Shown here: positions 1-64,000 of the stretch, in pieces
Position numbering within the stretch: position 1 is the stretch's first letter
Layout of the letters: each line of letters starts with the position of its first letter
Assembly: GCF_000340965.1 (NCBI RefSeq)
Contig: NZ_ANAY01000013.1
Span: 62,001-126,000 of the forward strand
Direction: 5' to 3'
DNA: 64,000 bases
Source of the DNA: Nocardiopsis kunsanensis DSM 44524
GTDB lineage: Bacteria; Actinomycetota; Actinomycetes; Streptosporangiales; Streptosporangiaceae
Made by a program: the position numbers and the translations under genes
The notes under the pieces: generated by a model
Database searches by the model: none
Told to the model about the DNA's origin: nothing
What the model saw: only the letters and a program-made list of their open reading frames with translations

Positions 1-1494
1 GTGTGGGGCGACCAGGAGTGGATGTCGGCCCGTAAGGGCACGGAGCCGCACCGGGCACCGATGAGTGTCTACGAGGTGCATCTGGGCTCGTGGCGTCCGG
101 GGCTGGGTTACGAGGAGCTGGCCGAACAGCTCGTGGAGTACGTGGCCGAGCACGGGTTCACCCACGTGGAGCTCCTCCCCGTGGCCGGACACCCCTTCGA
201 CGGCTCGTGGGGGTACCAGGTCACCTCCTACTTCGCTCCCACGCCGCGGTTCGGGACCCCGGACGGGTTCCGGTACCTGGTGGACGCGCTGCACCGGGCG
301 GGGATCGGTGTGCTGCTGGACTGGGTCCCCGCTCATTTCCCCAAGGACTCCTGGGCGTTGGCCCGGTTCGACGGGACCGCGCTGTACGAGCACCCGGACC
401 CGCGCCGGGGCGAGCACCCCGACTGGGGCACGCTCATCTTCAACTACGGTCGGACCGAGGTCCGCAACTTCCTCGTCGCCAACGCCCTGTACTGGCTGGA
501 GGAGTTCCACATCGACGGGCTGCGCGTGGACGCGGTCGCGTCGATGATCTATCTCGACTACTCGCGCGACTCCGGGCAGTGGGAGCCCAACGCCTTCGGC
601 GGCCGGGAGAACCTGGAGGCGATCGGTTTCCTCCAGGAGCTCAACTCGGTCGTGTACCGGCGCAACCCGAGCGCGGTGATGATCGCCGAGGAGTCCACCG
701 CCTACACGGGGGTGACCACACCGGTCGACCTGGGCGGGCTCGGGTTCGGTCTCAAGTGGAACATGGGGTGGATGCACGACTCCCTGGAGTACGTGAAGAA
801 GGAGCCGGTCCACCGCAAGTACCACCACAACGACATCACCTTCGCGATGATGTACGCCTACAGCGAGAACTACGTTCTTCCCCTGTCGCACGACGAGGTG
901 GTGCACGGCAAGCAGTCCCTGCTCAACAAGATGCCCGGGGACGAGTGGCAGCGGGTGGCCAACGTGCGGGCGCTGTTGGGCTTCATGTGGTCGCATCCGG
1001 GCAAGCAGCTGCTGTTCATGGGCGGGGAGATCGCCCAGGGCGACGAGTGGTCGCACGAGGAGGGCGTTCCGTGGTGGCTGCTGCAGTTCGATCACCACTC
1101 GGGGGCCCAGCGTCTGGTCAAGGAGCTCAACGACGCCTACCGCCCGCGTGAGGCGCTGTGGTCGCTGGACACCGACCCGGCCGGGTTCACCTGGCTCGAC
1201 GGGGGTGACCACGAGGGCAACACGCTCTCCTACCTGAGGACGGGGCAGGAGGGCTCTGTACTGGCCTGCGCCGTGAACTTCTCGCCGGTGCCGCGCGATG
1301 ACTGGCGCATCGGGCTGCCGGGCGCGGGCCGGTGGAACACGGTCCTCAACACCGACGACACCCGCTTCGGCGGGTCGGGGCACCCGGCGCCGTCGGCCGT
1401 GGAGGCCGAGGGGACCGGGTGGCACGGGCAGCCGTTCTCGGCACGGGTCACGCTGCCGCCGTTGTCCGCGATCTGGTTCGAGCCGCAGGGGTGA
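1..1494 (+). CDS. glgB: 1,4-alpha-glucan branching enzyme (5' truncated by window)
   Basis: Cuts alpha-1,4 chains and rejoins them as alpha-1,6 branches in cytosolic glycogen or glucan synthesis. About 497 codons remain; actinobacterial GlgB is usually near 730, so the N-terminal carbohydrate-binding module lies outside the window. The GH13 barrel shows the nucleophile in [10 protein letters not shown] (D177 of the visible part), the acid glutamate in IAEEST (E230/E231) and the transition-state aspartate in LSHDEVVHG (D298). A C-terminal beta domain follows from about residue 400 to the end. The visible 5' end is an internal position, not a start codon. Family assignment is certain; upstream neighbours cannot be seen. 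Confidence 0.96.
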
Positions 1495-1509
1495 ACCCCT
1501 TCGGGGAGG

Positions 1510-1537
1510 GGCCTCGGGACCTTCGGTTCCCGGGGCC
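1510..1537 (+). terminator. Hairpin downstream of glgB
   Basis: Arms GGCC-CGGGA and TCCCG-GGCC pair around a TTC-containing loop, 16 bases after the glgB stop. There is no T-tract, as is common for GC-rich actinobacterial terminators. Confidence 0.55.
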
Positions 1538-1648
1538 CTCCGGCGGTAGCCCGGAACACAGGACTCCTACATGTGTCGCGAGGAGTGCGCCCGGGTCACT
1601 ACTCTACGGAGGTTCGTACCCCCGATCGTCCCGTTCCCAGTAAGGTCC

Positions 1649-2881
1649 ATGACTGCGCCCCGCTACCCCGCTGCCCCGCCCTCCCCTGCCCTGAAAGGGG
1701 CCCGGCCACGGTTGGAGGGGGTGGACCTGGCCCGCTGGGTGGCCATCGCGGGCATGCTGCTCGTGCACTTCAGTGTCCCGTTCATCCCCGAGAACACCGT
1801 GACTGCCTGGTTGACCCACCAGGCGGCCTGGGGACGATCGACGATCCTGTTCACGTTCCTGGCCGGGGTGTCGCTGGCCCTCGCCTCCGGAGCGCGCGAA
1901 CCGCACCGCGGCAGCCGGGGGCACGTGACCTCGGGCCGGATCGCGGTACGCGGTGTGGTGTTGATGCTCATCGGATGGGCACTCACCTCGGTCGTGGCCC
2001 CCACCGAGGCCGCGCTGACGGTCATCATCACCTACTACGGCCTGTACTTCCTGTTGACGTTGCCGTTCCTGCGACTCGACGCGAGGTGGAGCGCGGCCGT
2101 CGCCGTCACCTCCGTGATCGTGGGGCCGCAGCTGCTGTTCGCGTTGCGGCGCTCCAACGACGTGGGCGGGTGGTTCTTCGAGTTCACTCAGGCCTGGAAC
2201 CGGTCCTCACCAGGGCACGTCCTCCTGGAGCAGGGGCTGCTGGACCTGGCGGTCTACGGGCTCTACCCGGCGTTGAGCTATGTGGCGGTCGTGCTCGCCG
2301 GCCTGGCCGTGGGCCGCCTGGACCTGCGCTCGCACACGGTCCGGTTGGGGATCGCGGCTCTGGGGCTGCTGTTGAACTCCGTCGCCTACCGCGCTTCCTG
2401 GCACGCCTGGGTGAGTTACCGGCTCGTCGAGGAGCTGGGGCCGCGTGAGGAGTACCAGGGGCCGCTGCCCACCGACGACGCCCGGTGGCTGCTCTCCAGT
2501 GCCTCGCACACCGCCACGACCCCCGAGATCGTCGGTGGTACCGGGTTGGCCATGACGGTGCTCGTGGTGTGCCTGTACCTGGCCGACCACCTACCGCGGC
2601 TGCTGAGGCCGTTCATCGCGACAGGGACGATGTCGCTGACCGTGTACGTGGCACACGGCCTGGCCATGGTGTGGCAGGCGAACCTGGACCACACCGCGGG
2701 TGTGCCCGCCCGGTGGCTGGACGGGACGATGCCCGAGGTCTTCATGGTCGGTTCGCTCGTGTTCGGTCTCGCCTGGCACAAGATCGTGGGGCGCGGGCCC
2801 GTGGAGGCACTGGTGTCCACGGCGAGTAGGACCGTGGTGCCGGGCGCGCGGCCGTCACGGGGTTCCGGGGCCGACACGTAG
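1649..2881 (+). CDS. Polytopic membrane protein, heparan-alpha-glucosaminide N-acetyltransferase/DUF418-like
   Basis: About 410 residues. After a short Pro-rich N-terminus comes the family-type opening RLEGVDLARWVAIAGMLLVH with an early His in the first membrane segment, then LFTFLAGVSLALASG. Eight or more hydrophobic segments follow, including a long one near the C-terminus. This pattern belongs to the membrane acyltransferase superfamily (HGSNAT catalytic domain/DUF418), which moves acyl groups across or at the membrane; the substrate is unknown. The ATG at 1649 has TAAGG just upstream. A frame open from 1571 would add 26 non-conserved residues. It stands alone, separated from glgB by a hairpin. 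Confidence 0.75.
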   Translation: MTAPRYPAAPPSPALKGARPRLEGVDLARWVAIAGMLLVHFSVPFIPENTVTAWLTHQAAWGRSTILFTFLAGVSLALASGAREPHRGSRGHVTSGRIAVRGVVLMLIGWALTSVVAPTEAALTVIITYYGLYFLLTLPFLRLDARWSAAVAVTSVIVGPQLLFALRRSNDVGGWFFEFTQAWNRSSPGHVLLEQGLLDLAVYGLYPALSYVAVVLAGLAVGRLDLRSHTVRLGIAALGLLLNSVAYRASWHAWVSYRLVEELGPREEYQGPLPTDDARWLLSSASHTATTPEIVGGTGLAMTVLVVCLYLADHLPRLLRPFIATGTMSLTVYVAHGLAMVWQANLDHTAGVPARWLDGTMPEVFMVGSLVFGLAWHKIVGRGPVEALVSTASRTVVPGARPSRGSGADT

Positions 2882-3169
2882 GCCACCCCTCGTCCGGCCC
2901 ATGGCGGCCCCGGCACCGGACACCTCTGCGGGCCTGCCGGGCGGGGCCGCGGTTCGGCGCAGGCGCGGCCCGGACCCGGGGATCGACGGCCCGTGCCCCC
3001 TTCCACCAGCACCCCGAGCGTGTTTGGGTGTCCTCCTGCACACGAGTGAAGGGGAGCACATGGCCGATCAGAGCACGGGCCTACTGAGGGTCCTCGGGCG
3101 CGGAGACGTCCTCGTCCCGTATGGCGGTCGATCCCTTGGCGAGGGTAATAATGCCAGGAACCACGCCCG
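2882..3169. other. Intergenic, 288 bp, with an orphan translation-start signal
   Basis: No intact gene is visible. A strong ribosome-binding sequence (GAAGGGGA) precedes an ATG at 3060 whose frame continues only into the antisense of the LysR gene. This may be a gene remnant or chance. Confidence 0.35.
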
Positions 3170-4096
3170 TCAGGCCCTCGCCGGGTCTTTGGGACGGAAG
3201 GCGGCTTCGAGCAGATGGGCCGCCGAGCCGACCGGATGTGTCGGGCCGGCCCACACGGCCCGTAGCGAGCGTACGAACGGGCTTCCTCGAACAGGCACGG
3301 GCACGAGGTGTCCGCTGCTGATCTCCTCCTCGACCACCAAACCACTCAGCACAGCGGGGCCGACCTTCTCGCGCACCGCCCGAATGATGGCCGACGTGCT
3401 GTTCAGCTCTGTCACCGGTTGCGCGCGCCTTTGAGAGCTGAGCACTTCGTCGACGAGGGCACGTGTACCGGATCCTGATTCCCGAGTCACCAAGGGGGTC
3501 CCGGCGAGTTGCTCGAGGCTGATCGCCTCGCAGCGGTCGGCCAAGCCCGCCCATTGGTGATCCGGAGCGACGACGACCTCTAACGTGTCATCACGGATCA
3601 CGGTCTGATGCAGGTGCCCGGGCACGTGTGGGGACTCGATGAACCCGATGTCGAAATGGCCGTCGGTGACGCCTTCGAGCACCTGCTCGGAATTGTGCAT
3701 GTGGAGCATCACGGTGACGTTCGGATGAGACCGTTTGAGCCTGCTGATCCAGAGTGGTGCCATGTATTCGGCGATCGTCTGTGAGGCTCCGACGGCGATC
3801 TTGTCGTTTCCGCTTCCGGCCAGTGCCTGCGCCCCCAGCGCGAACCGTTCCAAGGAGTCCAGGACCTCCTGGGCCCACGACGCCAGTAGGCGACCGTCGG
3901 GGGTCAAGAACGACCCGCGTGGCGAGCGTTCGATGACCCTGAGGCCGGTACGCCGTTCGAGCAGAGCGATGGCACGGGAGGCGTTCGGCTGAGCAATGCC
4001 GGCGTTACGTGCGGCTGTTCCGACTGACGGTGAACCCTCCAACGCCACCAGCAGCCTCAGGGTGGGCACCTGTATCCAGTCCACGGCATGACTCAT
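3170..4096 (-). CDS. LysR-family transcriptional regulator
   Basis: 308 residues. The N-terminal winged helix-turn-helix reads TLRLLVALEGSPSVGTAA then NAGIAQPNASRAIALLERR, the LysR DNA-binding signature. It is followed by a two-lobed periplasmic-binding-like effector domain (IAVGASQTIAEY onward). It is divergent from the putative exporter gene at 4167, the usual arrangement for a LysR protein and its target. ATG 4096 gives the standard family length; an in-frame ATG at 4117 would add seven residues. The effector is unknown; by analogy with YeiE/CysB-type partners of YeiH exporters it may be a sulfur or anion signal (inference). Codon choice looks slightly less GC-rich than in neighbouring genes. 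Confidence 0.88.
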   Translation of the reverse strand: MSHAVDWIQVPTLRLLVALEGSPSVGTAARNAGIAQPNASRAIALLERRTGLRVIERSPRGSFLTPDGRLLASWAQEVLDSLERFALGAQALAGSGNDKIAVGASQTIAEYMAPLWISRLKRSHPNVTVMLHMHNSEQVLEGVTDGHFDIGFIESPHVPGHLHQTVIRDDTLEVVVAPDHQWAGLADRCEAISLEQLAGTPLVTRESGSGTRALVDEVLSSQRRAQPVTELNSTSAIIRAVREKVGPAVLSGLVVEEEISSGHLVPVPVRGSPFVRSLRAVWAGPTHPVGSAAHLLEAAFRPKDPARA

Positions 4097-4166
4097 ATCT
4101 TCACCATATGCTGCCATACCGGATCCCCCACTACCGTCGAAACAGCCGCTGTTCCACGCTGGGGTT
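4097..4166. promoter_or_regulatory. LysR/yeiH divergent promoter region
   Basis: This 70-bp shared spacer contains a short dyad, TATG-CTGC-CATA (about 4107-4118), of the size expected for a LysR half-operator. GGGG precedes the exporter ATG. Only the position and the dyad support this assignment. Confidence 0.35.
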
Positions 4167-5210
4167 ATGTCTCGATTCCCCCGCGTATCCGTCAGCCCTT
4201 TGCTGCCCGGACTCATGGTCTGCCTCGCCGTGGGCGGACTGAGCCTGGCCGTCGCCGGCCCCGTTCCTGCCGTGAGTGGATTGGTCGTAGCCATTTTCCT
4301 CGGGATTCTCTGGCGGAACCTGGCCCCTTATCCGAAGTTCCTCGATCCGGGGACGGCTTTCGCGGCCAAGCGGGTGCTCCGCCTGGGCATCGTGCTCTTG
4401 GGACTGCAGATCCCGGTGGGGGTGGTCCTGGGGCTCGGCCCGTGGGTGCTCACGGCGATCGTCACGTCCGTGGGTCTGACCTTCTGGGCCACCATGGTGG
4501 TCGGAAGGTGGTTGCGGATGACGCTGAACCAACGGCTCCTCATGGCCTCAGGTTTCTCGATCTGCGGGGCCGCGGCCATCGCAGGGACGGATTCCGTGAC
4601 CGAATCCGACGAAGAAGACGTGGCCTCCGCGATCGCGATGGTGGTGGTCTTCGGCACCGGGATGATTGCGCTCATGCCGGCCCTGGCAGCCTTGCTCGGG
4701 CTCACAGCGCAACAGAGCGGGCTGTGGATCGGTCTGTCGACCCATGAGGTCGCCCAAGTGGTCGCGGCCGGCGGGGCCGTCGGCGGCGGGGCTCTGGTGA
4801 TCGCCGTGACGGTGAAACTGGCACGAGTGCTCATGCTGGCACCGGTGCTGGCCGGTATCAGTTGGTCGCAACGGCGTAGGCAACAAAATCACACACAGGG
4901 CCCGAAAACGACCGAGGGCGGGCGGCGGCCGCCGCTGGTCCCGCTGTTCGTCGTGGGCTTCATCGCCTGCGTGGCGTTGGGCAGCCTCGGGTGGGTCCCT
5001 GAGACGGTCGGCCGAGCCATGGAGTACATCCAGGCCCTCCTGCTCTCCACGGCCATGTTCGCCCTGGGCCTCAGCGTGCACGTCCCCTCGCTGATCCGGG
5101 TCGGCGGGCGGCCGGCTGTCCTCGGCGCGGCGTCGACACTGATCATCCTGACCATCGGCGGCGCGGCAGCACTACTGCCGCAGGCCCTCGGGGGCAGCTC
5201 GGCCCAGTAG
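4167..5210 (+). CDS. YeiH-family putative sulfate exporter
   Basis: 347 residues with about ten membrane segments. It carries the hallmark family motifs SICGAAAIAG near residue 130 and GLSTHEVAQVVAAGG near residue 190, which place it in the UPF0324/YeiH family annotated as putative sulfate exporters. It sits in the cytoplasmic membrane; transport of sulfate or a related anion is family-level inference. A charged cytosolic loop with Gln/Arg/Thr-rich sequence lies near residues 235-255. It is divergent from a LysR gene that probably controls it. Translation starts at ATG 4167, with GGGG immediately upstream. Confidence 0.85.
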   Translation: MSRFPRVSVSPLLPGLMVCLAVGGLSLAVAGPVPAVSGLVVAIFLGILWRNLAPYPKFLDPGTAFAAKRVLRLGIVLLGLQIPVGVVLGLGPWVLTAIVTSVGLTFWATMVVGRWLRMTLNQRLLMASGFSICGAAAIAGTDSVTESDEEDVASAIAMVVVFGTGMIALMPALAALLGLTAQQSGLWIGLSTHEVAQVVAAGGAVGGGALVIAVTVKLARVLMLAPVLAGISWSQRRRQQNHTQGPKTTEGGRRPPLVPLFVVGFIACVALGSLGWVPETVGRAMEYIQALLLSTAMFALGLSVHVPSLIRVGGRPAVLGAASTLIILTIGGAAALLPQALGGSSAQ

Positions 5211-5248
5211 TGCCCTCGGTCGGGCTGCCGGTCCGGACGGGCCACGCG

Positions 5249-5275
5249 CCCCGCACTCGGTGTCCGGGTGCGGGG
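5249..5275. terminator. Bidirectional terminator between convergent genes
   Basis: Twelve-base arms CCCCGCACTCGG and CCGGGTGCGGGG pair with one wobble around the loop TGT. It lies between the exporter gene (+) and the aminotransferase gene (-) and can serve both. Confidence 0.8.
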
Positions 5276-5325
5276 CTGCCCAGGGACCCGGCGACGGGTC
5301 TGGAGCACCTGTGCCCGGCCTGCGC

Positions 5326-6507
5326 TCAGCTGCGGCCGACGTGCCAGCGGCGCAGGCGCACGAGTGCCTCGTCCAGGACCTCGTCGCGCTTGCAGAAAGC
5401 GAAGCGCAGCAGGTGGGCGCCTTCCTCCTCGTGGTCGTAGAAGGCCGATGCGGGCACCGCCGCCACACCTGCCTCGCTGGGCAGGGCCCGGGCCAGCTCC
5501 TCGCAGTCGGAGAAACCCAGGGGCCGGATGTCGGCCATGAGGAAGTAGGTGCCCTCGCAGGGGCGCACGTCGAAACCGGCCTCCACCAGTCCCTCGGCGA
5601 GTCGGTCACGCTTGCGCTGCAGCGCGTCACGCTGATCGAGGATCCAGTTCTCCTCGGCCTCGAGGGCGTCGGCGATCGCCAGTTGGTACGCCCCGTTGGC
5701 CGAGAAGGTGAGGAACTGGTTGACCGTGCGTGCGGCCCGCACCAGCGGTTCGGGACCCATGACCCACCCGGTCTTCCACCCCGTCACCGCGAGGGTCTTG
5801 CCCACGGACGAGATCGACAGGGTTCGTTCGGCCATGCCCGGCAGGGTCGCCAGTGGCACGTGCGGCAGACCGTCGAAGGTCAGGAACTCGTACACCTCGT
5901 CGGTGACCGCGATGAGGTCGTTCTCCCGGCAGACCTTCGCGATCTCCTCCAGCTCGTCGGCGTCGAAGACCGCGCCGGTCGGGTTGTGGGGCGTGTTCAC
6001 GATCATCACCCGGGTACGGGGCCCCACAGCGGAGCGCAGTTCTCCGGGGTCGAGCGTGAAGCGCCCTGTTGCCTCGTCACGGCGCAGCGGCACCGTCCTG
6101 CGCACTCCCCCGGCCAGACTGATCAGGGCAGCGTAGGAATCGTACATCGGTTCGAAGACGAGGACCTCGTCGCCGCGCTCCACCAGGGACAGCAGGGAGG
6201 CCGCCAGGGCGCCCGTCGCACCGACGGTGACGTAGACCTGCGTCTCCGGGTCGAGTTCGATGCCGTGGTGGCGTTTGCGGTACCGCGCCACGGCCTCGCG
6301 CAGCTCCGGCCTGCCGGGTCCGGGCGGGTACTGGTTCACCCCCTCGAGCACGTAGCGGTTCGCACCCTCCAGCAGAGAGCGGGGCCCGTCGGTGTCGGGA
6401 AAGCCCTGCCCGAGGTTGACCGACTCGGTCTCGGTGGCCAGGCGCGTCATCTCGGCGAAGATCGTCTCGCCGTAGGAGCGCATTCTCTCGATCAGCGGTT
6501 CATCCAC
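5326..6507 (-). CDS. Fold-type I PLP aminotransferase (MalY/PatB, DapC-like)
   Basis: 393 residues from GTG 6507. The sequence opens as actinobacterial class I/II aminotransferases do, with ERMRSYGETIFAEM then SVNLGQGFPDTDGP. The PLP-binding residues are visible: NTPHNPTG, the TDEVYEF aspartate-tyrosine pair, and the Schiff-base lysine in SISSVGKTLAVTGWK. A C-terminal arginine in LLRFAFCKRDE would hold the substrate carboxylate. Homologs of this kind are annotated as N-succinyldiaminopimelate or methionine-type aminotransferases; substrate cannot be read from sequence. AGAGG overlaps the GTG, so the internal ATG at 6483 remains possible. It occupies the slot after cdsA, behind a terminator, so it is probably transcribed separately. 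Confidence 0.88.
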   Translation of the reverse strand: MDEPLIERMRSYGETIFAEMTRLATETESVNLGQGFPDTDGPRSLLEGANRYVLEGVNQYPPGPGRPELREAVARYRKRHHGIELDPETQVYVTVGATGALAASLLSLVERGDEVLVFEPMYDSYAALISLAGGVRRTVPLRRDEATGRFTLDPGELRSAVGPRTRVMIVNTPHNPTGAVFDADELEEIAKVCRENDLIAVTDEVYEFLTFDGLPHVPLATLPGMAERTLSISSVGKTLAVTGWKTGWVMGPEPLVRAARTVNQFLTFSANGAYQLAIADALEAEENWILDQRDALQRKRDRLAEGLVEAGFDVRPCEGTYFLMADIRPLGFSDCEELARALPSEAGVAAVPASAFYDHEEEGAHLLRFAFCKRDEVLDEALVRLRRWHVGRS

Positions 6508-6530
6508 CTCTCGAGCGTACCGACAGCACG

Positions 6531-6561
6531 ACGGGGGCCGACAACCCTGGTCGGCCCCCGT
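6531..6561 (-). terminator. Terminator after cdsA
   Basis: Perfect 12-bp stem, ACGGGGGCCGAC with GTCGGCCCCCGT, and a 7-base loop. It lies 30 bp past the cdsA stop and before the aminotransferase start. It closes the pyrH-frr-cdsA transcription unit. Confidence 0.8.
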
Positions 6562-6590
6562 TCCACCCGTCCGCTGTCGGACGCGGGTGT

Positions 6591-7526
6591 TCACAACAGC
6601 AGGCTCAGCACCACCCACACCACGGGACCCGCGATAAGCAACGAGTCCATACGGTCCATGATGCCGCCGTGGCCCGGCATGAACCGGCCCATGTCCTTGA
6701 TACCGAGGTCGCGCTTGAGCAGCGACTCGATGAGGTCGCCGACGGTCGCGGCCGCCACCACCGCCAGGCCCAGGACCACACCGACCCACCAGGACCCGTC
6801 CAGCATCAACGTCACGCACAGGGCGCCGGCGACCGCGCAGCCCAGTACCGAACCGCCGAAGCCCTCCCACGTCTTGTTGGGGCTGATCACCGGGGCCATC
6901 TTGTGGCTGCCCAGCAGAATTCCGGCGAAATATCCCCCGATGTCACTGGAGATCGTCACCACGATGAAGGTGATCAACCAGAACTGCCCGTCGCCGGGGT
7001 GGGCGATGAGCAGCTGCCAGGTCGCCAACAGGAACGGCAGGTACACCACGGTGAACATGTTGGCCGCGGAGGCGGCGGCGAAGCCGTCCGCTCCCCCGCG
7101 CAACCGCCACGACAGGGTGACCAGGGCCGTCACCGCAGTCGCCCCCAGAAGTACCGAGGGTCCACCGAAGTAGGCGGCGGACTGCATCGCCACACCGCCC
7201 ACGGCCAGCGGCACCACGGCCAAGTGCACGTCCTTGCGCGCGAAGGCCCGGTTGAGCTCGCGCAGCCCCAGCAGGACCGCGATCGACGTGATGGCCGTGA
7301 ACAGCTGTGGCCACGGGAAGATGGAGAAGAGCACGAGCGCGCCGAGCACGACGCCGCTCGCGATGGCCACCGGGAGGTTGCGGCCTGTGCGCACCGGCTC
7401 GCCCCCCGGCTTGTGCAGCACGAAACGCTGCCCGTCGGCCTGGTCGGAATCGGTCGGCGATTCCTCGTCGGGTCTGTGCTCCGGCGAGTGATCGCCACCT
7501 CCGGAGCCGCGGGAAGGTGTCGTCAC
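6591..7526 (-). CDS. cdsA: Phosphatidate cytidylyltransferase
   Basis: 311 residues. Converts phosphatidate and CTP to CDP-diacylglycerol, the branch point for cytoplasmic membrane phospholipids. A hydrophilic N-terminus of about 50 residues precedes eight or so membrane segments. The CDP-diacylglycerol synthase signature is complete near the C-terminus: SLLKRDLGIKD then PGHGGIMDRMD. The GTG start is 3 nt after the frr stop, so translation is probably coupled. This is the conserved actinobacterial order rpsB-tsf-pyrH-frr-cdsA. The unusually long, charged N-terminal extension is typical of actinobacterial CdsA. Confidence 0.96.
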   Translation of the reverse strand: MTTPSRGSGGGDHSPEHRPDEESPTDSDQADGQRFVLHKPGGEPVRTGRNLPVAIASGVVLGALVLFSIFPWPQLFTAITSIAVLLGLRELNRAFARKDVHLAVVPLAVGGVAMQSAAYFGGPSVLLGATAVTALVTLSWRLRGGADGFAAASAANMFTVVYLPFLLATWQLLIAHPGDGQFWLITFIVVTISSDIGGYFAGILLGSHKMAPVISPNKTWEGFGGSVLGCAVAGALCVTLMLDGSWWVGVVLGLAVVAAATVGDLIESLLKRDLGIKDMGRFMPGHGGIMDRMDSLLIAGPVVWVVLSLLL

Positions 7527-7529
7527 TGA

Positions 7530-8087
7530 TCAGACCTCGAGGAGTTCCGATTCCTTGTGCTTGAGCAGCTCGTCGACGGTGGCGACGTACTTCTGCGCCA
7601 GCTCCTCCAGCTCGGTCTGTGCACGGTGGGCCTCGTCCTCACCGAGATCGCCGGCCTTGACCGCCTTCTCGAAGGTGTCCTTGGCGCGACGGCGCACGTT
7701 GCGGATCGAGACACGGGCGTCCTCGGCCTTGGTGCGCACGACCTTCACGTACTCCTTGCGGCGGTCCTCGGACAGCTCCGGGAACACCACGCGGATGACC
7801 TGGCCGTCGTCGGACGGGTTCACACCCAGGTCACTGTTGCGGATCGCGTTGACGATGTTGCTCCGCGCGCTCACGTCGAACGGCGAGATGACCACCATGC
7901 GCGGTTCGGGGATCGAGAACGAGGCCAGCTGGTGGATCGGCGTGGTCGCACCGTAGTAGTCGACGGTGATCCTGTTGAAGGTCGCCGGGGTGGGACGGCT
8001 CGAACGGACGGTCGCGAAGTCCTCCTTCGCGACCCCGACGGCCTTCTCCATCTTCTCTTCGGCCTCGAGGAGGGTTTCTTCAGTCAT
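7530..8087 (-). CDS. frr: Ribosome recycling factor
   Basis: 185 residues, full family length. With EF-G it splits the post-termination ribosome so subunits and mRNA can be reused. The conserved core is present: LEAEEKMEKAV at the start of the three-helix bundle, FATVRSSRPTP, VDYYGATTPIHQLASF in the second domain, and RVVFPELSEDRRKEYVK. It sits between pyrH (56 nt upstream) and cdsA (3 nt downstream). No anomalies were seen. Confidence 0.98.
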   Translation of the reverse strand: MTEETLLEAEEKMEKAVGVAKEDFATVRSSRPTPATFNRITVDYYGATTPIHQLASFSIPEPRMVVISPFDVSARSNIVNAIRNSDLGVNPSDDGQVIRVVFPELSEDRRKEYVKVVRTKAEDARVSIRNVRRRAKDTFEKAVKAGDLGEDEAHRAQTELEELAQKYVATVDELLKHKESELLEV

Positions 8088-8143
8088 TGTGGCGCTCCCG
8101 GAACTACTTGGTGTTCGTGGCTAGGTGGCCCAGCGGCCCGTCG

Positions 8144-8896
8144 TCAGAGCCCGGACGGGCCGACGATGGTGCCGATCTTCTCACCGCGTACCGCACGCAG
8201 GATGTTGCCCTGGCTCATCAGGTCGAACACCACGATCGGTAGGCCGTTGTCCATGCACAGGCTGACCGCGGTCGCGTCCATGACCTTCAGGCCGCGGGTG
8301 AGGACCTCGTTGTAGTTGAGCTTGTCGAACTTGGCCGCGTCGGGGTTGCGCTGCGGGTCGGAGTCGTAGACCCCGTCGACCTGGGTGCCCTTGAGCACTG
8401 CCTGGGCACCGATCTCCAGCGCGCGCTGAGCGGCCGTGGTGTCGGTGGAGAAGAAGGGCGCGCCCAGACCGGCACCGAAGATGACCACACGGCCCTTCTC
8501 CAGGTGTCGGACGGCACGGCGCGGGATGTAGGCCTCGGCGACCTGGCTCATGTGGATCGCGGTCTGCACGCGGGTGTCCACGCCCAGGCGCTCCAGGAAG
8601 TCCTGCAGTGCCAGGCAGTTGATGACGGTTCCGAGCATGCCCATGTAATCGGCCCGGCCGCGCTCCATACCGCCCTCGGTGAGCTCCGCGCCACGGAACA
8701 TGTTGCCGCCGCCGACGACCACCGAGACCTGCATGCCCTCGGAGACCGCTTCGGCGATGGACTCGGCAACGTACTGCACGATCTCGGGATCGATCCCCAG
8801 ACCGCCGCCGCCCGCGAACGCCTCCCCGGAGAGCTTGAGCATGACCCGTTTCCAACCGAGATCGTGCATTTCGGGCTCGGTGTTCGTCTCTTCCAT
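8144..8896 (-). CDS. pyrH: Uridylate kinase (UMP kinase)
   Basis: 250 residues. Phosphorylates UMP to UDP in pyrimidine nucleotide synthesis; a hexameric amino-acid-kinase-fold enzyme. Key stretches are [11 protein letters not shown] (phosphate-binding lysine), [11 protein letters not shown], and [12 protein letters not shown] near the end. ATG 8896 is chosen because AAGGGAGG stands ten bases upstream and homologs begin close to it; the frame is open to 8998. It is the first gene of pyrH-frr-cdsA and lies after a strong hairpin that separates it from tsf, so it may have its own promoter or be fed by read-through. Confidence 0.97.
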
Positions 8897-8998
8897 CGGC
8901 CTGAGGCCTCCCTTGTCGTCCCCGAGCGGCACGGGTCCCCCGAGTTCATCTGTCACGGCCGGCCCTCTGCGGTGCCGTAAACCGCCCTGATCCACCAA

Positions 8999-9028
8999 AG
9001 GTGCCGGGGAGCCCTCTCCCCGGCACCT
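8999..9028 (-). terminator. Terminator after tsf
   Basis: Perfect 12-bp stem, AGGTGCCGGGGA with TCCCCGGCACCT, and loop GCCCTC, starting 18 bp after the tsf stop. It divides rpsB-tsf from pyrH-frr-cdsA. Confidence 0.8.
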
Positions 9029-9045
9029 CCATCATCCCAGTGCTC

Positions 9046-9882
9046 CTAGGCCTGGCCGACCTTGAAGCGGGCGAAGCGCTTGACGTTCACGCCGGCCTCG
9101 TCGACGACGTTCTGCACCGTCTTCTTGTTCTCCTTGACGGAGGGCTGGCCCAGCAGGGTGACCTCCTTGAAGTAACCGTTGAGGCGGCCCTCGACGATCT
9201 TCGGGATGGCCTGCTCCGGCTTGCCTTCCTCACGGGTGGTCTGCTCGGCGATGCCGCGCTCGCGCTCGACCACCTCGTCGGGGACGTCGTCCTTGCTGAC
9301 GTACTGGGGAGCCATCGCGGCGATCTGCTGGGCGAGGTCCTTGCCGATCTGCTCGTCCGCCTTGTCCAGCTCGACCAGGACACCCATGGTCGGGGGCAGG
9401 TCCGGGTCGGACTTGTGCAGGTAGGTGGCGATGTAGGCGCCCTCGAACTTGGCGATGTTGCTGAGCTGCAGCTTCTCGCCGATGACGGCGCTCTTGCCCT
9501 CGATGTAGGCCTGCAGGCTCTTGCCGGACTCGATCTCGGCGGCCATGACCGTGTCGAGGTCGACGCTGCTCTGGGCGGAGACGAAGTCGGCGACCTCGTT
9601 GGCCAGGGTGATGAACTGGTCGTTCTTGGCGACGAAGTCGGTCTCGCAGTTGAGCTCGACCAGTGTGGCCTTGCTGTCGCTCTCCTGCTTGAGCACGACG
9701 GTGCCCTGGGCGGCAGTGCGCTCGGCGCGCTTGCCGACGTCCTTGGCACCCTTGATGCGCAGGGCCTCGACGGCCTGGTCGAAGTCGCCGTCGGCCTCGT
9801 TCAGGGCCTTCTTGCAGGCCATCATGCCCGCACCGGTCATGTCGCGCAGCTTCTTGACGTCCGCGGCGCTGAAGTTCGCCAT
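9046..9882 (-). CDS. tsf: Translation elongation factor Ts
   Basis: 278 residues. Nucleotide exchange factor that releases GDP from EF-Tu. The N-terminal UBA-like domain starts ANFSAADVKKLRDMTGAGMM and is followed by KKALNEADGDFDQAVEALR. The core contains ELNCETDFVAKNDQF, the TDFV motif that displaces magnesium in EF-Tu. The C-terminal part matches the long, two-subdomain EF-Ts type. ATG 9882 is preceded by GAGGGAAA. It lies downstream of rpsB with a 12-bp hairpin in the spacer, so its level relative to S2 may be set by partial termination. Confidence 0.98.
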   Translation of the reverse strand: MANFSAADVKKLRDMTGAGMMACKKALNEADGDFDQAVEALRIKGAKDVGKRAERTAAQGTVVLKQESDSKATLVELNCETDFVAKNDQFITLANEVADFVSAQSSVDLDTVMAAEIESGKSLQAYIEGKSAVIGEKLQLSNIAKFEGAYIATYLHKSDPDLPPTMGVLVELDKADEQIGKDLAQQIAAMAPQYVSKDDVPDEVVERERGIAEQTTREEGKPEQAIPKIVEGRLNGYFKEVTLLGQPSVKENKKTVQNVVDEAGVNVKRFARFKVGQA

Positions 9883-9944
9883 TGTCGGAGTTTCCCTCGG
9901 AAGTGAAAGTCTGTGATGGACGGGGCGGTGCACCAGCCCCGGGG

Positions 9945-9973
9945 GCCGCCCCGCCCGGTGAGGGCGGGGCGGC
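9945..9973 (-). terminator. Hairpin (attenuator) between rpsB and tsf
   Basis: Perfect 12-bp stem, GCCGCCCCGCCC with GGGCGGGGCGGC, and loop GGTGA, in the 119-bp rpsB-tsf spacer. It has no T-tract. It may be a partial terminator or a transcript-stability element. Confidence 0.6.
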
Positions 9974-10001
9974 GGCGAAACCGTTCGGTCGCTCGCCCGG
10001 G

Positions 10002-10940
10002 CTAGGCTTCGGAAGCCTTCTCGGCGGCGTCGCCCTCCGGCGCCTGCTCGGGCGCGTCCACGGGGGAGTCGGCGGCCGAGGGCTCGGCCGGAGCCTCGGC
10101 GGCGACCTCGTCGGCCGGGGCGACCGTCGGGGTCTCCTCCGGAGCTGCCTCGGCGGCGGCCTCCTTGCCCTCCAGGAGCTCGCGCTCCCACTCGGCCAGC
10201 GGCTCCTCGTCGGCCTTCTGCTCGCTCGCGCCCTCGGCGGAGGCACCCGAGCGGACCAGCAGGCCGTCGGCGACGGAGTCGGCGACCACGCGGGTCAGCA
10301 GGCTGACACTGCGGATGGCGTCGTCGTTACCCGGGATCGGGTAGTCGACCTCGTCCGGGTCGCAGTTGGTGTCCAGGATCGCCACGACCGGGATGTTGAG
10401 CTTGCGAGCCTCGCTGATCGCGATGTGCTCCTTCTTGGTGTCCACGATCCACACGGCGCTGGGCACGCGGGCCATGTCGCGGATACCGCCGAGGGTGCGC
10501 TCGAGCTTCTCCTTCTCGCGGCGGAGGTTGAGCAGCTCCTTCTTGGTGAGCGTGGAGCCGGCGACGTCGTCGAAGTCGATCTCCTCCAGCTCCTTCAGGC
10601 GCTGCAGCCGCTTGTGGACGGTGGAGAAGTTCGTGAGCATGCCGCCCAGCCAACGCTGGTTGACGTAGGGCATGCCGACGCGGCGGGCCTGCTCGTCGAT
10701 GGCCTCCTGCGCCTGCTTCTTGGTCCCGACGAACAGGATGGTGCCACCGTGGGCAACCGTCTGCTTGACGAACTCGTAGGCGCGGTCGATGTAGGACAGC
10801 GACTTCTGGAGGTCGATGATGTAGATGCCGTTGCGCTCGGTGAAGATGAAGCGCTTCATCTTCGGGTTCCAACGGCGGGTCTGGTGCCCGAAGTGGACGC
10901 CGCTCTCCAGGAGCTGGCGGATCGTCACGACTGTGGCCAT
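10002..10940 (-). CDS. rpsB: 30S ribosomal protein S2
   Basis: 312 residues. Binds the 30S head-body junction. The S2 core is clear: [41 protein letters not shown], and [20 protein letters not shown]. Residues from about 235 form an Ala/Glu/Pro-rich, acidic, low-complexity tail of some 75 residues that is absent from E. coli S2 but common in actinobacteria. ATG 10940 has AGGAAGGA upstream. It heads the rpsB-tsf unit and is divergent from the M23 peptidase gene. Confidence 0.98.
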
Positions 10941-11202
10941 GACCTGTCCTTCCTGCGGTGGCGGGGCTCCCCCGCCTTCGGTTGTGCCTGACGCCCCGGC
11001 CGTACCGCCACCCGCTCTCGCGGTGTGGACCGTAGGTCCGGCCCCTCCCCGTGGGGAAGCTCGTGGACGTGCGTGATGTGGTTGGCCTCAAGGGCCACAG
11101 ATGATTCTATCCTCCGTCGGGAACACCCAGGACCCATCCGTGGCCGTCCACAGATCCGGGGCCCCTCTGGCGGACCACCACCTTCCGGCAGACCCTTGAC
11201 AC
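10941..11202. promoter_or_regulatory. Divergent rpsB / M23 peptidase promoter region
   Basis: This 262-bp spacer must hold both promoters. On the minus strand TAGAAT, at about 11101-11106, is the best -10 candidate for rpsB, but no convincing -35 stands upstream. The position supports this more than the motifs do. Confidence 0.35.
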
Positions 11203-11812
11203 ATGGGCCTTCTCACCCGCTGGCTACTGACCTTCTCGATCCTGCTGTTCCCCTTTTTCCCGATCCGAACCGCCGCCGCGGACACCCCGTGGCAGTGGCC
11301 CCTGAACCCCCGCCCCGACGTGCTGCGGGGCTTCGACCCACCGGAACAGAGATGGCTCGCGGGCCACCTGGGCGCCGACCTGGCAGCTGACGTGGACCAA
11401 CCCGTGCTGGCGTCCGCGGACGGAGTGGTGCACTTCATCGGGACGGTCGCCGGTGTGCCGGTCGTCTCAGTGGCACACGGCGAGCTGCGCACCACCTATC
11501 TGCCGGTGCGCGCCTCGGTGACGCGGGGCGATGCGGTGCGTGCGGGCGACGAGCTGGGGACCCTGGCCGCGGAGCCCGCGCACTGCCCCTCCCGGCCGTG
11601 CCTGCACCTCGGTCTGTTGCGGGGATCGACCTACCTGGACCCGCTCGGCCCGTTGGGTCACGGACCGGTGCGGCTGCTTCCGTCACCGGTCCCGGGACGG
11701 AGCGGTCCGGTGGTCGGCGGCAGCGCCGGTCCCCGCCGGGTTCCGGAGGCACGGGGCCGGCGGCGCAGGGGGAGCGCCGGTGCCGGCGAAAGGTGTTCAG
11801 GCCCGCGGATGA
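11203..11812 (+). CDS. M23-family metallopeptidase, secreted (3' end disturbed, probable frameshift)
   Basis: Lysostaphin-type zinc endopeptidase acting on cell-wall peptide bridges. Residues 1-26 form a signal peptide ending near TAAAD. The M23 core follows: HLGADLAADVDQPVLAS, then DGVVHFIGTVAGVPVVSVAHGELRTTYLP, and the LHLGLLRG metal-ligand segment, ending at about 11660. Past this point the frame stays open to 12720, directly antisense to almost all of xerC, which is implausible for real protein. A +1 shift between about 11665 and 11740 would give an Ala/Gly/Pro-rich tail and a stop at 11812, just overlapping the xerC end. The end given assumes that shift. The start is ATG 11203. Confidence 0.6.
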
Positions 11813-12678
11813 GCCTGCTGGTAAGTGGCACGCAGGCGGTCCACCGACACGTGGGTGTACACCTGCGTACTGCGGGGACTGGCGTGGCCCAGGAACTCCT
11901 GTACCGTCCGCAGGTCCGCTCCCCCGTTGAGCAGGTGCGTGGCCGCGCTGTGCCGCAGATCGTGCGGGGCTCCGTCGACGCCGGCGGCACGCAGGTGGGC
12001 GTGCACGTCCTCCCGTGCCTGGCGCACACCCAGGCGTCCGCCGCGCGCTCCCAGGAAGAGGGCGTTGCCGGAGGCTCGGGTGAGCAACTCCGTGCGCGCC
12101 CCGGTCAACCAGGCGTCGAGGGCATCGAGAGCAGGAGCACCGACCGGCACGCTTCGTTCCTTGTCCCCCTTGCCGATGACCCGCACGGTCCCACGCGCAC
12201 GGTCGAGGTCGGCCACGTCGAGCGCGCACAGTTCCGCTACCCGGATCCCACCGGCGTAGAGGAGTTCCACGACCGCGCGGCGGCGCACCGGGACGGGCCC
12301 CTCCCCGGTCCCGTCGGTGTGGGAAAGGGCGTCGGCGGCCTGGCGCTCGTCGAGCACCGTCGGCAGTGCGCGCTGCTGCGCGGGGGCCGACAGCCGGGGG
12401 CCGGGGTCCGAGTCCAGGGTCCCCTCGCGGTGCAGGAACCGGGTGAAGGCGCGTACGGCGGCGACCCGGCGGGCCAGGGTCGAGCGGCTCGCGCCCGCCT
12501 CCCGTGCGCGCGAGAGCCAGGCGCGCACGAGGGGGACGTCGAGTTCGGCGAGCTCATGGCCGGTCTCGTCCAGGTGGGCGAGCAGCGCGCGCAGGTCGGC
12601 CAGGTAGCCGCGGACCGTGTGCGGGGACCGTCCGAGCTCGTGTGTGAGGTGGGTACGGAACCGGCCGAGCACGGTCAT
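11797..12678 (-). CDS. xerC: Tyrosine site-specific recombinase, XerC-like
   Basis: 293 residues, the usual Xer length. An N-terminal SAM-like core-binding domain (about 1-100) precedes the catalytic domain. All six catalytic residues are present: R146 (GGIRVAEL), K170 (GKGDKERSVP), H239 and R242 (HDLRHSAATHLL), H265 (LGHAS) and nucleophile Y274 (VYTHVS). With XerD it would resolve chromosome dimers at dif during division. Its position near dprA and rpsB matches the chromosomal XerC of actinobacteria rather than a phage integrase. The ATG overlaps the RidA gene stop by four bases (ATGA). Confidence 0.93.
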   Translation of the reverse strand: MTVLGRFRTHLTHELGRSPHTVRGYLADLRALLAHLDETGHELAELDVPLVRAWLSRAREAGASRSTLARRVAAVRAFTRFLHREGTLDSDPGPRLSAPAQQRALPTVLDERQAADALSHTDGTGEGPVPVRRRAVVELLYAGGIRVAELCALDVADLDRARGTVRVIGKGDKERSVPVGAPALDALDAWLTGARTELLTRASGNALFLGARGGRLGVRQAREDVHAHLRAAGVDGAPHDLRHSAATHLLNGGADLRTVQEFLGHASPRSTQVYTHVSVDRLRATYQQAHPRA

Positions 12679-13028
12679 CGCTCCCCCAAGCTCGCGATGC
12701 CCTCGACCTGCACCAGGTAACGGGGGTCGACGAGACCGCTGACCTCCACCAGGGTCCCGGCGGGCCGATGGCCCTTCGGCAGGCAGTCCGACAGCGCCGA
12801 GCGGAATTCGTCGAGGTCGGTGATGTGGCGCAGGTAGTAGGTGATCTTGACCAGGTCGCCGAGGTCGGCGCCGTGGCCGGCGAGGAGTCGTTCCATGTTG
12901 GTGAAGACCTGCCTGGTCTGGCCCGCGACGTCGCCGGGCACCTCGCCGTCGGAGGAGACGGGGAACTGACCGGAGAGGAAGAGCAGCGGCCCGGGGGCCA
13001 CCAAGGCGTCACTGTACGGTTTGGCCAT
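12675..13028 (-). CDS. RidA/YjgF/YER057c-family protein
   Basis: About 117 residues. Shows the RidA-fold pattern: LLFLSGQFPVS at the first strands, QTRQVFTNMERLLAGHGADLGDLVKITYYL in the middle, and PKGHRPAGTLVEVSGL followed by VQVEGIASL at the end. Family members form trimers; some hydrolyse reactive enamines and imines made by PLP enzymes. The canonical arginine of active RidA (RxP) is replaced by RPAG here, so enzymatic activity is uncertain. ATG 13028 aligns with homologs; a GTG at 13049 would add seven residues. It is translationally coupled to xerC. Confidence 0.82.
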   Translation of the reverse strand: MAKPYSDALVAPGPLLFLSGQFPVSSDGEVPGDVAGQTRQVFTNMERLLAGHGADLGDLVKITYYLRHITDLDEFRSALSDCLPKGHRPAGTLVEVSGLVDPRYLVQVEGIASLGER

Positions 13029-13205
13029 GGCCGCAACGTACCCGCGCACGGGGCGGCTCTATCCCTTCCGGGGTCTGCGGAGGAGCGACGCGCCCCGCGC
13101 CGCCGGGAAGGCGGGATGTCGGTGCTTCCGCGAGGGCCGACAGCGCTCAGCCGGGCTTCCGGGAGCAGCCGGCGGCCGGCGTGGCTCGCACAGGGCGGGC
13201 GGACC

Positions 13206-14348
13206 TCACGTGCGCGTGGGGCGCCAACCGGCGGCGCAGCGTTCCACGAGCCCCGCGGCGGCGAGCACGCCGAGCGCTCGCATGGTGCCCTCCAGATCAC
13301 CTCCGCACTCGAGGGCGATGGAGGCGGTTCCTGCGCCGGTGCGGGGTACGGCCGCCAGTACACGTTCGGTCTCCGGGGACAGGTCGGCCTCGACCCGTAC
13401 CGGGCCGGAGGGCTCGGGTCCGGCCTCGCCCGCCAGGTACTCGAGCACGTCCGCCGCTCCGGTCACACAGAGCGCCCCGTGGTCCCGCAGGAGCGCATGG
13501 CACCCCACGGACAGGGCCGAGGTCACCGGTCCGGGGACGGCCATGACGGAGCGGCCCATGGAGGTGGCGTGCGTGGCGGTGTTGAGCGCCCCGCTGCGCC
13601 GTCCGGCCTCCACGACGACGGTTCCGGGGGTCAGGGCGGCGATGAGCCGGTTGCGGACGAGGAAGTCCCGGGCCCGGGGTGTGGCACCGAGGGGGCGTTC
13701 ACTCACCAGTACCCCGCGCCGGGCCACGTCTGCGAAGAGCGCGGCATGCCCGCGCGGGTAGTCCACGTCGAGTCCGCAGGCGAGCACGACCACGGTGGCG
13801 CCGACCGCGTGTGCCGCGCGGTGCGCGGCCCCGTCGATGCCGTAGGCGCCGCCGGACACGGTCACGACCGAGTGCTCGCCCAGGGTGCAGGCCATCTCCG
13901 AGGCGACGTGTTCGCCGTAGGACGTCGCGGCCCTGGCCCCCACGAGGGCCACGGAACGCAGGCACAGGTTGCGCAGGTCACCGCCGCCGCGCACCCACAG
14001 TCCGTAGGGCCCGGGGTCGAGTCCGTCCAGGCGCCCGGGCCACTCGGGGTCGCCGGGGGCCACGAAACGCACGCCCCTCTCCGCGGAGGCGCCGAGCAGC
14101 CCGTCGGGGTCCACACGTTCGGCCCGGGCGCGCCACTGCTTCCAGGTGCGTTCCATCGCCCGGTGGGTCTCGGGGCCAGCGTCGGCGTTCACCGGGCCGG
14201 TGCCCGGCGGCGCCTGCCCTCCGGCCAGAGCCGTCCACACGCGGGCGGCCCCGTGCCGGTCGAGCAGCTCCGCCAGCCACGTGTTGCCCGGCTCGGCCAC
14301 CGCCGTCAGACACGCCCGGGCCCGGACCTGGTCGTCCCTCTCGTTCAC
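13206..14348 (-). CDS. dprA: DNA-processing protein DprA
   Basis: 380 residues. Binds incoming single-stranded DNA and loads RecA during transformation. The Rossmann-like DNA-binding core is clear: SVALVGARAATSYGEHVA, VVTVSGGAYGIDGAAHRAA, VVVLACGLDVDYPRGH, RDFLVRNRLIAAL and VVVEAGRRSGALNTA. A winged-helix-like C-terminus follows. GTG 14348 is chosen because GGGAGGTG lies seven bases upstream; ATG 14372 has no such site and overlaps comM. It is last in yraN-comM-dprA and presumably shares that operon's control. In non-competent actinobacteria its role is unsettled. Confidence 0.94.
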   Translation of the reverse strand: MNERDDQVRARACLTAVAEPGNTWLAELLDRHGAARVWTALAGGQAPPGTGPVNADAGPETHRAMERTWKQWRARAERVDPDGLLGASAERGVRFVAPGDPEWPGRLDGLDPGPYGLWVRGGGDLRNLCLRSVALVGARAATSYGEHVASEMACTLGEHSVVTVSGGAYGIDGAAHRAAHAVGATVVVLACGLDVDYPRGHAALFADVARRGVLVSERPLGATPRARDFLVRNRLIAALTPGTVVVEAGRRSGALNTATHATSMGRSVMAVPGPVTSALSVGCHALLRDHGALCVTGAADVLEYLAGEAGPEPSGPVRVEADLSPETERVLAAVPRTGAGTASIALECGGDLEGTMRALGVLAAAGLVERCAAGWRPTRT

Positions 14349-14365
14349 CCTTGCCACCTCCCGGT

Positions 14366-15883
14366 TCACCATGCGCGTCCGGACCAGAGCGCGAACGCGT
14401 ACGCGGCCTCCTCCTCGCCGGGGCGGTCCCGCCCGGCGAGGTCGGCCAGGGTCCATGCCACACGCAGGGCACGGTCCACGCCCCGCGCGCTGATCTGCCC
14501 CAGGTCCATGGCCCGGCCCAGGACCCGCAGGGCCTCGGGCTCCACCGGGAACTCGCGCCGCAGGCGCGTGCCGGGCACGGCGGCGTTGGTGCGCCACGGG
14601 GTCCCGGCCAAGCGCTCACCGGCCCGGTCCCGGGCGGCACGCACCCGGTCGGCGACCACTTCGGAGGGTTCGGCGAAGGACCGGTCGGCGAGCAGCTCGG
14701 CACGGGTCACGGGTTGCAGCTCCACCTTGAGGTCGATGCGGTCCAGGAGCGGCCCGGAGATCCGGGAGAAGTAACGGCGGCGTTCTCCGGCCGGGCAGGT
14801 GCACAGCGGTCCGGGCCTGGCGCACGGGCAGGGGTTGGCGGCCATCACGAGTTGGAACCGGGCGGGGAAGGTCACGGTGGAGGCCGCACGCGCGAGCACG
14901 ACCTCGCCGCGTTCGAGGGGCTCTCTCAGGGAATCCAGTACCCCGCGCCCGAACTGCGGCGCCTCGTCGACGAACAGCACCCCGTGGTGGGCCTTGGAGG
15001 CGCATCCGGGCGCCACGTGCCCGCTGCCGCCCCCGATGATCGACGCGCGGGTCGAGGTGTGGTGGGGCGCGGCGAACGGCGGGAGGGAGATCAGGGGTGC
15101 GTCGGGGGGCAGTGTCCCGGCAACGGAGTGGATCGCGGTGGCCTCCAGCGACTCGGTCGGCCCCAGGCGCGGCAGCACGGTGGGGAGGCGTTCGGCGAGC
15201 AGACTTTTCCCGGTCCCGGGAGAGCCGAGCATGAGGAAGTTGTGTCCTCCCGCGGCGGCGATCTCCACGGCGCGGCGTGCGACGGGTTGGCCGAGCACGT
15301 CGGCGAGATCGGGCCCGTGCCCACTCGGCTCGGGCCCGGTGGTCTCCGGTACCGGGCAGGCGGGTTCTCCCCCGCGCATCCAGCGGCACAGGTCGGCGAG
15401 GTCGGTGACACCCACGACGTCGACGTCGGGTACCAGGCCGGCCTCGGCGAGGTTGCCGGGGGCGACCACAAAACGTTTGAACCCCTGCTCGGCCGCTGCG
15501 ACGACGGCGGGCAGTACCCCGCGTACGGGCCGGGCGCGGCCGTCGAGGCCGAGTTCGCCGATGAGCACGGTGTCGGTGAGGCGGTCGAGCGGTACGTCGC
15601 CCATGGCGGCGAGGAGCGCTCCGGCGATGGCCAGGTCGAACAGGCTCCCGGACTTGGGCAGGCTCGCCGGGGACAGGCTGACCACCACGGTTCCGGTGGG
15701 CCAGCGCTCCCCGCTGTTGACGAGGGCGGCCCGGATCCGGTCTCGGGCCTCGCGCAGAGCGGCGTCGGGCAGGCCGACGAGGGTCACGGAGTTCTCACCT
15801 GCGCCGCCGAGGTCTGCCTCGACCTCCACGACGTGGCCGCGGACCCCGACCAGGGCCAGGCAGTGGGTGCGGGCGAAACTCAT
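14366..15883 (-). CDS. comM: YifB/ComM-family magnesium chelatase-like AAA+ helicase
   Basis: 505 residues. ComM promotes branch migration of heteroduplex during natural transformation. Residues 1-170 form the Lon-protease-like ChlI domain (GLPDAALREARDRIRAAL, PASLPKSGS, GELGLDGRARPV). Then comes the AAA+ module with Walker A GSPGTGKS at 220-227, Walker B GVLFVDEAPQF, and a Cys-rich stretch CPCARPGPLCTC typical of the family. A C-terminal helical domain has the usual ISARGVDRALRVAWTLADL. Its ATG overlaps the yraN stop (ATGA), and dprA follows after 17 nt. GGGGGA precedes the start. Confidence 0.95.
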   Translation of the reverse strand: MSFARTHCLALVGVRGHVVEVEADLGGAGENSVTLVGLPDAALREARDRIRAALVNSGERWPTGTVVVSLSPASLPKSGSLFDLAIAGALLAAMGDVPLDRLTDTVLIGELGLDGRARPVRGVLPAVVAAAEQGFKRFVVAPGNLAEAGLVPDVDVVGVTDLADLCRWMRGGEPACPVPETTGPEPSGHGPDLADVLGQPVARRAVEIAAAGGHNFLMLGSPGTGKSLLAERLPTVLPRLGPTESLEATAIHSVAGTLPPDAPLISLPPFAAPHHTSTRASIIGGGSGHVAPGCASKAHHGVLFVDEAPQFGRGVLDSLREPLERGEVVLARAASTVTFPARFQLVMAANPCPCARPGPLCTCPAGERRRYFSRISGPLLDRIDLKVELQPVTRAELLADRSFAEPSEVVADRVRAARDRAGERLAGTPWRTNAAVPGTRLRREFPVEPEALRVLGRAMDLGQISARGVDRALRVAWTLADLAGRDRPGEEEAAYAFALWSGRAW

Positions 15884-16248
15884 CGGGCCGTCCCCCGTTC
15901 GTGGGAGACGAAGACCCGGCCGCCCAGGAGGAGCACGGACACGGTGTCGACGCGGGTCCGGGCGGCGGGGACGCCGTACCGGGGCGCCCAGTAGCGCGCC
16001 AGACGGCGGAGACGGCGGCGTTTGCCTTCGGTGACGGCGAGCGCGGGGTGACCGCGCACCAGTGAGGTGCGGGTCTTGACCTCGACCACGACCAGCATCG
16101 GCCCGTCCCGGGCGAGCAGGTCGACCTCGCCCTCCCGGCTCCACCGGTTGCGTGCCAGCACCCGCATGCCTTCGCGGCTCAGGTGCCGGGCGGCCAGGTC
16201 CTCTCCCCGGACGCCCACGTCGCGCCGGTGCTCGGCCCTCGGATCCAT
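15880..16248 (-). CDS. yraN: UPF0102 protein YraN (endonuclease-like fold)
   Basis: 122 residues. The Holliday-junction-resolvase-like nuclease pattern is intact: GEDLAARHLSREGMRVLARN, then EVDLLARDG with the acidic residue, and VVVEVKTRTS with the E-x-K pair. The function of YraN is unproved; its fixed place before comM and dprA suggests a role with DNA ends or recombination. The ATG at 16248 has an ideal site, GGAGG with 9-nt spacing. That site is inside one arm of a 16-bp perfect hairpin (16254-16291), so translation is probably gated. It is the first gene of yraN-comM-dprA. Confidence 0.93.
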   Translation of the reverse strand: MDPRAEHRRDVGVRGEDLAARHLSREGMRVLARNRWSREGEVDLLARDGPMLVVVEVKTRTSLVRGHPALAVTEGKRRRLRRLARYWAPRYGVPAARTRVDTVSVLLLGGRVFVSHERGTAR

Positions 16249-16253
16249 CGGCG

Positions 16254-16291
16254 ACCACCTCCGATCACCACGGTGGGTGATCGGAGGTGGT
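16254..16291 (-). promoter_or_regulatory. Perfect hairpin sequestering the yraN ribosome-binding site
   Basis: In the transcript, ACCACCTCCGATCACC pairs with GGTGATCGGAGGTGGT, a 16-bp perfect stem with a 6-base loop. The 3' arm contains the GGAGG that serves yraN, so the stem hides it. The same structure could also end transcription from the DUF2469 gene, whose stop is 102 bp upstream. Either role would control yraN-comM-dprA. Confidence 0.75.
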
Positions 16292-16392
16292 ACCGCCAGA
16301 GGCTCTTTTCTTCTGTGGACGGCGGTGGCTGTCCGTGTTCGCCGTCCCGTGCATCAGGACCGTTGAGAGGCCGGCCCCGCGGGGTCGGCGTA

Positions 16393-16731
16393 TCAGGTGT
16401 CGGGGCCGGAACCGGCGGGGTCGGTGGGCGGCAGTTCCAGGTCGGACTTGGTGATCTCCTCGACGTTGACGTCCTTGAACGTCACCACGCGCACGTTGCG
16501 GACGAATCTGGCGGGCCGGTACATGTCCCAGACCCAGGCGTCCTCCATCGCGACCTCGAAGTACATCTCCCCGTTCTCGGTCGAACGCGGCTGGAGGTCC
16601 ACGTGGTTGGTGAGGTAGAACCGGCGCTCGGTCTCCACGACATAGCTGAACAGTCCGACGACGTCCCGGTACTCGCGATAGAGCTGGAGCTCCATCTCGG
16701 CTTCGTACTTCTCCAAGTCCTCAGAACTCAT
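16393..16731 (-). CDS. DUF2469-family protein
   Basis: 112 residues. Begins MSSEDLEKYEAEMELQLYRE and continues with EYRDVVGLFSYVVETERRFY and YFEVAMEDAWVWDMYRPARF, the nearly invariant sequence of an actinobacteria-specific family of unknown function. No signal or membrane segment is present. It usually lies between rnhB and yraN in actinobacteria; here rnhB is missing and lepB is the upstream neighbour, 209 bp away. ATG 16731 is the conserved start even though the frame is open to 16830. Confidence 0.92.
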   Translation of the reverse strand: MSSEDLEKYEAEMELQLYREYRDVVGLFSYVVETERRFYLTNHVDLQPRSTENGEMYFEVAMEDAWVWDMYRPARFVRNVRVVTFKDVNVEEITKSDLELPPTDPAGSGPDT

Positions 16732-16940
16732 GTGCGCGCTCGCTTTCGTCAGCACTCTCCGGTCTTGGTGTGCTCGGTTCCTCCGGGGACCATCATGCTT
16801 CACGGGTCGGCCCCGCGTCCCCCGGAGCACAGATTTCCTTCACCGGATCGGTCACCGTACCCGAGAATCCCCAGGGCGGGGAGCCCTGAGACCAGCCTCA
16901 CTGCGGTCCTCGTTCCCGCACCCGGACCTGCGTGCGGCGG

Positions 16941-17837
16941 TCACCCCGCGGCGGCCTCGACCTCGTCGAACGCGGGCGGGACACCGAGTCCGCCCATTTG
17001 TCCGAAGGGCCAGATGATGACGAACGCGCGGCCGACGACGTGGTCGACGGGCACGGCACCGCCCCCGGGGTTGTTCTGGTTCATGCGGGAGTCGTAGGAG
17101 ATCGAGCGGTGGTCGCCCATGAGCCAGAGCTGGTCGTCGCCCAGTTCGATGGGGCCGAACTCGGTGTGGCTCTCGACACTGCCGGGGTAGAGGTACTCGT
17201 CCTCGTCGAGCGGGACGCCGTTGACGACGATGCGGTTCTGTTCGTCGCAGCACTCGACGGTGTCTCCGGGCAGGCCGATGACCCGCTTGATGTACTCCTT
17301 GCCGGTGGGGGCCATCCCGAGCTGCTGCTGCACCCACTGGAAACCCCGTGCCACGGGGTTGGCGGGTTCGGAGACGTTCACGGAGTTGGGGTCGTCCCAG
17401 GAACCTTCGCCGTCGAAGACCACGACCTCTCCGCGTTCGATGTCGCGCATCTCGTAGACGACCTTGTTGACCAGCACCCGGTCACCGACGAGGAGGGTGT
17501 TCTCCATGGATGTGGAGGGGATGTAGAACGCCTGCATCACAAAGGTGCGGATGACGAACGCCAGAACCAGGGCGACCACGATGAGGATCGGCAGTTCCTT
17601 CCAGAAGGAACCCGAACCCTTTTTCTTCGCTGCGCTGTCGGACTTGCTCACCGTCTCCTCCGCCCTCTCCTCCGGCTCCGCAGGGTCCGTGCCATCGCCC
17701 CCGGAGACACCTCTGGCTCCCGTGTGCCCGTCGGGTACGCGGGAGCCAGGGGCGGAGCCGTGCTCCTTCGGGCCCGGTCGGCCCGGGTTCTCCTCGGGGA
17801 ACCCGTCCGAGCCGAGATCCCTGTCGTCGTTGGTCAT
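16941..17837 (-). CDS. lepB: Signal peptidase I
   Basis: 298 residues. Removes signal peptides at the outer face of the cytoplasmic membrane. A long acidic cytosolic N-terminus (about 1-80) leads to one membrane segment (PILIVVALVLAFVIRTFV, about 83-100). The Ser/Lys dyad is visible: S110 in IPSTSMENTL and K184 in EYIKRVIGLPGD. Downstream boxes LMGDHRSISYDSR and VVGRAFVIIWPF are present. It lies between rplS and the DUF2469 gene, as in other actinobacteria. The GTG/VSKSD position inside the N-terminal tail is a possible alternative start. Confidence 0.96.
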   Translation of the reverse strand: MTNDDRDLGSDGFPEENPGRPGPKEHGSAPGSRVPDGHTGARGVSGGDGTDPAEPEERAEETVSKSDSAAKKKGSGSFWKELPILIVVALVLAFVIRTFVMQAFYIPSTSMENTLLVGDRVLVNKVVYEMRDIERGEVVVFDGEGSWDDPNSVNVSEPANPVARGFQWVQQQLGMAPTGKEYIKRVIGLPGDTVECCDEQNRIVVNGVPLDEDEYLYPGSVESHTEFGPIELGDDQLWLMGDHRSISYDSRMNQNNPGGGAVPVDHVVGRAFVIIWPFGQMGGLGVPPAFDEVEAAAG

Positions 17838-17905
17838 CAGTGCGAAAGCCTATCCGTTCTTCGACGGCAGTGGTGGCTTTCGTCACCGACGGATCCGAAC
17901 GGAGC

Positions 17906-18265
17906 CTACGACTTGGCGGGCTCGCGGCGCTCGCGGATACGAGCGGCCTTGCCGCGCAGGTGGCGCAGGTAGTACAGCTTGGCGCGGCGCACGCGACCGC
18001 GGGCGACGACCTCGTACTTCTCGACCGCCGGGGTGTGGATCGGGAAGACCCGCTCCACGCCGACGCCGTAGCTGACCTTGCGGATGGTGAAGGTCTCACG
18101 GTTGGCCGAACCCTGGCGGGCGATGACTACGCCCTTGAAAACCTGGGCACGTGTGCGGGTGCCCTCCGTCACGCGGACGTGGACGGCGAGCGTGTCACCG
18201 GGACGGAAGTCCGGGACGTCGGTGCGCAGCTGGGCCTTCTCCAGCTCCTGAATGGCGGTGTGCAT
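17906..18265 (-). CDS. rplS: 50S ribosomal protein L19
   Basis: 119 residues. Sits at the 30S-50S interface. Sequence is typical: [52 protein letters not shown], and [18 protein letters not shown] at the basic C-terminus. ATG 18265 has GAGGA upstream. It follows trmD after 174 bp, a gap wide enough for a separate promoter or leader, and precedes lepB. Confidence 0.98.
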
Positions 18266-18439
18266 CTGAAATCCTCATTGATAGCGCGCCGCGTCCTGTC
18301 CCCGCGGTCAGCAGGAAGGGGTGCGCGGGCGAGGCCCTGACACATGGGTCTGAACTGTCGGAACCCCGGGTGGCCGACACAGAGGCCGACGTCGGACCGC
18401 CGGCATGCGGATGCCACTGGCCACCAGGGGGGATCCCGT

Positions 18440-19219
18440 CTAGTTTGCCACATGTTCTCCGTCGTCCAGAACGGACCGTTCTGCGAGGACCTCCCGGTCA
18501 CGGGCGTCGAAGGTCTCCTCCGGCGCCGATTCCAGGAGTTCGGGCCGGTTGCGCAGGGTCTTGCGCAGGGCCTGGTCGCGGCGCCAGCGGTCGACGGCGC
18601 CGTGGTTGCCGGAAAGCAGCACCGGCGGGACCTCGTGGCCGCGCCACTCGGCGGGTTTGGTGTAGACGGGGCCTTCGACGAGGTGCTCCATCCCACCGGA
18701 GGCGAAGGAGTCCTGCACGTGGGACTCGCGGTTGCCGAGCACCCCGGGCAGCAGGCGTGTGACGGCCTCCACCATGACCAGGGTGGCCGACTCCCCCCCG
18801 TTGAGGACGTAGTCGCCGATGCTGATCTCCTCGACGGGCATCCGGCGGGCGGCCTCCTCGGCCACACGTGAGTCGATACCCTCGTAGCGCCCGCACCCGA
18901 AGACCAGGTGTTCCTGCTCGGCGAGCCGCTCGGCGTCCGCCTGGCGGAAGGGGCGGCCACTGGGGCTGGGCACGATCAGGCGTGCTGGACGATCGCCCAC
19001 GACCTCGTCGAGGGCCTCGCCCCAGGGGCCGGGTTTCATGACCATGCCCGGGCCGCCGCCGTAAGGGGTGTCGTCGACGGTGCTGTGCCGGTCGTAGGTC
19101 CAGGCCCGCAGGTCGTGCACCTGCATGTCGAGCAGGCCGGCGGCACGGGCCTTGCCGATCAGGGACAGCTCCAGGGGCGCGAAGTAGTCGGGGAAGATAC
19201 TGATGATGTCGATACGCAC
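18440..19219 (-). CDS. trmD: tRNA (guanine-N1-)-methyltransferase
   Basis: 259 residues. Makes m1G37 next to the anticodon, preventing +1 frameshifts. The SPOUT trefoil-knot methyltransferase signatures are present: RIDIISIFPDYFAPL at the N-terminus, DDTPYGGGPGMVMKP, FGCGRYEGIDSR, and EISIGDYVLNGGE in the knot. The basic C-terminal domain ends with LLSGNHGAVDRWRRDQAL, which binds tRNA. The GTG at 19219 matches the family start (MRIDIISIFP). It lies 43 nt after rimM. Confidence 0.97.
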   Translation of the reverse strand: MRIDIISIFPDYFAPLELSLIGKARAAGLLDMQVHDLRAWTYDRHSTVDDTPYGGGPGMVMKPGPWGEALDEVVGDRPARLIVPSPSGRPFRQADAERLAEQEHLVFGCGRYEGIDSRVAEEAARRMPVEEISIGDYVLNGGESATLVMVEAVTRLLPGVLGNRESHVQDSFASGGMEHLVEGPVYTKPAEWRGHEVPPVLLSGNHGAVDRWRRDQALRKTLRNRPELLESAPEETFDARDREVLAERSVLDDGEHVAN

Positions 19220-19262
19220 GGCGTGCTCGTTCGCTCCGGTGGTATGGGCTCGGCGGTGCCGG

Positions 19263-19781
19263 TCACTCGGCCTGGTCGAGGTCGAGCAGGCCGGGTGGGG
19301 GCTCGATGACCAGGCGGCCGGCGTCCACGTCGACCTCGGGCACGAGCGGCCCCACGAACGGGACGAGGACCTCCTCGCCGTCGGCACGCCCCACGACCAG
19401 TACGTCCTGGGCGTGGTGGAGCACGTCGGCGACCTCACCGACCCGTTCACCGTCGGTGGTGTGCACGGCCAGCCCGACGAGTTCGTGGTCGTGGAATTCG
19501 TCGGGGTCGCTCAGGGAGGCGACGTCGGCCGAGTCGACCAACAGGACGGTGCCGCGCAGCGCCTCGGCGGCGTCGCGGTCGCGTACCCCCTCGAAACGCA
19601 CGAGCATGCGCCCGCTGTGGTTGCGGGTGGAGGTGACGGTGAGCGGTCCGGTGGCTGCGGGGTCGGTGAGCAGAGCCGAACCGTCGGCGAACCGTGCGCC
19701 CGGGTCGTCGGTGCGCACCTCCACGGTGACCTCACCGCGGATACCGTGAGCACGGCCGATCCGGCCGACGACGAGACGCAT
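19263..19781 (-). CDS. rimM: 16S rRNA processing factor RimM
   Basis: 172 residues. Helps mature the 30S head and binds S19. The N-terminal RimM beta barrel shows LVVGRIGRAHGIRGEVTVEV, and the PRC-barrel begins near ELVGLAVHTTDGERVGEV with LVPFVGPLVPEVDVDAGRL following. ATG 19781 has GGAAGGAAAG upstream, which fixes the start; the frame is open further. It is separated from khpA by three hairpins and is followed by trmD. Confidence 0.96.
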   Translation of the reverse strand: MRLVVGRIGRAHGIRGEVTVEVRTDDPGARFADGSALLTDPAATGPLTVTSTRNHSGRMLVRFEGVRDRDAAEALRGTVLLVDSADVASLSDPDEFHDHELVGLAVHTTDGERVGEVADVLHHAQDVLVVGRADGEEVLVPFVGPLVPEVDVDAGRLVIEPPPGLLDLDQAE

Positions 19782-19802
19782 GGGGTTCTTTCCTTCCGTG
19801 GG

Positions 19803-19863
19803 CCCGGACCGTGCGGGGTCCGGGATGACAGCGCCCGGGGTCCGCCTCAGCGGGGCCCCGGGC
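19803..19863 (-). terminator. Two tandem hairpins before rimM
   Basis: Arms CCCGGACC and GGTCCGGG (19803-19824) and arms GCCCGGGG and CCCCGGGC with an inner CCGC/GCGG extension (19833-19863). Together with the terminator at 19872-19900 they form a chain of stems in the rimM leader. Confidence 0.5.
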
Positions 19864-19871
19864 ACGACTGT

Positions 19872-19900
19872 GGGGCGCCGACCTTCCCGGTCGGCGCCCC
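19872..19900 (-). terminator. Terminator or attenuator after khpA
   Basis: Perfect 12-bp stem, GGGGCGCCGACC with GGTCGGCGCCCC, and a 5-base loop, 11 bp past the khpA stop. It has no T-tract. Confidence 0.7.
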
Positions 19901-19910
19901 CTGAGGCACT

Positions 19911-20153
19911 TCAGCGCACCTCGTGCAGGTCCAGCAGATCAACGCGTACATGGCGGCCGCCGGCGAGTGAACCGATCACGGTCCGCAGCGCCCTGGCGGT
20001 CCGGCCGTTGCGGCCGATGACCTTGCCCAGGTCGTCCGGGTGGACCCGGACCTCGAGAACCTTGCCCTTGCGGAGCCTCTTGGTTCTCACCTGGACGTCG
20101 TCGGAGTTCGCAACGATCCCCTTCACGAGGTGCTCAAGCGCCTCTTCCAGCAC
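19911..20153 (-). CDS. khpA: KH-domain RNA-binding protein KhpA (YlqC)
   Basis: 80 residues. A single KH domain with the GxxG loop in LGKVIGRNGRTARALRTVI. Family members dimerise, or pair with KhpB, and act as RNA chaperones affecting division and translation. It starts one base after the rpsP stop, so the two are almost certainly co-translated, matching the conserved rpsP-khpA-rimM-trmD order. The N-terminus is acidic (LEEALEHLVKGIVAN) and the middle basic (RTKRLRKGKV). No anomalies were seen. Confidence 0.95.
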   Translation of the reverse strand: MLEEALEHLVKGIVANSDDVQVRTKRLRKGKVLEVRVHPDDLGKVIGRNGRTARALRTVIGSLAGGRHVRVDLLDLHEVR

Positions 20154-20154
20154 G

Positions 20155-20613
20155 TCAGGCCTCGCCCTCGGACTTCTTGGCCTCGGCGTCCTCGGCGGGC
20201 TCGTCGGCCGCCTTGTCAGCCTTCTTCACGGTCTTCTTGGCCTTGGTGGACTTCTCCTGGCCGGGGAGCACGAGCTCCTTCAGCGCGGCCTGGAACTCGG
20301 CCTCCTTGGCCTCGGGGTCGGCCTTCTCCGGCACCTGGAGCGGCGCCGGGGCGGGCAGGCCCTTGAACTTCTGCCAGTCACCCGTCTTGCGAAGGAGAGC
20401 CTTCACCGGGTCGGTGGGCTGAGCGCCCACCGACAGCCAGTACTGAGCACGCTCCGAGTTGATCTCGATGAAGCTCGGGTGCTCCTTCGGGTGGTACGTG
20501 CCGATCTCCTCGATCGCCTTGCCGTCGCGCTTGTTGCGGGCGGAGGCGACGATGACACGGTACTGGGGCGTACGGATCTTACCCATACGCTTGAGCTTCA
20601 GTTTGACAGCCAC
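20155..20613 (-). CDS. rpsP: 30S ribosomal protein S16
   Basis: 152 residues. The conserved S16 core is residues 1-85 ([62 protein letters not shown]). The remaining 65 or so are a Lys/Ala/Glu-rich tail, common in high-GC actinobacteria and absent from E. coli. It binds 16S rRNA early in 30S assembly. It heads rpsP-khpA-rimM-trmD. The upstream 239 bp contain the promoter and the ffh terminator. Confidence 0.98.
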
Positions 20614-20817
20614 TGGAGTGGTCTTCTCCCGAATACGGTGTTGAGCGCCCGACCGAGGGCCGCGTGGGGCACGGCATCCGATCGGACATGACGTGGGTGG
20701 CGAACAAGATTAGAGGGTCGGCCCGTCCACCGTTAGTCGACTCCTCATTGTGCCAGACGTCGACGACTTCCTTCGCCAGGTCGGCGGCGCGTCCGTGTCA
20801 CAACGCCGGAAACGGCG

Positions 20818-20847
20818 ACGGGCCGGTCGGATTTCCGGCCGGCCCGT
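20818..20847 (-). terminator. Terminator after ffh
   Basis: Thirteen-base arms ACGGGCCGGTCGG and CCGGCCGGCCCGT pair with one wobble around loop ATTT, 5 bp beyond the ffh stop. Confidence 0.8.
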
Positions 20848-20852
20848 GTGTG

Positions 20853-22460
20853 CTACTTGTTCTTCGGGAGTTTGAAGTTCGAGAGGTCCGGCATGTTCGA
20901 ACCACCCAGCCCCGGGGGCAGCTGACCGGAGCCACCGCCGCCCAGTCCCGGGGGCAGGTCGGGCATCTGCTGGCCGCCGCCCTCTTCCTGGCGGCGCTTG
21001 CGCTCGGCCTCCCGCTCGGCTTCCTGCTGGCGTGCCTTCATGGGGTTGCCGCTGCGCTGCTTGCCCTTCTTGTCCTTCTTCTTCTGTTTCTTCTTGGCGG
21101 CACCACCACCGCCACCACCCGGCATCCCCGGCATTCCGGGCATGCCGTCCATCCCGCCGCCCTTCTTCATCTTGCGCATCATCTTCTGCGCCTCGAAGAA
21201 ACGGGTGACCAGACCGTTGACGTCACTGACCTCGCGGCCGGAACCCTTGGCGATCCGCAGGCGGCGCGAACCGTTGATGATCTTGGGATTGGCACGCTCG
21301 GCCGGGGTCATCGACTGGATGACCGCCTGGATACGGTCGATGTCCTTGTCGTCGATGCCCTCGATCTGCTCGCGCATCTGCCCCATGCCGGGCATCATCC
21401 CGAGCAGGTTCCCGATGGGGCCGAGTTTGCGGACCATCGACATCTGCTGGAGGAAGTCGTCCAGCGTGAAGTCGTCGTCCGAGGCCATGGTCGAGGCCAT
21501 CTTCTCGACCTCGGACTCGTCGAACGTGCGCTGCGCCTGTTCGATGAGTGTGAGCACATCACCCATGTCCAGGATGCGCGAGGCCATCCGGTCAGGGTGG
21601 AAGAGGTCGAAGTCGTCGAGCTTCTCGCCGGTGGAGGCGAACATGATGGGACGACCGGTGATGTGGCGGATCGACAGCGCCGCACCGCCGCGGGCGTCGC
21701 CGTCGAGCTTGGTGAGCGCCACCGCGTCGTAGCCGACACCGTCGAGGAAGGCCTGCGCGGTGTTGACCGCGTCCTGACCGATCATCGCGTCGACGACGAA
21801 GAGGATCTCGTCGGGCGAGACCGCGTCACGGATGTTGGCGGCCTGCTGCATCATCTCGGAGTCGACACCGAGACGGCCGGCGGTGTCGATGACGACCACG
21901 TTGTGGTTGTTGTGCCGGGCGTGCTCGATGGAGGCCCGGGCGACCTCGACGGGGTCGCCCACACCGTTACCGGGCTCCGGGGCGAACACGGGTGTGCTCG
22001 CACGCTCACCGACCACCTGTAGCTGGGTGACGGCGTTGGGGCGCTGGAGGTCGGCGGCGACCAGGAGCGGGGTGTTGCGCTCGGCCGACAACCAGCGGGC
22101 GAGCTTGCCCGCCAGAGTGGTCTTGCCGGCGCCCTGGAGGCCCGCGAGCATGATCACCGTCGGCGGCTTCTTGGCGAACCGGATCTGCCGCGTCTCGCCA
22201 CCGAGGATCTCGACCAGTTCCTCGTTGACGATCTTGATGACCTGCTGGGCCGGGTTGAGTGCCTTGGAGACCTCTTCTCCGCGGGCACGCTCCTTGATCC
22301 GGGCGATGAATTCGCGGACCACCGGCAGAGCGACGTCCGCCTCCAGCAGCGCGAGACGGATCTCGCGCGAGGTCGCGTTGATGTCCTCCTCGGACAGCCG
22401 CCCCTTGCCGCGCAGCGAGGAGAAGACCGATGTCAGCCGGTCGGAAAGCGTCTCGAACAC
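20853..22460 (-). CDS. ffh: Signal recognition particle protein Ffh
   Basis: 535 residues. GTPase of the SRP that binds 4.5S RNA and signal sequences and delivers ribosomes to FtsY. The NG domain has P-loop GLQGAGKTT (107-115), DLQRPNAVTQL, VVVIDTAGRLGVD and TKLDGDARGG. The methionine-rich M domain is visible (FLQQMSMVRKLGPIGNLLGMMPGM, then the RNA-binding SRRLRIAKGSGREVSDVN). A Gly/Met/Pro and Lys-rich tail of about 100 residues follows. GTG 22460 aligns with the family start FETLSDRLT; AAGGA lies 13 bases upstream. Confidence 0.97.
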   Translation of the reverse strand: MFETLSDRLTSVFSSLRGKGRLSEEDINATSREIRLALLEADVALPVVREFIARIKERARGEEVSKALNPAQQVIKIVNEELVEILGGETRQIRFAKKPPTVIMLAGLQGAGKTTLAGKLARWLSAERNTPLLVAADLQRPNAVTQLQVVGERASTPVFAPEPGNGVGDPVEVARASIEHARHNNHNVVVIDTAGRLGVDSEMMQQAANIRDAVSPDEILFVVDAMIGQDAVNTAQAFLDGVGYDAVALTKLDGDARGGAALSIRHITGRPIMFASTGEKLDDFDLFHPDRMASRILDMGDVLTLIEQAQRTFDESEVEKMASTMASDDDFTLDDFLQQMSMVRKLGPIGNLLGMMPGMGQMREQIEGIDDKDIDRIQAVIQSMTPAERANPKIINGSRRLRIAKGSGREVSDVNGLVTRFFEAQKMMRKMKKGGGMDGMPGMPGMPGGGGGGAAKKKQKKKDKKGKQRSGNPMKARQQEAEREAERKRRQEEGGGQQMPDLPPGLGGGGSGQLPPGLGGSNMPDLSNFKLPKNK

Positions 22461-22559
22461 GAGTTTGGCCAGTCCTTCGTCTCGGAATTGATTTCCCAGC
22501 CTACCCGTCCGAAGCCACCCTCCAGAATACTGAGACGGCGGACGGTACGGCATCTTTCA

Positions 22560-22602
22560 CACGCCGGCGGCCCCGTGCCCGGTACACGGGGCCGCCGGCG
22601 TG
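22560..22602 (-). terminator. Terminator after the lipoprotein gene
   Basis: Perfect 18-bp stem: arms 22560-22577 and 22585-22602, beginning CACGCCGGCG, with a 7-base loop. It is the longest perfect stem in the window and lies 41 bp past the lipoprotein stop. Confidence 0.85.
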
Positions 22603-22643
22603 CTCTCACCCGGGCGTGCCCGCGGGCGCGCGTGGAGGGCAGC

Positions 22644-23855
22644 TCAGTCCTCCTGGTCGGCGTCCTCGTCACCGGCGCCCTCGGTCTCCTCGGCACCGCC
22701 GTTGAGGGTGGCCTCGCGCTGCTCGTCGAGAGCGGCGAGCATCTCCTCCTGCTGGCCGCCGGTCAGGCCACGGGTGACCAACTGGGCCTCACCATTGATC
22801 TCGTAGGACTGTTCGGTCTCGCTGACGATGTTGTAGTTGACCTCGCAGGACAGTTCGAGACCGCTCCCGGCCTCGAGTGTGCCGCTGTCGTCGCACTCCT
22901 GCTCACCGATCTCGTCGTTGGTGAAGGTCACGTCCATGCGGACGGCCACGTTCCCGACCCCGTCGCCGCCGGCGTCGTGGACGGTTCCGGTCCAGGTGCA
23001 CAGCGGACCGGCCTCGCAGTCCATCTCGGGCGCACCGGACCAGCCGACCTCCACGCGGGCATCGCGGGAACCGGTGAGTTCGTCCTCGGCGGTGGTGACC
23101 AGACCGTCGTAGAGCTCGTTGACGGCCGCCTCGTCGGCCTCGGCCAGGTCCAGGCGCACCTGCGGGCCGGTATCGGCGCCCTCGGGGGTCAGTTCCTCGA
23201 TCTCGATGCGCTTGATCTGCTCGGTCTCGGCGTCGACCCAGAGTTGGTTGCGCTCGCCGGCCAGGTCGATCTTGTGGGTGAGGTCGCCGTCGAGGTTCTC
23301 CTCCTCGGCCTCATCGGACTCGAGGCCGATGCCCTCGATGATCTGGGACAGGGCCGGCGGGGTCAGCGAGGAAGCGGGGTTGACGCCCACTTGGGTGACG
23401 TTGGAGCGCACCCAGTTGTCCTCGAAGTCGTCGAAGTCCGGTCCGAAGACCCCCTTGTCGAGCCAGAAGCTCTCGGCGGCCTTGACGTAGAGCTTCTCGT
23501 CGGCCTGGGCGACCTCGGCCTCGGCCTCGTTGAGCCGCAGGGTCCCGCTGGCCGCTCCGCCGTCGGCGACGGTGAGCGAGACGTCCTGCACGTCGGCCCC
23601 GACGCTCTCTGCGATCTGACCGTCGGCGGTCAGCGCCGGGTATCCGGCCAGGTCGGCCAGTGCGCTCTCCAGGAGCGGTTCCGCGGGGACCGGCTCGGAC
23701 TCCTCGGCGGTGGGCTCGTCCTCCTCGTCACCCCCCGGGGCCAGGTGGCTCAGGTCGATCGAGCACCCGGCCAAGCCGAGCATGGCGACAGCGCTCGTCG
23801 CTGCGAGCAGCCACCGCCCGCTCCTGCGACTCCTGCTGTGACTAACCGGCGCCAT
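22644..23855 (-). CDS. Secreted lipoprotein of unknown function (LppX/LprG-like size)
   Basis: 403 residues. A signal peptide with lipobox LAGC places the acylated cysteine at 31, so the mature protein is anchored on the outside of the membrane. It is strongly acidic, with an Asp/Glu-rich linker after the lipobox and an acidic C-terminal tail (about 380-403). The middle contains a four-cysteine region (MDCEAGPLCTWTGTV, then GEQECDD and LSCEVNYN) likely to form disulfides. No catalytic motif is recognised. AGGAGG stands at ideal distance from ATG 23855. It takes the place where glnB-glnD normally lie between amt and ffh. Confidence 0.8.
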   Translation of the reverse strand: MAPVSHSRSRRSGRWLLAATSAVAMLGLAGCSIDLSHLAPGGDEEDEPTAEESEPVPAEPLLESALADLAGYPALTADGQIAESVGADVQDVSLTVADGGAASGTLRLNEAEAEVAQADEKLYVKAAESFWLDKGVFGPDFDDFEDNWVRSNVTQVGVNPASSLTPPALSQIIEGIGLESDEAEEENLDGDLTHKIDLAGERNQLWVDAETEQIKRIEIEELTPEGADTGPQVRLDLAEADEAAVNELYDGLVTTAEDELTGSRDARVEVGWSGAPEMDCEAGPLCTWTGTVHDAGGDGVGNVAVRMDVTFTNDEIGEQECDDSGTLEAGSGLELSCEVNYNIVSETEQSYEINGEAQLVTRGLTGGQQEEMLAALDEQREATLNGGAEETEGAGDEDADQED

Positions 23856-24233
23856 GTTGCCTCCTGTCCCCGCTTCCGTGGGGCACTGTACGAATGAGCG
23901 TGAGTGGTGGGGTGGGCAGCGAGACAGCAGTGTGCCCGCCCGTCCATGAGATCTGATGCCGACGCGGAGCCCGCGGTTGCAGTTTCCTGCGCCTCGTCTT
24001 CCGGGTGCGTGCGTGGCCGGGACCGTCCGCCACCGGAGCCGTGGGGGGACCGTCCGGGAGGGAGGCCCTACGCCTCACCGAACAGAAAGGGTATCGAACG
24101 AACGGTACCGGGGTTCCCGTCGGCCGGATCCGGCCCCGGGCAAGAACGGGGCCGGTGGAAGCTCCTGCTCCCACCGGCCCCTGATGCGTCCCGCCGCTTC
24201 TCCTGGCCGGCCCCTGCACCTCTCCGTTGAGGC
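23856..24233. other. Intergenic, 378 bp, where glnB-glnD are usually found
   Basis: No coding sequence resembling PII (GlnB/GlnK) or GlnD is visible in any frame. It contains the amt terminator and presumably the lipoprotein promoter. Confidence 0.6.
24148..24181 (-). terminator. Terminator after amt
   Basis: Perfect 11-bp stem, GGGGCCGGTGG with CCACCGGCCCC, and a 12-base loop, 52 bp past the amt stop. Confidence 0.7.
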
Positions 24234-25565
24234 TCAGGTCCCGGTCCGCGACGGGACCGTCTCCCCGCCCGGAGGCGTCGACGGGGAGACCGCTTCTGGC
24301 TCGGATCCGTCCAACTCGTCGAAGGCATAGGCCGACTCTGCGTGTAGCTCGTGGTCGAGGCCGTTGGTCTCGACCTCCTCGGCGATACGGAAGCCGATGA
24401 TGAGGTCGACGACCTTGGCGAGGCCCCATGTGACCACGAAGGTGTAGGACATCACAGCGAGGACCGAGACGGCCTGGGCGACGAGCAGGCCGGCACCGCC
24501 GCCGAAGGCCAGCCCGACCGCGCCCTCGCCCGGGACGGCGGAGCTGGCCAGGAAACCCAGGGCGAGGCAGCCGACGAGGCCGCCGACCATGTGAATGCCG
24601 ACGACGTCAAGGGCGTCGTCGTACTTGAACTTGAACTTCCAGCTGATCGCGTAGGCGCAGACCGCGCCGGAGAGCGCGCCGACGGCGGTCGCGCCGATCG
24701 GGGTGACGTTGGCGGCCGCGGGGGTGACGGAGACCAGGCCGGCGATGGCTCCGGAGGCGAACCCGAGCGCGCTGACCTTACCGTCGCGCAAGCGCTCGAC
24801 GAGCATCCACGCGGCTGTCGCAGCGGCGGTGGCGGCCTGGGTGTTGACCAGGGCCAGAGCAGCTTCCTCGTTGGCGCCGTAGGCAGAGCCGCCGTTGAAA
24901 CCGAACCAGCCGAACCACAGCAGGGCAGCGCCCAGGAGCACGAACGGGAGATTGTGGGGACGCATCGGCCCCGACCCGAAGCCTTTGCGGCGTCCGAGCA
25001 CGATGACCAGGGCCAGGGCGGCGGCACCGGCGGTGATGTGGACCGCGGTACCGCCGGCGAAGTCGATGACCTCGGGCAGGCCGGTGAACTCGTGCAGGCG
25101 GGCGATCCAGCCCTCCCCCCAGACCCAGTGGGCGACGGGGAAGTAGACCATCAGCGCCCAGACGGGAACGAAGAGCAGCCAGGCTCCGAACTTGGCACGG
25201 TCGGCGATCGCTCCGCTGATGAGCGCGACGGTAATCACCGCGAACATCATCTGGAAACCTGCGTCGACCAGGAGCGGGTAACCGCCCTCCTCGTCGACCT
25301 CGGTGATGATGCTGCTCAGGCCGACGTAGTCGAAGCCGCCGATGAAGAGCTCGAGCGGCCCGTGGCCGGGTGCGTAGGTGAGGGAGTGGCCCACAGCCAC
25401 CCAGAGCACACTGACGACGGCGATGGAGCCGAAGCTCATCAGCATCATGTTCAGCACACTCTTGGCGCGGGACATGCCGCCGTAGAAGAACGCCAGGCCC
25501 GGTGTCATGAGCATCACCAGCGCGGCGCTCATCAACAGCCACGCGGTATTGCCGGTGTCAATCAT
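24234..25565 (-). CDS. amt: Ammonium transporter (Amt/MEP/Rh family)
   Basis: 443 residues with eleven predicted membrane segments. Conducts ammonium/ammonia across the cytoplasmic membrane. Family landmarks include NTAWLLMSAALVMLMTPGLAFFYGGM, AHWVWGEGWI, DFAGGTAVHITAGAAALALV with the pore histidine, WFGWFGFNGGSA, and VVGIHMVGGLVG with the second pore histidine. A hydrophilic tail of about 60 residues ends the protein. ATG 25565 has GGAGG seven bases upstream. Normally glnB (PII) and glnD follow in actinobacteria; they are absent here. No clear GlnR box was found upstream. Confidence 0.96.
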   Translation of the reverse strand: MIDTGNTAWLLMSAALVMLMTPGLAFFYGGMSRAKSVLNMMLMSFGSIAVVSVLWVAVGHSLTYAPGHGPLELFIGGFDYVGLSSIITEVDEEGGYPLLVDAGFQMMFAVITVALISGAIADRAKFGAWLLFVPVWALMVYFPVAHWVWGEGWIARLHEFTGLPEVIDFAGGTAVHITAGAAALALVIVLGRRKGFGSGPMRPHNLPFVLLGAALLWFGWFGFNGGSAYGANEEAALALVNTQAATAAATAAWMLVERLRDGKVSALGFASGAIAGLVSVTPAAANVTPIGATAVGALSGAVCAYAISWKFKFKYDDALDVVGIHMVGGLVGCLALGFLASSAVPGEGAVGLAFGGGAGLLVAQAVSVLAVMSYTFVVTWGLAKVVDLIIGFRIAEEVETNGLDHELHAESAYAFDELDGSEPEAVSPSTPPGGETVPSRTGT

Positions 25566-25891
25566 CTCGTCGCCTCCAGTGGGCGGACAGTCGGGGTCGT
25601 CGGTGAGCCGCTCAGCAGGCGCGTCATCGGGCCCGATGCGATCACCACGGGACCACCGTCCACCCGGGGTGTTTCCGGTCCGCACCCGGTGTGTTGCCCC
25701 TGAGTAAAAGAACGGGCCGGGCCGTTAAGAGGTGATGAACGCAGGTACTGCACACGGACGTGACCGGCCCCGCGCCCAAAGAGGCCGCCCTCGCGTGGAC
25801 GGCGGCCTCTCGTTGCGCTCCTCGGCCGTACGGCGCGGGCCCGTGTCCGGCCGCGCGCCCGTGTTTCCCGGGGCCGGGGCCCCGGCGCCCT
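25566..25891. other. Intergenic, 326 bp, ftsY to amt
   Basis: Holds the ftsY terminator (25780-25810), an AT-rich patch near 25705-25740 that probably carries the amt promoter, and no gene. A poor GlnR-like match near 25725 was rejected. Confidence 0.5.
25780..25810 (-). terminator. Terminator after ftsY
   Basis: Perfect 10-bp stem, AGAGGCCGCC with GGCGGCCTCT, and an 11-base loop, 82 bp beyond the ftsY stop. A GC-rich palindrome (GCCGGGGCCCCGGC) lies nearer the stop. Confidence 0.6.
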
Positions 25892-27088
25892 CTACTCCTG
25901 GGTGAGGAGGGCGTCGACGAAGACCTCGGGGTCGAAGGGGGCCAGGTCGTCGGGGCCCTCTCCCAGGCCCACGAGCTTGACCGGCACACCCAGTTCCCGC
26001 TGGACCTGGACGATGATGCCGCCCTTGGCGGTCCCGTCCAGTTTGGTCAGAGCGATACCGGTGATGTTGACGACCTCGGCGAAGACCCGCGCCTGGCGCA
26101 GACCGTTCTGGCCGGTCGTGGCGTCCAACACCAGCAGGACCTCGTCGACCTGGGACTTCTTCTCCACGACCCGTTTGACCTTGCCGAGCTCGTCCATGAG
26201 CCCGGTCTTGGTGTGCAGGCGGCCGGCGGTGTCGATGATGACGGTGTCGGCGCCCTCCTGGGCACCGCGCTCGACCGTGTCGAAGGCGACGCTGGCCGGG
26301 TCGGCCCCCTCCTCCTTGCTCACGACCGGTGCGCCCACACGGCCGCCCCAGGTCTGGAGCTGTTCCGTGGCGGCGGCGCGGAAGGTGTCGGCCGCGCCGA
26401 GCACGACGCTGCGGCCGTCACCGATCAGGACCCGGGCGAGCTTGCCGCTGGTGGTGGTCTTGCCGGTGCCGTTGACCCCCACGACCATGATCACCGCCGG
26501 GCGGTCGCCGTGCGGTTCGGTACGCACGGTGCGGTCGGTGTCGGCGCCGATCTGGTCGAGCAGTTCCTCCCGCAGGAGTCCGCGCACCTCGTCGGGGCCG
26601 CGGGTGCCCAGCACCTTGACGCGTGTGCGCAGGTTCTCCACGATCTGGGTCGCCGACGTCACGCCGATGTCGGCGGTGATGAGAGTGTCCTCGATCTCCT
26701 CCCAGGTGTCCTCGGTCAGGGAGTCGGAGGAGAGGAGGTTGAGCAGCCCCTGGCCCAGGGAGTTCTGGGACCGGGCCAGCCGCTGTCGCAGACGCACCAT
26801 GCGTCCGGCCGACGGCGGAGGCGTCTCGAGTTCGGGGGCCGGTTCGGCCTCCGGTTCCTCCACGGTCTCCGCGGGCGCGGGCGGCGCCTGCGAGGGCGGG
26901 GTGGCGACGGTGCCCTCGTCGCGTTCCCGGTCCTCCTCGGGAGGCGCTGTCGTGGTTCCTCCGGTGACCTCGGGCTTGGTCTCGTCCTTGCCCGGAGTGA
27001 CCGAGCGTTGGGTCCTGACCAGGAAGAATCCGCCGACGGCGAGGAGCACGACGACGATGGCGATGGCTGCGAGCAAGGTGATGTCCAT
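25892..27088 (-). CDS. ftsY: Signal recognition particle receptor FtsY
   Basis: 398 residues. Membrane-side partner of Ffh. Residues 4-25 form an N-terminal membrane anchor, typical of actinobacterial FtsY, followed by an acidic Pro/Glu linker to about 95. The NG domain has P-loop GVNGTGKTT (204-212), ADTFRAAATEQLQ, VIIDTAGRLHTKTGLMDEL, LVLDATTGQNGL and ALTKLDGTAKGG. It lies 66 nt downstream of btuC; smc, its usual upstream neighbour, is about 9 kb away because of inserted accessory genes. Confidence 0.97.
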   Translation of the reverse strand: MDITLLAAIAIVVVLLAVGGFFLVRTQRSVTPGKDETKPEVTGGTTTAPPEEDRERDEGTVATPPSQAPPAPAETVEEPEAEPAPELETPPPSAGRMVRLRQRLARSQNSLGQGLLNLLSSDSLTEDTWEEIEDTLITADIGVTSATQIVENLRTRVKVLGTRGPDEVRGLLREELLDQIGADTDRTVRTEPHGDRPAVIMVVGVNGTGKTTTSGKLARVLIGDGRSVVLGAADTFRAAATEQLQTWGGRVGAPVVSKEEGADPASVAFDTVERGAQEGADTVIIDTAGRLHTKTGLMDELGKVKRVVEKKSQVDEVLLVLDATTGQNGLRQARVFAEVVNITGIALTKLDGTAKGGIIVQVQRELGVPVKLVGLGEGPDDLAPFDPEVFVDALLTQE

Positions 27089-27154
27089 AGCTCGGACAGT
27101 CTTTCAGAGTGCCGGGCGCCTTCGCACCACACAGGCCCGCCGGGCGGACCGGAC

Positions 27155-28189
27155 TCAGGTGGCCCGGTGTCGGGTCGCGCGGAGGACGAGCACGAAGAAG
27201 GGCGCGCCCAGGAAGGCGGTGACCACACCGATGGGCAGTTCGGCAGGGGCCACGAGGGTGCGTGCGGCGATGTCGACCAGGACCATGAAGGCACCGCCCA
27301 TGATGACGGTGACGGGCAGGATCATGCGGTAGTTGGAGCCCACCAGGCGGCGCACGATGTGGGGCACGACGATGCCGACGAACCCGATGAGCCCGCTGAC
27401 CGAGACGGCGGCTGCGGTGGCCAAAGAGGCGGCGAAGATGACGGCGACCCGTACCAGTGTCGGGTTCAGGCCCAGGCTGACGGCCTTGTCGTCGCCGAGC
27501 GCGAGCATGTCGAGCAGGTGGCCGCAGGCCAAGAGGGACACGAGGCCGACCACCGCGTAGGGCAGTACGAGCTGCACGTCCTGCCAACCGCCGCGGCCCA
27601 GGCTTCCGAGCAGCCAGGAGTAGATCTGCTGGAGCTGGTCGATCCCCATCTGTTGGGCCAGGGTCTGGGCGGCCGACAGGAACGAGGAGACCGCCACACC
27701 CGCCAACAGGAGCGACGCGGTACCGCCTCCCCCGGCGGTCGAACCCAGCAGGTAGGCGGAGAACACGCCCACGAGCGCACCGACGAAGGCGGCCACGGGC
27801 ACCATCGTGCGCGGGGCGTCGAACCACTCACCGCCGAAGACCATGACCACGGTCGCCCCCAGGCCCGCACCGGCCGCCGCGCCCAGCAGGAACGGGTCGG
27901 CGAGCGGGTTCCGGAACACCCCTTGGTAGGCGCCGCCGGCGGTGGCGAGCAGGGCACCCACGAGCAGGCCCATGACCACGCGCGGCAGACGCAGTTCGAG
28001 GAGCAGGGCCTCCTCCCGTTCGGTGAGCGTGGACTCCGTGCCGAACGGGAGGAGGCTGAGCACGTGCCGGGCGATGTCGGCGGCCGAGACCGAGGCCGCT
28101 CCGGCGCTGACGCCGAGCAGGACCGCGGCCACGAGCAGGGCGAGCCCTCCCAGGAACCACTTCGTGGGAAAACCGACACCACCCTTCAT
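27155..28189 (-). CDS. btuC: ABC transporter permease, BtuC/FecCD family
   Basis: 344 residues with about ten membrane segments. Family motifs include LRLPRVVMGLLVGALLATAGGAYQGVFRNPLADPFLLG, GIDQLQQIYSWLLGSL, ISVSGLIGFVGIVVPH (here VSVSGLIG) and the C-terminal PAELPIGVVTAFLGAPFF. Imports cobalamin or ferric siderophores with a lipoprotein receptor and an ATPase. The cobalamin riboswitch upstream of the co-transcribed receptor gene argues for corrinoid. Its ATG is one base past the btuF stop. No ATPase gene (btuD) is in the cluster; the next gene is ftsY. Confidence 0.9.
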   Translation of the reverse strand: MKGGVGFPTKWFLGGLALLVAAVLLGVSAGAASVSAADIARHVLSLLPFGTESTLTEREEALLLELRLPRVVMGLLVGALLATAGGAYQGVFRNPLADPFLLGAAAGAGLGATVVMVFGGEWFDAPRTMVPVAAFVGALVGVFSAYLLGSTAGGGGTASLLLAGVAVSSFLSAAQTLAQQMGIDQLQQIYSWLLGSLGRGGWQDVQLVLPYAVVGLVSLLACGHLLDMLALGDDKAVSLGLNPTLVRVAVIFAASLATAAAVSVSGLIGFVGIVVPHIVRRLVGSNYRMILPVTVIMGGAFMVLVDIAARTLVAPAELPIGVVTAFLGAPFFVLVLRATRHRAT

Positions 28190-28190
28190 G

Positions 28191-29189
28191 TCAGGCCCCC
28201 GACTGTTCCAGGACGGCGTCGCCGATGTCCTCGGTCAGTTCGACCACGCGCGGCCCCCAGCGGGAGGAGATGTCGGGGTCGAGTGTGTGGACGGCGCCGT
28301 CGGACACGGCGGTGACGGTGTCGAAGGCGGGGCGTTGCTCGAGTTCCTCGACGGCGTTCTCGTCGCCGTAGGCGAGGAAGATCAGGTCGGCGTCCTCCTC
28401 CACGACGTACTCGGCGGACAGTTTCGGGTATCCGCCCGCGCTGCCGTCGTCGGCATCGTCGGCGATGTTGGTCAGGCCGAACATCGAGTAGATCTGGCCG
28501 ATGAAGGTCTCGGAGGTCGCCGCGTAGAGGCTGTCGTCGAGTTCGTGGTAGACGCTGAGCGGTTCGGTGTCGCCGAGCTCGGCACACACGTCCTCGACGG
28601 TCGAGGTGATCTCGGACTCGACGCGGTCGGCCTCGGCGTCGGCGGCCTCGGTCTGTCCGGTGGCGTCACCGAGCAGGCGGAGCTGGGCGTAGGTCCCTTC
28701 GAGGTCGGACGCCGCGTTCAGGAGCACGGAGGGCACGTCGACCGAGTCGAGCTGAGCGGCGAGGTCGACGTGTTCGCTGCCGAGGACCACGAGGTCGGGG
28801 TCGTACTCGGTGATCGCCTCGACGCTGGGCTCATAGCCGCTCAGGTCGGTGACGGGCGCTTCCTCCGGGTAGTAGGAGTACTCGTCGACCGCCTCGACCT
28901 GGTCGCCGGCGTCGATGGCGAACAGCATCTCGGTGTGGGTGGGTGAGAGGGAGACGATGCGCTCGGGCTGGGACTCGATCTCGACCCCGCCGTCGTCGTC
29001 CTCGACGGTGACGGGGAAGACCCCGTCACCGACCTCGGGACGGTCCGGGTCGGGCTCGGGAGGAGCGCAGGCGAGGTCGGCCGCCTCGTCCCGGGTCTCG
29101 TCGTCGGTGGCGCTGTCGCCGGTTCCGCAGGCCGTCAGGACGAGGGTGGCGCCGAGCAGTACTGCGGGCAGTCTGCGTGCTGTACGCAC
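28191..29189 (-). CDS. btuF: Corrinoid-type ABC substrate-binding lipoprotein, BtuF-like
   Basis: 332 residues. Lipobox LTAC gives lipidated C21. The class III binding-protein fold is clear: QPERIVSLSPTHTEMLFAIDAGDQVEAVDEYSYYP, the pattern of B12 and siderophore receptors, then DLVVLGSEHVD and a C-terminal lobe with DADLIFLAYGDE. It captures substrate outside the membrane for the BtuC permease. GTG 29189 is preceded by AAGGAG, which can be masked by the riboswitch expression platform. The riboswitch supports cobalamin or cobinamide as ligand (inference). Confidence 0.88.
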   Translation of the reverse strand: MRTARRLPAVLLGATLVLTACGTGDSATDDETRDEAADLACAPPEPDPDRPEVGDGVFPVTVEDDDGGVEIESQPERIVSLSPTHTEMLFAIDAGDQVEAVDEYSYYPEEAPVTDLSGYEPSVEAITEYDPDLVVLGSEHVDLAAQLDSVDVPSVLLNAASDLEGTYAQLRLLGDATGQTEAADAEADRVESEITSTVEDVCAELGDTEPLSVYHELDDSLYAATSETFIGQIYSMFGLTNIADDADDGSAGGYPKLSAEYVVEEDADLIFLAYGDENAVEELEQRPAFDTVTAVSDGAVHTLDPDISSRWGPRVVELTEDIGDAVLEQSGA

Positions 29190-29191
29190 GA

Positions 29192-29400
29192 TGCTCCTTG
29201 CATACCAGTGGGAAGGAGCACGGCCCGGTTCACCAGACGGCCTGTCCTTCCCACGAGGACGGGGACGTCGGCACCGGCGAGGCGACCTGGCTCGTCCCCC
29301 TCGTTCCGAAGGGGCCTCACAGTTGCGGGACAGCGCCGGGTTGGGACCGTGTGTGCGGGTGGTCCCCTGACCGGACTTCGCTCGTTCGGTGCCGTTCGGG
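29192..29400 (-). promoter_or_regulatory. Cobalamin riboswitch with translational expression platform
   Basis: On the transcript, the aptamer core includes CCCGGCGCTGTCCCGC followed by AACTGTGAGG and the B12-box-like GAGCCAGGTCGCC, enclosed by CGGCACC/GGTGCCG (29388-29394 with 29269-29275). Nearer the gene, GTGGGAAGGA pairs with TCCTTCCCAC (29208-29254). Alternatively TGCTCCTT pairs with AAGGAGCA (29192-29220), covering the btuF ribosome-binding site. The two pairings exclude each other. Motif similarity is strong; the ligand is inferred. Confidence 0.87.
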
Positions 29401-29514
29401 CCGATATGTCACGCACTGTCGACCCAGCTACGCCACTGTACTCTCGCGGCACCTCAGAGCGGCATCGGGGAGGCCGTTACCGTGCGGGTCGGCCGGAGCG
29501 GTGCCCTATGAGCA

Positions 29515-29543
29515 TTGACACATCTCCCTCACAACGCAATGAT
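29515..29543 (+). promoter_or_regulatory. Putative sigma-70 promoter of the subtilase gene
   Basis: A perfect TTGACA (29515-29520) stands 17 bp from AATGAT (29538-29543, four of six consensus). A start near 29550 would leave a leader of about 130 nt before the GTG. Confidence 0.5.
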
Positions 29544-29683
29544 CACGTAGCTGTGCGCGCCGAACAACCGATACGGACACATTTCGGCACATCCCCCAGC
29601 GCATGCACAACATGATCCCTGTTGGGGGCTGCCCACTCCCCCGGTGTCCTGAGGCGCGCACCGAGAAGGGATGTGTTGTCAAG

Positions 29684-32311
<2,628 letters not shown>

Positions 32312-32332
32312 TCCGACCGGATCCTCCGCACA

Positions 32333-32360
32333 CGGGGACCGTCCCGAGGGGCGGTCCCCG
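32333..32360 (+). terminator. Terminator after the subtilase gene
   Basis: Perfect 9-bp stem, CGGGGACCG with CGGTCCCCG, and a 10-base loop, 21 bp past the stop. Confidence 0.7.
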
Positions 32361-32399
32361 GACACGTTCAACACAACTGTTGCCACAGTCACAGTGGAT

Positions 32400-32498
32400 G
32401 TTGTGTGCGGCTGTTACACACGCGCACAACCATCTGCCCCTGTGCCTTTACGCAGTTCACACCGCGCCCGGGGCCGTCACGACGGCCCCGGGCCTTTT
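32400..32498 (+). ncRNA. Structured leader or small RNA ending in an intrinsic terminator
   Basis: Hairpin one pairs GTTGTGTGCG with CGCGCACAAC (32400-32430, one wobble). Hairpin two is a perfect 12-bp stem, GCCCGGGGCCGT with ACGGCCCCGGGC (32466-32493), followed by CTTTTG. The subtilase gene already has its own terminator upstream. This unit therefore looks like an attenuated leader for the former osmoprotectant operon at 32528, or a stand-alone small RNA. No known riboswitch class was recognised. Confidence 0.45.
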
Positions 32499-32527
32499 GC
32501 TGCGGCCGAACGCGCGCGGAGACCACC

Positions 32528-33636
32528 ATGATCACGGCCACGGCCCTTCGCCCCGGTCCTCCCGGGCTGGCTGATGGGACTCTCGAATGCACCGCGGACA
32601 GTGGACGCCCTCACCCTGGACACCCCCGAGGGCGAGTTCGTCGTGTTCGTGGGCCCTTCCGGGTGCGGCAAGACCACCACGATGAAGCTGATCAACCGGC
32701 TCATCGAACCCGCTTCGGGGCGCATCCTGCTGAACGGCGCCGACGTCACCGGCACGGACCCCGACGAGCTGCGGCGCGGTATCGGGTACGCGATCCAGCA
32801 GACCGGCCTGTTCCCCCACCGCACCGTCGCCGAGAACATCACGACCGTTCCCGAGCTCCTGAAGTGGGACGCCGAGCGTATCCGCGCCCGCGTTGACGAG
32901 CTCCTGACCACGGTCGGCCCCGACCCGGCCGAGTACCGCGGGCGTTACCCCAAGCAGCTCTCCGGCGGCCAGCAGCAGCGTGTGAGCGTGTCCCGCGCGC
33001 TCGCGGCCGGACCCTCCCGTGCTGCTCATGGACGAGTCCTTCGGCGCGATCGCCCCCCTCACCCGCGCGGCCCTGCAGAACGAGCGCACAGCCGAGAACG
33101 GCATCGAGTGGGTCGGCCCCGCCTCGTTCGGTGACCAGTACGGGGTCGCCCGCGCCGACGGCGCCTCCGGTCCTGCCGGGGTGGTCGATTCCCTGGACGA
33201 GTTGTCCGACTTCGTGCACGAGCACCCGGACGAGGCCACGTGCTGCGGCGACGCCGAGTTCATGGACCGCCAGTGGGAGGCGTTCCAGGACTACTACGAT
33301 GCCCGGTTCAACGCCGCCGACGTCTACCGGATGTCACTGGCATCGAACTACGTCAACGTCGCCAAGGCCGACCCCTGCAACTTCGCGGAGGTCTTCACGA
33401 CCGACGCGCGGCTGAAGTCGATGGACCTGCAGGTCGACGAGGACACCGACGTCTACTCCACGACCCAGCTCGCGGCGATCACAGTGCACCACGAGACCGC
33501 AGAGGCACACCCGGAGCTGGGTGAGGCGCTCGACGAGGAGACCGTCATCTCCCTCAACGGGATGGTGGATATCGACGGCCTCAGCGCGGACGAGGCCGCC
33601 CTGTACTTCCTGCGGCAGGAAGGCTTCATCGGCTGA
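32528..33636 (+). pseudogene. Collapsed osmoprotectant ABC operon: ATPase fragment joined to binding-protein fragment
   Basis: The 5' part is an OpuCA/ProV-type ATPase: DALTLDTPEGEFVVFVGPSGCGKTT with Walker A, IQQTGLFPHRTVAENI with the Q-loop, and LSGGQQQRVSVSRALAA. An extra G near 33010 shifts the frame, after which LLMDESFGAIAPLTRAALQNE continues the Walker B region. At about 33082-33095 this runs straight into the C-terminal half of a glycine-betaine-type binding protein (GIEWVGPASFGDQYGVARAD to LYFLRQEGFIG). The ATPase C-terminus, permease and receptor N-terminus are gone. The N-terminus near 32528-32610 is also out of frame. GGAG precedes ATG 32528. It is probably non-functional. Confidence 0.85.
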
Positions 33637-33685
33637 CCGCTGCCCCTTTCCCGGTGTGGACGACGCACTCGGGGCAGGGGCGGCC

Positions 33686-33699
33686 ACGAACACGTTCGG
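33686..33699. promoter_or_regulatory. Operator for the TetR regulator (autoregulatory copy)
   Basis: ACGAAC-AC-GTTCGG, 12 bp before the tetR ATG, matches the two operators before the efflux gene except for the final base. Confidence 0.65.
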
Positions 33700-33711
33700 T
33701 AAGCTCGTGGC

Positions 33712-34401
33712 ATGACTGCGCGATCCCAGCCCTCCAGCCGCCGCGAGCGCCCGGCCAAGCCGGCTCTGACCCGTGCCGGAATCATCTCGGAGGCGGTCCG
33801 CATCATGCGGGCCGAGGGGTTGCAGCGGGTCACGATGCGGCGCCTGGCCAAGGAGCTGGACACCGGACCGGCCTCGCTGTACGTCTACGTCTCGAACACC
33901 GCCGAACTGCACGGGGCGATCCTCGACGAACTGATGGGCGAGGTCGACCTGGAACCGGCCGCCTCCGGCGGGGACTGGCGCGAGCAGATCGACACCGTTC
34001 TCACTTCCTACACCGATCTCCTCCACCAGCACCCGAGTCTCGCCCAGGCGGCACTGGTCGCCCGCCCCTCGGGCCCCAATTACCTGAAGCTCCTGGAGAC
34101 CCTGCTGTCGCTGCTCGAACAGGGCGGGGTGCCGGGCGGCCAGGCGGCCTGGGGTGTGGACGTGCTGCTCCAGGTGGCCACGGCCAGCGCGGCCGAGCAC
34201 GCGGCGCGGGACAGCTCCCCCCGGTCCGAACAGGAGTGGAGCGAGCTCACCACCGCGGTGGAGGGCACGTCCGAGGCCGAGTCCCCCCACGTCGCCGCGC
34301 TCGGTTCCGAGCTGCTGTCGGGGACCCCGCGCACGCGTCGGACGTGGCGGATCCACATGCTCCTGAACGGCATCCTGCAGACACCGCGCCCCACGCCCTG
34401 A
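33712..34401 (+). CDS. TetR-family transcriptional regulator
   Basis: 229 residues. An N-terminal helix-turn-helix (ALTRAGIISEAVRIMRAEG, then RVTMRRLAKELDTGPASLYVYVSN) is followed by an all-helical ligand-binding and dimerisation domain of the TetR_C type. It precedes an MFS drug exporter by 189 bp. Sites of the form ACGAAC-N2-GTTCG(T) occur before both genes, so the protein most likely represses itself and the exporter until a toxic ligand binds. The ligand is unknown. Confidence 0.9.
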   Translation: MTARSQPSSRRERPAKPALTRAGIISEAVRIMRAEGLQRVTMRRLAKELDTGPASLYVYVSNTAELHGAILDELMGEVDLEPAASGGDWREQIDTVLTSYTDLLHQHPSLAQAALVARPSGPNYLKLLETLLSLLEQGGVPGGQAAWGVDVLLQVATASAAEHAARDSSPRSEQEWSELTTAVEGTSEAESPHVAALGSELLSGTPRTRRTWRIHMLLNGILQTPRPTP

Positions 34402-34419
34402 CCCCGGGGCGGCCTCGGA

Positions 34420-34441
34420 GGACGGGACCGAGGACCCGTCC
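34420..34441 (+). terminator. Hairpin after tetR
   Basis: Perfect 7-bp stem, GGACGGG with CCCGTCC, and an 8-base loop, 18 bp past the tetR stop. It separates tetR from the efflux gene. Confidence 0.5.
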
Positions 34442-34513
34442 GGACCCGGCTGCCGCTCTGTCCTTGCACTCCCTTCGCCCCGCGAGACGAGGGACACACG
34501 GCGCACACCTTGG

Positions 34514-34542
34514 ACGAACTTGTTCGTCACGAACATGTTCGT
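34514..34542. promoter_or_regulatory. Tandem TetR operators before the efflux gene
   Basis: ACGAACTTGTTCGT (34514-34527) and the perfect palindrome ACGAACATGTTCGT (34529-34542) have centres 15 bp apart. TTGGAC at 34510 overlaps the first, so a bound repressor would block the promoter. Confidence 0.8.
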
Positions 34543-34590
34543 TAGCGTTGGAGGCATCCACTTCAACGTGCTCCGAAAGGGGTGGGCGCC

Positions 34591-36087
34591 ATGTCAGAGA
34601 ACACCGCAGCCGCCGAGACGCCGGTCGTGCCGAAGAACATCCGCCGGGTCCTGATGGGCGTCCTGATGGCGATGCTGCTGTCCATGCTCGACGGGCTCAT
34701 CGTGGGGACCGCAATGCCCACGGTCGTCGCGGACATCGGCGGCGTCGACCACATCTCCTGGGTGGTCACCGCCTACACGCTGGCCACCGCCTGTTCCACC
34801 CCGGTATGGGGCAAGCTCGGCGACCTGTTCAACCACAAGCACGTGTTCCTGACCTCGGTCGCCGTATTCATGATCGGATCGGTGCTCGCAGGCCAGGCCT
34901 CCACAATGGGCGAACTGATCGGGTTCCGCGCCCTGCAGGGCATCGGGGGCGGCGGCCTGATGGCCGGGGCCTTCGCCCTGATCGGCGTGCTCCTGCCGCC
35001 CCGGGAGCGCGGCAAGTACCAGGGCATGGTGGCCATCACCCAGGCCCTCGGCAGCATCGGCGGCCCGCTCCTCGGCGGTCTCATCACCGGCTTCCTCGGC
35101 TGGCGCTGGGCCTTCTACATCAACATCCCGCTCGGCCTGATCGTCCTGGTGTGGTGCGCCGTGCTCCTACAGGTCCCGTCGACGCGCCGGGGCAAGGTCT
35201 CCATGGACTGGCTCGGCATCACGCTCATGACCGGCATGATCAGCACCGTCGTCATGACCGCGACCTGGGCGGGCAGCACTTACGCCTGGGGATCCTGGCA
35301 GATCCTGGTCCTCATCGCGGCCTCCCTGGTGCTGCTCGCGGCCTTCGTCGCCTCACAGAAACGGGCCACGGAGCCCCTGCTACCGCTCCGGCTCTTCACG
35401 GGCCATCGCAACTTCCCGATAGCCGCGATCCTGCTGACCGTCGCCGGCGTGGCCATGTTCGGCGGCACGCTCTACCTTCCACTGTTCCAGCAGACCGTGC
35501 AGGGGGTGTCGGCCTCGAGTTCCGGGATGCTCCTGCTGCCCATGATGGCCGGGACCGTCGTCGCGTCCACGATCGCGGGCAAGGTGATGGTCAGGACCGG
35601 CAGGTACAAGGTCTTCCCCGTCCTGGGAGCCGCCTCGCTCACCGTGGGCATGGGGCTGCTCGCCACCATGGGCACCACCACGTCCCACCTCACGACCAGC
35701 ATCTACATGGTCCTCGTCGGTACCGGGACCGGCTTCACCATCCAGATGGCCAACACCATCGCCCAGAACTCGGTCGAGCTGCGGGACATGGGCTCGGCCT
35801 CCTCGGCCACCAGCCTCTTCCGCAGCTTGGGCGGTTCACTCGGTGTCGCGGTCTTCGGGTCGCTGTTCGCACGCGCGGTCCAGGGCCATCCGGGCGCACC
35901 GGCCGGGGGCGGTGTGCCGGAGACTCCGGCCGTGGAGGGTGCCTTCCATGCGGCCACGGACTCCTACCTGCAGGCGGTCGCCCACGGCACGCACCACATC
36001 TTCCTGGTCGGCGCCCTCTGCGGTGCGGCCGCCCTCGTCGCCGCACTGCTCATCGAGGAGGTGCCCCTGCGCGGCAAGCCGGGTTAG
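34591..36087 (+). CDS. MFS drug:proton antiporter, DHA2 (EmrB/QacA) family
   Basis: 498 residues with fourteen predicted membrane segments. Motifs of the family: LDGLIVGTAMPTVVADIGG in segment 1, WGKLGDLFNHKHVF (motif A), and GSIGGPLLGGLITGFLGWRWAFYINIPLG (motif C and following). It exports hydrophobic or cationic toxic compounds using the proton gradient. ATG 34591 is preceded by AAGGGG; a GTG at 34582 would add three residues. It is controlled by the upstream TetR through paired operators. Substrate cannot be predicted. Confidence 0.93.
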   Translation: MSENTAAAETPVVPKNIRRVLMGVLMAMLLSMLDGLIVGTAMPTVVADIGGVDHISWVVTAYTLATACSTPVWGKLGDLFNHKHVFLTSVAVFMIGSVLAGQASTMGELIGFRALQGIGGGGLMAGAFALIGVLLPPRERGKYQGMVAITQALGSIGGPLLGGLITGFLGWRWAFYINIPLGLIVLVWCAVLLQVPSTRRGKVSMDWLGITLMTGMISTVVMTATWAGSTYAWGSWQILVLIAASLVLLAAFVASQKRATEPLLPLRLFTGHRNFPIAAILLTVAGVAMFGGTLYLPLFQQTVQGVSASSSGMLLLPMMAGTVVASTIAGKVMVRTGRYKVFPVLGAASLTVGMGLLATMGTTTSHLTTSIYMVLVGTGTGFTIQMANTIAQNSVELRDMGSASSATSLFRSLGGSLGVAVFGSLFARAVQGHPGAPAGGGVPETPAVEGAFHAATDSYLQAVAHGTHHIFLVGALCGAAALVAALLIEEVPLRGKPG

Positions 36088-36165
36088 CTCTCGTCGAAGG
36101 GTTCCACGTGCAAACAACGCACCGCAGCATCCCCGGGTCACCGGTCAGGGGGGTGCTGTGCTGCG

Positions 36166-39100
36166 TCACGGGCCGGGGGTGGTGCGCTCCAGCTTCTGGC
36201 TGATGACCTGGGAGATCCCGTCCCCCTTCATCGTGACGCCGTACAGGGCGTCGGCCGCCTCCATCGTGCGCTTCTGGTGGGTGATGACGATGAGCTGCGA
36301 GGCCGCCCGCAGCTCCTCGAAGATCACCAGCAGCCGCTGCAGGTTGGTGTCGTCCAGGGCCGCCTCGACCTCGTCCATCACGTAGAACGGCGACGGGCGC
36401 GCCTTGAAGATCGCCGCGAGGAAGGCCACAGCCGTCAACGAACGCTCCCCGCCGGAGAGCAGCGACAGGCGTTTGACCTTCTTCCCGGGCGGGCGCGCCT
36501 CCACCTCGATCCCCGTGGTGAGCATGTCGTCGGGGTCGGTCAGTACCAGCTTTCCCTCTCCCCCGGGGAAGAGGCGCCCGAAGATCTCGGCGAACTCGCG
36601 CTCCACGTCGAGGAAGGCCGAGGAGAAGACCTCCTGCACCCGCGAGTCCACCTCGGCGACGATGTCCATGAGGTCGCTGCGGGTCTTCTTGAGGTCCTCC
36701 AACTGCGCGTTGAGGAAGGCGTGGCGCTCCTCCAACGCGGCGAACTCCTCCAACGCCAGCGGGTTGATCTTGCCGAGCTGGTTGAGTTTGCGTTCGGCCG
36801 CCTTGTACCGCTTCTCCTGGACCTGCCGCACGTACGGAACCGGGGCGGCGTCCTCCTCGGCGTCCGCGGGCGGGGGCACCGGGACCTTCGGCCCGTACTC
36901 GCGTACGAGCGTGGGCACGTCCACGCCCAGCTCCTCGACGGCCTTGGTCTCCATCTGCTCCAGGCGCATGCGGCGTTCGGCCCGGGCGACCTCGCCGCTG
37001 TGCGCGGAGCTGGTGAGTTTTTCCAGCTCCACCGAGAGTTCACGCACACGGGAACGCACCGTCCTGAGTTCGGCGTCGCGCTCCTCCTTCGCGGTCTCGG
37101 CGGCGGCCCGTTCGGTGTCGGCGGCCGTGCGGGAACGGCCGATGCGCTCCAGGGCCAGGCCGGCGCTCTGTGCCACCGCCTCGGCGACCGTGGCCTGGGC
37201 GGCCCGGACGCGGCGGCGTTCGGCGGCGCGCTCCACGGCGCTGCGTTCCTCGGCGGCCTGTGCCAGCAGCGCGTCGGCCCGCCCGGAGACCGACCGGAGC
37301 CGTTCCTCAGCGGTGCGTACGGTCAGCCGGCGCTCCATCTCGGCGGCGCGTGCGCGCGAGGCCTGTGCGGCGAGTTCGTCGCGGACCTCCGGGTCGGGGG
37401 CCTCCTCCTCGATCGAGGAGGCCATCTCCTCGGCTTCGGTGTACTCCTCCTCCAGTCGTTCGAGCTTGGCGGCGTCCTCCTCACGCGCGGTGCGGGCCTT
37501 CTCTGCCGCCTTCTCGTAGCGCTCGGCCTCCGCCTCGGCCGAGCGCGCCTGCCCACCGAGCTTGCCGAGTTTCTGCGCGATCTCGTTGCGTTTGCGCTCG
37601 CTCTGCTTGCGCCGGGCGGCCAGTTCCTCGACCTGTTCGGCGCAGGCACGGCGCTCGGCCTGGGCCGCGGCCAGGGCCTCACCGGTAGCACGCGCGGTCT
37701 CCGTGGCCGTTTCCAGGGCCTCGGCGGCCTCCTCGACCGCGGACCGGACCTCCAGGAGGCTGGGCGCCCCGGCAGAGCCTCCGTGCGCCATCACCGGGGT
37801 GAACACGTCGCCCTCGGGGGTGACCGCACGCACCTGCGGCAGTTTCCCGACGAGGTCGCGGGCCCGGGCAGCGCTGTCGACCAGAGCGGTGCGGTCGAGG
37901 AGGGCGGCGACGGTCCCGGCCAGGTGTTCGGGCACCACGATCGCGTCCAGGGCCCAGCTCGCTCCCTCCGGCAGGGACGGCCACTCCTGGCGGGGCACCC
38001 CGCCCAGGCCCGCCTCGGTGGCGGAACGGGCCACGACGACGCCCGCGCGCCCGGCCTCCTCCGAACGCAGCAGGTCCAGTGCGGCCACGGCCACCTCGGG
38101 GTCGGATACCGCGACGGCCCCGGCGGCCTGGCCGAACGCGGAAGCCACCGCCGTCTCGTGCCCGCCCTCGACCTGCACCATCGCCGGCAGGCTGCCCAGT
38201 GTGCCCGGGAGCTCGGCCCCCAGCAGGGTGTCGGCGCCGTCCTTGCTGGCCAGCCCCAGTTCCAGGGCTTCCTTGCGGGCGGCCAGGGCGGAGCGTTCGT
38301 TCTCGGCGCCGCGCTCCTCGTCACGGAGGCGGTTGAGGCGCTCCTCGGCCTCGGCGAGGCCGGCGGCGGCTTCCTCCTGGGCGGTGTCCATCTCGGCGTC
38401 GCCCTCGTCGAGGCCGGTGGATTCCTCCGCGGCGGCCTCGTACTCGGCCTGGGCCTGCTCGGAACGCCGGGCTGCCTCCTGGGCGGCCTTCCCGGAGCGG
38501 GCGATCTCCTCGTCGGCGGAGGCCAGGCGCGAGCGCAGGCTCTCCACCCGGGTCCCCAGCCGGACGATGCCCTCGCGGCGCTCGGCGGAGGCGCGGTTGG
38601 CCGCTTCCAGGCGTTTCTCCTCGCGGTGGAGGGAGTCCTCCGCTGTGCCGCGCTCGGTCACCGCGGCCTCGAGCTTTTCGCGTGCCTCCTCGAGGCGTTC
38701 GGCGAGCTCCTCCTCCTGGGCGGCGGTCTCCTCGGCCTCCATCTCCAGTTCCTCGGGGTCGCGCCGGTGGACGGGCTCCTCCGCATCGGTGGCGAGGTTG
38801 CGGCGGCGCTCGTCGGCGAGCCCGCGCACGGCGTCGAGGCGTTCGGTGAGCCGGGACAGTGCGTGGTAGGTCTCGGTGGCCGCAGCCAACGCAGGTGCGG
38901 CCGCGGTGGAGCGTTCCTCCAGCTCGGCCTCGCGTTCCTGGGCACGTTTGAGGGAGGTCTCGGTGGCTTGCCGTTTGGCCTGGACCTCCTTCTCGTCGGC
39001 CTCTTCCTCGGCGAGCTGGTCGGTGAGGGTGACGATGTCGTCGGCGAGCAGGCGCAGGCGTGCGTCGCGCAGGTCGGCCTGGATGACGGCGGCCTTGCGG

Positions 39101-39735
39101 GCGAGCTCGGCCTGGCGTCCCAGGGGTTTGAGCTGGCGGCGCAGTTCCGAGGTCAGGTCGGTGACGCGGTCCAGGTTCCCCTGCATCGCGTTGAGCTTGC
39201 GGATCGCCTTCTCTTTGCGCTTGCGGTGCTTGAGGATGCCCGCGGCCTCCTCGATGAGCCCGCGGCGTTCCTCCGGGCCGGCGTGCAGGACGGTGTCGAG
39301 CTGGCCCTGGCCGACGATGACGTGCATCTCGCGGCCGATGCCGGAGTCACTGAGCAGGTCCTGGATGTCGAGCAGCCGGCAGGTGTCGCCGTTGATGGCG
39401 TACTCCGAGCCGCCGTTGCGGAACATGGTCCGCTTGATGGTGACCTCGGTGTAGTCGATGGGCAGTGCGCCGTCGGTGTTGTCGATGGTGAGGCTGACCT
39501 CGGCACGGCCCAGCTCCTGGCGGGTGGAGGTGCCCGCGAAGATGACGTCCTCCATCTTGCCGCCGCGCAGGGACTTGGCGCCCTGTTCACCCATGACCCA
39601 GGAGAGCGCGTCCACGACGTTGGACTTGCCGGAGCCGTTGGGGCCCACGACGCAGGTGATTCCGGGTTCGAAGCGCAGGGTGGTGGCAGATGCGAACGAC
39701 TTGAAGCCGCGCACCGTCATTTTCTTGAGATACAC
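36166..39735 (-). CDS. smc: Chromosome segregation SMC protein
   Basis: 1189 residues. Extrudes and holds DNA loops with ScpA/ScpB. The N-terminal head has Walker A GPNGSGKS (31-38). Glu/Ala/Arg-rich coiled coils (about 170-500 and 680-1000) flank the hinge, with GSLPAMVQVEGGHETAVASAFG near its start. The C-terminal head has signature LSGGERS (about 1092-1098) and Walker B FYVMDEVEAALDD. GTG 39735 has GGGAGGTAAG upstream. Its left neighbour is usually ftsY; about 9 kb of accessory genes now separate them. Confidence 0.98.
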   Translation of the reverse strand: MYLKKMTVRGFKSFASATTLRFEPGITCVVGPNGSGKSNVVDALSWVMGEQGAKSLRGGKMEDVIFAGTSTRQELGRAEVSLTIDNTDGALPIDYTEVTIKRTMFRNGGSEYAINGDTCRLLDIQDLLSDSGIGREMHVIVGQGQLDTVLHAGPEERRGLIEEAAGILKHRKRKEKAIRKLNAMQGNLDRVTDLTSELRRQLKPLGRQAELARKAAVIQADLRDARLRLLADDIVTLTDQLAEEEADEKEVQAKRQATETSLKRAQEREAELEERSTAAAPALAAATETYHALSRLTERLDAVRGLADERRRNLATDAEEPVHRRDPEELEMEAEETAAQEEELAERLEEAREKLEAAVTERGTAEDSLHREEKRLEAANRASAERREGIVRLGTRVESLRSRLASADEEIARSGKAAQEAARRSEQAQAEYEAAAEESTGLDEGDAEMDTAQEEAAAGLAEAEERLNRLRDEERGAENERSALAARKEALELGLASKDGADTLLGAELPGTLGSLPAMVQVEGGHETAVASAFGQAAGAVAVSDPEVAVAALDLLRSEEAGRAGVVVARSATEAGLGGVPRQEWPSLPEGASWALDAIVVPEHLAGTVAALLDRTALVDSAARARDLVGKLPQVRAVTPEGDVFTPVMAHGGSAGAPSLLEVRSAVEEAAEALETATETARATGEALAAAQAERRACAEQVEELAARRKQSERKRNEIAQKLGKLGGQARSAEAEAERYEKAAEKARTAREEDAAKLERLEEEYTEAEEMASSIEEEAPDPEVRDELAAQASRARAAEMERRLTVRTAEERLRSVSGRADALLAQAAEERSAVERAAERRRVRAAQATVAEAVAQSAGLALERIGRSRTAADTERAAAETAKEERDAELRTVRSRVRELSVELEKLTSSAHSGEVARAERRMRLEQMETKAVEELGVDVPTLVREYGPKVPVPPPADAEEDAAPVPYVRQVQEKRYKAAERKLNQLGKINPLALEEFAALEERHAFLNAQLEDLKKTRSDLMDIVAEVDSRVQEVFSSAFLDVEREFAEIFGRLFPGGEGKLVLTDPDDMLTTGIEVEARPPGKKVKRLSLLSGGERSLTAVAFLAAIFKARPSPFYVMDEVEAALDDTNLQRLLVIFEELRAASQLIVITHQKRTMEAADALYGVTMKGDGISQVISQKLERTTPGP

Positions 39736-40160
39736 CCTTACCTCCCGGAGCAGTCACCGTCTTCGCACACGGGCGACCACACAAGGGTGCCACGAAGCGG
39801 TGACCAGCGGGTGTGCCGAAGGAAAGACGGCAGATCCCGCGGACGGGTGGCCGGGGATGCCGGGCGCGCGGGGAGAGCAACGCCACGCGCACGCCGGTCC
39901 GGCGGCCGGTCCTTACGGTAGAGGGGGATGCAGGGGGATTTCCGGCGGACACGGAGGGTTGTCGTCGGAGCCGCCGGGTAGAACGCAAAAAAGCCGCAAC
40001 GGAAAGGAAAAAATCGCGCGGGCGGTGGAAAGGGTTCAGTATCGAAATATCCGGAGTGATCCCCAGGGACGCCTGGATGGTGCGTTCGGCGTCCCCGTCA
40101 AAGGATCCTCACGCCGACGGCGGCTGCCGGAGCAGAGCCGGCGCCTCGGCAGTGGTGCGC
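39736..40160. other. Intergenic, 425 bp, with a low-GC patch
   Basis: No convincing gene. An A-rich patch (about 39985-40060) with two runs of five to six A differs sharply from the surrounding GC content. On the minus strand these become T-runs and may end transcription from the small coiled-coil gene. The smc promoter must lie in the left part. Confidence 0.5.
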
Positions 40161-40349
40161 TCAGGCGAGCGCGGGCTCGCGGTCGGAAGAACCGGAGGTC
40201 TCCGTGACGGCCATGCTGAGCTGGTCGTTACGGGCCTGGAGTCGGCTGACCTCGGCTTCGAGGTCGCGCACCCGGTTCTGCAACCGGCGCATCTCCTGAA
40301 CCATACGAGGATCGGAGCCGCCGACGTGGCCAAACAGAGCCTTCGCCAT
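40161..40349 (-). CDS. Small conserved coiled-coil protein
   Basis: 62 residues. Begins MAKALFGHVGGSDPRMVQEM, then a heptad-like helix, MRRLQNRVRDLEAEVSRLQARNDQL, that should form a short parallel coiled coil, and a Ser/Glu-rich end. Similar short proteins are common in actinobacteria; function is unknown. ATG 40349 has GAGGA upstream. It is monocistronic, between smc and acyP. The heptad helix suggests self-association or pairing with another coiled coil. Confidence 0.8.
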   Translation of the reverse strand: MAKALFGHVGGSDPRMVQEMRRLQNRVRDLEAEVSRLQARNDQLSMAVTETSGSSDREPALA

Positions 40350-40672
40350 GATGTGGGTCCTCCACACTGAGTGACCAGTTGTGATGTGCGCATGCGGTGT
40401 TCCGCAGGATTCGTGACGTGTTGGCCACGAGCGGGCCGGAAATGTTGCGCGGTGTACTTTCCAGAGTCTCACCGTGCGCGCTACTGGTCAAGGTTCGATT
40501 ACGACAGTCGGTAACGGCCAGACCCCGGACGGACACGTCCTGGGCATGTGGCACCGCGCCATACGAACCAGCGGTCACCCCCGTCGCCGGGTTCGTTCCA
40601 GAGTCCTCGGGCTCAGGGGCCCTCGTCCTCGACCGCGGGTGCGGTTCGCATCGCGTTACCCCTCCAGCATAC
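40350..40672. other. Intergenic, 323 bp
   Basis: Separates acyP from the small coiled-coil gene on the same strand. It should contain the promoter of the latter; no clear hexamers, repeats or gene were seen. Confidence 0.4.
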
Positions 40673-41017
40673 TCACCGCTCGACGAATCCGTTGAAGGTG
40701 CCCCCGGGTGAGGCCCAACGTTCGACGACGGATTCGACGCGGCCGGGCGTCCGGCCGCCGCGCAGATGCCCCAGGAGCCGTTCGCACGCGCGCCGCTCTC
40801 CCTCGGCCACGACCTCGACACGGCCGTCGGCGAGGTTGGTGGCAGCACCCACGAGCCCTTCCTCGAGCGCTCTGGCCCTGGCCCACCAGCGAAAACCCAC
40901 ACCTTGTACCTGGCCGCGCACCCACGCGGTGAGCCTGACCTGCTCGTCCGGATACTCGGCAGCTCCGGTGTTCCCGTCCGTGTACTCGTTCACTGCCCGC
41001 GCCGTCCTTACCTTCAC
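40673..41017 (-). CDS. acyP: Acylphosphatase
   Basis: 114 residues. Hydrolyses the carboxyl-phosphate bond of acyl phosphates. The signature is intact: [24 protein letters not shown] with the catalytic arginine in GVGFRWW, and [18 protein letters not shown] with the catalytic asparagine. A short N-terminal extension precedes the about 90-residue domain. GTG 41017 has GAGG ten bases upstream. It lies 95 nt after mutM and probably ends the rnc-mutM-acyP unit. Confidence 0.93.
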
Positions 41018-41112
41018 GACAAACTTTCCTCACCACGATGCCCCACCACGTGCGTCCCGTGCGTCACTGCTTCGCCGCAGGCAGGCCGGGCGCCGGCTCG
41101 GGCCGCCCCCGT

Positions 41113-41967
41113 TCAGCGGCGCCGGGCGGGGGCCGGCTGGCAGCGCGGGCAGGAGAAGGAGGACCGGTTCATGAAGGCTTCGCGCACGATGAGCGCACCG
41201 CAGCGGCCGCACGGCTCGTCGCGGCGCCCGTAAGCGTTCAGGCCCCGTTCGAAGTAACCGCTCTCCCCGTTGACGTCGACGTAGAGCCCGTCGAAGGTGG
41301 TCCCGCCCACCTCCAGGGCCTCGCCCATCACGTCCTGAACGTGCGCGATGAGGGAGAGCGCCTGGGCGTCGGAGAGCCCGCGGGTGGACCGGCCCCAGTG
41401 CAGCCCCGCCCGCCACAGGGCCTCGTCCGCGTAGATGTTGCCCACGCCGCTGACCACCGACTGGTCGAGCAGGGCACGCTTGATCTCGGTGCGTTTGGTG
41501 CGCAGGGCCCGGACGAGGTCCTGCGGCACGAACGCGGGGTCGAGCGGGTCCAGGGCGATGTGGTCGATCACGGAGGGGACGCCGGGGTGCTCGCCTGCGG
41601 TGTCGACCATCAGGTGCCCGAAGGTGCGCTGGTCCACGAACCTCAGTTCCTGGCCGTCCGACAACGGCAGGCGCACCCTCAGGTGCTTCTCGTCGGGCTT
41701 GCCGGAGGGCTGCACCAGCATCTGGCCGCTCATGCCCAGGTGGGCCAGGAGCATGTCGCCGGTGTCCAGCACCAGCCACATGTACTTGCCGCGGCGGCGC
41801 ACGGACGTGGGCACCGCACCGGTCAGGCGCGCGCCGAAGTCGGCGGCGCCGGGGGCGTGGCGGCGGACCGACCGCGGGTGCAGGACCTCGACGGTGCCGA
41901 TCGTGCGGCCCACGGCGTGCGTCTCCAGGCCCCGGCGGACGACCTCGACCTCTGGTAGTTCGGGCAC
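41113..41967 (-). CDS. mutM: Formamidopyrimidine-DNA glycosylase
   Basis: 284 residues. Removes 8-oxoguanine and Fapy lesions and cuts the abasic site. The catalytic N-terminus [14 protein letters not shown] (Pro2, Glu3) is present, as are the helix-two-turn-helix ([17 protein letters not shown]) and the C-terminal zinc finger with C253, C256, C273 and C276. GTG 41967 lies 5 nt after the rnc stop, so the two are coupled, as is usual in bacteria. It is full length and shows no anomalies. Confidence 0.97.
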
Positions 41968-41972
41968 GTCCG

Positions 41973-42707
41973 TTACCCCTGTCCCCCGTCGTCGCCGGTC
42001 TTCCCGGAACGGGCCCGGATCGCCTTCCAGGCCGATTCGGCGGCCTGCTGCTCGGCCTCCTTCTTGCTGCGTCCCTCACCGAGCCCGTAGCTCTCGCCGG
42101 CCACACGCACGGTCGCGCGGAAGGTCTTCTGGTGGTCGGGGCCGGACTCGTCCACTTGGTACTCGGGCACCCCGAGCATCTCCGAGGCGGTGAGCTCCTG
42201 CAGGGACGTCTTCCAGTCCAGTCCCGCACCCAGGCCGGAGGCGGTGGCGATGAGCGGGTCGAACAGGCGGTGCACGAAGTCCGAGGCGGTCTCGAGGCCG
42301 CGGTCGAGGTAGACCGCACCGATGATCGCCTCGAGGGTGTCGGCCAGGATCGAGGACTTGTCGCGGCCCCCGGTGCCCTCCTCGCCACGTCCGAGCCGGA
42401 TGAACCCGCCGAGGCCCAGGCCGCGGGAGACGTCGGCGAGCGCACGCATGTTGACGACGGCGGCCCTGAGCTTGGCGAGCTGCCCTTCGGGCAGGTCGGG
42501 GTGCTTGCGGAAGAGGGTGTCGGTCACCACCAGGCCGAGCACGGAGTCGCCGAGGAACTCCAACCGCTCGTTGGTGGGCAGGCCGCCCTTCTCGTAGGCG
42601 TAGGAACGGTGCGTGAGGGCGCGCAGGACGATGCCCGCGTCGACCTCCACACCGATGGCCTTGTTGAAGGCCCGGGACTCGGAGGCGGAAAGTTGCTGGT
42701 TGGCCAC
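41973..42707 (-). CDS. rnc: Ribonuclease III
   Basis: 244 residues. Cleaves double-stranded RNA in rRNA maturation and mRNA turnover. The signature [16 protein letters not shown] is present with its metal-binding acids, plus [14 protein letters not shown] at the second site. A C-terminal double-stranded-RNA-binding domain follows, with [26 protein letters not shown]. It heads rnc-mutM-acyP and follows the rpmF terminator. Confidence 0.97.
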
Positions 42708-43054
42708 GCGTGATCACTTCCATGGTCGTGCGCGCCGGGCGGGTCCGGGTCGGCGCAGGCAGCCCCCGGCCCTTCCCCACCTCCACCTGCCCGGCGCTGG
42801 GCGGATCGGGCGCGTGGACCGGTTTCGGCCCCGGTGCTCGAAAACGAGGTGATCGTCGCGGGAGCACGACTCCCCCGGCAGCCACCACGATCTCGGGAAC
42901 CACGGCCCGTGGACCGGACCCTGACGCACCCGTAGGTTGCGCCACCACTCTACAAAGCCCCGGGCACAGAAGTGCCGCGCTCCCCCTCAGTGGGGAACGC
43001 GGCACTCCGGTGTCCGGTCTCTCCGCGGGCCTCGGGCCCAGGCAGGAGCACGGC
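42708..43054. other. Intergenic, 347 bp, rpmF to rnc
   Basis: Contains the rpmF terminator and must contain the rnc promoter. No gene or repeat was recognised. Confidence 0.5.
42971..43006 (-). terminator. Terminator after rpmF
   Basis: Outer perfect 9-bp arms AGTGCCGCG and CGCGGCACT enclose an inner CCCC/GGGG stem, about 50 bp beyond the rpmF stop. Confidence 0.75.
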
Positions 43055-43231
43055 TCAGCTCGGGTTGACGACCTGACGGTTGTTGTAGGTGCCGCAGGTC
43101 GGGCACGCGGTGTGGGGCTGCTTCGGGTCGCGGCAGCGCGGGCAGGTGGCCAGCACCGGGCGCTGCGCCTTCCACTGGGAACGACGGATCCGGGTGTTGC
43201 TCCGCGACATCTTCCGCTTCGGGACGGCCAC
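43055..43231 (-). CDS. rpmF: 50S ribosomal protein L32 (zinc-ribbon form)
   Basis: 58 residues. Translation gives [19 protein letters not shown], then ATCPRCRDP and [10 protein letters not shown], and the end RQVVNPS. The four cysteines in two CxxC pairs make this the zinc-binding L32. AGGAGG stands eight bases before GTG 43231. It follows the DUF177 gene, the conserved bacterial pair. Confidence 0.97.
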
Positions 43232-43373
43232 TTCAATCCTCCTGGGTCACCCCCGCGCGGTCGCGGGAGATCGATCGTCTGGTCGGCCCCGCGTGCTCTG
43301 CGGGGTGGGTGCTCCGGTCACGGGGCGCCCGGGCCGGTGGCCGGGACCCTCCCGTGTGCACGGGGCAGTGCTC

Positions 43374-43952
43374 TCAGCGCTCGCCGGGGTCCTCCGCGAG
43401 GTTGCGGAGAGCCTCCCAACGGGGGTCGATGCGTTCTCCGTGACCGTGGTCGGGACCGGCCTCGGCGAGCTTGACCCCGCACTCGGAGCACAGGCCGGGA
43501 CAGTCCGGACCGCACAACGGTGAGAGCGGGAGAGCGAGAACGACGGCGTCTCGGACCACGGGTTCGAGGTCGAGCAGGTCGCCCTCAAGATAGTAGTCCT
43601 CTTCCTCCTCGTCCGCGTCCTCGCCGTCGACACCCTCGCCCTCGTCGGACTCGTACCGGAAGAGCTCCTGGTAGTTCGCCTCCAGGTCGTCCGAGAGCGG
43701 GTCGAGGCAGCGCGAGCACTCGGCCGCCATCCGCCCCCGGACGGTGCCGGTGACGAGGACGCCCTCCATCACGGCCTCGAGCCGGAGGTCGAGTTCGATC
43801 TCCGCGCCTTCGGGGATGGACGCCATCGGTGTCGCGAACGCCTCGGAGACGTTCACGATGCGATTGACGGTCCGCATCGACCCCGGCTGGCGGCCCAGCG
43901 GGCGGGTGTCGACCACGAACGGGTCACGGGGATCAAGACGGGACTGGGTCAT
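43374..43952 (-). CDS. DUF177 (YceD-family) protein
   Basis: 192 residues. Family tied to rpmF across bacteria and linked to 23S rRNA and large-subunit assembly. It begins MTQSRLDPRDPFVVDTRPLG and contains the Cys motif of actinobacterial members: AAECSRCLDPL, then PLCGPDCPGLCSECG, probably binding zinc. An acidic loop of about 20 residues (EGEGVDGEDADEEEED) sits in the middle. ATG 43952 is the family start; upstream frame is not conserved. Confidence 0.93.
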   Translation of the reverse strand: MTQSRLDPRDPFVVDTRPLGRQPGSMRTVNRIVNVSEAFATPMASIPEGAEIELDLRLEAVMEGVLVTGTVRGRMAAECSRCLDPLSDDLEANYQELFRYESDEGEGVDGEDADEEEEDYYLEGDLLDLEPVVRDAVVLALPLSPLCGPDCPGLCSECGVKLAEAGPDHGHGERIDPRWEALRNLAEDPGER

Positions 43953-44191
43953 CGCGCTTTCACGAAAAGGGTTGCGGAGCTTGCCGGACACCGCGCACGT
44001 GTTGTGGCCGATGCCGGGAAACGGGACCGGTGGTGTTCCGTTCCGGGTCCCCTCCGGGGGCGGGACTCGTGGTGTCCCTCCTACGGAGCGGCAGGGCGAG
44101 GACCGTGTGCTACGGACAGCGCCCATGGTCGAACCACGATTCTACCTATCATCTCCGCGACCACCCAAATCAATCCCGGACCGGATGTTCG

Positions 44192-44683
44192 TCACTGCTC
44201 CGTGGCACGTTCTTCGTACTTCTCCCGCAGGCGCTTCTGGACGTAGGGGGTGACCAGGCTGGAGACGTCGCCGTTGTGCTGGGCGATCTCCCGCACGAGG
44301 CTGGAGGAGAGGAACGAGTACTGCGGGTTCGCGGTCATGAACACCGTCTCCACACCCGAGAGCCGGTAGTTCATCTGGGCGATCTGGAGCTCGTAGTCGA
44401 AGTCGCTGACCGAGCGCAGGCTGCGGACGATGGTGTCGATCCCGTTGGCGCGGCAGAAGTCCACGAGCAGGCCGTCGAACTCGGCGACGGTGACGTTGCC
44501 GAGCTCCGCCGTGCCCTCGGAGAGCATGTCGAGCTTCTCGTCGACGCTGAACAGACCGCGTTTGTTGATGTTGTTCAGCACGGCGACGACGACCTCGTCG
44601 TACTGCTTGGCGGCCCGGCCGACGATGTCGATGTGACCGTAGGTGACTGGGTCGAACGATCCCGGGCAGACGGCACGGCGCAC
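44192..44683 (-). CDS. coaD: Phosphopantetheine adenylyltransferase
   Basis: 163 residues. Makes dephospho-CoA from phosphopantetheine and ATP, the penultimate CoA step. The nucleotidyltransferase motifs are clear: CPGSFDPVTYGHIDI with TxGH, RSVSDFDYELQIAQMN, and SFLSSSLVREIA near the end. GTG 44683 is preceded by AAGGGGTGA. It lies between rsmD and the DUF177 gene, as usual. A 13-bp dyad upstream (44785) may be an operator. Confidence 0.97.
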   Translation of the reverse strand: MRRAVCPGSFDPVTYGHIDIVGRAAKQYDEVVVAVLNNINKRGLFSVDEKLDMLSEGTAELGNVTVAEFDGLLVDFCRANGIDTIVRSLRSVSDFDYELQIAQMNYRLSGVETVFMTANPQYSFLSSSLVREIAQHNGDVSSLVTPYVQKRLREKYEERATEQ

Positions 44684-45015
44684 TGTGGATCACCCCTTTC
44701 CGAAGGCTGTCGTACTGCCGGGACGGGCTTCCCCGACCACGGGGTCCGCAGACGTGGGACACACATCACATAAGCCTTGATCCCGACATATCATGTCCAG
44801 GGCGTGCATGACGGACACATACCCCCCGTCATCCTCCCCCATCCGCATCCGCTGACCGTGACCCGGATCCCCCTCACCGGGCGCCGGGCCGCGTGCCGAG
44901 CGCACCCGCACCGGCCACGGACCCGAATGCGCGGCCCCTCGCCTCGGCCCGGGCCCGCGCAGCGCGGCGCGGGGCCGGGCGCAGCGGTACCCCGGACCGG
45001 GCAGGACTCCGGGGC
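44684..45015. other. Intergenic, 332 bp, rsmD to coaD
   Basis: Contains the rsmD terminator (44948-44979), a dyad GACAT-ATC-ATGTC (44785-44797), and a relatively AT-rich stretch near 44765-44795 likely to hold the coaD promoter. There is no gene. Confidence 0.5.
44948..44979 (-). terminator. Terminator after rsmD
   Basis: Thirteen-base arms CCCGGGCCCGCGC and GCGCGGGGCCGGG with one mismatch, 37 bp past the rsmD stop. Confidence 0.65.
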
Positions 45016-45576
45016 TCAGGCGGTGGGGCGGGCGTACCAGAGGACGGCCTCGCCGTAGACGCGGCTGCGATCGCGTACGAGCCCGTCGGGCCATGCGGGT
45101 TCCGGGCTCCGCTTGGAACGCTCCAGGACCACCACGGCGTCGGGGGTGAGCCACCCCTGGTCCACCAGGGCCCCGAGCACACCGCCGATCCCCTCCTCCC
45201 CCACCGTGTAGGGCGGGTCGGCCACGACCAGGTCGTACGGCCCGTCCGGGCCCCGCTCGAGGACCCGCTCGACGCGGTCGGCGGCGATACGTGCGGGCAT
45301 CCGCAACGCCTTCGTGTTCGCCCGGATGATGGCGGCGGCCTTCCGGTCGGCCTCGACCAACAGGGCGTGCCCGGCCCCGCGCGAGAGCGCCTCCAGGCCG
45401 ATCGCGCCCGACCCGGAGTACAGGTCCAGCACACGTGTGCCCTGCAGCGTTCCCAGGTCGGACTGGGCCGAGGAGAACAGCGCCTCCCGGGCACGGTCAC
45501 TGGTGGGGCGGGTCGTGCGGCCGCCGGGGGCGTCGATGCGCCGCCCGCCCGCGGTTCCGGCGATGATGCGGGTCAT
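45016..45576 (-). CDS. rsmD: 16S rRNA (guanine966-N2)-methyltransferase
   Basis: 186 residues. Adds m2G966 to 16S rRNA using SAM. Motifs are RIIAGTAGGRRIDAP at the N-terminus, RPTSDRAREALFSS, the SAM site VLDLYSGSGAIGLEALSRGA, and the catalytic DPPY in LVVADPPYTVGE. ATG 45576 is the conserved start. It follows recG by 95 nt and leads to coaD, the usual recG-rsmD-coaD order. Confidence 0.96.
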   Translation of the reverse strand: MTRIIAGTAGGRRIDAPGGRTTRPTSDRAREALFSSAQSDLGTLQGTRVLDLYSGSGAIGLEALSRGAGHALLVEADRKAAAIIRANTKALRMPARIAADRVERVLERGPDGPYDLVVADPPYTVGEEGIGGVLGALVDQGWLTPDAVVVLERSKRSPEPAWPDGLVRDRSRVYGEAVLWYARPTA

Positions 45577-45670
45577 GGCACCAAGGTAGCGGCCGACCCG
45601 GCGTGGGACGCCCCGCAGGGCTGTACCCGACCTCCGGCTAACATCGCACACCTGCCACCGGAACCGCGGC

Positions 45671-47815
45671 TCAACCCTTGTCGAGGTATTCGGCCCTCTC
45701 CTCGGGCAACAGGGTGTCCAGAGCATCGGCGAGCGGCGCATGGGTCAGCTCCGGGTCCTCCGTGATGTGGCGGGCGGCCTCCTCGCGCGCCCGGCCGATG
45801 AGTTCCTCGTCGCGCAGCAGTGTGAGCATGCGCAGGCTGGAGCGGGAGCCGGACTGTGCATCGCCGAGCACGTCGCCCTCGCGGCGCATCTCCAGGTCCA
45901 CGCGGGAGAGCTCGAACCCGTCGGTGGTCGCAGCGACCGCGTCGAGCCGTTCGCGTGCGGGTGTGCCCGCGCCGGCCTCGGTCACGAGCAGGCACAGGCC
46001 GGGGAGTTCACCGCGTCCCACACGTCCGCGCAACTGGTGGAGCTGGGAGACCCCGAACCGGTCGGCGTCCATGATCACCATCGTCGTGGCGTTGGGCACG
46101 TCCACACCGACCTCGATGACCGTGGTCGAGACCAGGACGTCGATCTCCCCCGCGGCGAAGCCCCGCATCGCCTCGTCCTTCTCCTCGGGGGACATCCGCC
46201 CGTGCAAGGGCTCCACCCGGAGGTCGGCCAGGATCTCCTTCTGCAGACGGGCGTGCAGGTCCAGCACGGAGGCCCCGGGGTCGTCGTCGGTGTCTCCGAT
46301 ACGGGGACACACCACGAACGTCTGGCGTCCGGACCGGACCTCCTCGCGCACCCGTTCCCAGGCACGGGCCAAGAAGTGCGGTTTCTCCAGCGCCGGCACC
46401 ACGTGTGTGGACGTCCCCGCGCGCCCGGACGGCAGCTGTGTGAGAGAAACGACATCGAGGTCGCCGTAGACGGTCATCGCGACGGTCCGGGGGATGGGTG
46501 TAGCGGTCATCACCAACACGTGCGGGCGTCCGACCGTCGCCTTCTCCCGGAGGGCGTCGCGCTGCTCCACACCGAACCGGTGCTGTTCGTCGACCACGAC
46601 CAGCCCCAGATCGGCGAAGGATACGTGCTCCTGCAGCAGGGCGTGGGTGCCCACGACGATCCCGGACTGCCCCGATGCGGCCTCCAGCAGGGCCTCGCGC
46701 CGTGCCGCCGCACCCATCGACCCGGTGAGCAGGCTCACCCTCGTCGCGTGCTCGGCCCCGTCGATCTGCCCGGCCCGCGCCAGGGGGCCGAGCATCGCGG
46801 TGATGGAACGGTGGTGCTGCTGGGCGAGGACCTCCGTGGGCGCCAGGAGCACGGCCTGCCCCCCGGAGTCGACCACGCGCAGCATCGCGCGCAGCGCCAC
46901 GAGCGTCTTGCCCGCGCCGACGTCGCCCTGCAGCAGGCTGTGCATGGGGTGGGCCCCGGAGATCCGTTCGGCCAGACGCTCGCCCACGTCCTTCTGCCCG
47001 TCGGTGAGGGTGAAGGGCAGCTGCGCGTCGAAGGCGGCCAGGATCCCGTCGTCGCGCCCGGGCCTCGGCCGGGTCGACAGTTCCTCGGCCTTGTGGCGCC
47101 GCATCGCCAGTGCGAGCTGGAGCACGAACGCCTCGTCCCACTTCAGGCGCTTGCGGGCGCGGTCGATCTCCTTGTCGGTCCCGGGACGGTGGATCCCGCG
47201 CAGGGCGTCGCCGATGCCCAACAGGCCATGGCGTTCACGTACCTGCGGCGGCAGCGGGTCGGGCAGTCCGTCCGCCCACGGAAGGGCCATCTCCACGCCC
47301 ACGGCGATACGCGCGGAGTCCAGGCCCTTGACCGCCGGGTAGACCGGTATGAGCTCGTCGGCGTAGGCCCGCGCTTCCTCCTCCGACAACTCCTCGCCCT
47401 CCAGGAGCTGGTACTCGGGATGGTCCAGCTGGCGGCGCCCCCGGTAGGTGGAGACCCGCCCCGAGATCATCGCAAGCCGTCCGGGCACGAGTTTGCCCTG
47501 GTGGAAGGAGCCGCGGTTGAAGAAGGTCAGGTGCAGCCGCCCGGTACCGTCGGTCACGGTGGCCTCGAGCATGTCCATCCGGCGGCGTTTTCCCCGGGCG
47601 GGGATCGTGCGGCGGCGCGCGTCGAGCACCCGGGCCTGCACCGTGACGTCCTCACCCTCCCGGAGCGCGGCGAGGTCGGTGAGGTCGCCCCGCCGGTCGT
47701 AGCGCCGGGGATAGTAGCGCAGCAGGTCCCCGAGGGTGTGCAGGTCGAGTTTGTCCTTGAAGGCGCGCGCCGAGCCGCCGAGGGGCCTGCGCAGCGGTTC
47801 GTCCCAGGTACTCAC
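45671..47815 (-). CDS. recG: ATP-dependent DNA helicase RecG
   Basis: 714 residues. Remodels stalled forks and branched DNA. An N-terminal wedge/OB domain (about 1-150) is followed by helicase motifs: Walker A GDVGAGKT (297-304), the DEQH box in [14 protein letters not shown], motif [15 protein letters not shown], and motif [14 protein letters not shown]. RecG-specific C-terminal sequence is present. Start ATG 47815. It is divergent from rpmB across 407 bp. Confidence 0.97.
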
Positions 47816-48222
47816 TGTGGTTCCCGTCCGGATTCGGTGATGACCGCCTGATCAGCGCCACATTAGAGGCTCGGGGACCGTTTCCGTGGCCCGGATCCCG
47901 GCCGGGCGCCCCGGGGTCACAGGACCGCTTCGGCACCCAGCCCTTCTCAAGCGGGGTATACTGGTTCCAGTTCATCGCGTGTTCGCTGTGCCCGCACGGC
48001 GGATCCGATGCTCCGGTGGGTGACGGAGCACTGCTCTCACCACGGCCCACCTTCGCACGAAGACGTTCGGTCTGCGGCCCGATTCCGCGTCCGACCATGC
48101 TTTTCGTGTACTCTTCGACGGTTGGCGACCGTGTCGTCGACCTGCCCTCGACCTCTCCCGGTCGGTTCAGACCCTTCGCGTGCGGCGACGTGCGCGATCC
48201 CGAGCGCTTGAATGGAGTTACC
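47816..48222. promoter_or_regulatory. Divergent recG / rpmB region, 407 bp
   Basis: No gene. A good -10 hexamer, TATACT (47957-47962, + strand), is the best rpmB promoter candidate, although its -35 is poor. A start there would leave an about 255-nt leader, long for a ribosomal protein gene. Confidence 0.45.
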
Positions 48223-48408
48223 GTGGCTTCCGTTTGCGACGTCTGCGGCAAGGGACCAGGGTTCGGTAACAGTGTTTCCCACTCGCACCGTCGCACCCGC
48301 CGCCGCTGGAACCCCAACATCCAGACCGTCCGCACCCGTGTCGGTGGCACGCCCAAGCGCGTGAACGCCTGCACCTCGTGCATCAAGTCCGGCAAGGTCG
48401 CCGGCTAG
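48223..48408 (+). CDS. rpmB: 50S ribosomal protein L28 (zinc-ribbon form)
   Basis: 61 residues. [19 protein letters not shown] at the start and [13 protein letters not shown] at the end supply two CxxC pairs, the zinc-binding L28 type. [17 protein letters not shown] is the rRNA-binding middle. GTG 48223 has GGAG seven bases upstream. It is monocistronic, with a strong terminator following. Confidence 0.97.
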
Positions 48409-48429
48409 GGCTTCGGCCGCAGAATTCTT

Positions 48430-48463
48430 CGAAGCGCCCTCCGACACCGTCGGGGGGCCTTCG
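48430..48463 (+). terminator. Terminator after rpmB
   Basis: CGAAG and GCCCTCCGAC pair with GTCGGGGGGC and CTTCG around loop ACC (one bulge, one wobble), followed by TCGTTTC. Confidence 0.85.
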
Positions 48464-48583
48464 TCGTTTCCGGGGGCTTCGGGAGGCAGGGCCGGGTGTG
48501 CGCCCGGTGCGGGTACGGGCGGCCCCGGGACGCGGCCGGCACGGGGACGGAGCCGGTCCGCGCAGGTTTCTTCCGGCGGGGCC

Positions 48584-49231
48584 TCAAAGGTTGCAGACGT
48601 GGCCGTTCAGCGAGCAGCGCACCGGCGGGGCCTCAGGGTCCCCCATGGCATCGAAGGAGATCGTGGCCGACTCCCCCGGGGCGAGGCCGTCGCGACCTCC
48701 GGGCTGGCGCGCCAGGATCCCGTCCTCCAACGGTTCCCAGTCGGCATCGCGGACCTCGGTGACCTCGGCGTCGTCGAAGGCCAGCGCCAGCTCCCAGGTG
48801 TCCAGGCGGCTCTCGGACGTGTTCGTGAGCGTGACGCTCCCGGTGAAACCCACCGTGCTGCGGTCGACCACACGGTAGACAACGGTGGTGGGTTCGGTAC
48901 CGGCCTGGGTCCGTGGGCCGTCGGTGCTCCCGGGGGACCGCTCGGTCGAGCCCTCGCCGGGTGAGGAGTCGGGTCCGAGGTCCTCCGTCGCCCCGGGGTT
49001 CTCCGAGCTGCCGGAGTCGCCGCCGAACTGCAGGTAGATCTGCGTCGTGCTGTAGCCGAAGAGCAGCAGCCCCAGGAGCACGCCGGAGACGACCAGGACG
49101 TTGAGCAGGCGCGGGGGCTCCACGCGCCTGGGTACGGTGCTGCCCAGGAATCCGCTGACGCGCCTCAGGGCACCGGCGTCCTCGGGTTCACTGCGGTGCG
49201 CGCCGCGGCGCGTGGCGCGCCGCTTACCCAT
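48584..49231 (-). CDS. Membrane-anchored protein with CBM2-like (cellulose-binding) ectodomain
   Basis: 215 residues. A basic cytosolic N-terminus (MGKRRATRRGAHR) leads to one membrane segment (LLNVLVVSGVLLGLLLFGYS, about 45-65), then a Ser/Gly/Pro/Thr-rich stalk. The final 100 residues resemble carbohydrate-binding module 2: VGFTGSVTLTNTSESRLDTWEL, LAPGESATISFDAMG, and the terminal RCSLNGHVC, whose two cysteines correspond to the CBM2 closing pattern. The ligand could be a cell-wall or plant polysaccharide, or the fold may be used only structurally. It lies downstream of thiL, 122 bp away. Confidence 0.7.
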   Translation of the reverse strand: MGKRRATRRGAHRSEPEDAGALRRVSGFLGSTVPRRVEPPRLLNVLVVSGVLLGLLLFGYSTTQIYLQFGGDSGSSENPGATEDLGPDSSPGEGSTERSPGSTDGPRTQAGTEPTTVVYRVVDRSTVGFTGSVTLTNTSESRLDTWELALAFDDAEVTEVRDADWEPLEDGILARQPGGRDGLAPGESATISFDAMGDPEAPPVRCSLNGHVCNL

Positions 49232-49353
49232 GCCGCTCAATGAACCGCCTCTCGACGCTGCTCCGTATCTCGGCCGCAGACCTCTCCTCGCCTCGTGCGA
49301 GCCGCGCGGGGAAAGCCTGGCGTGCGAGCCGAAGAGGACGAATCCGTTCGTGC

Positions 49354-50349
49354 TCACCCACGGTCGAAATGGCTCCAGCCCCCGCTTGGGGGGCGGCCCC
49401 CGTCGACCGTGACATCACCAACGGTGCCCTCCTGGGCCTCTTCCGACACCTGCTCGACCCGTCCCACGGTGTACCAGTGACCGGGGAGCTCTGCACCGGG
49501 CGGGAAGGTCGCCGCGAGCGCGTGGTCCTCCCCGCCGGTCAGCATCAGATCCCGCGCGACCTCCTGTTCCCGCCCCGGTTCGGTGCCCAGCACCCGGACG
49601 GCTTCCAGTAGCTCCGGGTCGGGACGCAGTGACATCGAGTCCAGATCGATATCCACAGCGCTCGCCCGGGCCACGTGGCCGAGGTCTTGTACGAGCCCGT
49701 CACTGATGTCGAGCATGGCGGTGGCCCCCAGGCGGGCGGCCTCCACCCCGGCGGTGTAGGGCGGGCTGGGGCGCCGGTGCTCGGACAGGCAGAGTGCGGG
49801 GCCGTCGATCCCCTGTTCCAGCAGGGCCAGACCGGCCGCGGACAGCCCCAGGGGGCCTGTGCAGGCGACCACGTCCCCCGGCCGGGCCCCGTTGCGGCGT
49901 ACGGGGTCGGCGCCGCCGAGGTCGCCCAGTGCGGTGATCCCGAGGGTGAGGGTGTCCGAGCCCACCATGTCTCCGCCCACGACCGTTCCGCCGGCGACCG
50001 CGCATTCGTCGCGTACACCTGCGGTGAACTCCTCGGCCCACTCCACTGGCAGATCGTGGGGTGCCGCGAACCCGATGAGGAGGGTGGTGGGGCGCGCACC
50101 CATCGCCGCGATGTCGGCGAAGTTCTGCGCGACCGCCCGGTGCCCCACGTCGCGGGCGCTCGACCACTCTCGGCGGAAGTGGCGGCCCTCCACGAGCATG
50201 TCGGTGGTGGCCACCGTTCGCCCGTCGGGTGCTGCGACGATCGCTGCGTCGTCGCCGGGGCCGAGGATGACGTCGTCCGTGGTGGGGAATTGGGCCGAGA
50301 CACGTGTGATCAGAGTGAACTCGCCCAGACCCCCGATGGTGTTCTGCAC
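49354..50349 (-). CDS. thiL: Thiamine-monophosphate kinase
   Basis: 331 residues. Phosphorylates thiamine monophosphate to the active diphosphate. The PurM-like kinase pattern is clear: GELGEFTLI-type opening (here GGLGEFTLITRVSAQF), VILGPGDDAAIVAAPDG, STDMLVEGRHFRREW, NFADIAAMGARP, VGGDMVGSDTLTL, ATAMLDISDGLVQDLGH and LTGGEDHALAATFP. GTG 50349 aligns with homologs, although no strong ribosome-binding site is visible and the frame is open to 50505. It is divergent from the Lrp-domain gene. Confidence 0.93.
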   Translation of the reverse strand: MQNTIGGLGEFTLITRVSAQFPTTDDVILGPGDDAAIVAAPDGRTVATTDMLVEGRHFRREWSSARDVGHRAVAQNFADIAAMGARPTTLLIGFAAPHDLPVEWAEEFTAGVRDECAVAGGTVVGGDMVGSDTLTLGITALGDLGGADPVRRNGARPGDVVACTGPLGLSAAGLALLEQGIDGPALCLSEHRRPSPPYTAGVEAARLGATAMLDISDGLVQDLGHVARASAVDIDLDSMSLRPDPELLEAVRVLGTEPGREQEVARDLMLTGGEDHALAATFPPGAELPGHWYTVGRVEQVSEEAQEGTVGDVTVDGGRPPSGGWSHFDRG

Positions 50350-50503
50350 AGGAATCAGGGTACGGTGACGCTCCGGCGCGTGGCCCCGGACCTCTGCGGA
50401 GGCGGTGGCCAGCGCCGACACTTTTTTCGCCACCAGTCGTGCCTTACCCGGTCGGCCGGTGCTCCGTCGCCCCACACCGGCTCGGCCCGAAGGAGATGAA
50501 CAC

Positions 50504-50737
50504 ATGGTGAAGGCTTACATCCTCGTCCAGACCGAGGTCGGCCAGGCCTCGGAGGTCGTCGGACGTGTACGTGACATCCCGGGGGTGGAGGAGGCCCACG
50601 ACGTCACCGGTCCCTACGACGTGATCGTGCGGGCCCACGCCGAGGACGTCGACGCACTGGGATCGCTCGTGGTGGCCCGCATCCAGCGCCTGGACGGGAT
50701 CGCCCGTACTCTTACGTGCCCTATCGTCAATATCTGA
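50504..50737 (+). CDS. Stand-alone Lrp/AsnC ligand-binding (RAM) domain protein
   Basis: 77 residues. Contains only the C-terminal RAM domain of Lrp/AsnC regulators: VKAYILVQTEVGQASEVVGRV, IPGVEEAHDVTGPYDVIVRA and LVVARIQRLDGI. No DNA-binding helix-turn-helix is present. Such proteins bind amino acids and may form mixed oligomers with full-length Lrp proteins. AAGGAGATG stands before ATG 50504. It is conserved at this place (thiL, lrp domain, DUF3515) in actinobacteria. Confidence 0.92.
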   Translation: MVKAYILVQTEVGQASEVVGRVRDIPGVEEAHDVTGPYDVIVRAHAEDVDALGSLVVARIQRLDGIARTLTCPIVNI

Positions 50738-50797
50738 GCGGGTCCCGACGGACCCAGAGATCCTCTTTCCGGGCCTGCAGAGCGGGGTGGCTGAACA

Positions 50798-51271
50798 GTG
50801 CGCAGACGTGGTTTCGGGACAGCGGCGGCACCGGCCCTCGGTGTGGTCCTGCTCGCCGCCGGTTGTGGAGCGCAGACCGTGCAGATGAGTCCCCCGGAGA
50901 CCGACGGGACCACCACGGAGGTCTGTTCGGAGTTCGTCGACGAGCTTCCCGACACCCTCATGGAGGAGGAGCGCGCCGAGATCCGGCCCGAGAGCGAGAT
51001 CATGGCGGCCTGGGGCGATCCGCCCATCAGCCTGCGCTGCGGGGTCCCCCGTCCCGACGGCCTGCAGCCGGACTCGCTCCTGGAGGAGGTCAACGGGGTC
51101 CCGTGGCTGCCACAGCCCGAGGACGACCCGACGATGTTCACCGCGGTGGGCCACGAGGCCTACGTCGAGCTGCAGGTGCCTTCGGGGCACGGGGCTCCCG
51201 CGGCGGCCATGACGACGGTGAGCGACCTGATCTCCGAGCACGTCCCGGAGCTGCCGGAAGGGACGCTCTGA
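50798..51271 (+). CDS. DUF3515-family lipoprotein
   Basis: 157 residues. Signal peptide with lipobox LAAGC (C23). The mature domain has two conserved cysteines (EVCSEFVDELPDTL and LRCGVPRPDGL) likely bonded, and WGDPPISLRCG. Actinobacteria-specific; function is unknown. The GTG at 50798 is 60 nt after the Lrp-domain gene, so they are probably co-transcribed. In most actinobacteria ddl and gpsA are the next genes; here about 9.7 kb intervene. Confidence 0.9.
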   Translation: MRRRGFGTAAAPALGVVLLAAGCGAQTVQMSPPETDGTTTEVCSEFVDELPDTLMEEERAEIRPESEIMAAWGDPPISLRCGVPRPDGLQPDSLLEEVNGVPWLPQPEDDPTMFTAVGHEAYVELQVPSGHGAPAAAMTTVSDLISEHVPELPEGTL

Positions 51272-51287
51272 CCTCTCCGACGCGGAG

Positions 51288-51318
51288 AAGGGGTCGGCGG
51301 CCGGACCGCCGACCCCTT
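51288..51318 (+). terminator. Intrinsic terminator after the DUF3515 gene
   Basis: Perfect 13-bp stem, AAGGGGTCGGCGG with CCGCCGACCCCTT, loop CCGGA, followed by a T-rich tail TTGCTTTT. It is the most canonical rho-independent terminator in the window and may also stop the convergent DUF3105 gene. Confidence 0.92.
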
Positions 51319-51364
51319 TGCTTTTCCCGGGACGAGGGGGATGCCGCCGTGTGCGGGACGGTGG

Positions 51365-52087
51365 TTACCCGGTCTCCTCCTCGGAGCCCTCGTCCTCGGC
51401 GTCCTCGTCGGCGCTGCCGTTCTCCTCCTGCTGACCGCCGGCCTGGCCGAGCTGCTCCTCGATCTGCGGGGCGGTCTCGGAGAACTGACCCGAGCACGCG
51501 GCGCCCGGCTCCGGGACGTCCTGGCCGCGCTCGTAGAGCTGCACGTACCGGTGCAGGTCCTCGTCGTCGGCGCTCTCGGCGGTGATCTGCCGTGCCCAGC
51601 TGGAGGCGACGATGGGGGCCTCCATCTCACCCTCGTAGGGCGTGACGAGGAGGTAGTCGCCCGCGTTGTACATGTCGTTGAGCGCCTGGATCTCCTCCTC
51701 GGGGAGCTCCGGGTCGTAGTTGATCCAGACCGCGCCGTGTTCCAAGGAGTGCACGGCCAGTTCCGGGGTCACCGGCTCGGGGTAGACACCGCAGTTCTGC
51801 CAACTGTCCCAATGATCGCCACCGACCGGGGGAGACTCCTCGTAGTCCACCCTCTGGCCCATGTCCAAGTGATTGTTGGTGACGCCTTCGAATTCTTCGA
51901 CCCCCGCGATGTTGCGGCTCCGGAACTCCATGACCACGGCGAAGACGAGGAGACCCACCACCAAGGCGGCCGCGGTGCTGACACCCGCGATCTTCCACGC
52001 CCGCTTGCGGCGTTCTTCCTTGATGCGCTGGGCCTTGAGTTCTTCGGCCCTGCGCCGTCTTTCCTCGGCCGTCTTCTTCTTGGCCAC
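51365..52087 (-). CDS. DUF3105-family membrane-anchored protein
   Basis: 240 residues. A very basic cytosolic N-terminus (AKKKTAEERRRRAEELK) precedes one membrane segment (about 32-52) and an external domain with the family marks CGVYPEPVTPELAVHSLEHGAVWINYDP and LVTPYEGEMEAPIVASSWAR. The HSLEHG motif looks like a metal site. The C-terminus is highly acidic. It is divergent from a DUF305 gene, a recurrent pairing in actinobacteria, sometimes discussed in a copper or metal context; function is unproved. Confidence 0.9.
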   Translation of the reverse strand: MAKKKTAEERRRRAEELKAQRIKEERRKRAWKIAGVSTAAALVVGLLVFAVVMEFRSRNIAGVEEFEGVTNNHLDMGQRVDYEESPPVGGDHWDSWQNCGVYPEPVTPELAVHSLEHGAVWINYDPELPEEEIQALNDMYNAGDYLLVTPYEGEMEAPIVASSWARQITAESADDEDLHRYVQLYERGQDVPEPGAACSGQFSETAPQIEEQLGQAGGQQEENGSADEDAEDEGSEEETG

Positions 52088-52176
52088 TAGGTCTCCCGGG
52101 ATAGGGGTGATCTACAGGTACTTACCTATCCTCTACCTTGTCAGCACAGTTGGGCGATACGACCAGGATGTAACCG
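52088..52176. promoter_or_regulatory. Shared DUF3105/DUF305 promoter region
   Basis: 89 bp between the divergent starts, comparatively AT-rich (TACTTACCTATCC near 52115-52135). Short enough that one regulator could act on both genes. Confidence 0.45.
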
Positions 52177-52866
52177 ATGGAACACAATGACCAGCACGCG
52201 GAAACCTCCGCTGACACCGACGAGACCGAGCAAACGGCGCCGGGCCCCTCGTCGAGGACCACCCCGACATGGCTCGCTGTGACATTCACCGCCCTCGCAC
52301 TCGTCGCCGGTTTCCTCGTGGGTCGGCCCTCCCACCCGCTGGACAACAGTGCGGACGCCGGTTTCCTGCGGGACATGACCGCCCACCACGCTCAGGCCGT
52401 GGACATGTCGATGGTCATCCTGGACAAGACGGACGATCGCCAGCTGCACACCATCGCCACCGACATGACCCGCACCCAGCAGGCACAGATCGGCATGATG
52501 CAGGGTTGGCTCATGGAGTGGGAGCTGCCCTCGCGCGGTACGGAACAGCCCATGGCGTGGATGGCCGGGTCCGGTCACGACCACGGCGGCGGTGCGGGCG
52601 AGGTGCCCGAGCGGATGCCCGGACTGGCCACGGACGAGGAGCTCGAGGAGTTGGACGGGGCCGAGGGCGAGGAGGCCGAGATCATCTTCCTGGAGCTGAT
52701 GATCGACCACCACATCGGCGGGATCGAGATGGCCGAGGCCGAGGTGGAGCTCGGCGGCGAGGACATCGTCGTCGACCTGGCACAGGGGATGGCCGACGCA
52801 CAGCAGACCGAGGTCGACCTCATGGAAGGCATGCTCGAGGACCGGGGCGTGGAACCGCAGGCCTGA
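52177..52866 (+). CDS. DUF305-family protein (ferritin-like four-helix)
   Basis: 229 residues. An N-terminal membrane segment (TWLAVTFTALALVAGFLVG, about 31-49) anchors an external helical domain. The two DUF305 repeats are FLRDMTAHHAQAVDMSMVIL and FLELMIDHHIGGIEMAEAEV, each with a His pair and many Met residues, suited to metal binding. A His/Gly-rich loop (GSGHDHGGGAGE) lies between them. Export or storage of metals such as copper is proposed for some family members; here it is inference. ATG 52177. Confidence 0.92.
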   Translation: MEHNDQHAETSADTDETEQTAPGPSSRTTPTWLAVTFTALALVAGFLVGRPSHPLDNSADAGFLRDMTAHHAQAVDMSMVILDKTDDRQLHTIATDMTRTQQAQIGMMQGWLMEWELPSRGTEQPMAWMAGSGHDHGGGAGEVPERMPGLATDEELEELDGAEGEEAEIIFLELMIDHHIGGIEMAEAEVELGGEDIVVDLAQGMADAQQTEVDLMEGMLEDRGVEPQA

Positions 52867-53216
52867 CACCGGACACGCAAAAAGCCCGACCGCACAAAGG
52901 GCTCAGTCCCAGAGCACGTGCACGGTACAAGGCCTTCTGAGTCAGAAGAAACCCAGAAGCTCAACCACACAAAGAGCCGAGCCCCAGCCCTCGTGTGGCT
53001 GAGCAGACCCGAGCCCTGTGTGCAAGGGCACAGGGCTGCGTAGCGGACGCCTCGCCGAGCGCAGGTGCGGACGCCATCACCCCAGGTCACAGCGGCGCGG
53101 GCCTGCGTTCGGCACGCCCGTGACCGCCCCGCCACCTCCACTGAAGGCGCCCCGGAGCCCCGCGAAGGCATCTCACAGGGCCGTTTCACCGCCACCCCGC
53201 AGCACTACGACACGAA
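52867..53216. other. Intergenic, 350 bp, with repeated hairpins
   Basis: No gene. Contains the structured elements described for 52876-53034 and an unremarkable GC-rich stretch to the cydA operator. Confidence 0.5.
52876..53034 (-). ncRNA. Candidate minus-strand structured RNA with duplicated terminator-like hairpins
   Basis: Reading the minus strand: a perfect 9-bp stem AGCCCTGTG/CACAGGGCT (53009-53034), then two related hairpins. The first is GGCTC-TTTGTGTGGTT-GAGC; the second is GAGCCC-TTTGTGCGGTC-GGGCT followed by TTTTT. The loops match while the stems differ in a compensating way. No minus-strand protein gene could use this terminator. It is a candidate small RNA, or a doubled terminator. 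Confidence 0.4.
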
Positions 53217-53241
53217 GTAGCACTACAGTTTGTAGTACTAC
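53202..53241. promoter_or_regulatory. Operator dyads before cydA (BlaI/MecI-like half-sites)
   Basis: GTAGCACTACA and TGTAGTACTAC (53217-53227 and 53231-53241) form 11-base arms with one mismatch about GTT. A second half-site AGCACTAC lies at 53201-53208. The TACTACA/TGTAGTA pattern recalls BlaI/MecI-family operators. It ends 26 bp before the cydA ATG. Confidence 0.6.
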
Positions 53242-53267
53242 TCGCGGTCGGCACCTGAGAGGCGGGC

Positions 53268-54713
53268 ATGGAAGCACTTGACCTCGCGAGGTGGCAGTTC
53301 GGGATCACCACGATCTACCACTTCCTGTTCGTCCCCCTGACGATCGGGCTGTCCTTCATCGTCGCCGTACTCCAGACGTTCTGGCACAGGACCGGGCGGC
53401 ACGAGTACCTCCAGGCCACCCAGTTCTTCGGCAAGCTGTTCCTCATCAACTTCGCCATGGGTGTGGTCACCGGCATCGTCCAGGAGTTCCAGTTCGGCAT
53501 GAACTGGAGCGAGTACTCGCGCTTCGTCGGCGACGTCTTCGGAGCTCCCCTGGCCATGGAAGCGCTCCTCGCCTTCTTCCTGGAATCCACCTTCATCGGC
53601 CTGTGGATCTTCGGCTGGCACCGGCTCCCCCGTGCCGTGCACCTGGCCTGCATCTGGCTCGTCGCGATCGGCACCAACCTCTCGGCGTACTTCATCCTCG
53701 CCGCGAACGCCTGGATGCGGAACCCGGTCGGCCACGAGATCAACGAGGAGACCGGACGCGCCGAGCTCACCGACATCTGGGCGGTCCTGAGCAACGACCA
53801 GGCCTGGTCCACCTACGTCCACACCGTCAGCGCCGCCTTCGTCACCGCCGGCCTGTTCGTCGTCGCGGTCTGCGCGTACAAGCTCTGGCGCAACACCCAC
53901 CACGGCGACACCGGGAACACGGGCGAGGCCCCGTCCGCGCGCGAACACTCCCTGTTCCGCGGCGCACTGAAGGTCGGCCTCGTCTTCACCCTCCTCGCCG
54001 GCGCGTTCACCGTCCTGTCCGGCGACCACCAGGCCAAGCTCGCCGCCGAGTTCGAACCCATGAAGCTCGCCGCGGCCGAGGCCCACTGGGACAGCGAGGA
54101 GGGCGCACCGTTCTCCACGTTCGCTGTCGGCGACACCGACCAGGGCCACAACCCGATCGACGTGGGTGTCCCGAACGTGCTCAGCTTTCTGGCCACGGGC
54201 GAGTTCGACGGTGAGGTCCACGGGATGAACGACCTCCAGGAGAGCTACGAGGAGTACTACGGCCCCGGCGACTACATCCCGAACGTTTTCGTCGTCTACT
54301 GGGCCTTCCGCCTCATGATGGGCCTGGGACTGTTCGGCATCGCCGTCGCCGCCGCGGGTCTCTACCTCACCCGCGGCCGTGAACGCCTGCCACGGAACCG
54401 GTGGTTCTACTACGCCGCCATGGCCGCGCTGCCCGCGGCGCTCCTGGCCAACGTCTTCGGCTGGATCCTCACCGAGATGGGCCGTCAGCCCTGGACCGTG
54501 CACGGTGAGCTCCTCACCGCCGCGAGCGTCTCGCCCGGGGTCGATCTCGGCACCGTCGCGATGAGTCTGGCCCTCTTCACCGCCGTGTACGGAGGACTCT
54601 TCGTCGTGGAGGTCGGCCTGCTCCGGAGATACATCAAGAAGGGGCCCTCCCACCTCGTCCCCGACCTGGATGACGACGAGGACGAGTCCACGATCCCGCA
54701 CTTCAGCTACTAG
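53268..54713 (+). CDS. cydA: Cytochrome bd oxidase subunit I
   Basis: 481 residues. Holds hemes b558, b595 and d and oxidises quinol, reducing oxygen at high affinity. H18 (TTIYHF) is the distal heme ligand, and MEALLAFFLESTFIGLW carries the proton-channel glutamates. WSTYVHTVSAAFV has the b558 histidine, and GWILTEMGRQPW is the invariant GRQPW segment. The Q-loop is of the short type. ATG 53268 has GAGAGG upstream. It is the first gene of cydABDC, behind a probable operator. Confidence 0.97.
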   Translation: MEALDLARWQFGITTIYHFLFVPLTIGLSFIVAVLQTFWHRTGRHEYLQATQFFGKLFLINFAMGVVTGIVQEFQFGMNWSEYSRFVGDVFGAPLAMEALLAFFLESTFIGLWIFGWHRLPRAVHLACIWLVAIGTNLSAYFILAANAWMRNPVGHEINEETGRAELTDIWAVLSNDQAWSTYVHTVSAAFVTAGLFVVAVCAYKLWRNTHHGDTGNTGEAPSAREHSLFRGALKVGLVFTLLAGAFTVLSGDHQAKLAAEFEPMKLAAAEAHWDSEEGAPFSTFAVGDTDQGHNPIDVGVPNVLSFLATGEFDGEVHGMNDLQESYEEYYGPGDYIPNVFVVYWAFRLMMGLGLFGIAVAAAGLYLTRGRERLPRNRWFYYAAMAALPAALLANVFGWILTEMGRQPWTVHGELLTAASVSPGVDLGTVAMSLALFTAVYGGLFVVEVGLLRRYIKKGPSHLVPDLDDDEDESTIPHFSY

Positions 54714-54724
54714 GAGGCCCGGCC

Positions 54725-55798
54725 ATGGATCTCGCTCTCGTCTGGTTCATCGCCATCGCGGTCCTGTGGACCGGCTACTTCTTCCTGGAAGGGTTCGACT
54801 TCGGGGTCGGTGTGCTCCTGCCGTTCACCGGGCCGCGCAACTCCGTGGACCGCAGGGTCGCCATCAACTCGATCGGCCCCGTCTGGAGCGCCAACGAGGT
54901 GTGGCTGATCACCGCGGTCGGCGCCATGTTCGCGGCCTTCCCGGCCTGGTACGCGTCGGTCCTCAGCGGTTTCTACGTCCCGATGCTGGTCGTCCTCCTC
55001 TCGCTCATCGCACGGGGTGTGGCCTTCAAGTACCGCAGCAACCGGGACAGCGACCGTTGGCGCGAGTACTGGGACCTCGCGATCTTCTACGGGAGCGCGG
55101 TACCCGCGTTCCTGTGGGGTGTGCTCTTCGCCAACCTCGTACAGGGTGTGGCCATGGGCCCCGACCACGTCGTCACAGCCGGGCTGCTCGACCTGTTCAC
55201 GCCGTACGCGCTGCTGGGCGGGCTGACGACACTGTCGCTGTTCACCCTGCACGGCGCGGTCTTCCTGACTCTGAAGACCGAGGGCCCGGTGCGGGTACGG
55301 GCCCGGAACGCGGCGTTGTACAGCGCCGTGGCCGCGGTGCCCTCGGTCGTGGGTTTCGCGGGATGGACACAGGCCGCACACGGACAGGACTGGACGTTCT
55401 TCACCGCGGCCGCTGCCATGGCCGCGCTGGTCCTCGGGGTCGCCTCGACCCGGCGCGGGCGTGAGGGCTGGTCGTTCCTGTGGACGGCGTTGTCCGTGCT
55501 CACCCTGACGGTGACGGTGTTCGGCTCGATGTATCCGAACGTGCTGCCCTCGACGACCGACCCCGCCCACTCGCTCACCGTCGCCAACGCCTCCTCGGCC
55601 GACTACACACTCACCGTCATGTCCTGGGTCGCGTTGGTGGCGCTGCCGGTCGTCATGGGGTACCAGGCGTGGAGCTACTGGGTGTTCCGCCGGAGGGTGA
55701 CCGGGGAGGCCGTCACCGGGGAGAGTGTGACCGCCGGCGGCGGGGGCGGGGACACCGGAACAGCGGCGGTCGCCGACCCCGGTCCCCCGCGGAGCTGA
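54725..55798 (+). CDS. cydB: Cytochrome bd oxidase subunit II
   Basis: 357 residues with about nine membrane segments. Partner of CydA. Family features: LVWFIAIAVLWTGYFFLEGFDFGVGVLLPF with the conserved aspartate, NEVWLITAVGAMFAAFP, RGVAFKYRSNRDS and DLFTPYALLGGLTTLSLFTLHGA. It starts 11 nt after cydA. The C-terminal tail is Gly-rich and not conserved. cydD follows after 204 bp. Confidence 0.96.
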   Translation: MDLALVWFIAIAVLWTGYFFLEGFDFGVGVLLPFTGPRNSVDRRVAINSIGPVWSANEVWLITAVGAMFAAFPAWYASVLSGFYVPMLVVLLSLIARGVAFKYRSNRDSDRWREYWDLAIFYGSAVPAFLWGVLFANLVQGVAMGPDHVVTAGLLDLFTPYALLGGLTTLSLFTLHGAVFLTLKTEGPVRVRARNAALYSAVAAVPSVVGFAGWTQAAHGQDWTFFTAAAAMAALVLGVASTRRGREGWSFLWTALSVLTLTVTVFGSMYPNVLPSTTDPAHSLTVANASSADYTLTVMSWVALVALPVVMGYQAWSYWVFRRRVTGEAVTGESVTAGGGGGDTGTAAVADPGPPRS

Positions 55799-56002
55799 CC
55801 ACCCCGGTTCTGGGCACCCCCGGGCCTGTGCGCACGTTCCCGCGTCCGCACACGGCGTCGGGGGTACTCCGGTTCCACCGGTTACGGCCCGAGGGAACCG
55901 CACGACCACGGCACACCGCGGAACACTGTTCCGGCCCCGACCCGCACAGCGGCGTCCCGCGGAACCCGATCCACCCACCACACGGACGAGGTGCACCCGA
56001 CG

Positions 56003-57772
56003 ATGAAACCTCTCGACCCGCGCCTGGTGCGCACCGCGAGCGCGGTCCGCGTGCACCTGGGTGTGTCCGTGGCAGCAGGCGCGCTCACCACCGGTCTGAT
56101 CCTGATCCAGGCCTGGCTGCTCGCCCGTACCGTCACCGGCGCCTGGAGGGGCGAGGGGATCGACACCCTGGGCTGGGCCGTGGCCGGGGTCGCCGCCGTC
56201 GCCGTGGCCCGCGCCGTGCTGTCCTACGTCGCCGAGGCCTCGGCCCTGTACAGCGCGGCCCGCACCAAGTCACAACTGCGGCGCCGCCTCGTCGCCCACG
56301 TGACCGGGGGCCGGGGACGCGTGTGGACGGCGGGCCCCTCCGACACGGACGACGGCCGGGAGGGTGCGCCCAAGGCCGGGGAGCTCGTCACCCTCGCCAC
56401 CCGCGGGCTGGACGCTCTCGACGACTACTTCGCCCGTTACCTCCCCCAGCTCGCTCTCGCGGCGATCGTTCCGGTCGCGGTGCTCACGGTGGTCTTCTGG
56501 GCCGACTGGATCTCCGGTGTGGTGATCCTGGTGACGCTGCCGCTCATCCCGATCTTCATGGCGCTCATCGGGATGCACACACAGGCACGCACCGACAAGC
56601 AGTGGCGGCTGCTGAGCCGGCTCGGCGGGCACTTCCTCGACGTGGTGGAAGGCCTGCCCACGCTCGCGGTGTTCCGCCGGGCCAGAGCACAGGCCGCGAT
56701 CATCCGCAGGGTCGGGGACCAGCACCGCAGGGCCACCATGGGCACGCTGCGGGTCGCGTTCCTGTCGGCCTTCGCGCTGGAACTGCTGTCGACGCTGGCG
56801 GTCGCGCTGGTGGCGGTCGAGGTGGGGCTGCGCCTGCTGGGCGGGCACATGGACTACCAGACCGCTCTGCTCGTCCTCGTCCTCGCCCCGGAGGCCTATC
56901 TGCCGTTGCGTGAGGTCGGGGCCCGTTTCCACGCCAGCATGGAAGGTGTGGCCGCGGCCGAGGGCATCTTCACGGAGCTGGACCGCGAACGCGGACCCGC
57001 CGACGGCGCGCACGCCCCCGAGCCGGTGGGGGTCCCTGCCCCCTCGGCCGCGGGGGACCTGCGTCTCGAGGGGGTCGGGCTCACCCACCCCGGGCGTGAC
57101 AGGCCCGCGCTGGACGGGTTGGACCTGACCGTGCACGCCGGCGAGCACGTGCTGCTCACCGGGCCGAGCGGGTCGGGCAAGACGACGTTGCTGTCGCTGC
57201 TGCTGCGGTTGAACGAGCCCGGCGCCGGGAGGGTGAGCGTGCGTGCCCCCGGGGGCGCGTGGGAGCCGCTCTCCGGGGTTCCGGCCGAGGACTGGCGTCT
57301 GGGTGTGGCCTGGGTGCCCCAGTACCCGTACCTGTTCGACGTGTCGGTGGCCGACAACATCCGCCTGGGCGCTCCCGAGGCGACGATGGAACAGGTCAGG
57401 GAGGCCGCACGGGCTGCCGAGGCCGACACGTTCGTCTCCGCTCTGCCCGATGGCTACCGGACCCGGTTGGGTGAACGCGGGGCCCGGCTGTCGGCAGGCC
57501 AGCGACAGCGCATCGCGCTGGCCCGGGCGATGTGCCGGAACGCCCCGCTCGTGCTGTTGGACGAACCGACCGCCCACCTGGACCCGGAGAACGCGGCAGC
57601 GGTACGCACCGCGGTCGGGCGGCTGGCACGCGGGCGGACCGCGATCGTCGTCGCACACGACCCCGGGTGGCTGACCCGGTCCCTGGGTGCGCCCGAGGAG
57701 GACTCGGAGGCGCCGCCGTTGCGGGTCGTCGAACTGCAGGTGCCGAGTGTGGACGGGGGTGTGCGGCGATGA
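56003..57772 (+). CDS. cydD: Thiol reductant ABC exporter subunit CydD
   Basis: 589 residues. Half-transporter that with CydC exports glutathione/cysteine-type thiols needed for assembling cytochrome bd. Six membrane segments (about 20-300) precede an ATPase with Walker A GPSGSGKTT (387-395), signature LSAGQRQRIALARAM (from about 496) and LVLLDEPTAHLD. The position after cydAB supports CydD over other ABC exporters. ATG 56003 has GAGGTG upstream; a GTG at 55991 would add four residues. Confidence 0.94.
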   Translation: MKPLDPRLVRTASAVRVHLGVSVAAGALTTGLILIQAWLLARTVTGAWRGEGIDTLGWAVAGVAAVAVARAVLSYVAEASALYSAARTKSQLRRRLVAHVTGGRGRVWTAGPSDTDDGREGAPKAGELVTLATRGLDALDDYFARYLPQLALAAIVPVAVLTVVFWADWISGVVILVTLPLIPIFMALIGMHTQARTDKQWRLLSRLGGHFLDVVEGLPTLAVFRRARAQAAIIRRVGDQHRRATMGTLRVAFLSAFALELLSTLAVALVAVEVGLRLLGGHMDYQTALLVLVLAPEAYLPLREVGARFHASMEGVAAAEGIFTELDRERGPADGAHAPEPVGVPAPSAAGDLRLEGVGLTHPGRDRPALDGLDLTVHAGEHVLLTGPSGSGKTTLLSLLLRLNEPGAGRVSVRAPGGAWEPLSGVPAEDWRLGVAWVPQYPYLFDVSVADNIRLGAPEATMEQVREAARAAEADTFVSALPDGYRTRLGERGARLSAGQRQRIALARAMCRNAPLVLLDEPTAHLDPENAAAVRTAVGRLARGRTAIVVAHDPGWLTRSLGAPEEDSEAPPLRVVELQVPSVDGGVRR

Positions 57773-59577
57773 CGCGGGACAACGGTGGCAACGGTCATCC
57801 GGAAAGCGCGGTCCCAGGAGTCACGGACCCGGGGGCGCAGGTGCCCGAACGCGAACGCCGACGCGACCCGCTGCGGCGGATGATCGCTCTGGCCCGGCCC
57901 CGCAGCAGCCGGTTCGCTCTCGGTGTCCTGCTGGGCGCGGCCGCGACCGGGGCCGGGGTGGCCCTGTTGGGTGTGGCTGCGTGGATGCTCGCGGTCGCCG
58001 CGGACCATCCGCCGATCACCGCGCTCAGCGTGGCGGTGGTGGCCACACGCGCGCTCGGGGTGAGCAAGGGCGTGAGCCGGTACCTGGAGCGTCTGGTCAC
58101 CCACGACGCCGCGTTCCGGACCCTGGCGGAGGTGCGGGTCCGTGTGTACAGGAGGCTCGCGGCGACCGAACCCTTCGGCCGGTTCCGTACCGGTGACCTG
58201 GTCTCGCGCCTGGTCAACGACACCGAGGCGACGTTGGACCTGCTCGTGCGCGGGCTCACCCCTCCCCTGGTGGCGGTGGTGACCGGCGGGACGACCGTGC
58301 TCGTGCTGACGGTGGTGTACGTGCCCGGGGGTGTGTTGCTCGCGTCCGGGCTGCTGTTGTCCGGGTTCGCGGTGCCGTTGGCGATGGCGGCGCTGGGCAA
58401 GGGGCCGGGGCGGCGGCAGGCCGAGGCGCGGGGGGCGCTGTCCACGACCCTGGTGGACACCCTGCACGGCGCGCCGGACCTGGTGGCCTACGGGGCGATG
58501 GACCGCCAGGTCGCCCGGGTGTACGAGGCGGACGAGGTACTGACGCGGGTGGAGCAGCGTGATTCGGCGGTCCTGGGCCTGGGTGCCGGGGCGACGGCGC
58601 TGGTCACCGGGCTGACGGTGTGGGGTGCGCTGTTGCTGGGTGTGCTCGCGGTGGAGGACGGCACGATCGGTGCGGTGTCCCTGGCCGTCGTGGTGCTGAC
58701 GACCCTGGCGGCGTTCGAGATCGTGGCGCCGTTGCCGGCCGTGGCGGGCAAGCTGGGGGCGATCCGGGCGAGCGGGGCGCGGCTGTTCGGGGTGCTGGAC
58801 ACCCCGGCGCAGACGGCCCCGGCCCGGAAGGAGGACCTGGCCGGGGACGTGTGCGCGGACCGGGCGGCCGTCACGGTGAGCGGCCTGCGCGTGCGCTACG
58901 GGCCGGAGGACCCGTGGGCACTGGACGGGGTGGATCTGGAGGTTCCCGAGGGGGCCACTGTCGCGGTGATCGGCCCGAGCGGGGCCGGCAAGAGCACGCT
59001 GGCGTCGGTCCTGCTGCGCTTCCTGGAGCCGGACGAGGGACGGGTGGAGCTCGGCGGTGCCGACATCACGGCCTACCCGGCGGACGAGGTGCGTGCGTCG
59101 GTCTCGGGTGTGCCCCAGGATCCGCACGTGTTCGCCTCGACCCTGCGCGAGAACCTGCTCCTGGCCCGCCCGGGGGCCGGGGACGAGGAGCTGTGGGAGG
59201 CGTTGGCGCGGGTGAGCCTGGCCGAGGAGGTGCGGGCCGTGCCCCGGGGCCTGGACACGGAGGTGGGCACGCACGGGACCGGGCTCAGCGGCGGCATGGT
59301 GCAGCGTCTGGCGTTGGCCCGTGCGGTGCTCGCCTCCCCGAGGGTTCTCGTCCTGGACGAACCGACCGCGCACCTGGACGCCGACACCCGCGACACGGTG
59401 GTCTCGGACCTGTTGGACGCCGCTGAGGGGTACTCGACCCTGCTCATCACACACGACCTCGCCGGACTCGACCGTGTGGACCGCATATACGTGGTGCGGG
59501 AGGGGCGTGTGCTGCAGTCCGGTACCCATGCCGAGCTGCTCGCCCAGGAGGGTTGGTACCGCGACGTCGCCGGATGA
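57769..59577 (+). CDS. cydC: Thiol reductant ABC exporter subunit CydC
   Basis: 602 residues. Forms the heterodimer with CydD; its ATG overlaps the cydD stop (ATGA). Residues about 50-330 form the membrane domain (GVSKGVSRYLERLVTHDAAF is typical of CydC). The ATPase has Walker A GPSGAGKS (402-409) and VLVLDEPTAHLD. The signature is GLSGGMVQRLALARA, with Met (510) where Gln usually follows LSGG. That may make one composite site less active, as in asymmetric ABC heterodimers (inference). Confidence 0.94.
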   Translation: MTRDNGGNGHPESAVPGVTDPGAQVPERERRRDPLRRMIALARPRSSRFALGVLLGAAATGAGVALLGVAAWMLAVAADHPPITALSVAVVATRALGVSKGVSRYLERLVTHDAAFRTLAEVRVRVYRRLAATEPFGRFRTGDLVSRLVNDTEATLDLLVRGLTPPLVAVVTGGTTVLVLTVVYVPGGVLLASGLLLSGFAVPLAMAALGKGPGRRQAEARGALSTTLVDTLHGAPDLVAYGAMDRQVARVYEADEVLTRVEQRDSAVLGLGAGATALVTGLTVWGALLLGVLAVEDGTIGAVSLAVVVLTTLAAFEIVAPLPAVAGKLGAIRASGARLFGVLDTPAQTAPARKEDLAGDVCADRAAVTVSGLRVRYGPEDPWALDGVDLEVPEGATVAVIGPSGAGKSTLASVLLRFLEPDEGRVELGGADITAYPADEVRASVSGVPQDPHVFASTLRENLLLARPGAGDEELWEALARVSLAEEVRAVPRGLDTEVGTHGTGLSGGMVQRLALARAVLASPRVLVLDEPTAHLDADTRDTVVSDLLDAAEGYSTLLITHDLAGLDRVDRIYVVREGRVLQSGTHAELLAQEGWYRDVAG

Positions 59578-59631
59578 ACCGGTCCCTTCCCTCGCGTCAC
59601 GGGCGCTGCGGAGAGCCGTTAGGGTTCGCCC

Positions 59632-60420
59632 GTGAGCAATCCTGTGCGTGAGATCTTCGGCGGTTTCGGACATCTACTGCGTGGCGTGGGCATTCTGCTG
59701 AAAAGGCCCCGGCTGTTCCTCCTGGGGGCCCTACCCGCGGTGTTCGTGTGGCTGGTCTTCCTCGGGCTCTTCGTGGCCCTGGTGTTCAACATCGAGGATC
59801 TCGTGGGCTGGGCGACCCCCTTCGCCTCGGACTGGGACGACCTGTGGCAGGGCCTGGTGCGCGGCGGGATCTCCGTGGTGGCCCTGGTGGGCGCGTTCCT
59901 GGTGTTCGTGGTCTCGTTCACGACGGTGACACTGGCCGTGGGTGCGCCCGTCTACGACAAGATCGGCGAGCTCGTGGAGGAGGAGCTCGGCGGCGCACCG
60001 GAAGAACCGGACGAATCGCTGACGGCCTCCGTCCTGCGCGCGATCCGCCAGTCCGTGGTGATCGTGCTCGTCTCCCTGGCCGTGACCCTGCTCGTCTTCC
60101 TCATCGGCCTGGTGCCGTTCGTGGGCTGGATCGCCGGACCGGTCCTCGCGGCCGTCACGGGCGGGTGGCTGCTCGGGATCGAGCTGGTCGCCAACGCCTT
60201 CGACCGGCGCGGGCTGCTGCGGCTCAAGGACCGCCACCGGTCCATGTCCACCCGGCGGTTGCGCGTCCTGGGGTTCACGGTCCCCACGTACTTCCTGTTG
60301 GCGGTGCCGTTCCTTGCGGTGGTGGTGTTCCCGGCCGCGACGGCGGGAGCGACCATGCTGGCCCGGGACCTGCTCCCGGCCGCGCCGCCGGAGACGCAAC
60401 CGGAGAACGAGAAGGCCTGA
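59632..60420 (+). CDS. EI24/CysZ-like membrane protein
   Basis: 262 residues with about four to six membrane segments. Opens NPVREIFGGFGHLLRGVGILLKRPRLFLLGALP and has FLVFVVSFTTVTLAVGAPVYDKI, the EI24-domain pattern shared with the sulfate permease CysZ. The substrate is unknown; actinobacterial members are mostly uncharacterised. GTG 59632. It follows cydC by 54 bp on the same strand and ends 3 bp before the oppositely oriented Uma2 remnant. Confidence 0.88.
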   Translation: MSNPVREIFGGFGHLLRGVGILLKRPRLFLLGALPAVFVWLVFLGLFVALVFNIEDLVGWATPFASDWDDLWQGLVRGGISVVALVGAFLVFVVSFTTVTLAVGAPVYDKIGELVEEELGGAPEEPDESLTASVLRAIRQSVVIVLVSLAVTLLVFLIGLVPFVGWIAGPVLAAVTGGWLLGIELVANAFDRRGLLRLKDRHRSMSTRRLRVLGFTVPTYFLLAVPFLAVVVFPAATAGATMLARDLLPAAPPETQPENEKA

Positions 60421-60423
60421 GCC

Positions 60424-60895
60424 CTATTGCAGGAGCGCCGCGGCCTCGATGCCGAGGGCGAACGGCGCCCCCAGGTGCACAGAGGCACCGGGCACGGCCC
60501 GCTCGACCGTCTGGTACTTGCCGCCCTCGGGCACGGAGAACAGCGCGATCCCGCCCTTGCTCGGGTCGGTCACCAGGTAGAGCGGCACACCGGCGCGGGC
60601 GTATCCCTTGATCCTGGCCTTCCAGTCGTGCAGGGCGCTGCTGGACGAGACGGCCTCGACGGCGAGTTCGAGGTCCTCCGCCGACCGGAGCCAGACCTCA
60701 CTCCTAGCGACCGCCGTCGGAACCACGGCAAGATCGGGAACGTATCGGTCCTCGCTGTCGGGGATCCGAACGGTCACCGTCCGAAGGCTGCGCATGCCGG
60801 GCAGATCTGCCCGGATCAGCGCCTCTTGCAGCGTCGAACAGCGTCGGCAGATCCGCCATCGTCTCCACCATCCGCTCATCGGTAGCACAGACCAT
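60424..60895 (-). pseudogene. Uma2-family (DUF820) endonuclease-like gene, N-terminus broken
   Basis: The 3' part encodes the Uma2 PD-(D/E)xK core: RYVPDLAVVPTAV, DLELAVEAVSSSS and DWKARIKGYARAGVPLYLVTDP. The natural start appears to be in another frame: ATG 60895 gives VCATDERMVETMADLP, a Uma2-like opening. The frames meet near LQEALIRADLPGM at about 60830, without the usual VELVDG segment between them. A deletion plus frameshift is likely. The core frame itself is open to 60948 with an unrelated N-terminus. Confidence 0.75.
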
Positions 60896-60981
60896 TCTCT
60901 ACCCCTGCGGTGTTCGGAACACCTCGAAGACAGCGGAGCGAGAACCACGCCACAGGGTTTTCCACAGGCCCGCGTCTCGAC

Positions 60982-62103
60982 TCAGCGCAGGCCGACCGAC
61001 CTGCGCAGCGCCGTGCTGATCATGCGCTCCACGAGAGCCGTGTAGTCCACCCCGGTGGCCGCCCACATCTGCGGGAAGGCCGAGGAAGGGGTGAAGCCGG
61101 GCATCGTGTTGAGCTCGTTGACGAGCACCCGCCCGTCCTCGGTGTAGAAGAAGTCGACGCGGGCCAACCCCTCGCAGCCCATGGCCTCGAAGACGTCCGC
61201 GGCCATGGCGCGCAGCCGGCCCACGGCCTCCTCGGGGATCTCCGCGGGGATGGTCAGGCTGCTGGTCGACAGGTACTTGGCCTCGAAGTCGTAGAAGTCG
61301 AAGCCCTCGGCGACGTGGATCTCCGCGGGCTGGGACACGTCGGGCACCCCGCCGTCCTCGGCCTCCAGCACACCGCACTCGATCTCACGTCCGCTGACCT
61401 CGGCCTCCACGAGCACCTTCGGGTCGTGCTCGCGTGCGGCGTCGACGGCGGCGACGACGGCCTCGGTGTCGGATGCGTCGGGCACCCGTGTGATGCCCAC
61501 GCTGCTGCCGGCGCGCGCGGGCTTGACGAAGACCCCTCCGCCGAGCTCGGCGATGTCGTCCAGGACGCGCTTGCGTTCCTGCTCCCACTGTCTACCGGTG
61601 ACGGAGACGTACTCGATGGTGGGGATGCCGTTGCCGAGGAGCATGGACTTCATGAAGACCTTGTCCATGGCGGCGGCGCTGGAGAAGACCCCGGCCCCGG
61701 CATAGCGCACCCCCATCATCTCGAACAACCCCTGCACGGTGCCGTCCTCGCCGAAGGGCCCGTGCAGCAGCGGCAGGACGACGTCGACCCCGCCCAGACG
61801 CTCGGGCACCTGCCCGGGTTCGGCGACCATGAGCTGGCCGGCGGTGTCGAAGGGCAGCGCGAGGTCGGTGCCCTCGCCGACGCTGGGCAGCGTCCTGGTC
61901 TCGGCGTCGATGCGTAGTTCGCCGGGGTCACCGGAGGTGAGCACCCAGTTTCCGTCGGGTGTGATTCCGACGGGCACGACCTCGTACCGGTCCCGGTCGA
62001 TGACGGACATCACGCTGCCCGCCGTGACACAGGAGATCTGGTGTTCGGAACTGCGTCCGCCGAAGACGACGGCGACCCTGGTCTTGCGCTGCTCGGACGA
62101 CAT
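60982..62103 (-). CDS. ddl: D-alanine--D-alanine ligase
   Basis: 373 residues. Joins two D-Ala using ATP for peptidoglycan stem peptides. Motifs include VAVVFGGRSSEHQISCVTAGSV, VLPLLHGPFGEDGTVQGLFEM, KPARAGSSVGITRV, FDFYDFEAKYLSTSSLTIPAEI in the omega loop, and ARVDFFYTEDGRVLVNELNTMPGFTPSSAFPQMW with ATP/Mg ligands. Start ATG 62103. It usually follows gpsA directly; here a PLP-enzyme gene lies between them. Confidence 0.97.
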   Translation of the reverse strand: MSSEQRKTRVAVVFGGRSSEHQISCVTAGSVMSVIDRDRYEVVPVGITPDGNWVLTSGDPGELRIDAETRTLPSVGEGTDLALPFDTAGQLMVAEPGQVPERLGGVDVVLPLLHGPFGEDGTVQGLFEMMGVRYAGAGVFSSAAAMDKVFMKSMLLGNGIPTIEYVSVTGRQWEQERKRVLDDIAELGGGVFVKPARAGSSVGITRVPDASDTEAVVAAVDAAREHDPKVLVEAEVSGREIECGVLEAEDGGVPDVSQPAEIHVAEGFDFYDFEAKYLSTSSLTIPAEIPEEAVGRLRAMAADVFEAMGCEGLARVDFFYTEDGRVLVNELNTMPGFTPSSAFPQMWAATGVDYTALVERMISTALRRSVGLR

Positions 62104-62156
62104 ACTTCCTGCCCTCGTGTATCGGCTGTGGATGGAAAACGACCTGCGAACGGGGT

Positions 62157-63371
62157 CTACCCGTTGTCGAGCGCCCGGAGCGCGTCATCGACGAGGTCCT
62201 GTGGATCCTCCAGGCCGACGGAGAAGCGTACCGCGCCCGGGGAGATGCCCGCGGCACCCAGTTCCGCCTCGTTCATGGTGCGGTGCGTGGTGGTGGGCAC
62301 GTGTCCGGCGAGGGTGTGGGTCCCGCCGAGGGAGGGCGCGATGGTGCTGAGCCGCAGCCGGTCGGCGAAGGCCATTCCGGCGTCCCGGCCGCCCTTGGGG
62401 TGGACGGTGACGATACCGCCGCAGCGTCCCTGGTCGAAGAGCTTACCGGCGAGGGCGTGCTGGGGGTGGGAGGACAGCGACGGGTGGTCGACGCGCTCGA
62501 CTGCGGGATGGTCCTCGAGGGCGGCGGCCAGGGCTGCGGCGGATTCGCTCTGGCGGGCCACGCGCAGCGGCAGGGTCTCCAGGCCGCGGTGGAGCAGGTA
62601 GGCCTCGTCCGGGGCCAGGCAGGGGCCCAGGTCCACCCGGGTGGCGCGGACACGGTCGATGAGGTCGCGGCCTGCCACCGCCACGCCGCCGGTGGTGTCG
62701 CTGTGCCCGCCGATGTACTTCGTGGCCGAGTGCACGACGACGTCGGCGCCGAACTCCATGGGGCGGCAGATCGCCGGGGAGGCGAAGGTGGAGTCGACGA
62801 CGAGCCGGGCCCCGGCCTCGTGTGCGATCTGTGCGAGTGCGGGCAGGTCGGAGACGGTCATCGTGGGGTTGGACAGTGTCTCGGTGAAGACCACCCGCGT
62901 CTCGGGGCGCACCGCGGCACGGACGGCGTCCGGGTCGGTGACGTCGACGAAGTCGGTGCTGACCCCGAAGCGGCGCAGCAGCCCGTCCAGGAGCGAGTAG
63001 GTGTTGCCGTAGATGGAGCGGGCGGCCACGACATGGGCGCCGGCCTCGGTGAGCGCCATGAGGACGGTGCTGAGGGCCCCCATACCGGACGAGAAGGGCT
63101 GTCCGTGCACCGTCTCGTCGAGGCCGGCGCCTTCCAGGGCCGCGACCGCCGATGCGAAGGCGTCAGCGGTGGGGCTGTCGATACGGGCGTAGGAGTACCC
63201 GTCCTGGCTCCCCGACATCACGTCCGCGAACTCCTGGGAGGTGTCGAACGCGTACGTGGTCGCCCGGTACACGGGCATGCGCAACGGGCGTTCGGCGGGG
63301 ACGGGTGCCTCCGGGAGGGACAGCGCCCGGGTGTTCTCCCCGACGGGGCCGGACCCTGGTGTGTGTGGCAT
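62157..63371 (-). CDS. Cystathionine gamma-synthase/lyase-family PLP enzyme
   Basis: 404 residues. Trans-sulfuration family (fold I). GYSYARIDSPTADAFASAVAALEG is the opening signature. GMGALSTVLMAL and SIYGNTYSLL bind PLP phosphate, D193 (VVDSTFASP) holds the pyridine nitrogen, and K218 in HSATKYIGGHSD is the Schiff-base lysine. SLGGTHTLAGHVPTTTH is the C-terminal substrate arm. Synthase, gamma-lyase and methionine gamma-lyase cannot be told apart by sequence here. ATG 63371 is 32 nt past the gpsA stop; ddl follows 53 nt on. Confidence 0.9.
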   Translation of the reverse strand: MPHTPGSGPVGENTRALSLPEAPVPAERPLRMPVYRATTYAFDTSQEFADVMSGSQDGYSYARIDSPTADAFASAVAALEGAGLDETVHGQPFSSGMGALSTVLMALTEAGAHVVAARSIYGNTYSLLDGLLRRFGVSTDFVDVTDPDAVRAAVRPETRVVFTETLSNPTMTVSDLPALAQIAHEAGARLVVDSTFASPAICRPMEFGADVVVHSATKYIGGHSDTTGGVAVAGRDLIDRVRATRVDLGPCLAPDEAYLLHRGLETLPLRVARQSESAAALAAALEDHPAVERVDHPSLSSHPQHALAGKLFDQGRCGGIVTVHPKGGRDAGMAFADRLRLSTIAPSLGGTHTLAGHVPTTTHRTMNEAELGAAGISPGAVRFSVGLEDPQDLVDDALRALDNG

Positions 63372-63403
63372 GGTGCTCGCTCTCAGGCCTGCGCGGGCCC
63401 GGC

Positions 63404-64000
63404 TCAGACCCCGTAGCGTTCCGGTTTGGTGCTGCGGGACATGAAGCCGACCAGCGCTTCGGCCGGGCTCAGGTCGTGGTGCATCATCTTGACGACGGAC
63501 TCGGTGATCGGCATGTCGACCCCGTGGGCCCATCCGAGGCCGAGGACGGACTCGGAGGACTTGACCCCCTCAGCGGTCTGTTTCGTCTGCGCGACGACCT
63601 CGTCGAGGGTCATACCGGCGCCCAGTTTCTCACCGAAGGTCCGGTTCCGCGACAGAGGGGAGGAGCACGTCGCCACGAGGTCCCCCATCCCGGCCAGGCC
63701 GGACAACGTGTGCTCGTCGGCTCCCAGCGCCACCGCCAGGCGGGTGGTCTCGGCCAGGCCGCGGGTGATGAGCGAGGCCTTGGTGTTGTCCTTGAAGCCC
63801 ATCCCCTCGGCCACGCCCACGGCCAGCGCGATGACGTTCTTCATGGCTCCGCCGACCTCCACGCCCACCAGGTCGGTGCTGGTGTAGGGGCGGAAGTACG
63901 TGGACTTGAACAGCTTCTGCAACCGGACCGCGGTCACCTCGTGCGGACAGGCGACCACGGCCGTCGCCGGCTGGCGTTCGGCGATCTCCCGAGCCAGGTT
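63404..64000 (-). CDS. gpsA: Glycerol-3-phosphate dehydrogenase [NAD(P)+] (5' part outside window)
   Basis: The C-terminal 198 residues are visible. Makes sn-glycerol 3-phosphate for phospholipids. The all-helical substrate domain shows YFRPYTSTDLVGVEVGGAMKNVIALAVG with the catalytic lysine in GAMKN, NTKASLITRGLAE, and LSGLAGMGDLVATCSSPLSRNR. The frame enters the window as NLAREIAERQP. It is upstream of the PLP-enzyme gene and ddl in one probable unit. Confidence 0.96.
   Translation of the reverse strand, partial: NLAREIAERQPATAVVACPHEVTAVRLQKLFKSTYFRPYTSTDLVGVEVGGAMKNVIALAVGVAEGMGFKDNTKASLITRGLAETTRLAVALGADEHTLSGLAGMGDLVATCSSPLSRNRTFGEKLGAGMTLDEVVAQTKQTAEGVKSSESVLGLGWAHGVDMPITESVVKMMHHDLSPAEALVGFMSRSTKPERYGV

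Follow-up and report, generated by a model that had tools for sequence, protein, structure and literature searches.

A TCCACA box and a lineage-specific palindrome at the predicted promoter of yraN-comM-dprA in Nocardiopsis

Results

The yraN-comM-dprA locus and its hairpin

The window, i.e., the whole 64,000-nucleotide stretch of Nocardiopsis kunsanensis DNA that we analysed, carries yraN, comM and dprA on its minus strand with a DUF2469 gene as the upstream neighbour, each identified by a Pfam match. The genes and the hairpin between DUF2469 and yraN are as follows.

16393 to 16731, minus strand: DUF2469 gene, the neighbour upstream of yraN
15880 to 16248, minus strand: yraN (UPF0102), with its ATG at 16248-16246
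14366 to 15883, minus strand: comM (Mg-chelatase-like AAA+ helicase; Mg-chelatase/ChlI)
13206 to 14348, minus strand: dprA (DNA_processg_A), with GTG 14348 as the preferred start candidate
16276 to 16291, minus strand: 5′ arm of the stem, complementary to the ribosome-binding site; predicted promoter DNA that would be in RNA only via read-through
16254 to 16269, minus strand: stem arm that is 3′ in the transcript, where both the ribosome-binding site and the predicted start of transcription lie
16258 to 16262, minus strand: GGAGG, the yraN ribosome-binding site, 9 nt 5′ of the yraN ATG

PMC12455585, itself citing a preprint, describes the YraN family as helicase-associated nucleases and assigns ComM a helicase role in transformation. 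Our first search of relatives found yraN in all 41 genomes. The original prediction had the three genes coupled by an ATGA overlap and short spacing, and both features are there: the yraN TGA and the comM ATG overlap as ATGA, and the five start candidates of dprA lie at -7, -4, +8, +17 and +65 nt from the end of comM, the GTG at 14348 (+17) having the best ribosome-binding site as judged by eye.

The central claim of the original prediction, a perfect 16-bp hairpin over the yraN ribosome-binding site, holds as well, since the arms are 100% complementary across a 6-nt loop; 5 nt separate the stem from the yraN start codon. This hairpin ranks second by length among the 10 perfect hairpins of at least 11 bp in the window and exceeds chance expectation, the longest arm being 12 in 20 first-order random 64-kb sequences. 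The window's longest, a perfect 18-bp hairpin at 22560-22602, lies directly 5′ of an open frame at 20853-22553 that presumably resembles ffh. The computed stem energy is about -37 kcal/mol, and the 181-nt segment 16220-16400 folds at z = -4.2. Across the whole genome, the pattern CACCTCC-N4..34-GGAGGTG occurs at two places, the yraN hairpin and one on contig C8, vs 12 for the reversed control pattern; hairpins of this anti-SD/SD type are thus rarer than the control in the source genome, as if avoided. We rejected a repeated element, because the rest of the genome gives just short, chance-level matches to the hairpin.

We then have to ask what the stem could do to translation. The computed unpaired probability of the site in the full stem is 0.0001 at 37 °C, 0.0003 at 55 °C and 0.003 at 85 °C, so the suggestion that the stem is a thermosensor is unsupported: the yraN ribosome-binding site is paired as in RNA thermometers, but a perfect GC-rich 16-bp stem does not melt in the physiological range. 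The broader idea of gating by the stem fares better in one respect, since the site is closed in any transcript that carries the whole stem and gating is therefore plausible, although melting does not open the site. Taken together, the original interpretation of the hairpin is partly supported.

The TCCACA box and the predicted promoter

Upstream of the hairpin lies a TCCACA box, and the box, the hairpin loop and the 3′ arm can be laid out as the elements of a predicted promoter.

16314 to 16319, minus strand: TCCACA box (here CCGTCCACAG), its core resembling that of a DnaA box, located 71 nt 5′ of the yraN start codon
16294 to 16299, minus strand: CTGGCG, within the conserved CYCTGGYG block, a candidate -35
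16270 to 16275, minus strand: hairpin loop CACCGT, predicted -10 (TANCGT-like) from its spacing to the TCCACA box
16262 to 16264, minus strand: predicted yraN transcription start, from spacing, about 56 nt past the T of TCCACA

Of 170 distinct actinobacterial (Actinomycetes) yraN loci (181 loci minus 11 dropped as duplicates), 162 have TCCACA 25-200 nt 5′ of the gene, and each of the three controls, namely the reverse complement, the reversal and the complement of the reversal, is found in 3. Where it occurs among loci L001-L182, the box keeps one orientation and a fixed distance to yraN, at -70 to -73 in most loci of Nocardiopsis and its family and at about -80 in most Streptomyces. The 9-mer TTNTCCACA is present in 107 of the 170 loci vs 162 for the core TCCACA, and the 9-mer in the window is CCGTCCACA. 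By eye, some of the other family genera (among them those of L080, L074 and L085) carry GAA-N5-TTC (TCCACAGAACGCCGTTC) after the box, which is possibly a further site.

With all offsets left open, 38 of the 39 yraN loci of Nocardiopsis have A.CGT at 45-46 nt past the box. This spacing signal fades outside the genus: of 56 other family loci 17 have A.CGT at 45-46 nt, as do 2 of the 31 other named loci and none of the 5 order/class loci, and 8 of 29 Streptomyces loci have it at 53 nt.

The same arrangement is seen by eye upstream of comEA, where all 10 Nocardiopsis regions have a TCCACA box, a loose GRAA stretch, TGACA or TGGCA, and TANCGT, with the comEA ATG 6-8 nt past TANCGT. Among the 12 comEA regions L271-L280, L311 and L312, which have the layout TGACA-N17-TANCGT, 11 have TGACA and one has TGGCA; in all 12 the A of TANCGT lies 45/46 nt and the ATG 56-58 nt after the box, in a search whose pattern itself restricted the spacing. 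All four of the proteins scanned that start at this ATG are ComEA-type, with SLBB and HHH_3 domains. The comEA arrangement reads as a promoter with the ATG at the predicted start, apparently giving a leaderless mRNA.

By a comEA-like box spacing the yraN loop would be the -10, so the predicted start falls near 16263, inside the 3′ arm, and the palindrome probably straddles the operon's own promoter. The predicted -10 (CACCGT/GACCGT) has no leading T and the -35 is weak, and a scan with the sigma-70 consensus found no promoter at yraN. The original prediction had named yraN transcripts that start inside or downstream of the stem, leaving the ribosome-binding site free, as evidence against it; a start inside the stem is what the spacing predicts by analogy with comEA, and it would open the site in part. 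In the four species with the long stem, transcripts that begin at idx 30 or earlier have a computed unpaired probability of 0.000 (L031 reaching 0.001 at idx 30); the value is 0.79-0.84 when the 5′ end is at idx 44-50 and 0.37-0.68 for idx 55-57, the predicted start.

The hairpin in relatives

To see where the stem occurs, we counted stem lengths across 38 Nocardiopsis loci in a single register (a 6-nt loop after GATCACC). Stems of 16-17 bp are present in four of these (L001, L002, L003 and L031), which form one clade in the locus tree; in the same register L015, the sister of the stem clade, has 6 bp and L017, outside it, has 10 bp. All 42 Nocardiopsis loci examined for it (a few species counted twice) fit one common pattern in the hairpin part, and most other Nocardiopsis loci fold a shorter helix of 8 bp, a GA/GA internal loop and 4 bp. 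The conserved Nocardiopsis block upstream of yraN runs TCCACAG, CYCTGGYG, CGATCACC-GACCGT-GGT, GGGAGGTGGTCG and the start codon. GGAGGTG is invariant across the 25 aligned Nocardiopsis rows, and L015, outside the alignment, has no GGAGGTG.

Conserved, covarying arms, on which the original prediction had proposed to check the stem, are not what we observe, as the long stem is restricted to one four-species clade and the core of the other species lacks both-side changes. The 12-pair core helix pairs in 97.8% of cells with 0 both-side changes among 31 distinct, nearly invariant rows, so that RNA and DNA constraint are indistinguishable from these data. When the outer stem is added, both-side changes appear in 3 pairs (9 cells), a cell count that 6 of 500 shuffles attain, yet partners slid by +1, +2 and +3 give 14, 17 and 12.

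Within the stem clade, 3 of 38 hairpin columns are variable vs 38 of 96 columns in the non-coding flanks (p 0.0003), or vs 39 of 107 when the box (0/6) and linker (1/5) are pooled with the flanks (p 0.0007), and pairing, standard or G.U, is retained at all three variable hairpin columns. This low variability comes mostly from the 3′ arm, which is conserved across the whole genus anyway; the 5′ arm alone, with 3 of 16 columns variable, shows no significant slowdown relative to the flanks (p 0.16).

Folding against shuffles was confined to the 151 of 181 loci with a clear ribosome-binding site. For 45- and 75-nt leaders, respectively, the mean z of site openness is -2.33 and -1.87 in the stem clade, -0.66 and -0.02 in other Nocardiopsis (41 loci; unpaired 0.34 vs 0.46 shuffled at 45 nt), -0.82 and -0.15 in five order/class loci, +0.21 and -0.02 in other family genera, -0.43 and -0.18 in other named loci, and +0.78 and +1.52 in Streptomyces, where openness exceeds that of the shuffles (0.67 vs 0.41 at the 75-nt leader). 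An SD-masking RNA conserved across actinobacteria was rejected, because strong closure is seen only in the stem clade and the other groups are inconsistent.

The distance from DUF2469 to the box also differs among relatives. In eight of them the box lies 9-11 nt past the DUF2469 stop, which makes read-through plausible in those loci; the stem clade has 72-73 nt between stop and box, a stretch that can fold and may limit read-through (L022 gave no usable value, and L040 has no DUF2469 match). By eye, a second hairpin at 16358-16376, right after the DUF2469 stop, forms a stem around a conserved CCTCTCAA loop; the stem clade and L015 both retain it, with an A-U pair exchanged for G-C.

The TCCACA box beyond yraN

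Next, we searched for the box together with the comEA-type elements. The pattern TCCACA-N36..39-TANCGT-N5..8-ATG, which fixes the distance from box to -10 and so shows occurrence and not spacing, matched 16 of 25 genomes at 22 places (control 1), and 14 of the 22 adjoin a comEC match by coordinates, the comEC position being missing for G013 and G014. Among 246 genomes of the class, the same pattern matched 91 at 127 places vs 15 for the control, both sums having been added up by hand from tables, as was the control sum of the second pattern below. We inspected 29 loci of the 127 places and scanned 24 downstream proteins, leaving out L336, L338, L339 and L340, whose matches resemble that of L337 at an alpha-amylase-type gene, and L347. 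The 24 proteins comprise seven of ComEA type (HHH_3 and SLBB), two RecA, three with AAA_25 and a zinc ribbon that we take to be RadA-like, three DUF222 (one below the cut-off), one RcpC/CpaB and eight other or unmatched proteins. In one genome (G030), the three pattern matches lie adjoining comEC, at an RcpC/CpaB gene, and just 5′ of recA.

PafBC is described in PMC11804915 as a DNA-damage activator that recasts sigma-A polymerase at a -26 motif. A pattern that combines the box with such an element, TCCACA-N8..38-TGTCRGNG-N8-TANNNT, was present in 119 of the 246 genomes, vs 4 matches for the control. There are at least 150 matches, not all of them independent, since some genomes have several (7 in G462 and 7 in G289). 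With the spacing left open within 8-38 nt, 116 of the 150 matches listed (loci including L320-L368) have a spacer of 22-25 nt, and thus in these genomes TCCACA accompanies PafBC-type promoter elements at a fixed position.

The predicted yraN and comEA promoters resemble the RecA-NDp/PafBC promoters of the actinobacterial DNA-damage response in having about 45 nt between the box and the -10, but yraN in the window differs from them in having no TGTCRGTG -26 element 8 nt before TANNNT. TGTC is absent from the stretch between box and -10, both at the yraN gene of the window and in eight other yraN rows. We find no -26 element in the rows read for box-bearing Nocardiopsis yraN and comEA promoters, and 0 matches to the combined TCCACA...TGTCRGNG-N8-TANNNT pattern in the source genome.

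The DnaA box is given as TTATCCACA in PMC8203912. The yraN box shares the core TCCACA with it, but unlike a DnaA box it stands in one orientation at one distance, in the manner of a promoter element, and its 9-mer in the window is the one given above. The source genome has 63 TTNTCCACAG sites, 12 of which cluster within C36:57635-60891, a region that looks like oriC. Three TTNTCCACAG boxes (L208-L210, C22:23048-23182) lie between two genes that we name, from their protein starts, as presumably dnaB-like and transporter-like.

In literature seen in part, we found no mention of a TCCACA box at PafBC promoters or at those of comEA and yraN, and none of a link among the DnaA box, dprA and Streptomyces; the letters 'tccac' are absent from the main texts, figures and supplements aside, of PMC6789036, PMC11804915, PMC10693628, PMC5656591 and PMC5087735.

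Discussion

We propose, tentatively and with somewhat more doubt than belief, that the hairpin is built on the core promoter and insulates translation of yraN-comM-dprA from read-through RNA. The loop would be the -10 element and transcription would start within the 3′ arm, just 5′ of the ribosome-binding site. If transcription does start there, mRNA from the operon's own promoter would begin with the ribosome-binding site, would lack the 5′ arm, which would be promoter DNA, and would therefore be translatable. Read-through mRNA from DUF2469 would have both arms, and the stem would close the ribosome-binding site. Output of the operon would thus depend on the TCCACA-box promoter, the palindrome making the operon deaf to read-through. 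A point against insulation is that the site is just about half open in silico at the predicted start.

In phage T4 gene e, which encodes lysozyme, long transcripts bury the ribosome-binding site in a stem, and a promoter inside the stem yields a short, translatable mRNA. As there, the SD is closed in full-length yraN transcripts of four species in silico; unlike there, the yraN case concerns a cellular recombination operon, the internal promoter is a predicted one, and the upstream source would be read-through from the neighbouring gene. If the proposal is true, the hairpin would be an instance of start-site-gated translation in a cellular operon.

Several other readings bear on the same observations. 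The palindrome could be a neutral by-product, in which a weak inverted repeat at a conserved promoter became perfect in one lineage (e.g., by template switching) and has little effect because native transcripts start inside it. The confinement of the long stem to one monophyletic clade, the intermediate quasi-palindromes of L015 and L017, and a 5′ arm that by itself is not significantly conserved all agree with this; we nevertheless regard it as unlikely, given that the stem is kept in four species whose flanks have diverged at 38 of 96 columns, with only pair-compatible changes, and that anti-SD/SD inverted repeats are scarce genome-wide. It is more doubtful still that the dyad around the -10 serves as a DNA operator for a dimeric repressor. 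The centre of the palindrome is the predicted -10, and GATCAC and GGTGGTC are invariant or nearly so among 25 aligned Nocardiopsis, but the dyad is imperfect across most of the genus and the three changes in the stem clade disrupt the DNA symmetry yet retain RNA pairing. In addition, the six secondary palindrome sites examined in relatives are coding DNA of a single gene that we take to be kinase-like, so no second operator is seen, in a search that used E up to 10 and in which matches in 40 of 40 genomes have little meaning (the best E in G137 is 0.38).

A conditional RNA switch, with the full-length leader opened by a protein, an antisense RNA or temperature, would account for the strong closure of the site in every full-length leader and for a helix over the site in most Nocardiopsis loci that is somewhat more closed than shuffles at the 45-nt leader. 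We consider it very improbable, as nothing melts up to 85 °C, the 12-pair core shows no both-side change in 31 distinct relatives, and the closure in other Nocardiopsis is gone at the 75-nt leader, with Streptomyces more open than shuffles; an Rfam search likewise gave nothing near the gathering score (best E 0.85, 20.8 bits vs 53.7). We give even less credit to the alternative allowed by the original prediction, a transcription terminator of DUF2469 of the U-less actinobacterial type. The stem is indeed stable, GC-rich, and downstream of and co-directional with DUF2469, but a scan of 15500-19000 for a U-tailed intrinsic terminator found no terminator-like site, the stem stops just short of the yraN start codon with the conserved block continuing through it, and the stretch from the DUF2469 stop to the box can fold by itself.

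Returning to the promoter on which the proposed insulation would depend, the box is the wider and more interesting result than the hairpin. With belief and doubt evenly balanced, we suggest that TCCACA serves throughout the class as a regulatory box, placed about 56 nt 5′ of the transcription start. It would join yraN-comM-dprA and comEA-comEC, with recA, radA-like, cpaB/Flp pilus and DUF222 genes added in various families, in a single Actinomycetes regulon for DNA damage and competence, and the palindrome in the window would be a lineage-specific add-on making the operon deaf to read-through. The protein reading the box may be DnaA, PafBC, a partner of PafBC or another. Regulation of actinobacterial competence is described as still to be unravelled in a study of Micrococcus luteus (PMC4322843), and the TCCACA box would offer a handle on how that competence is regulated.
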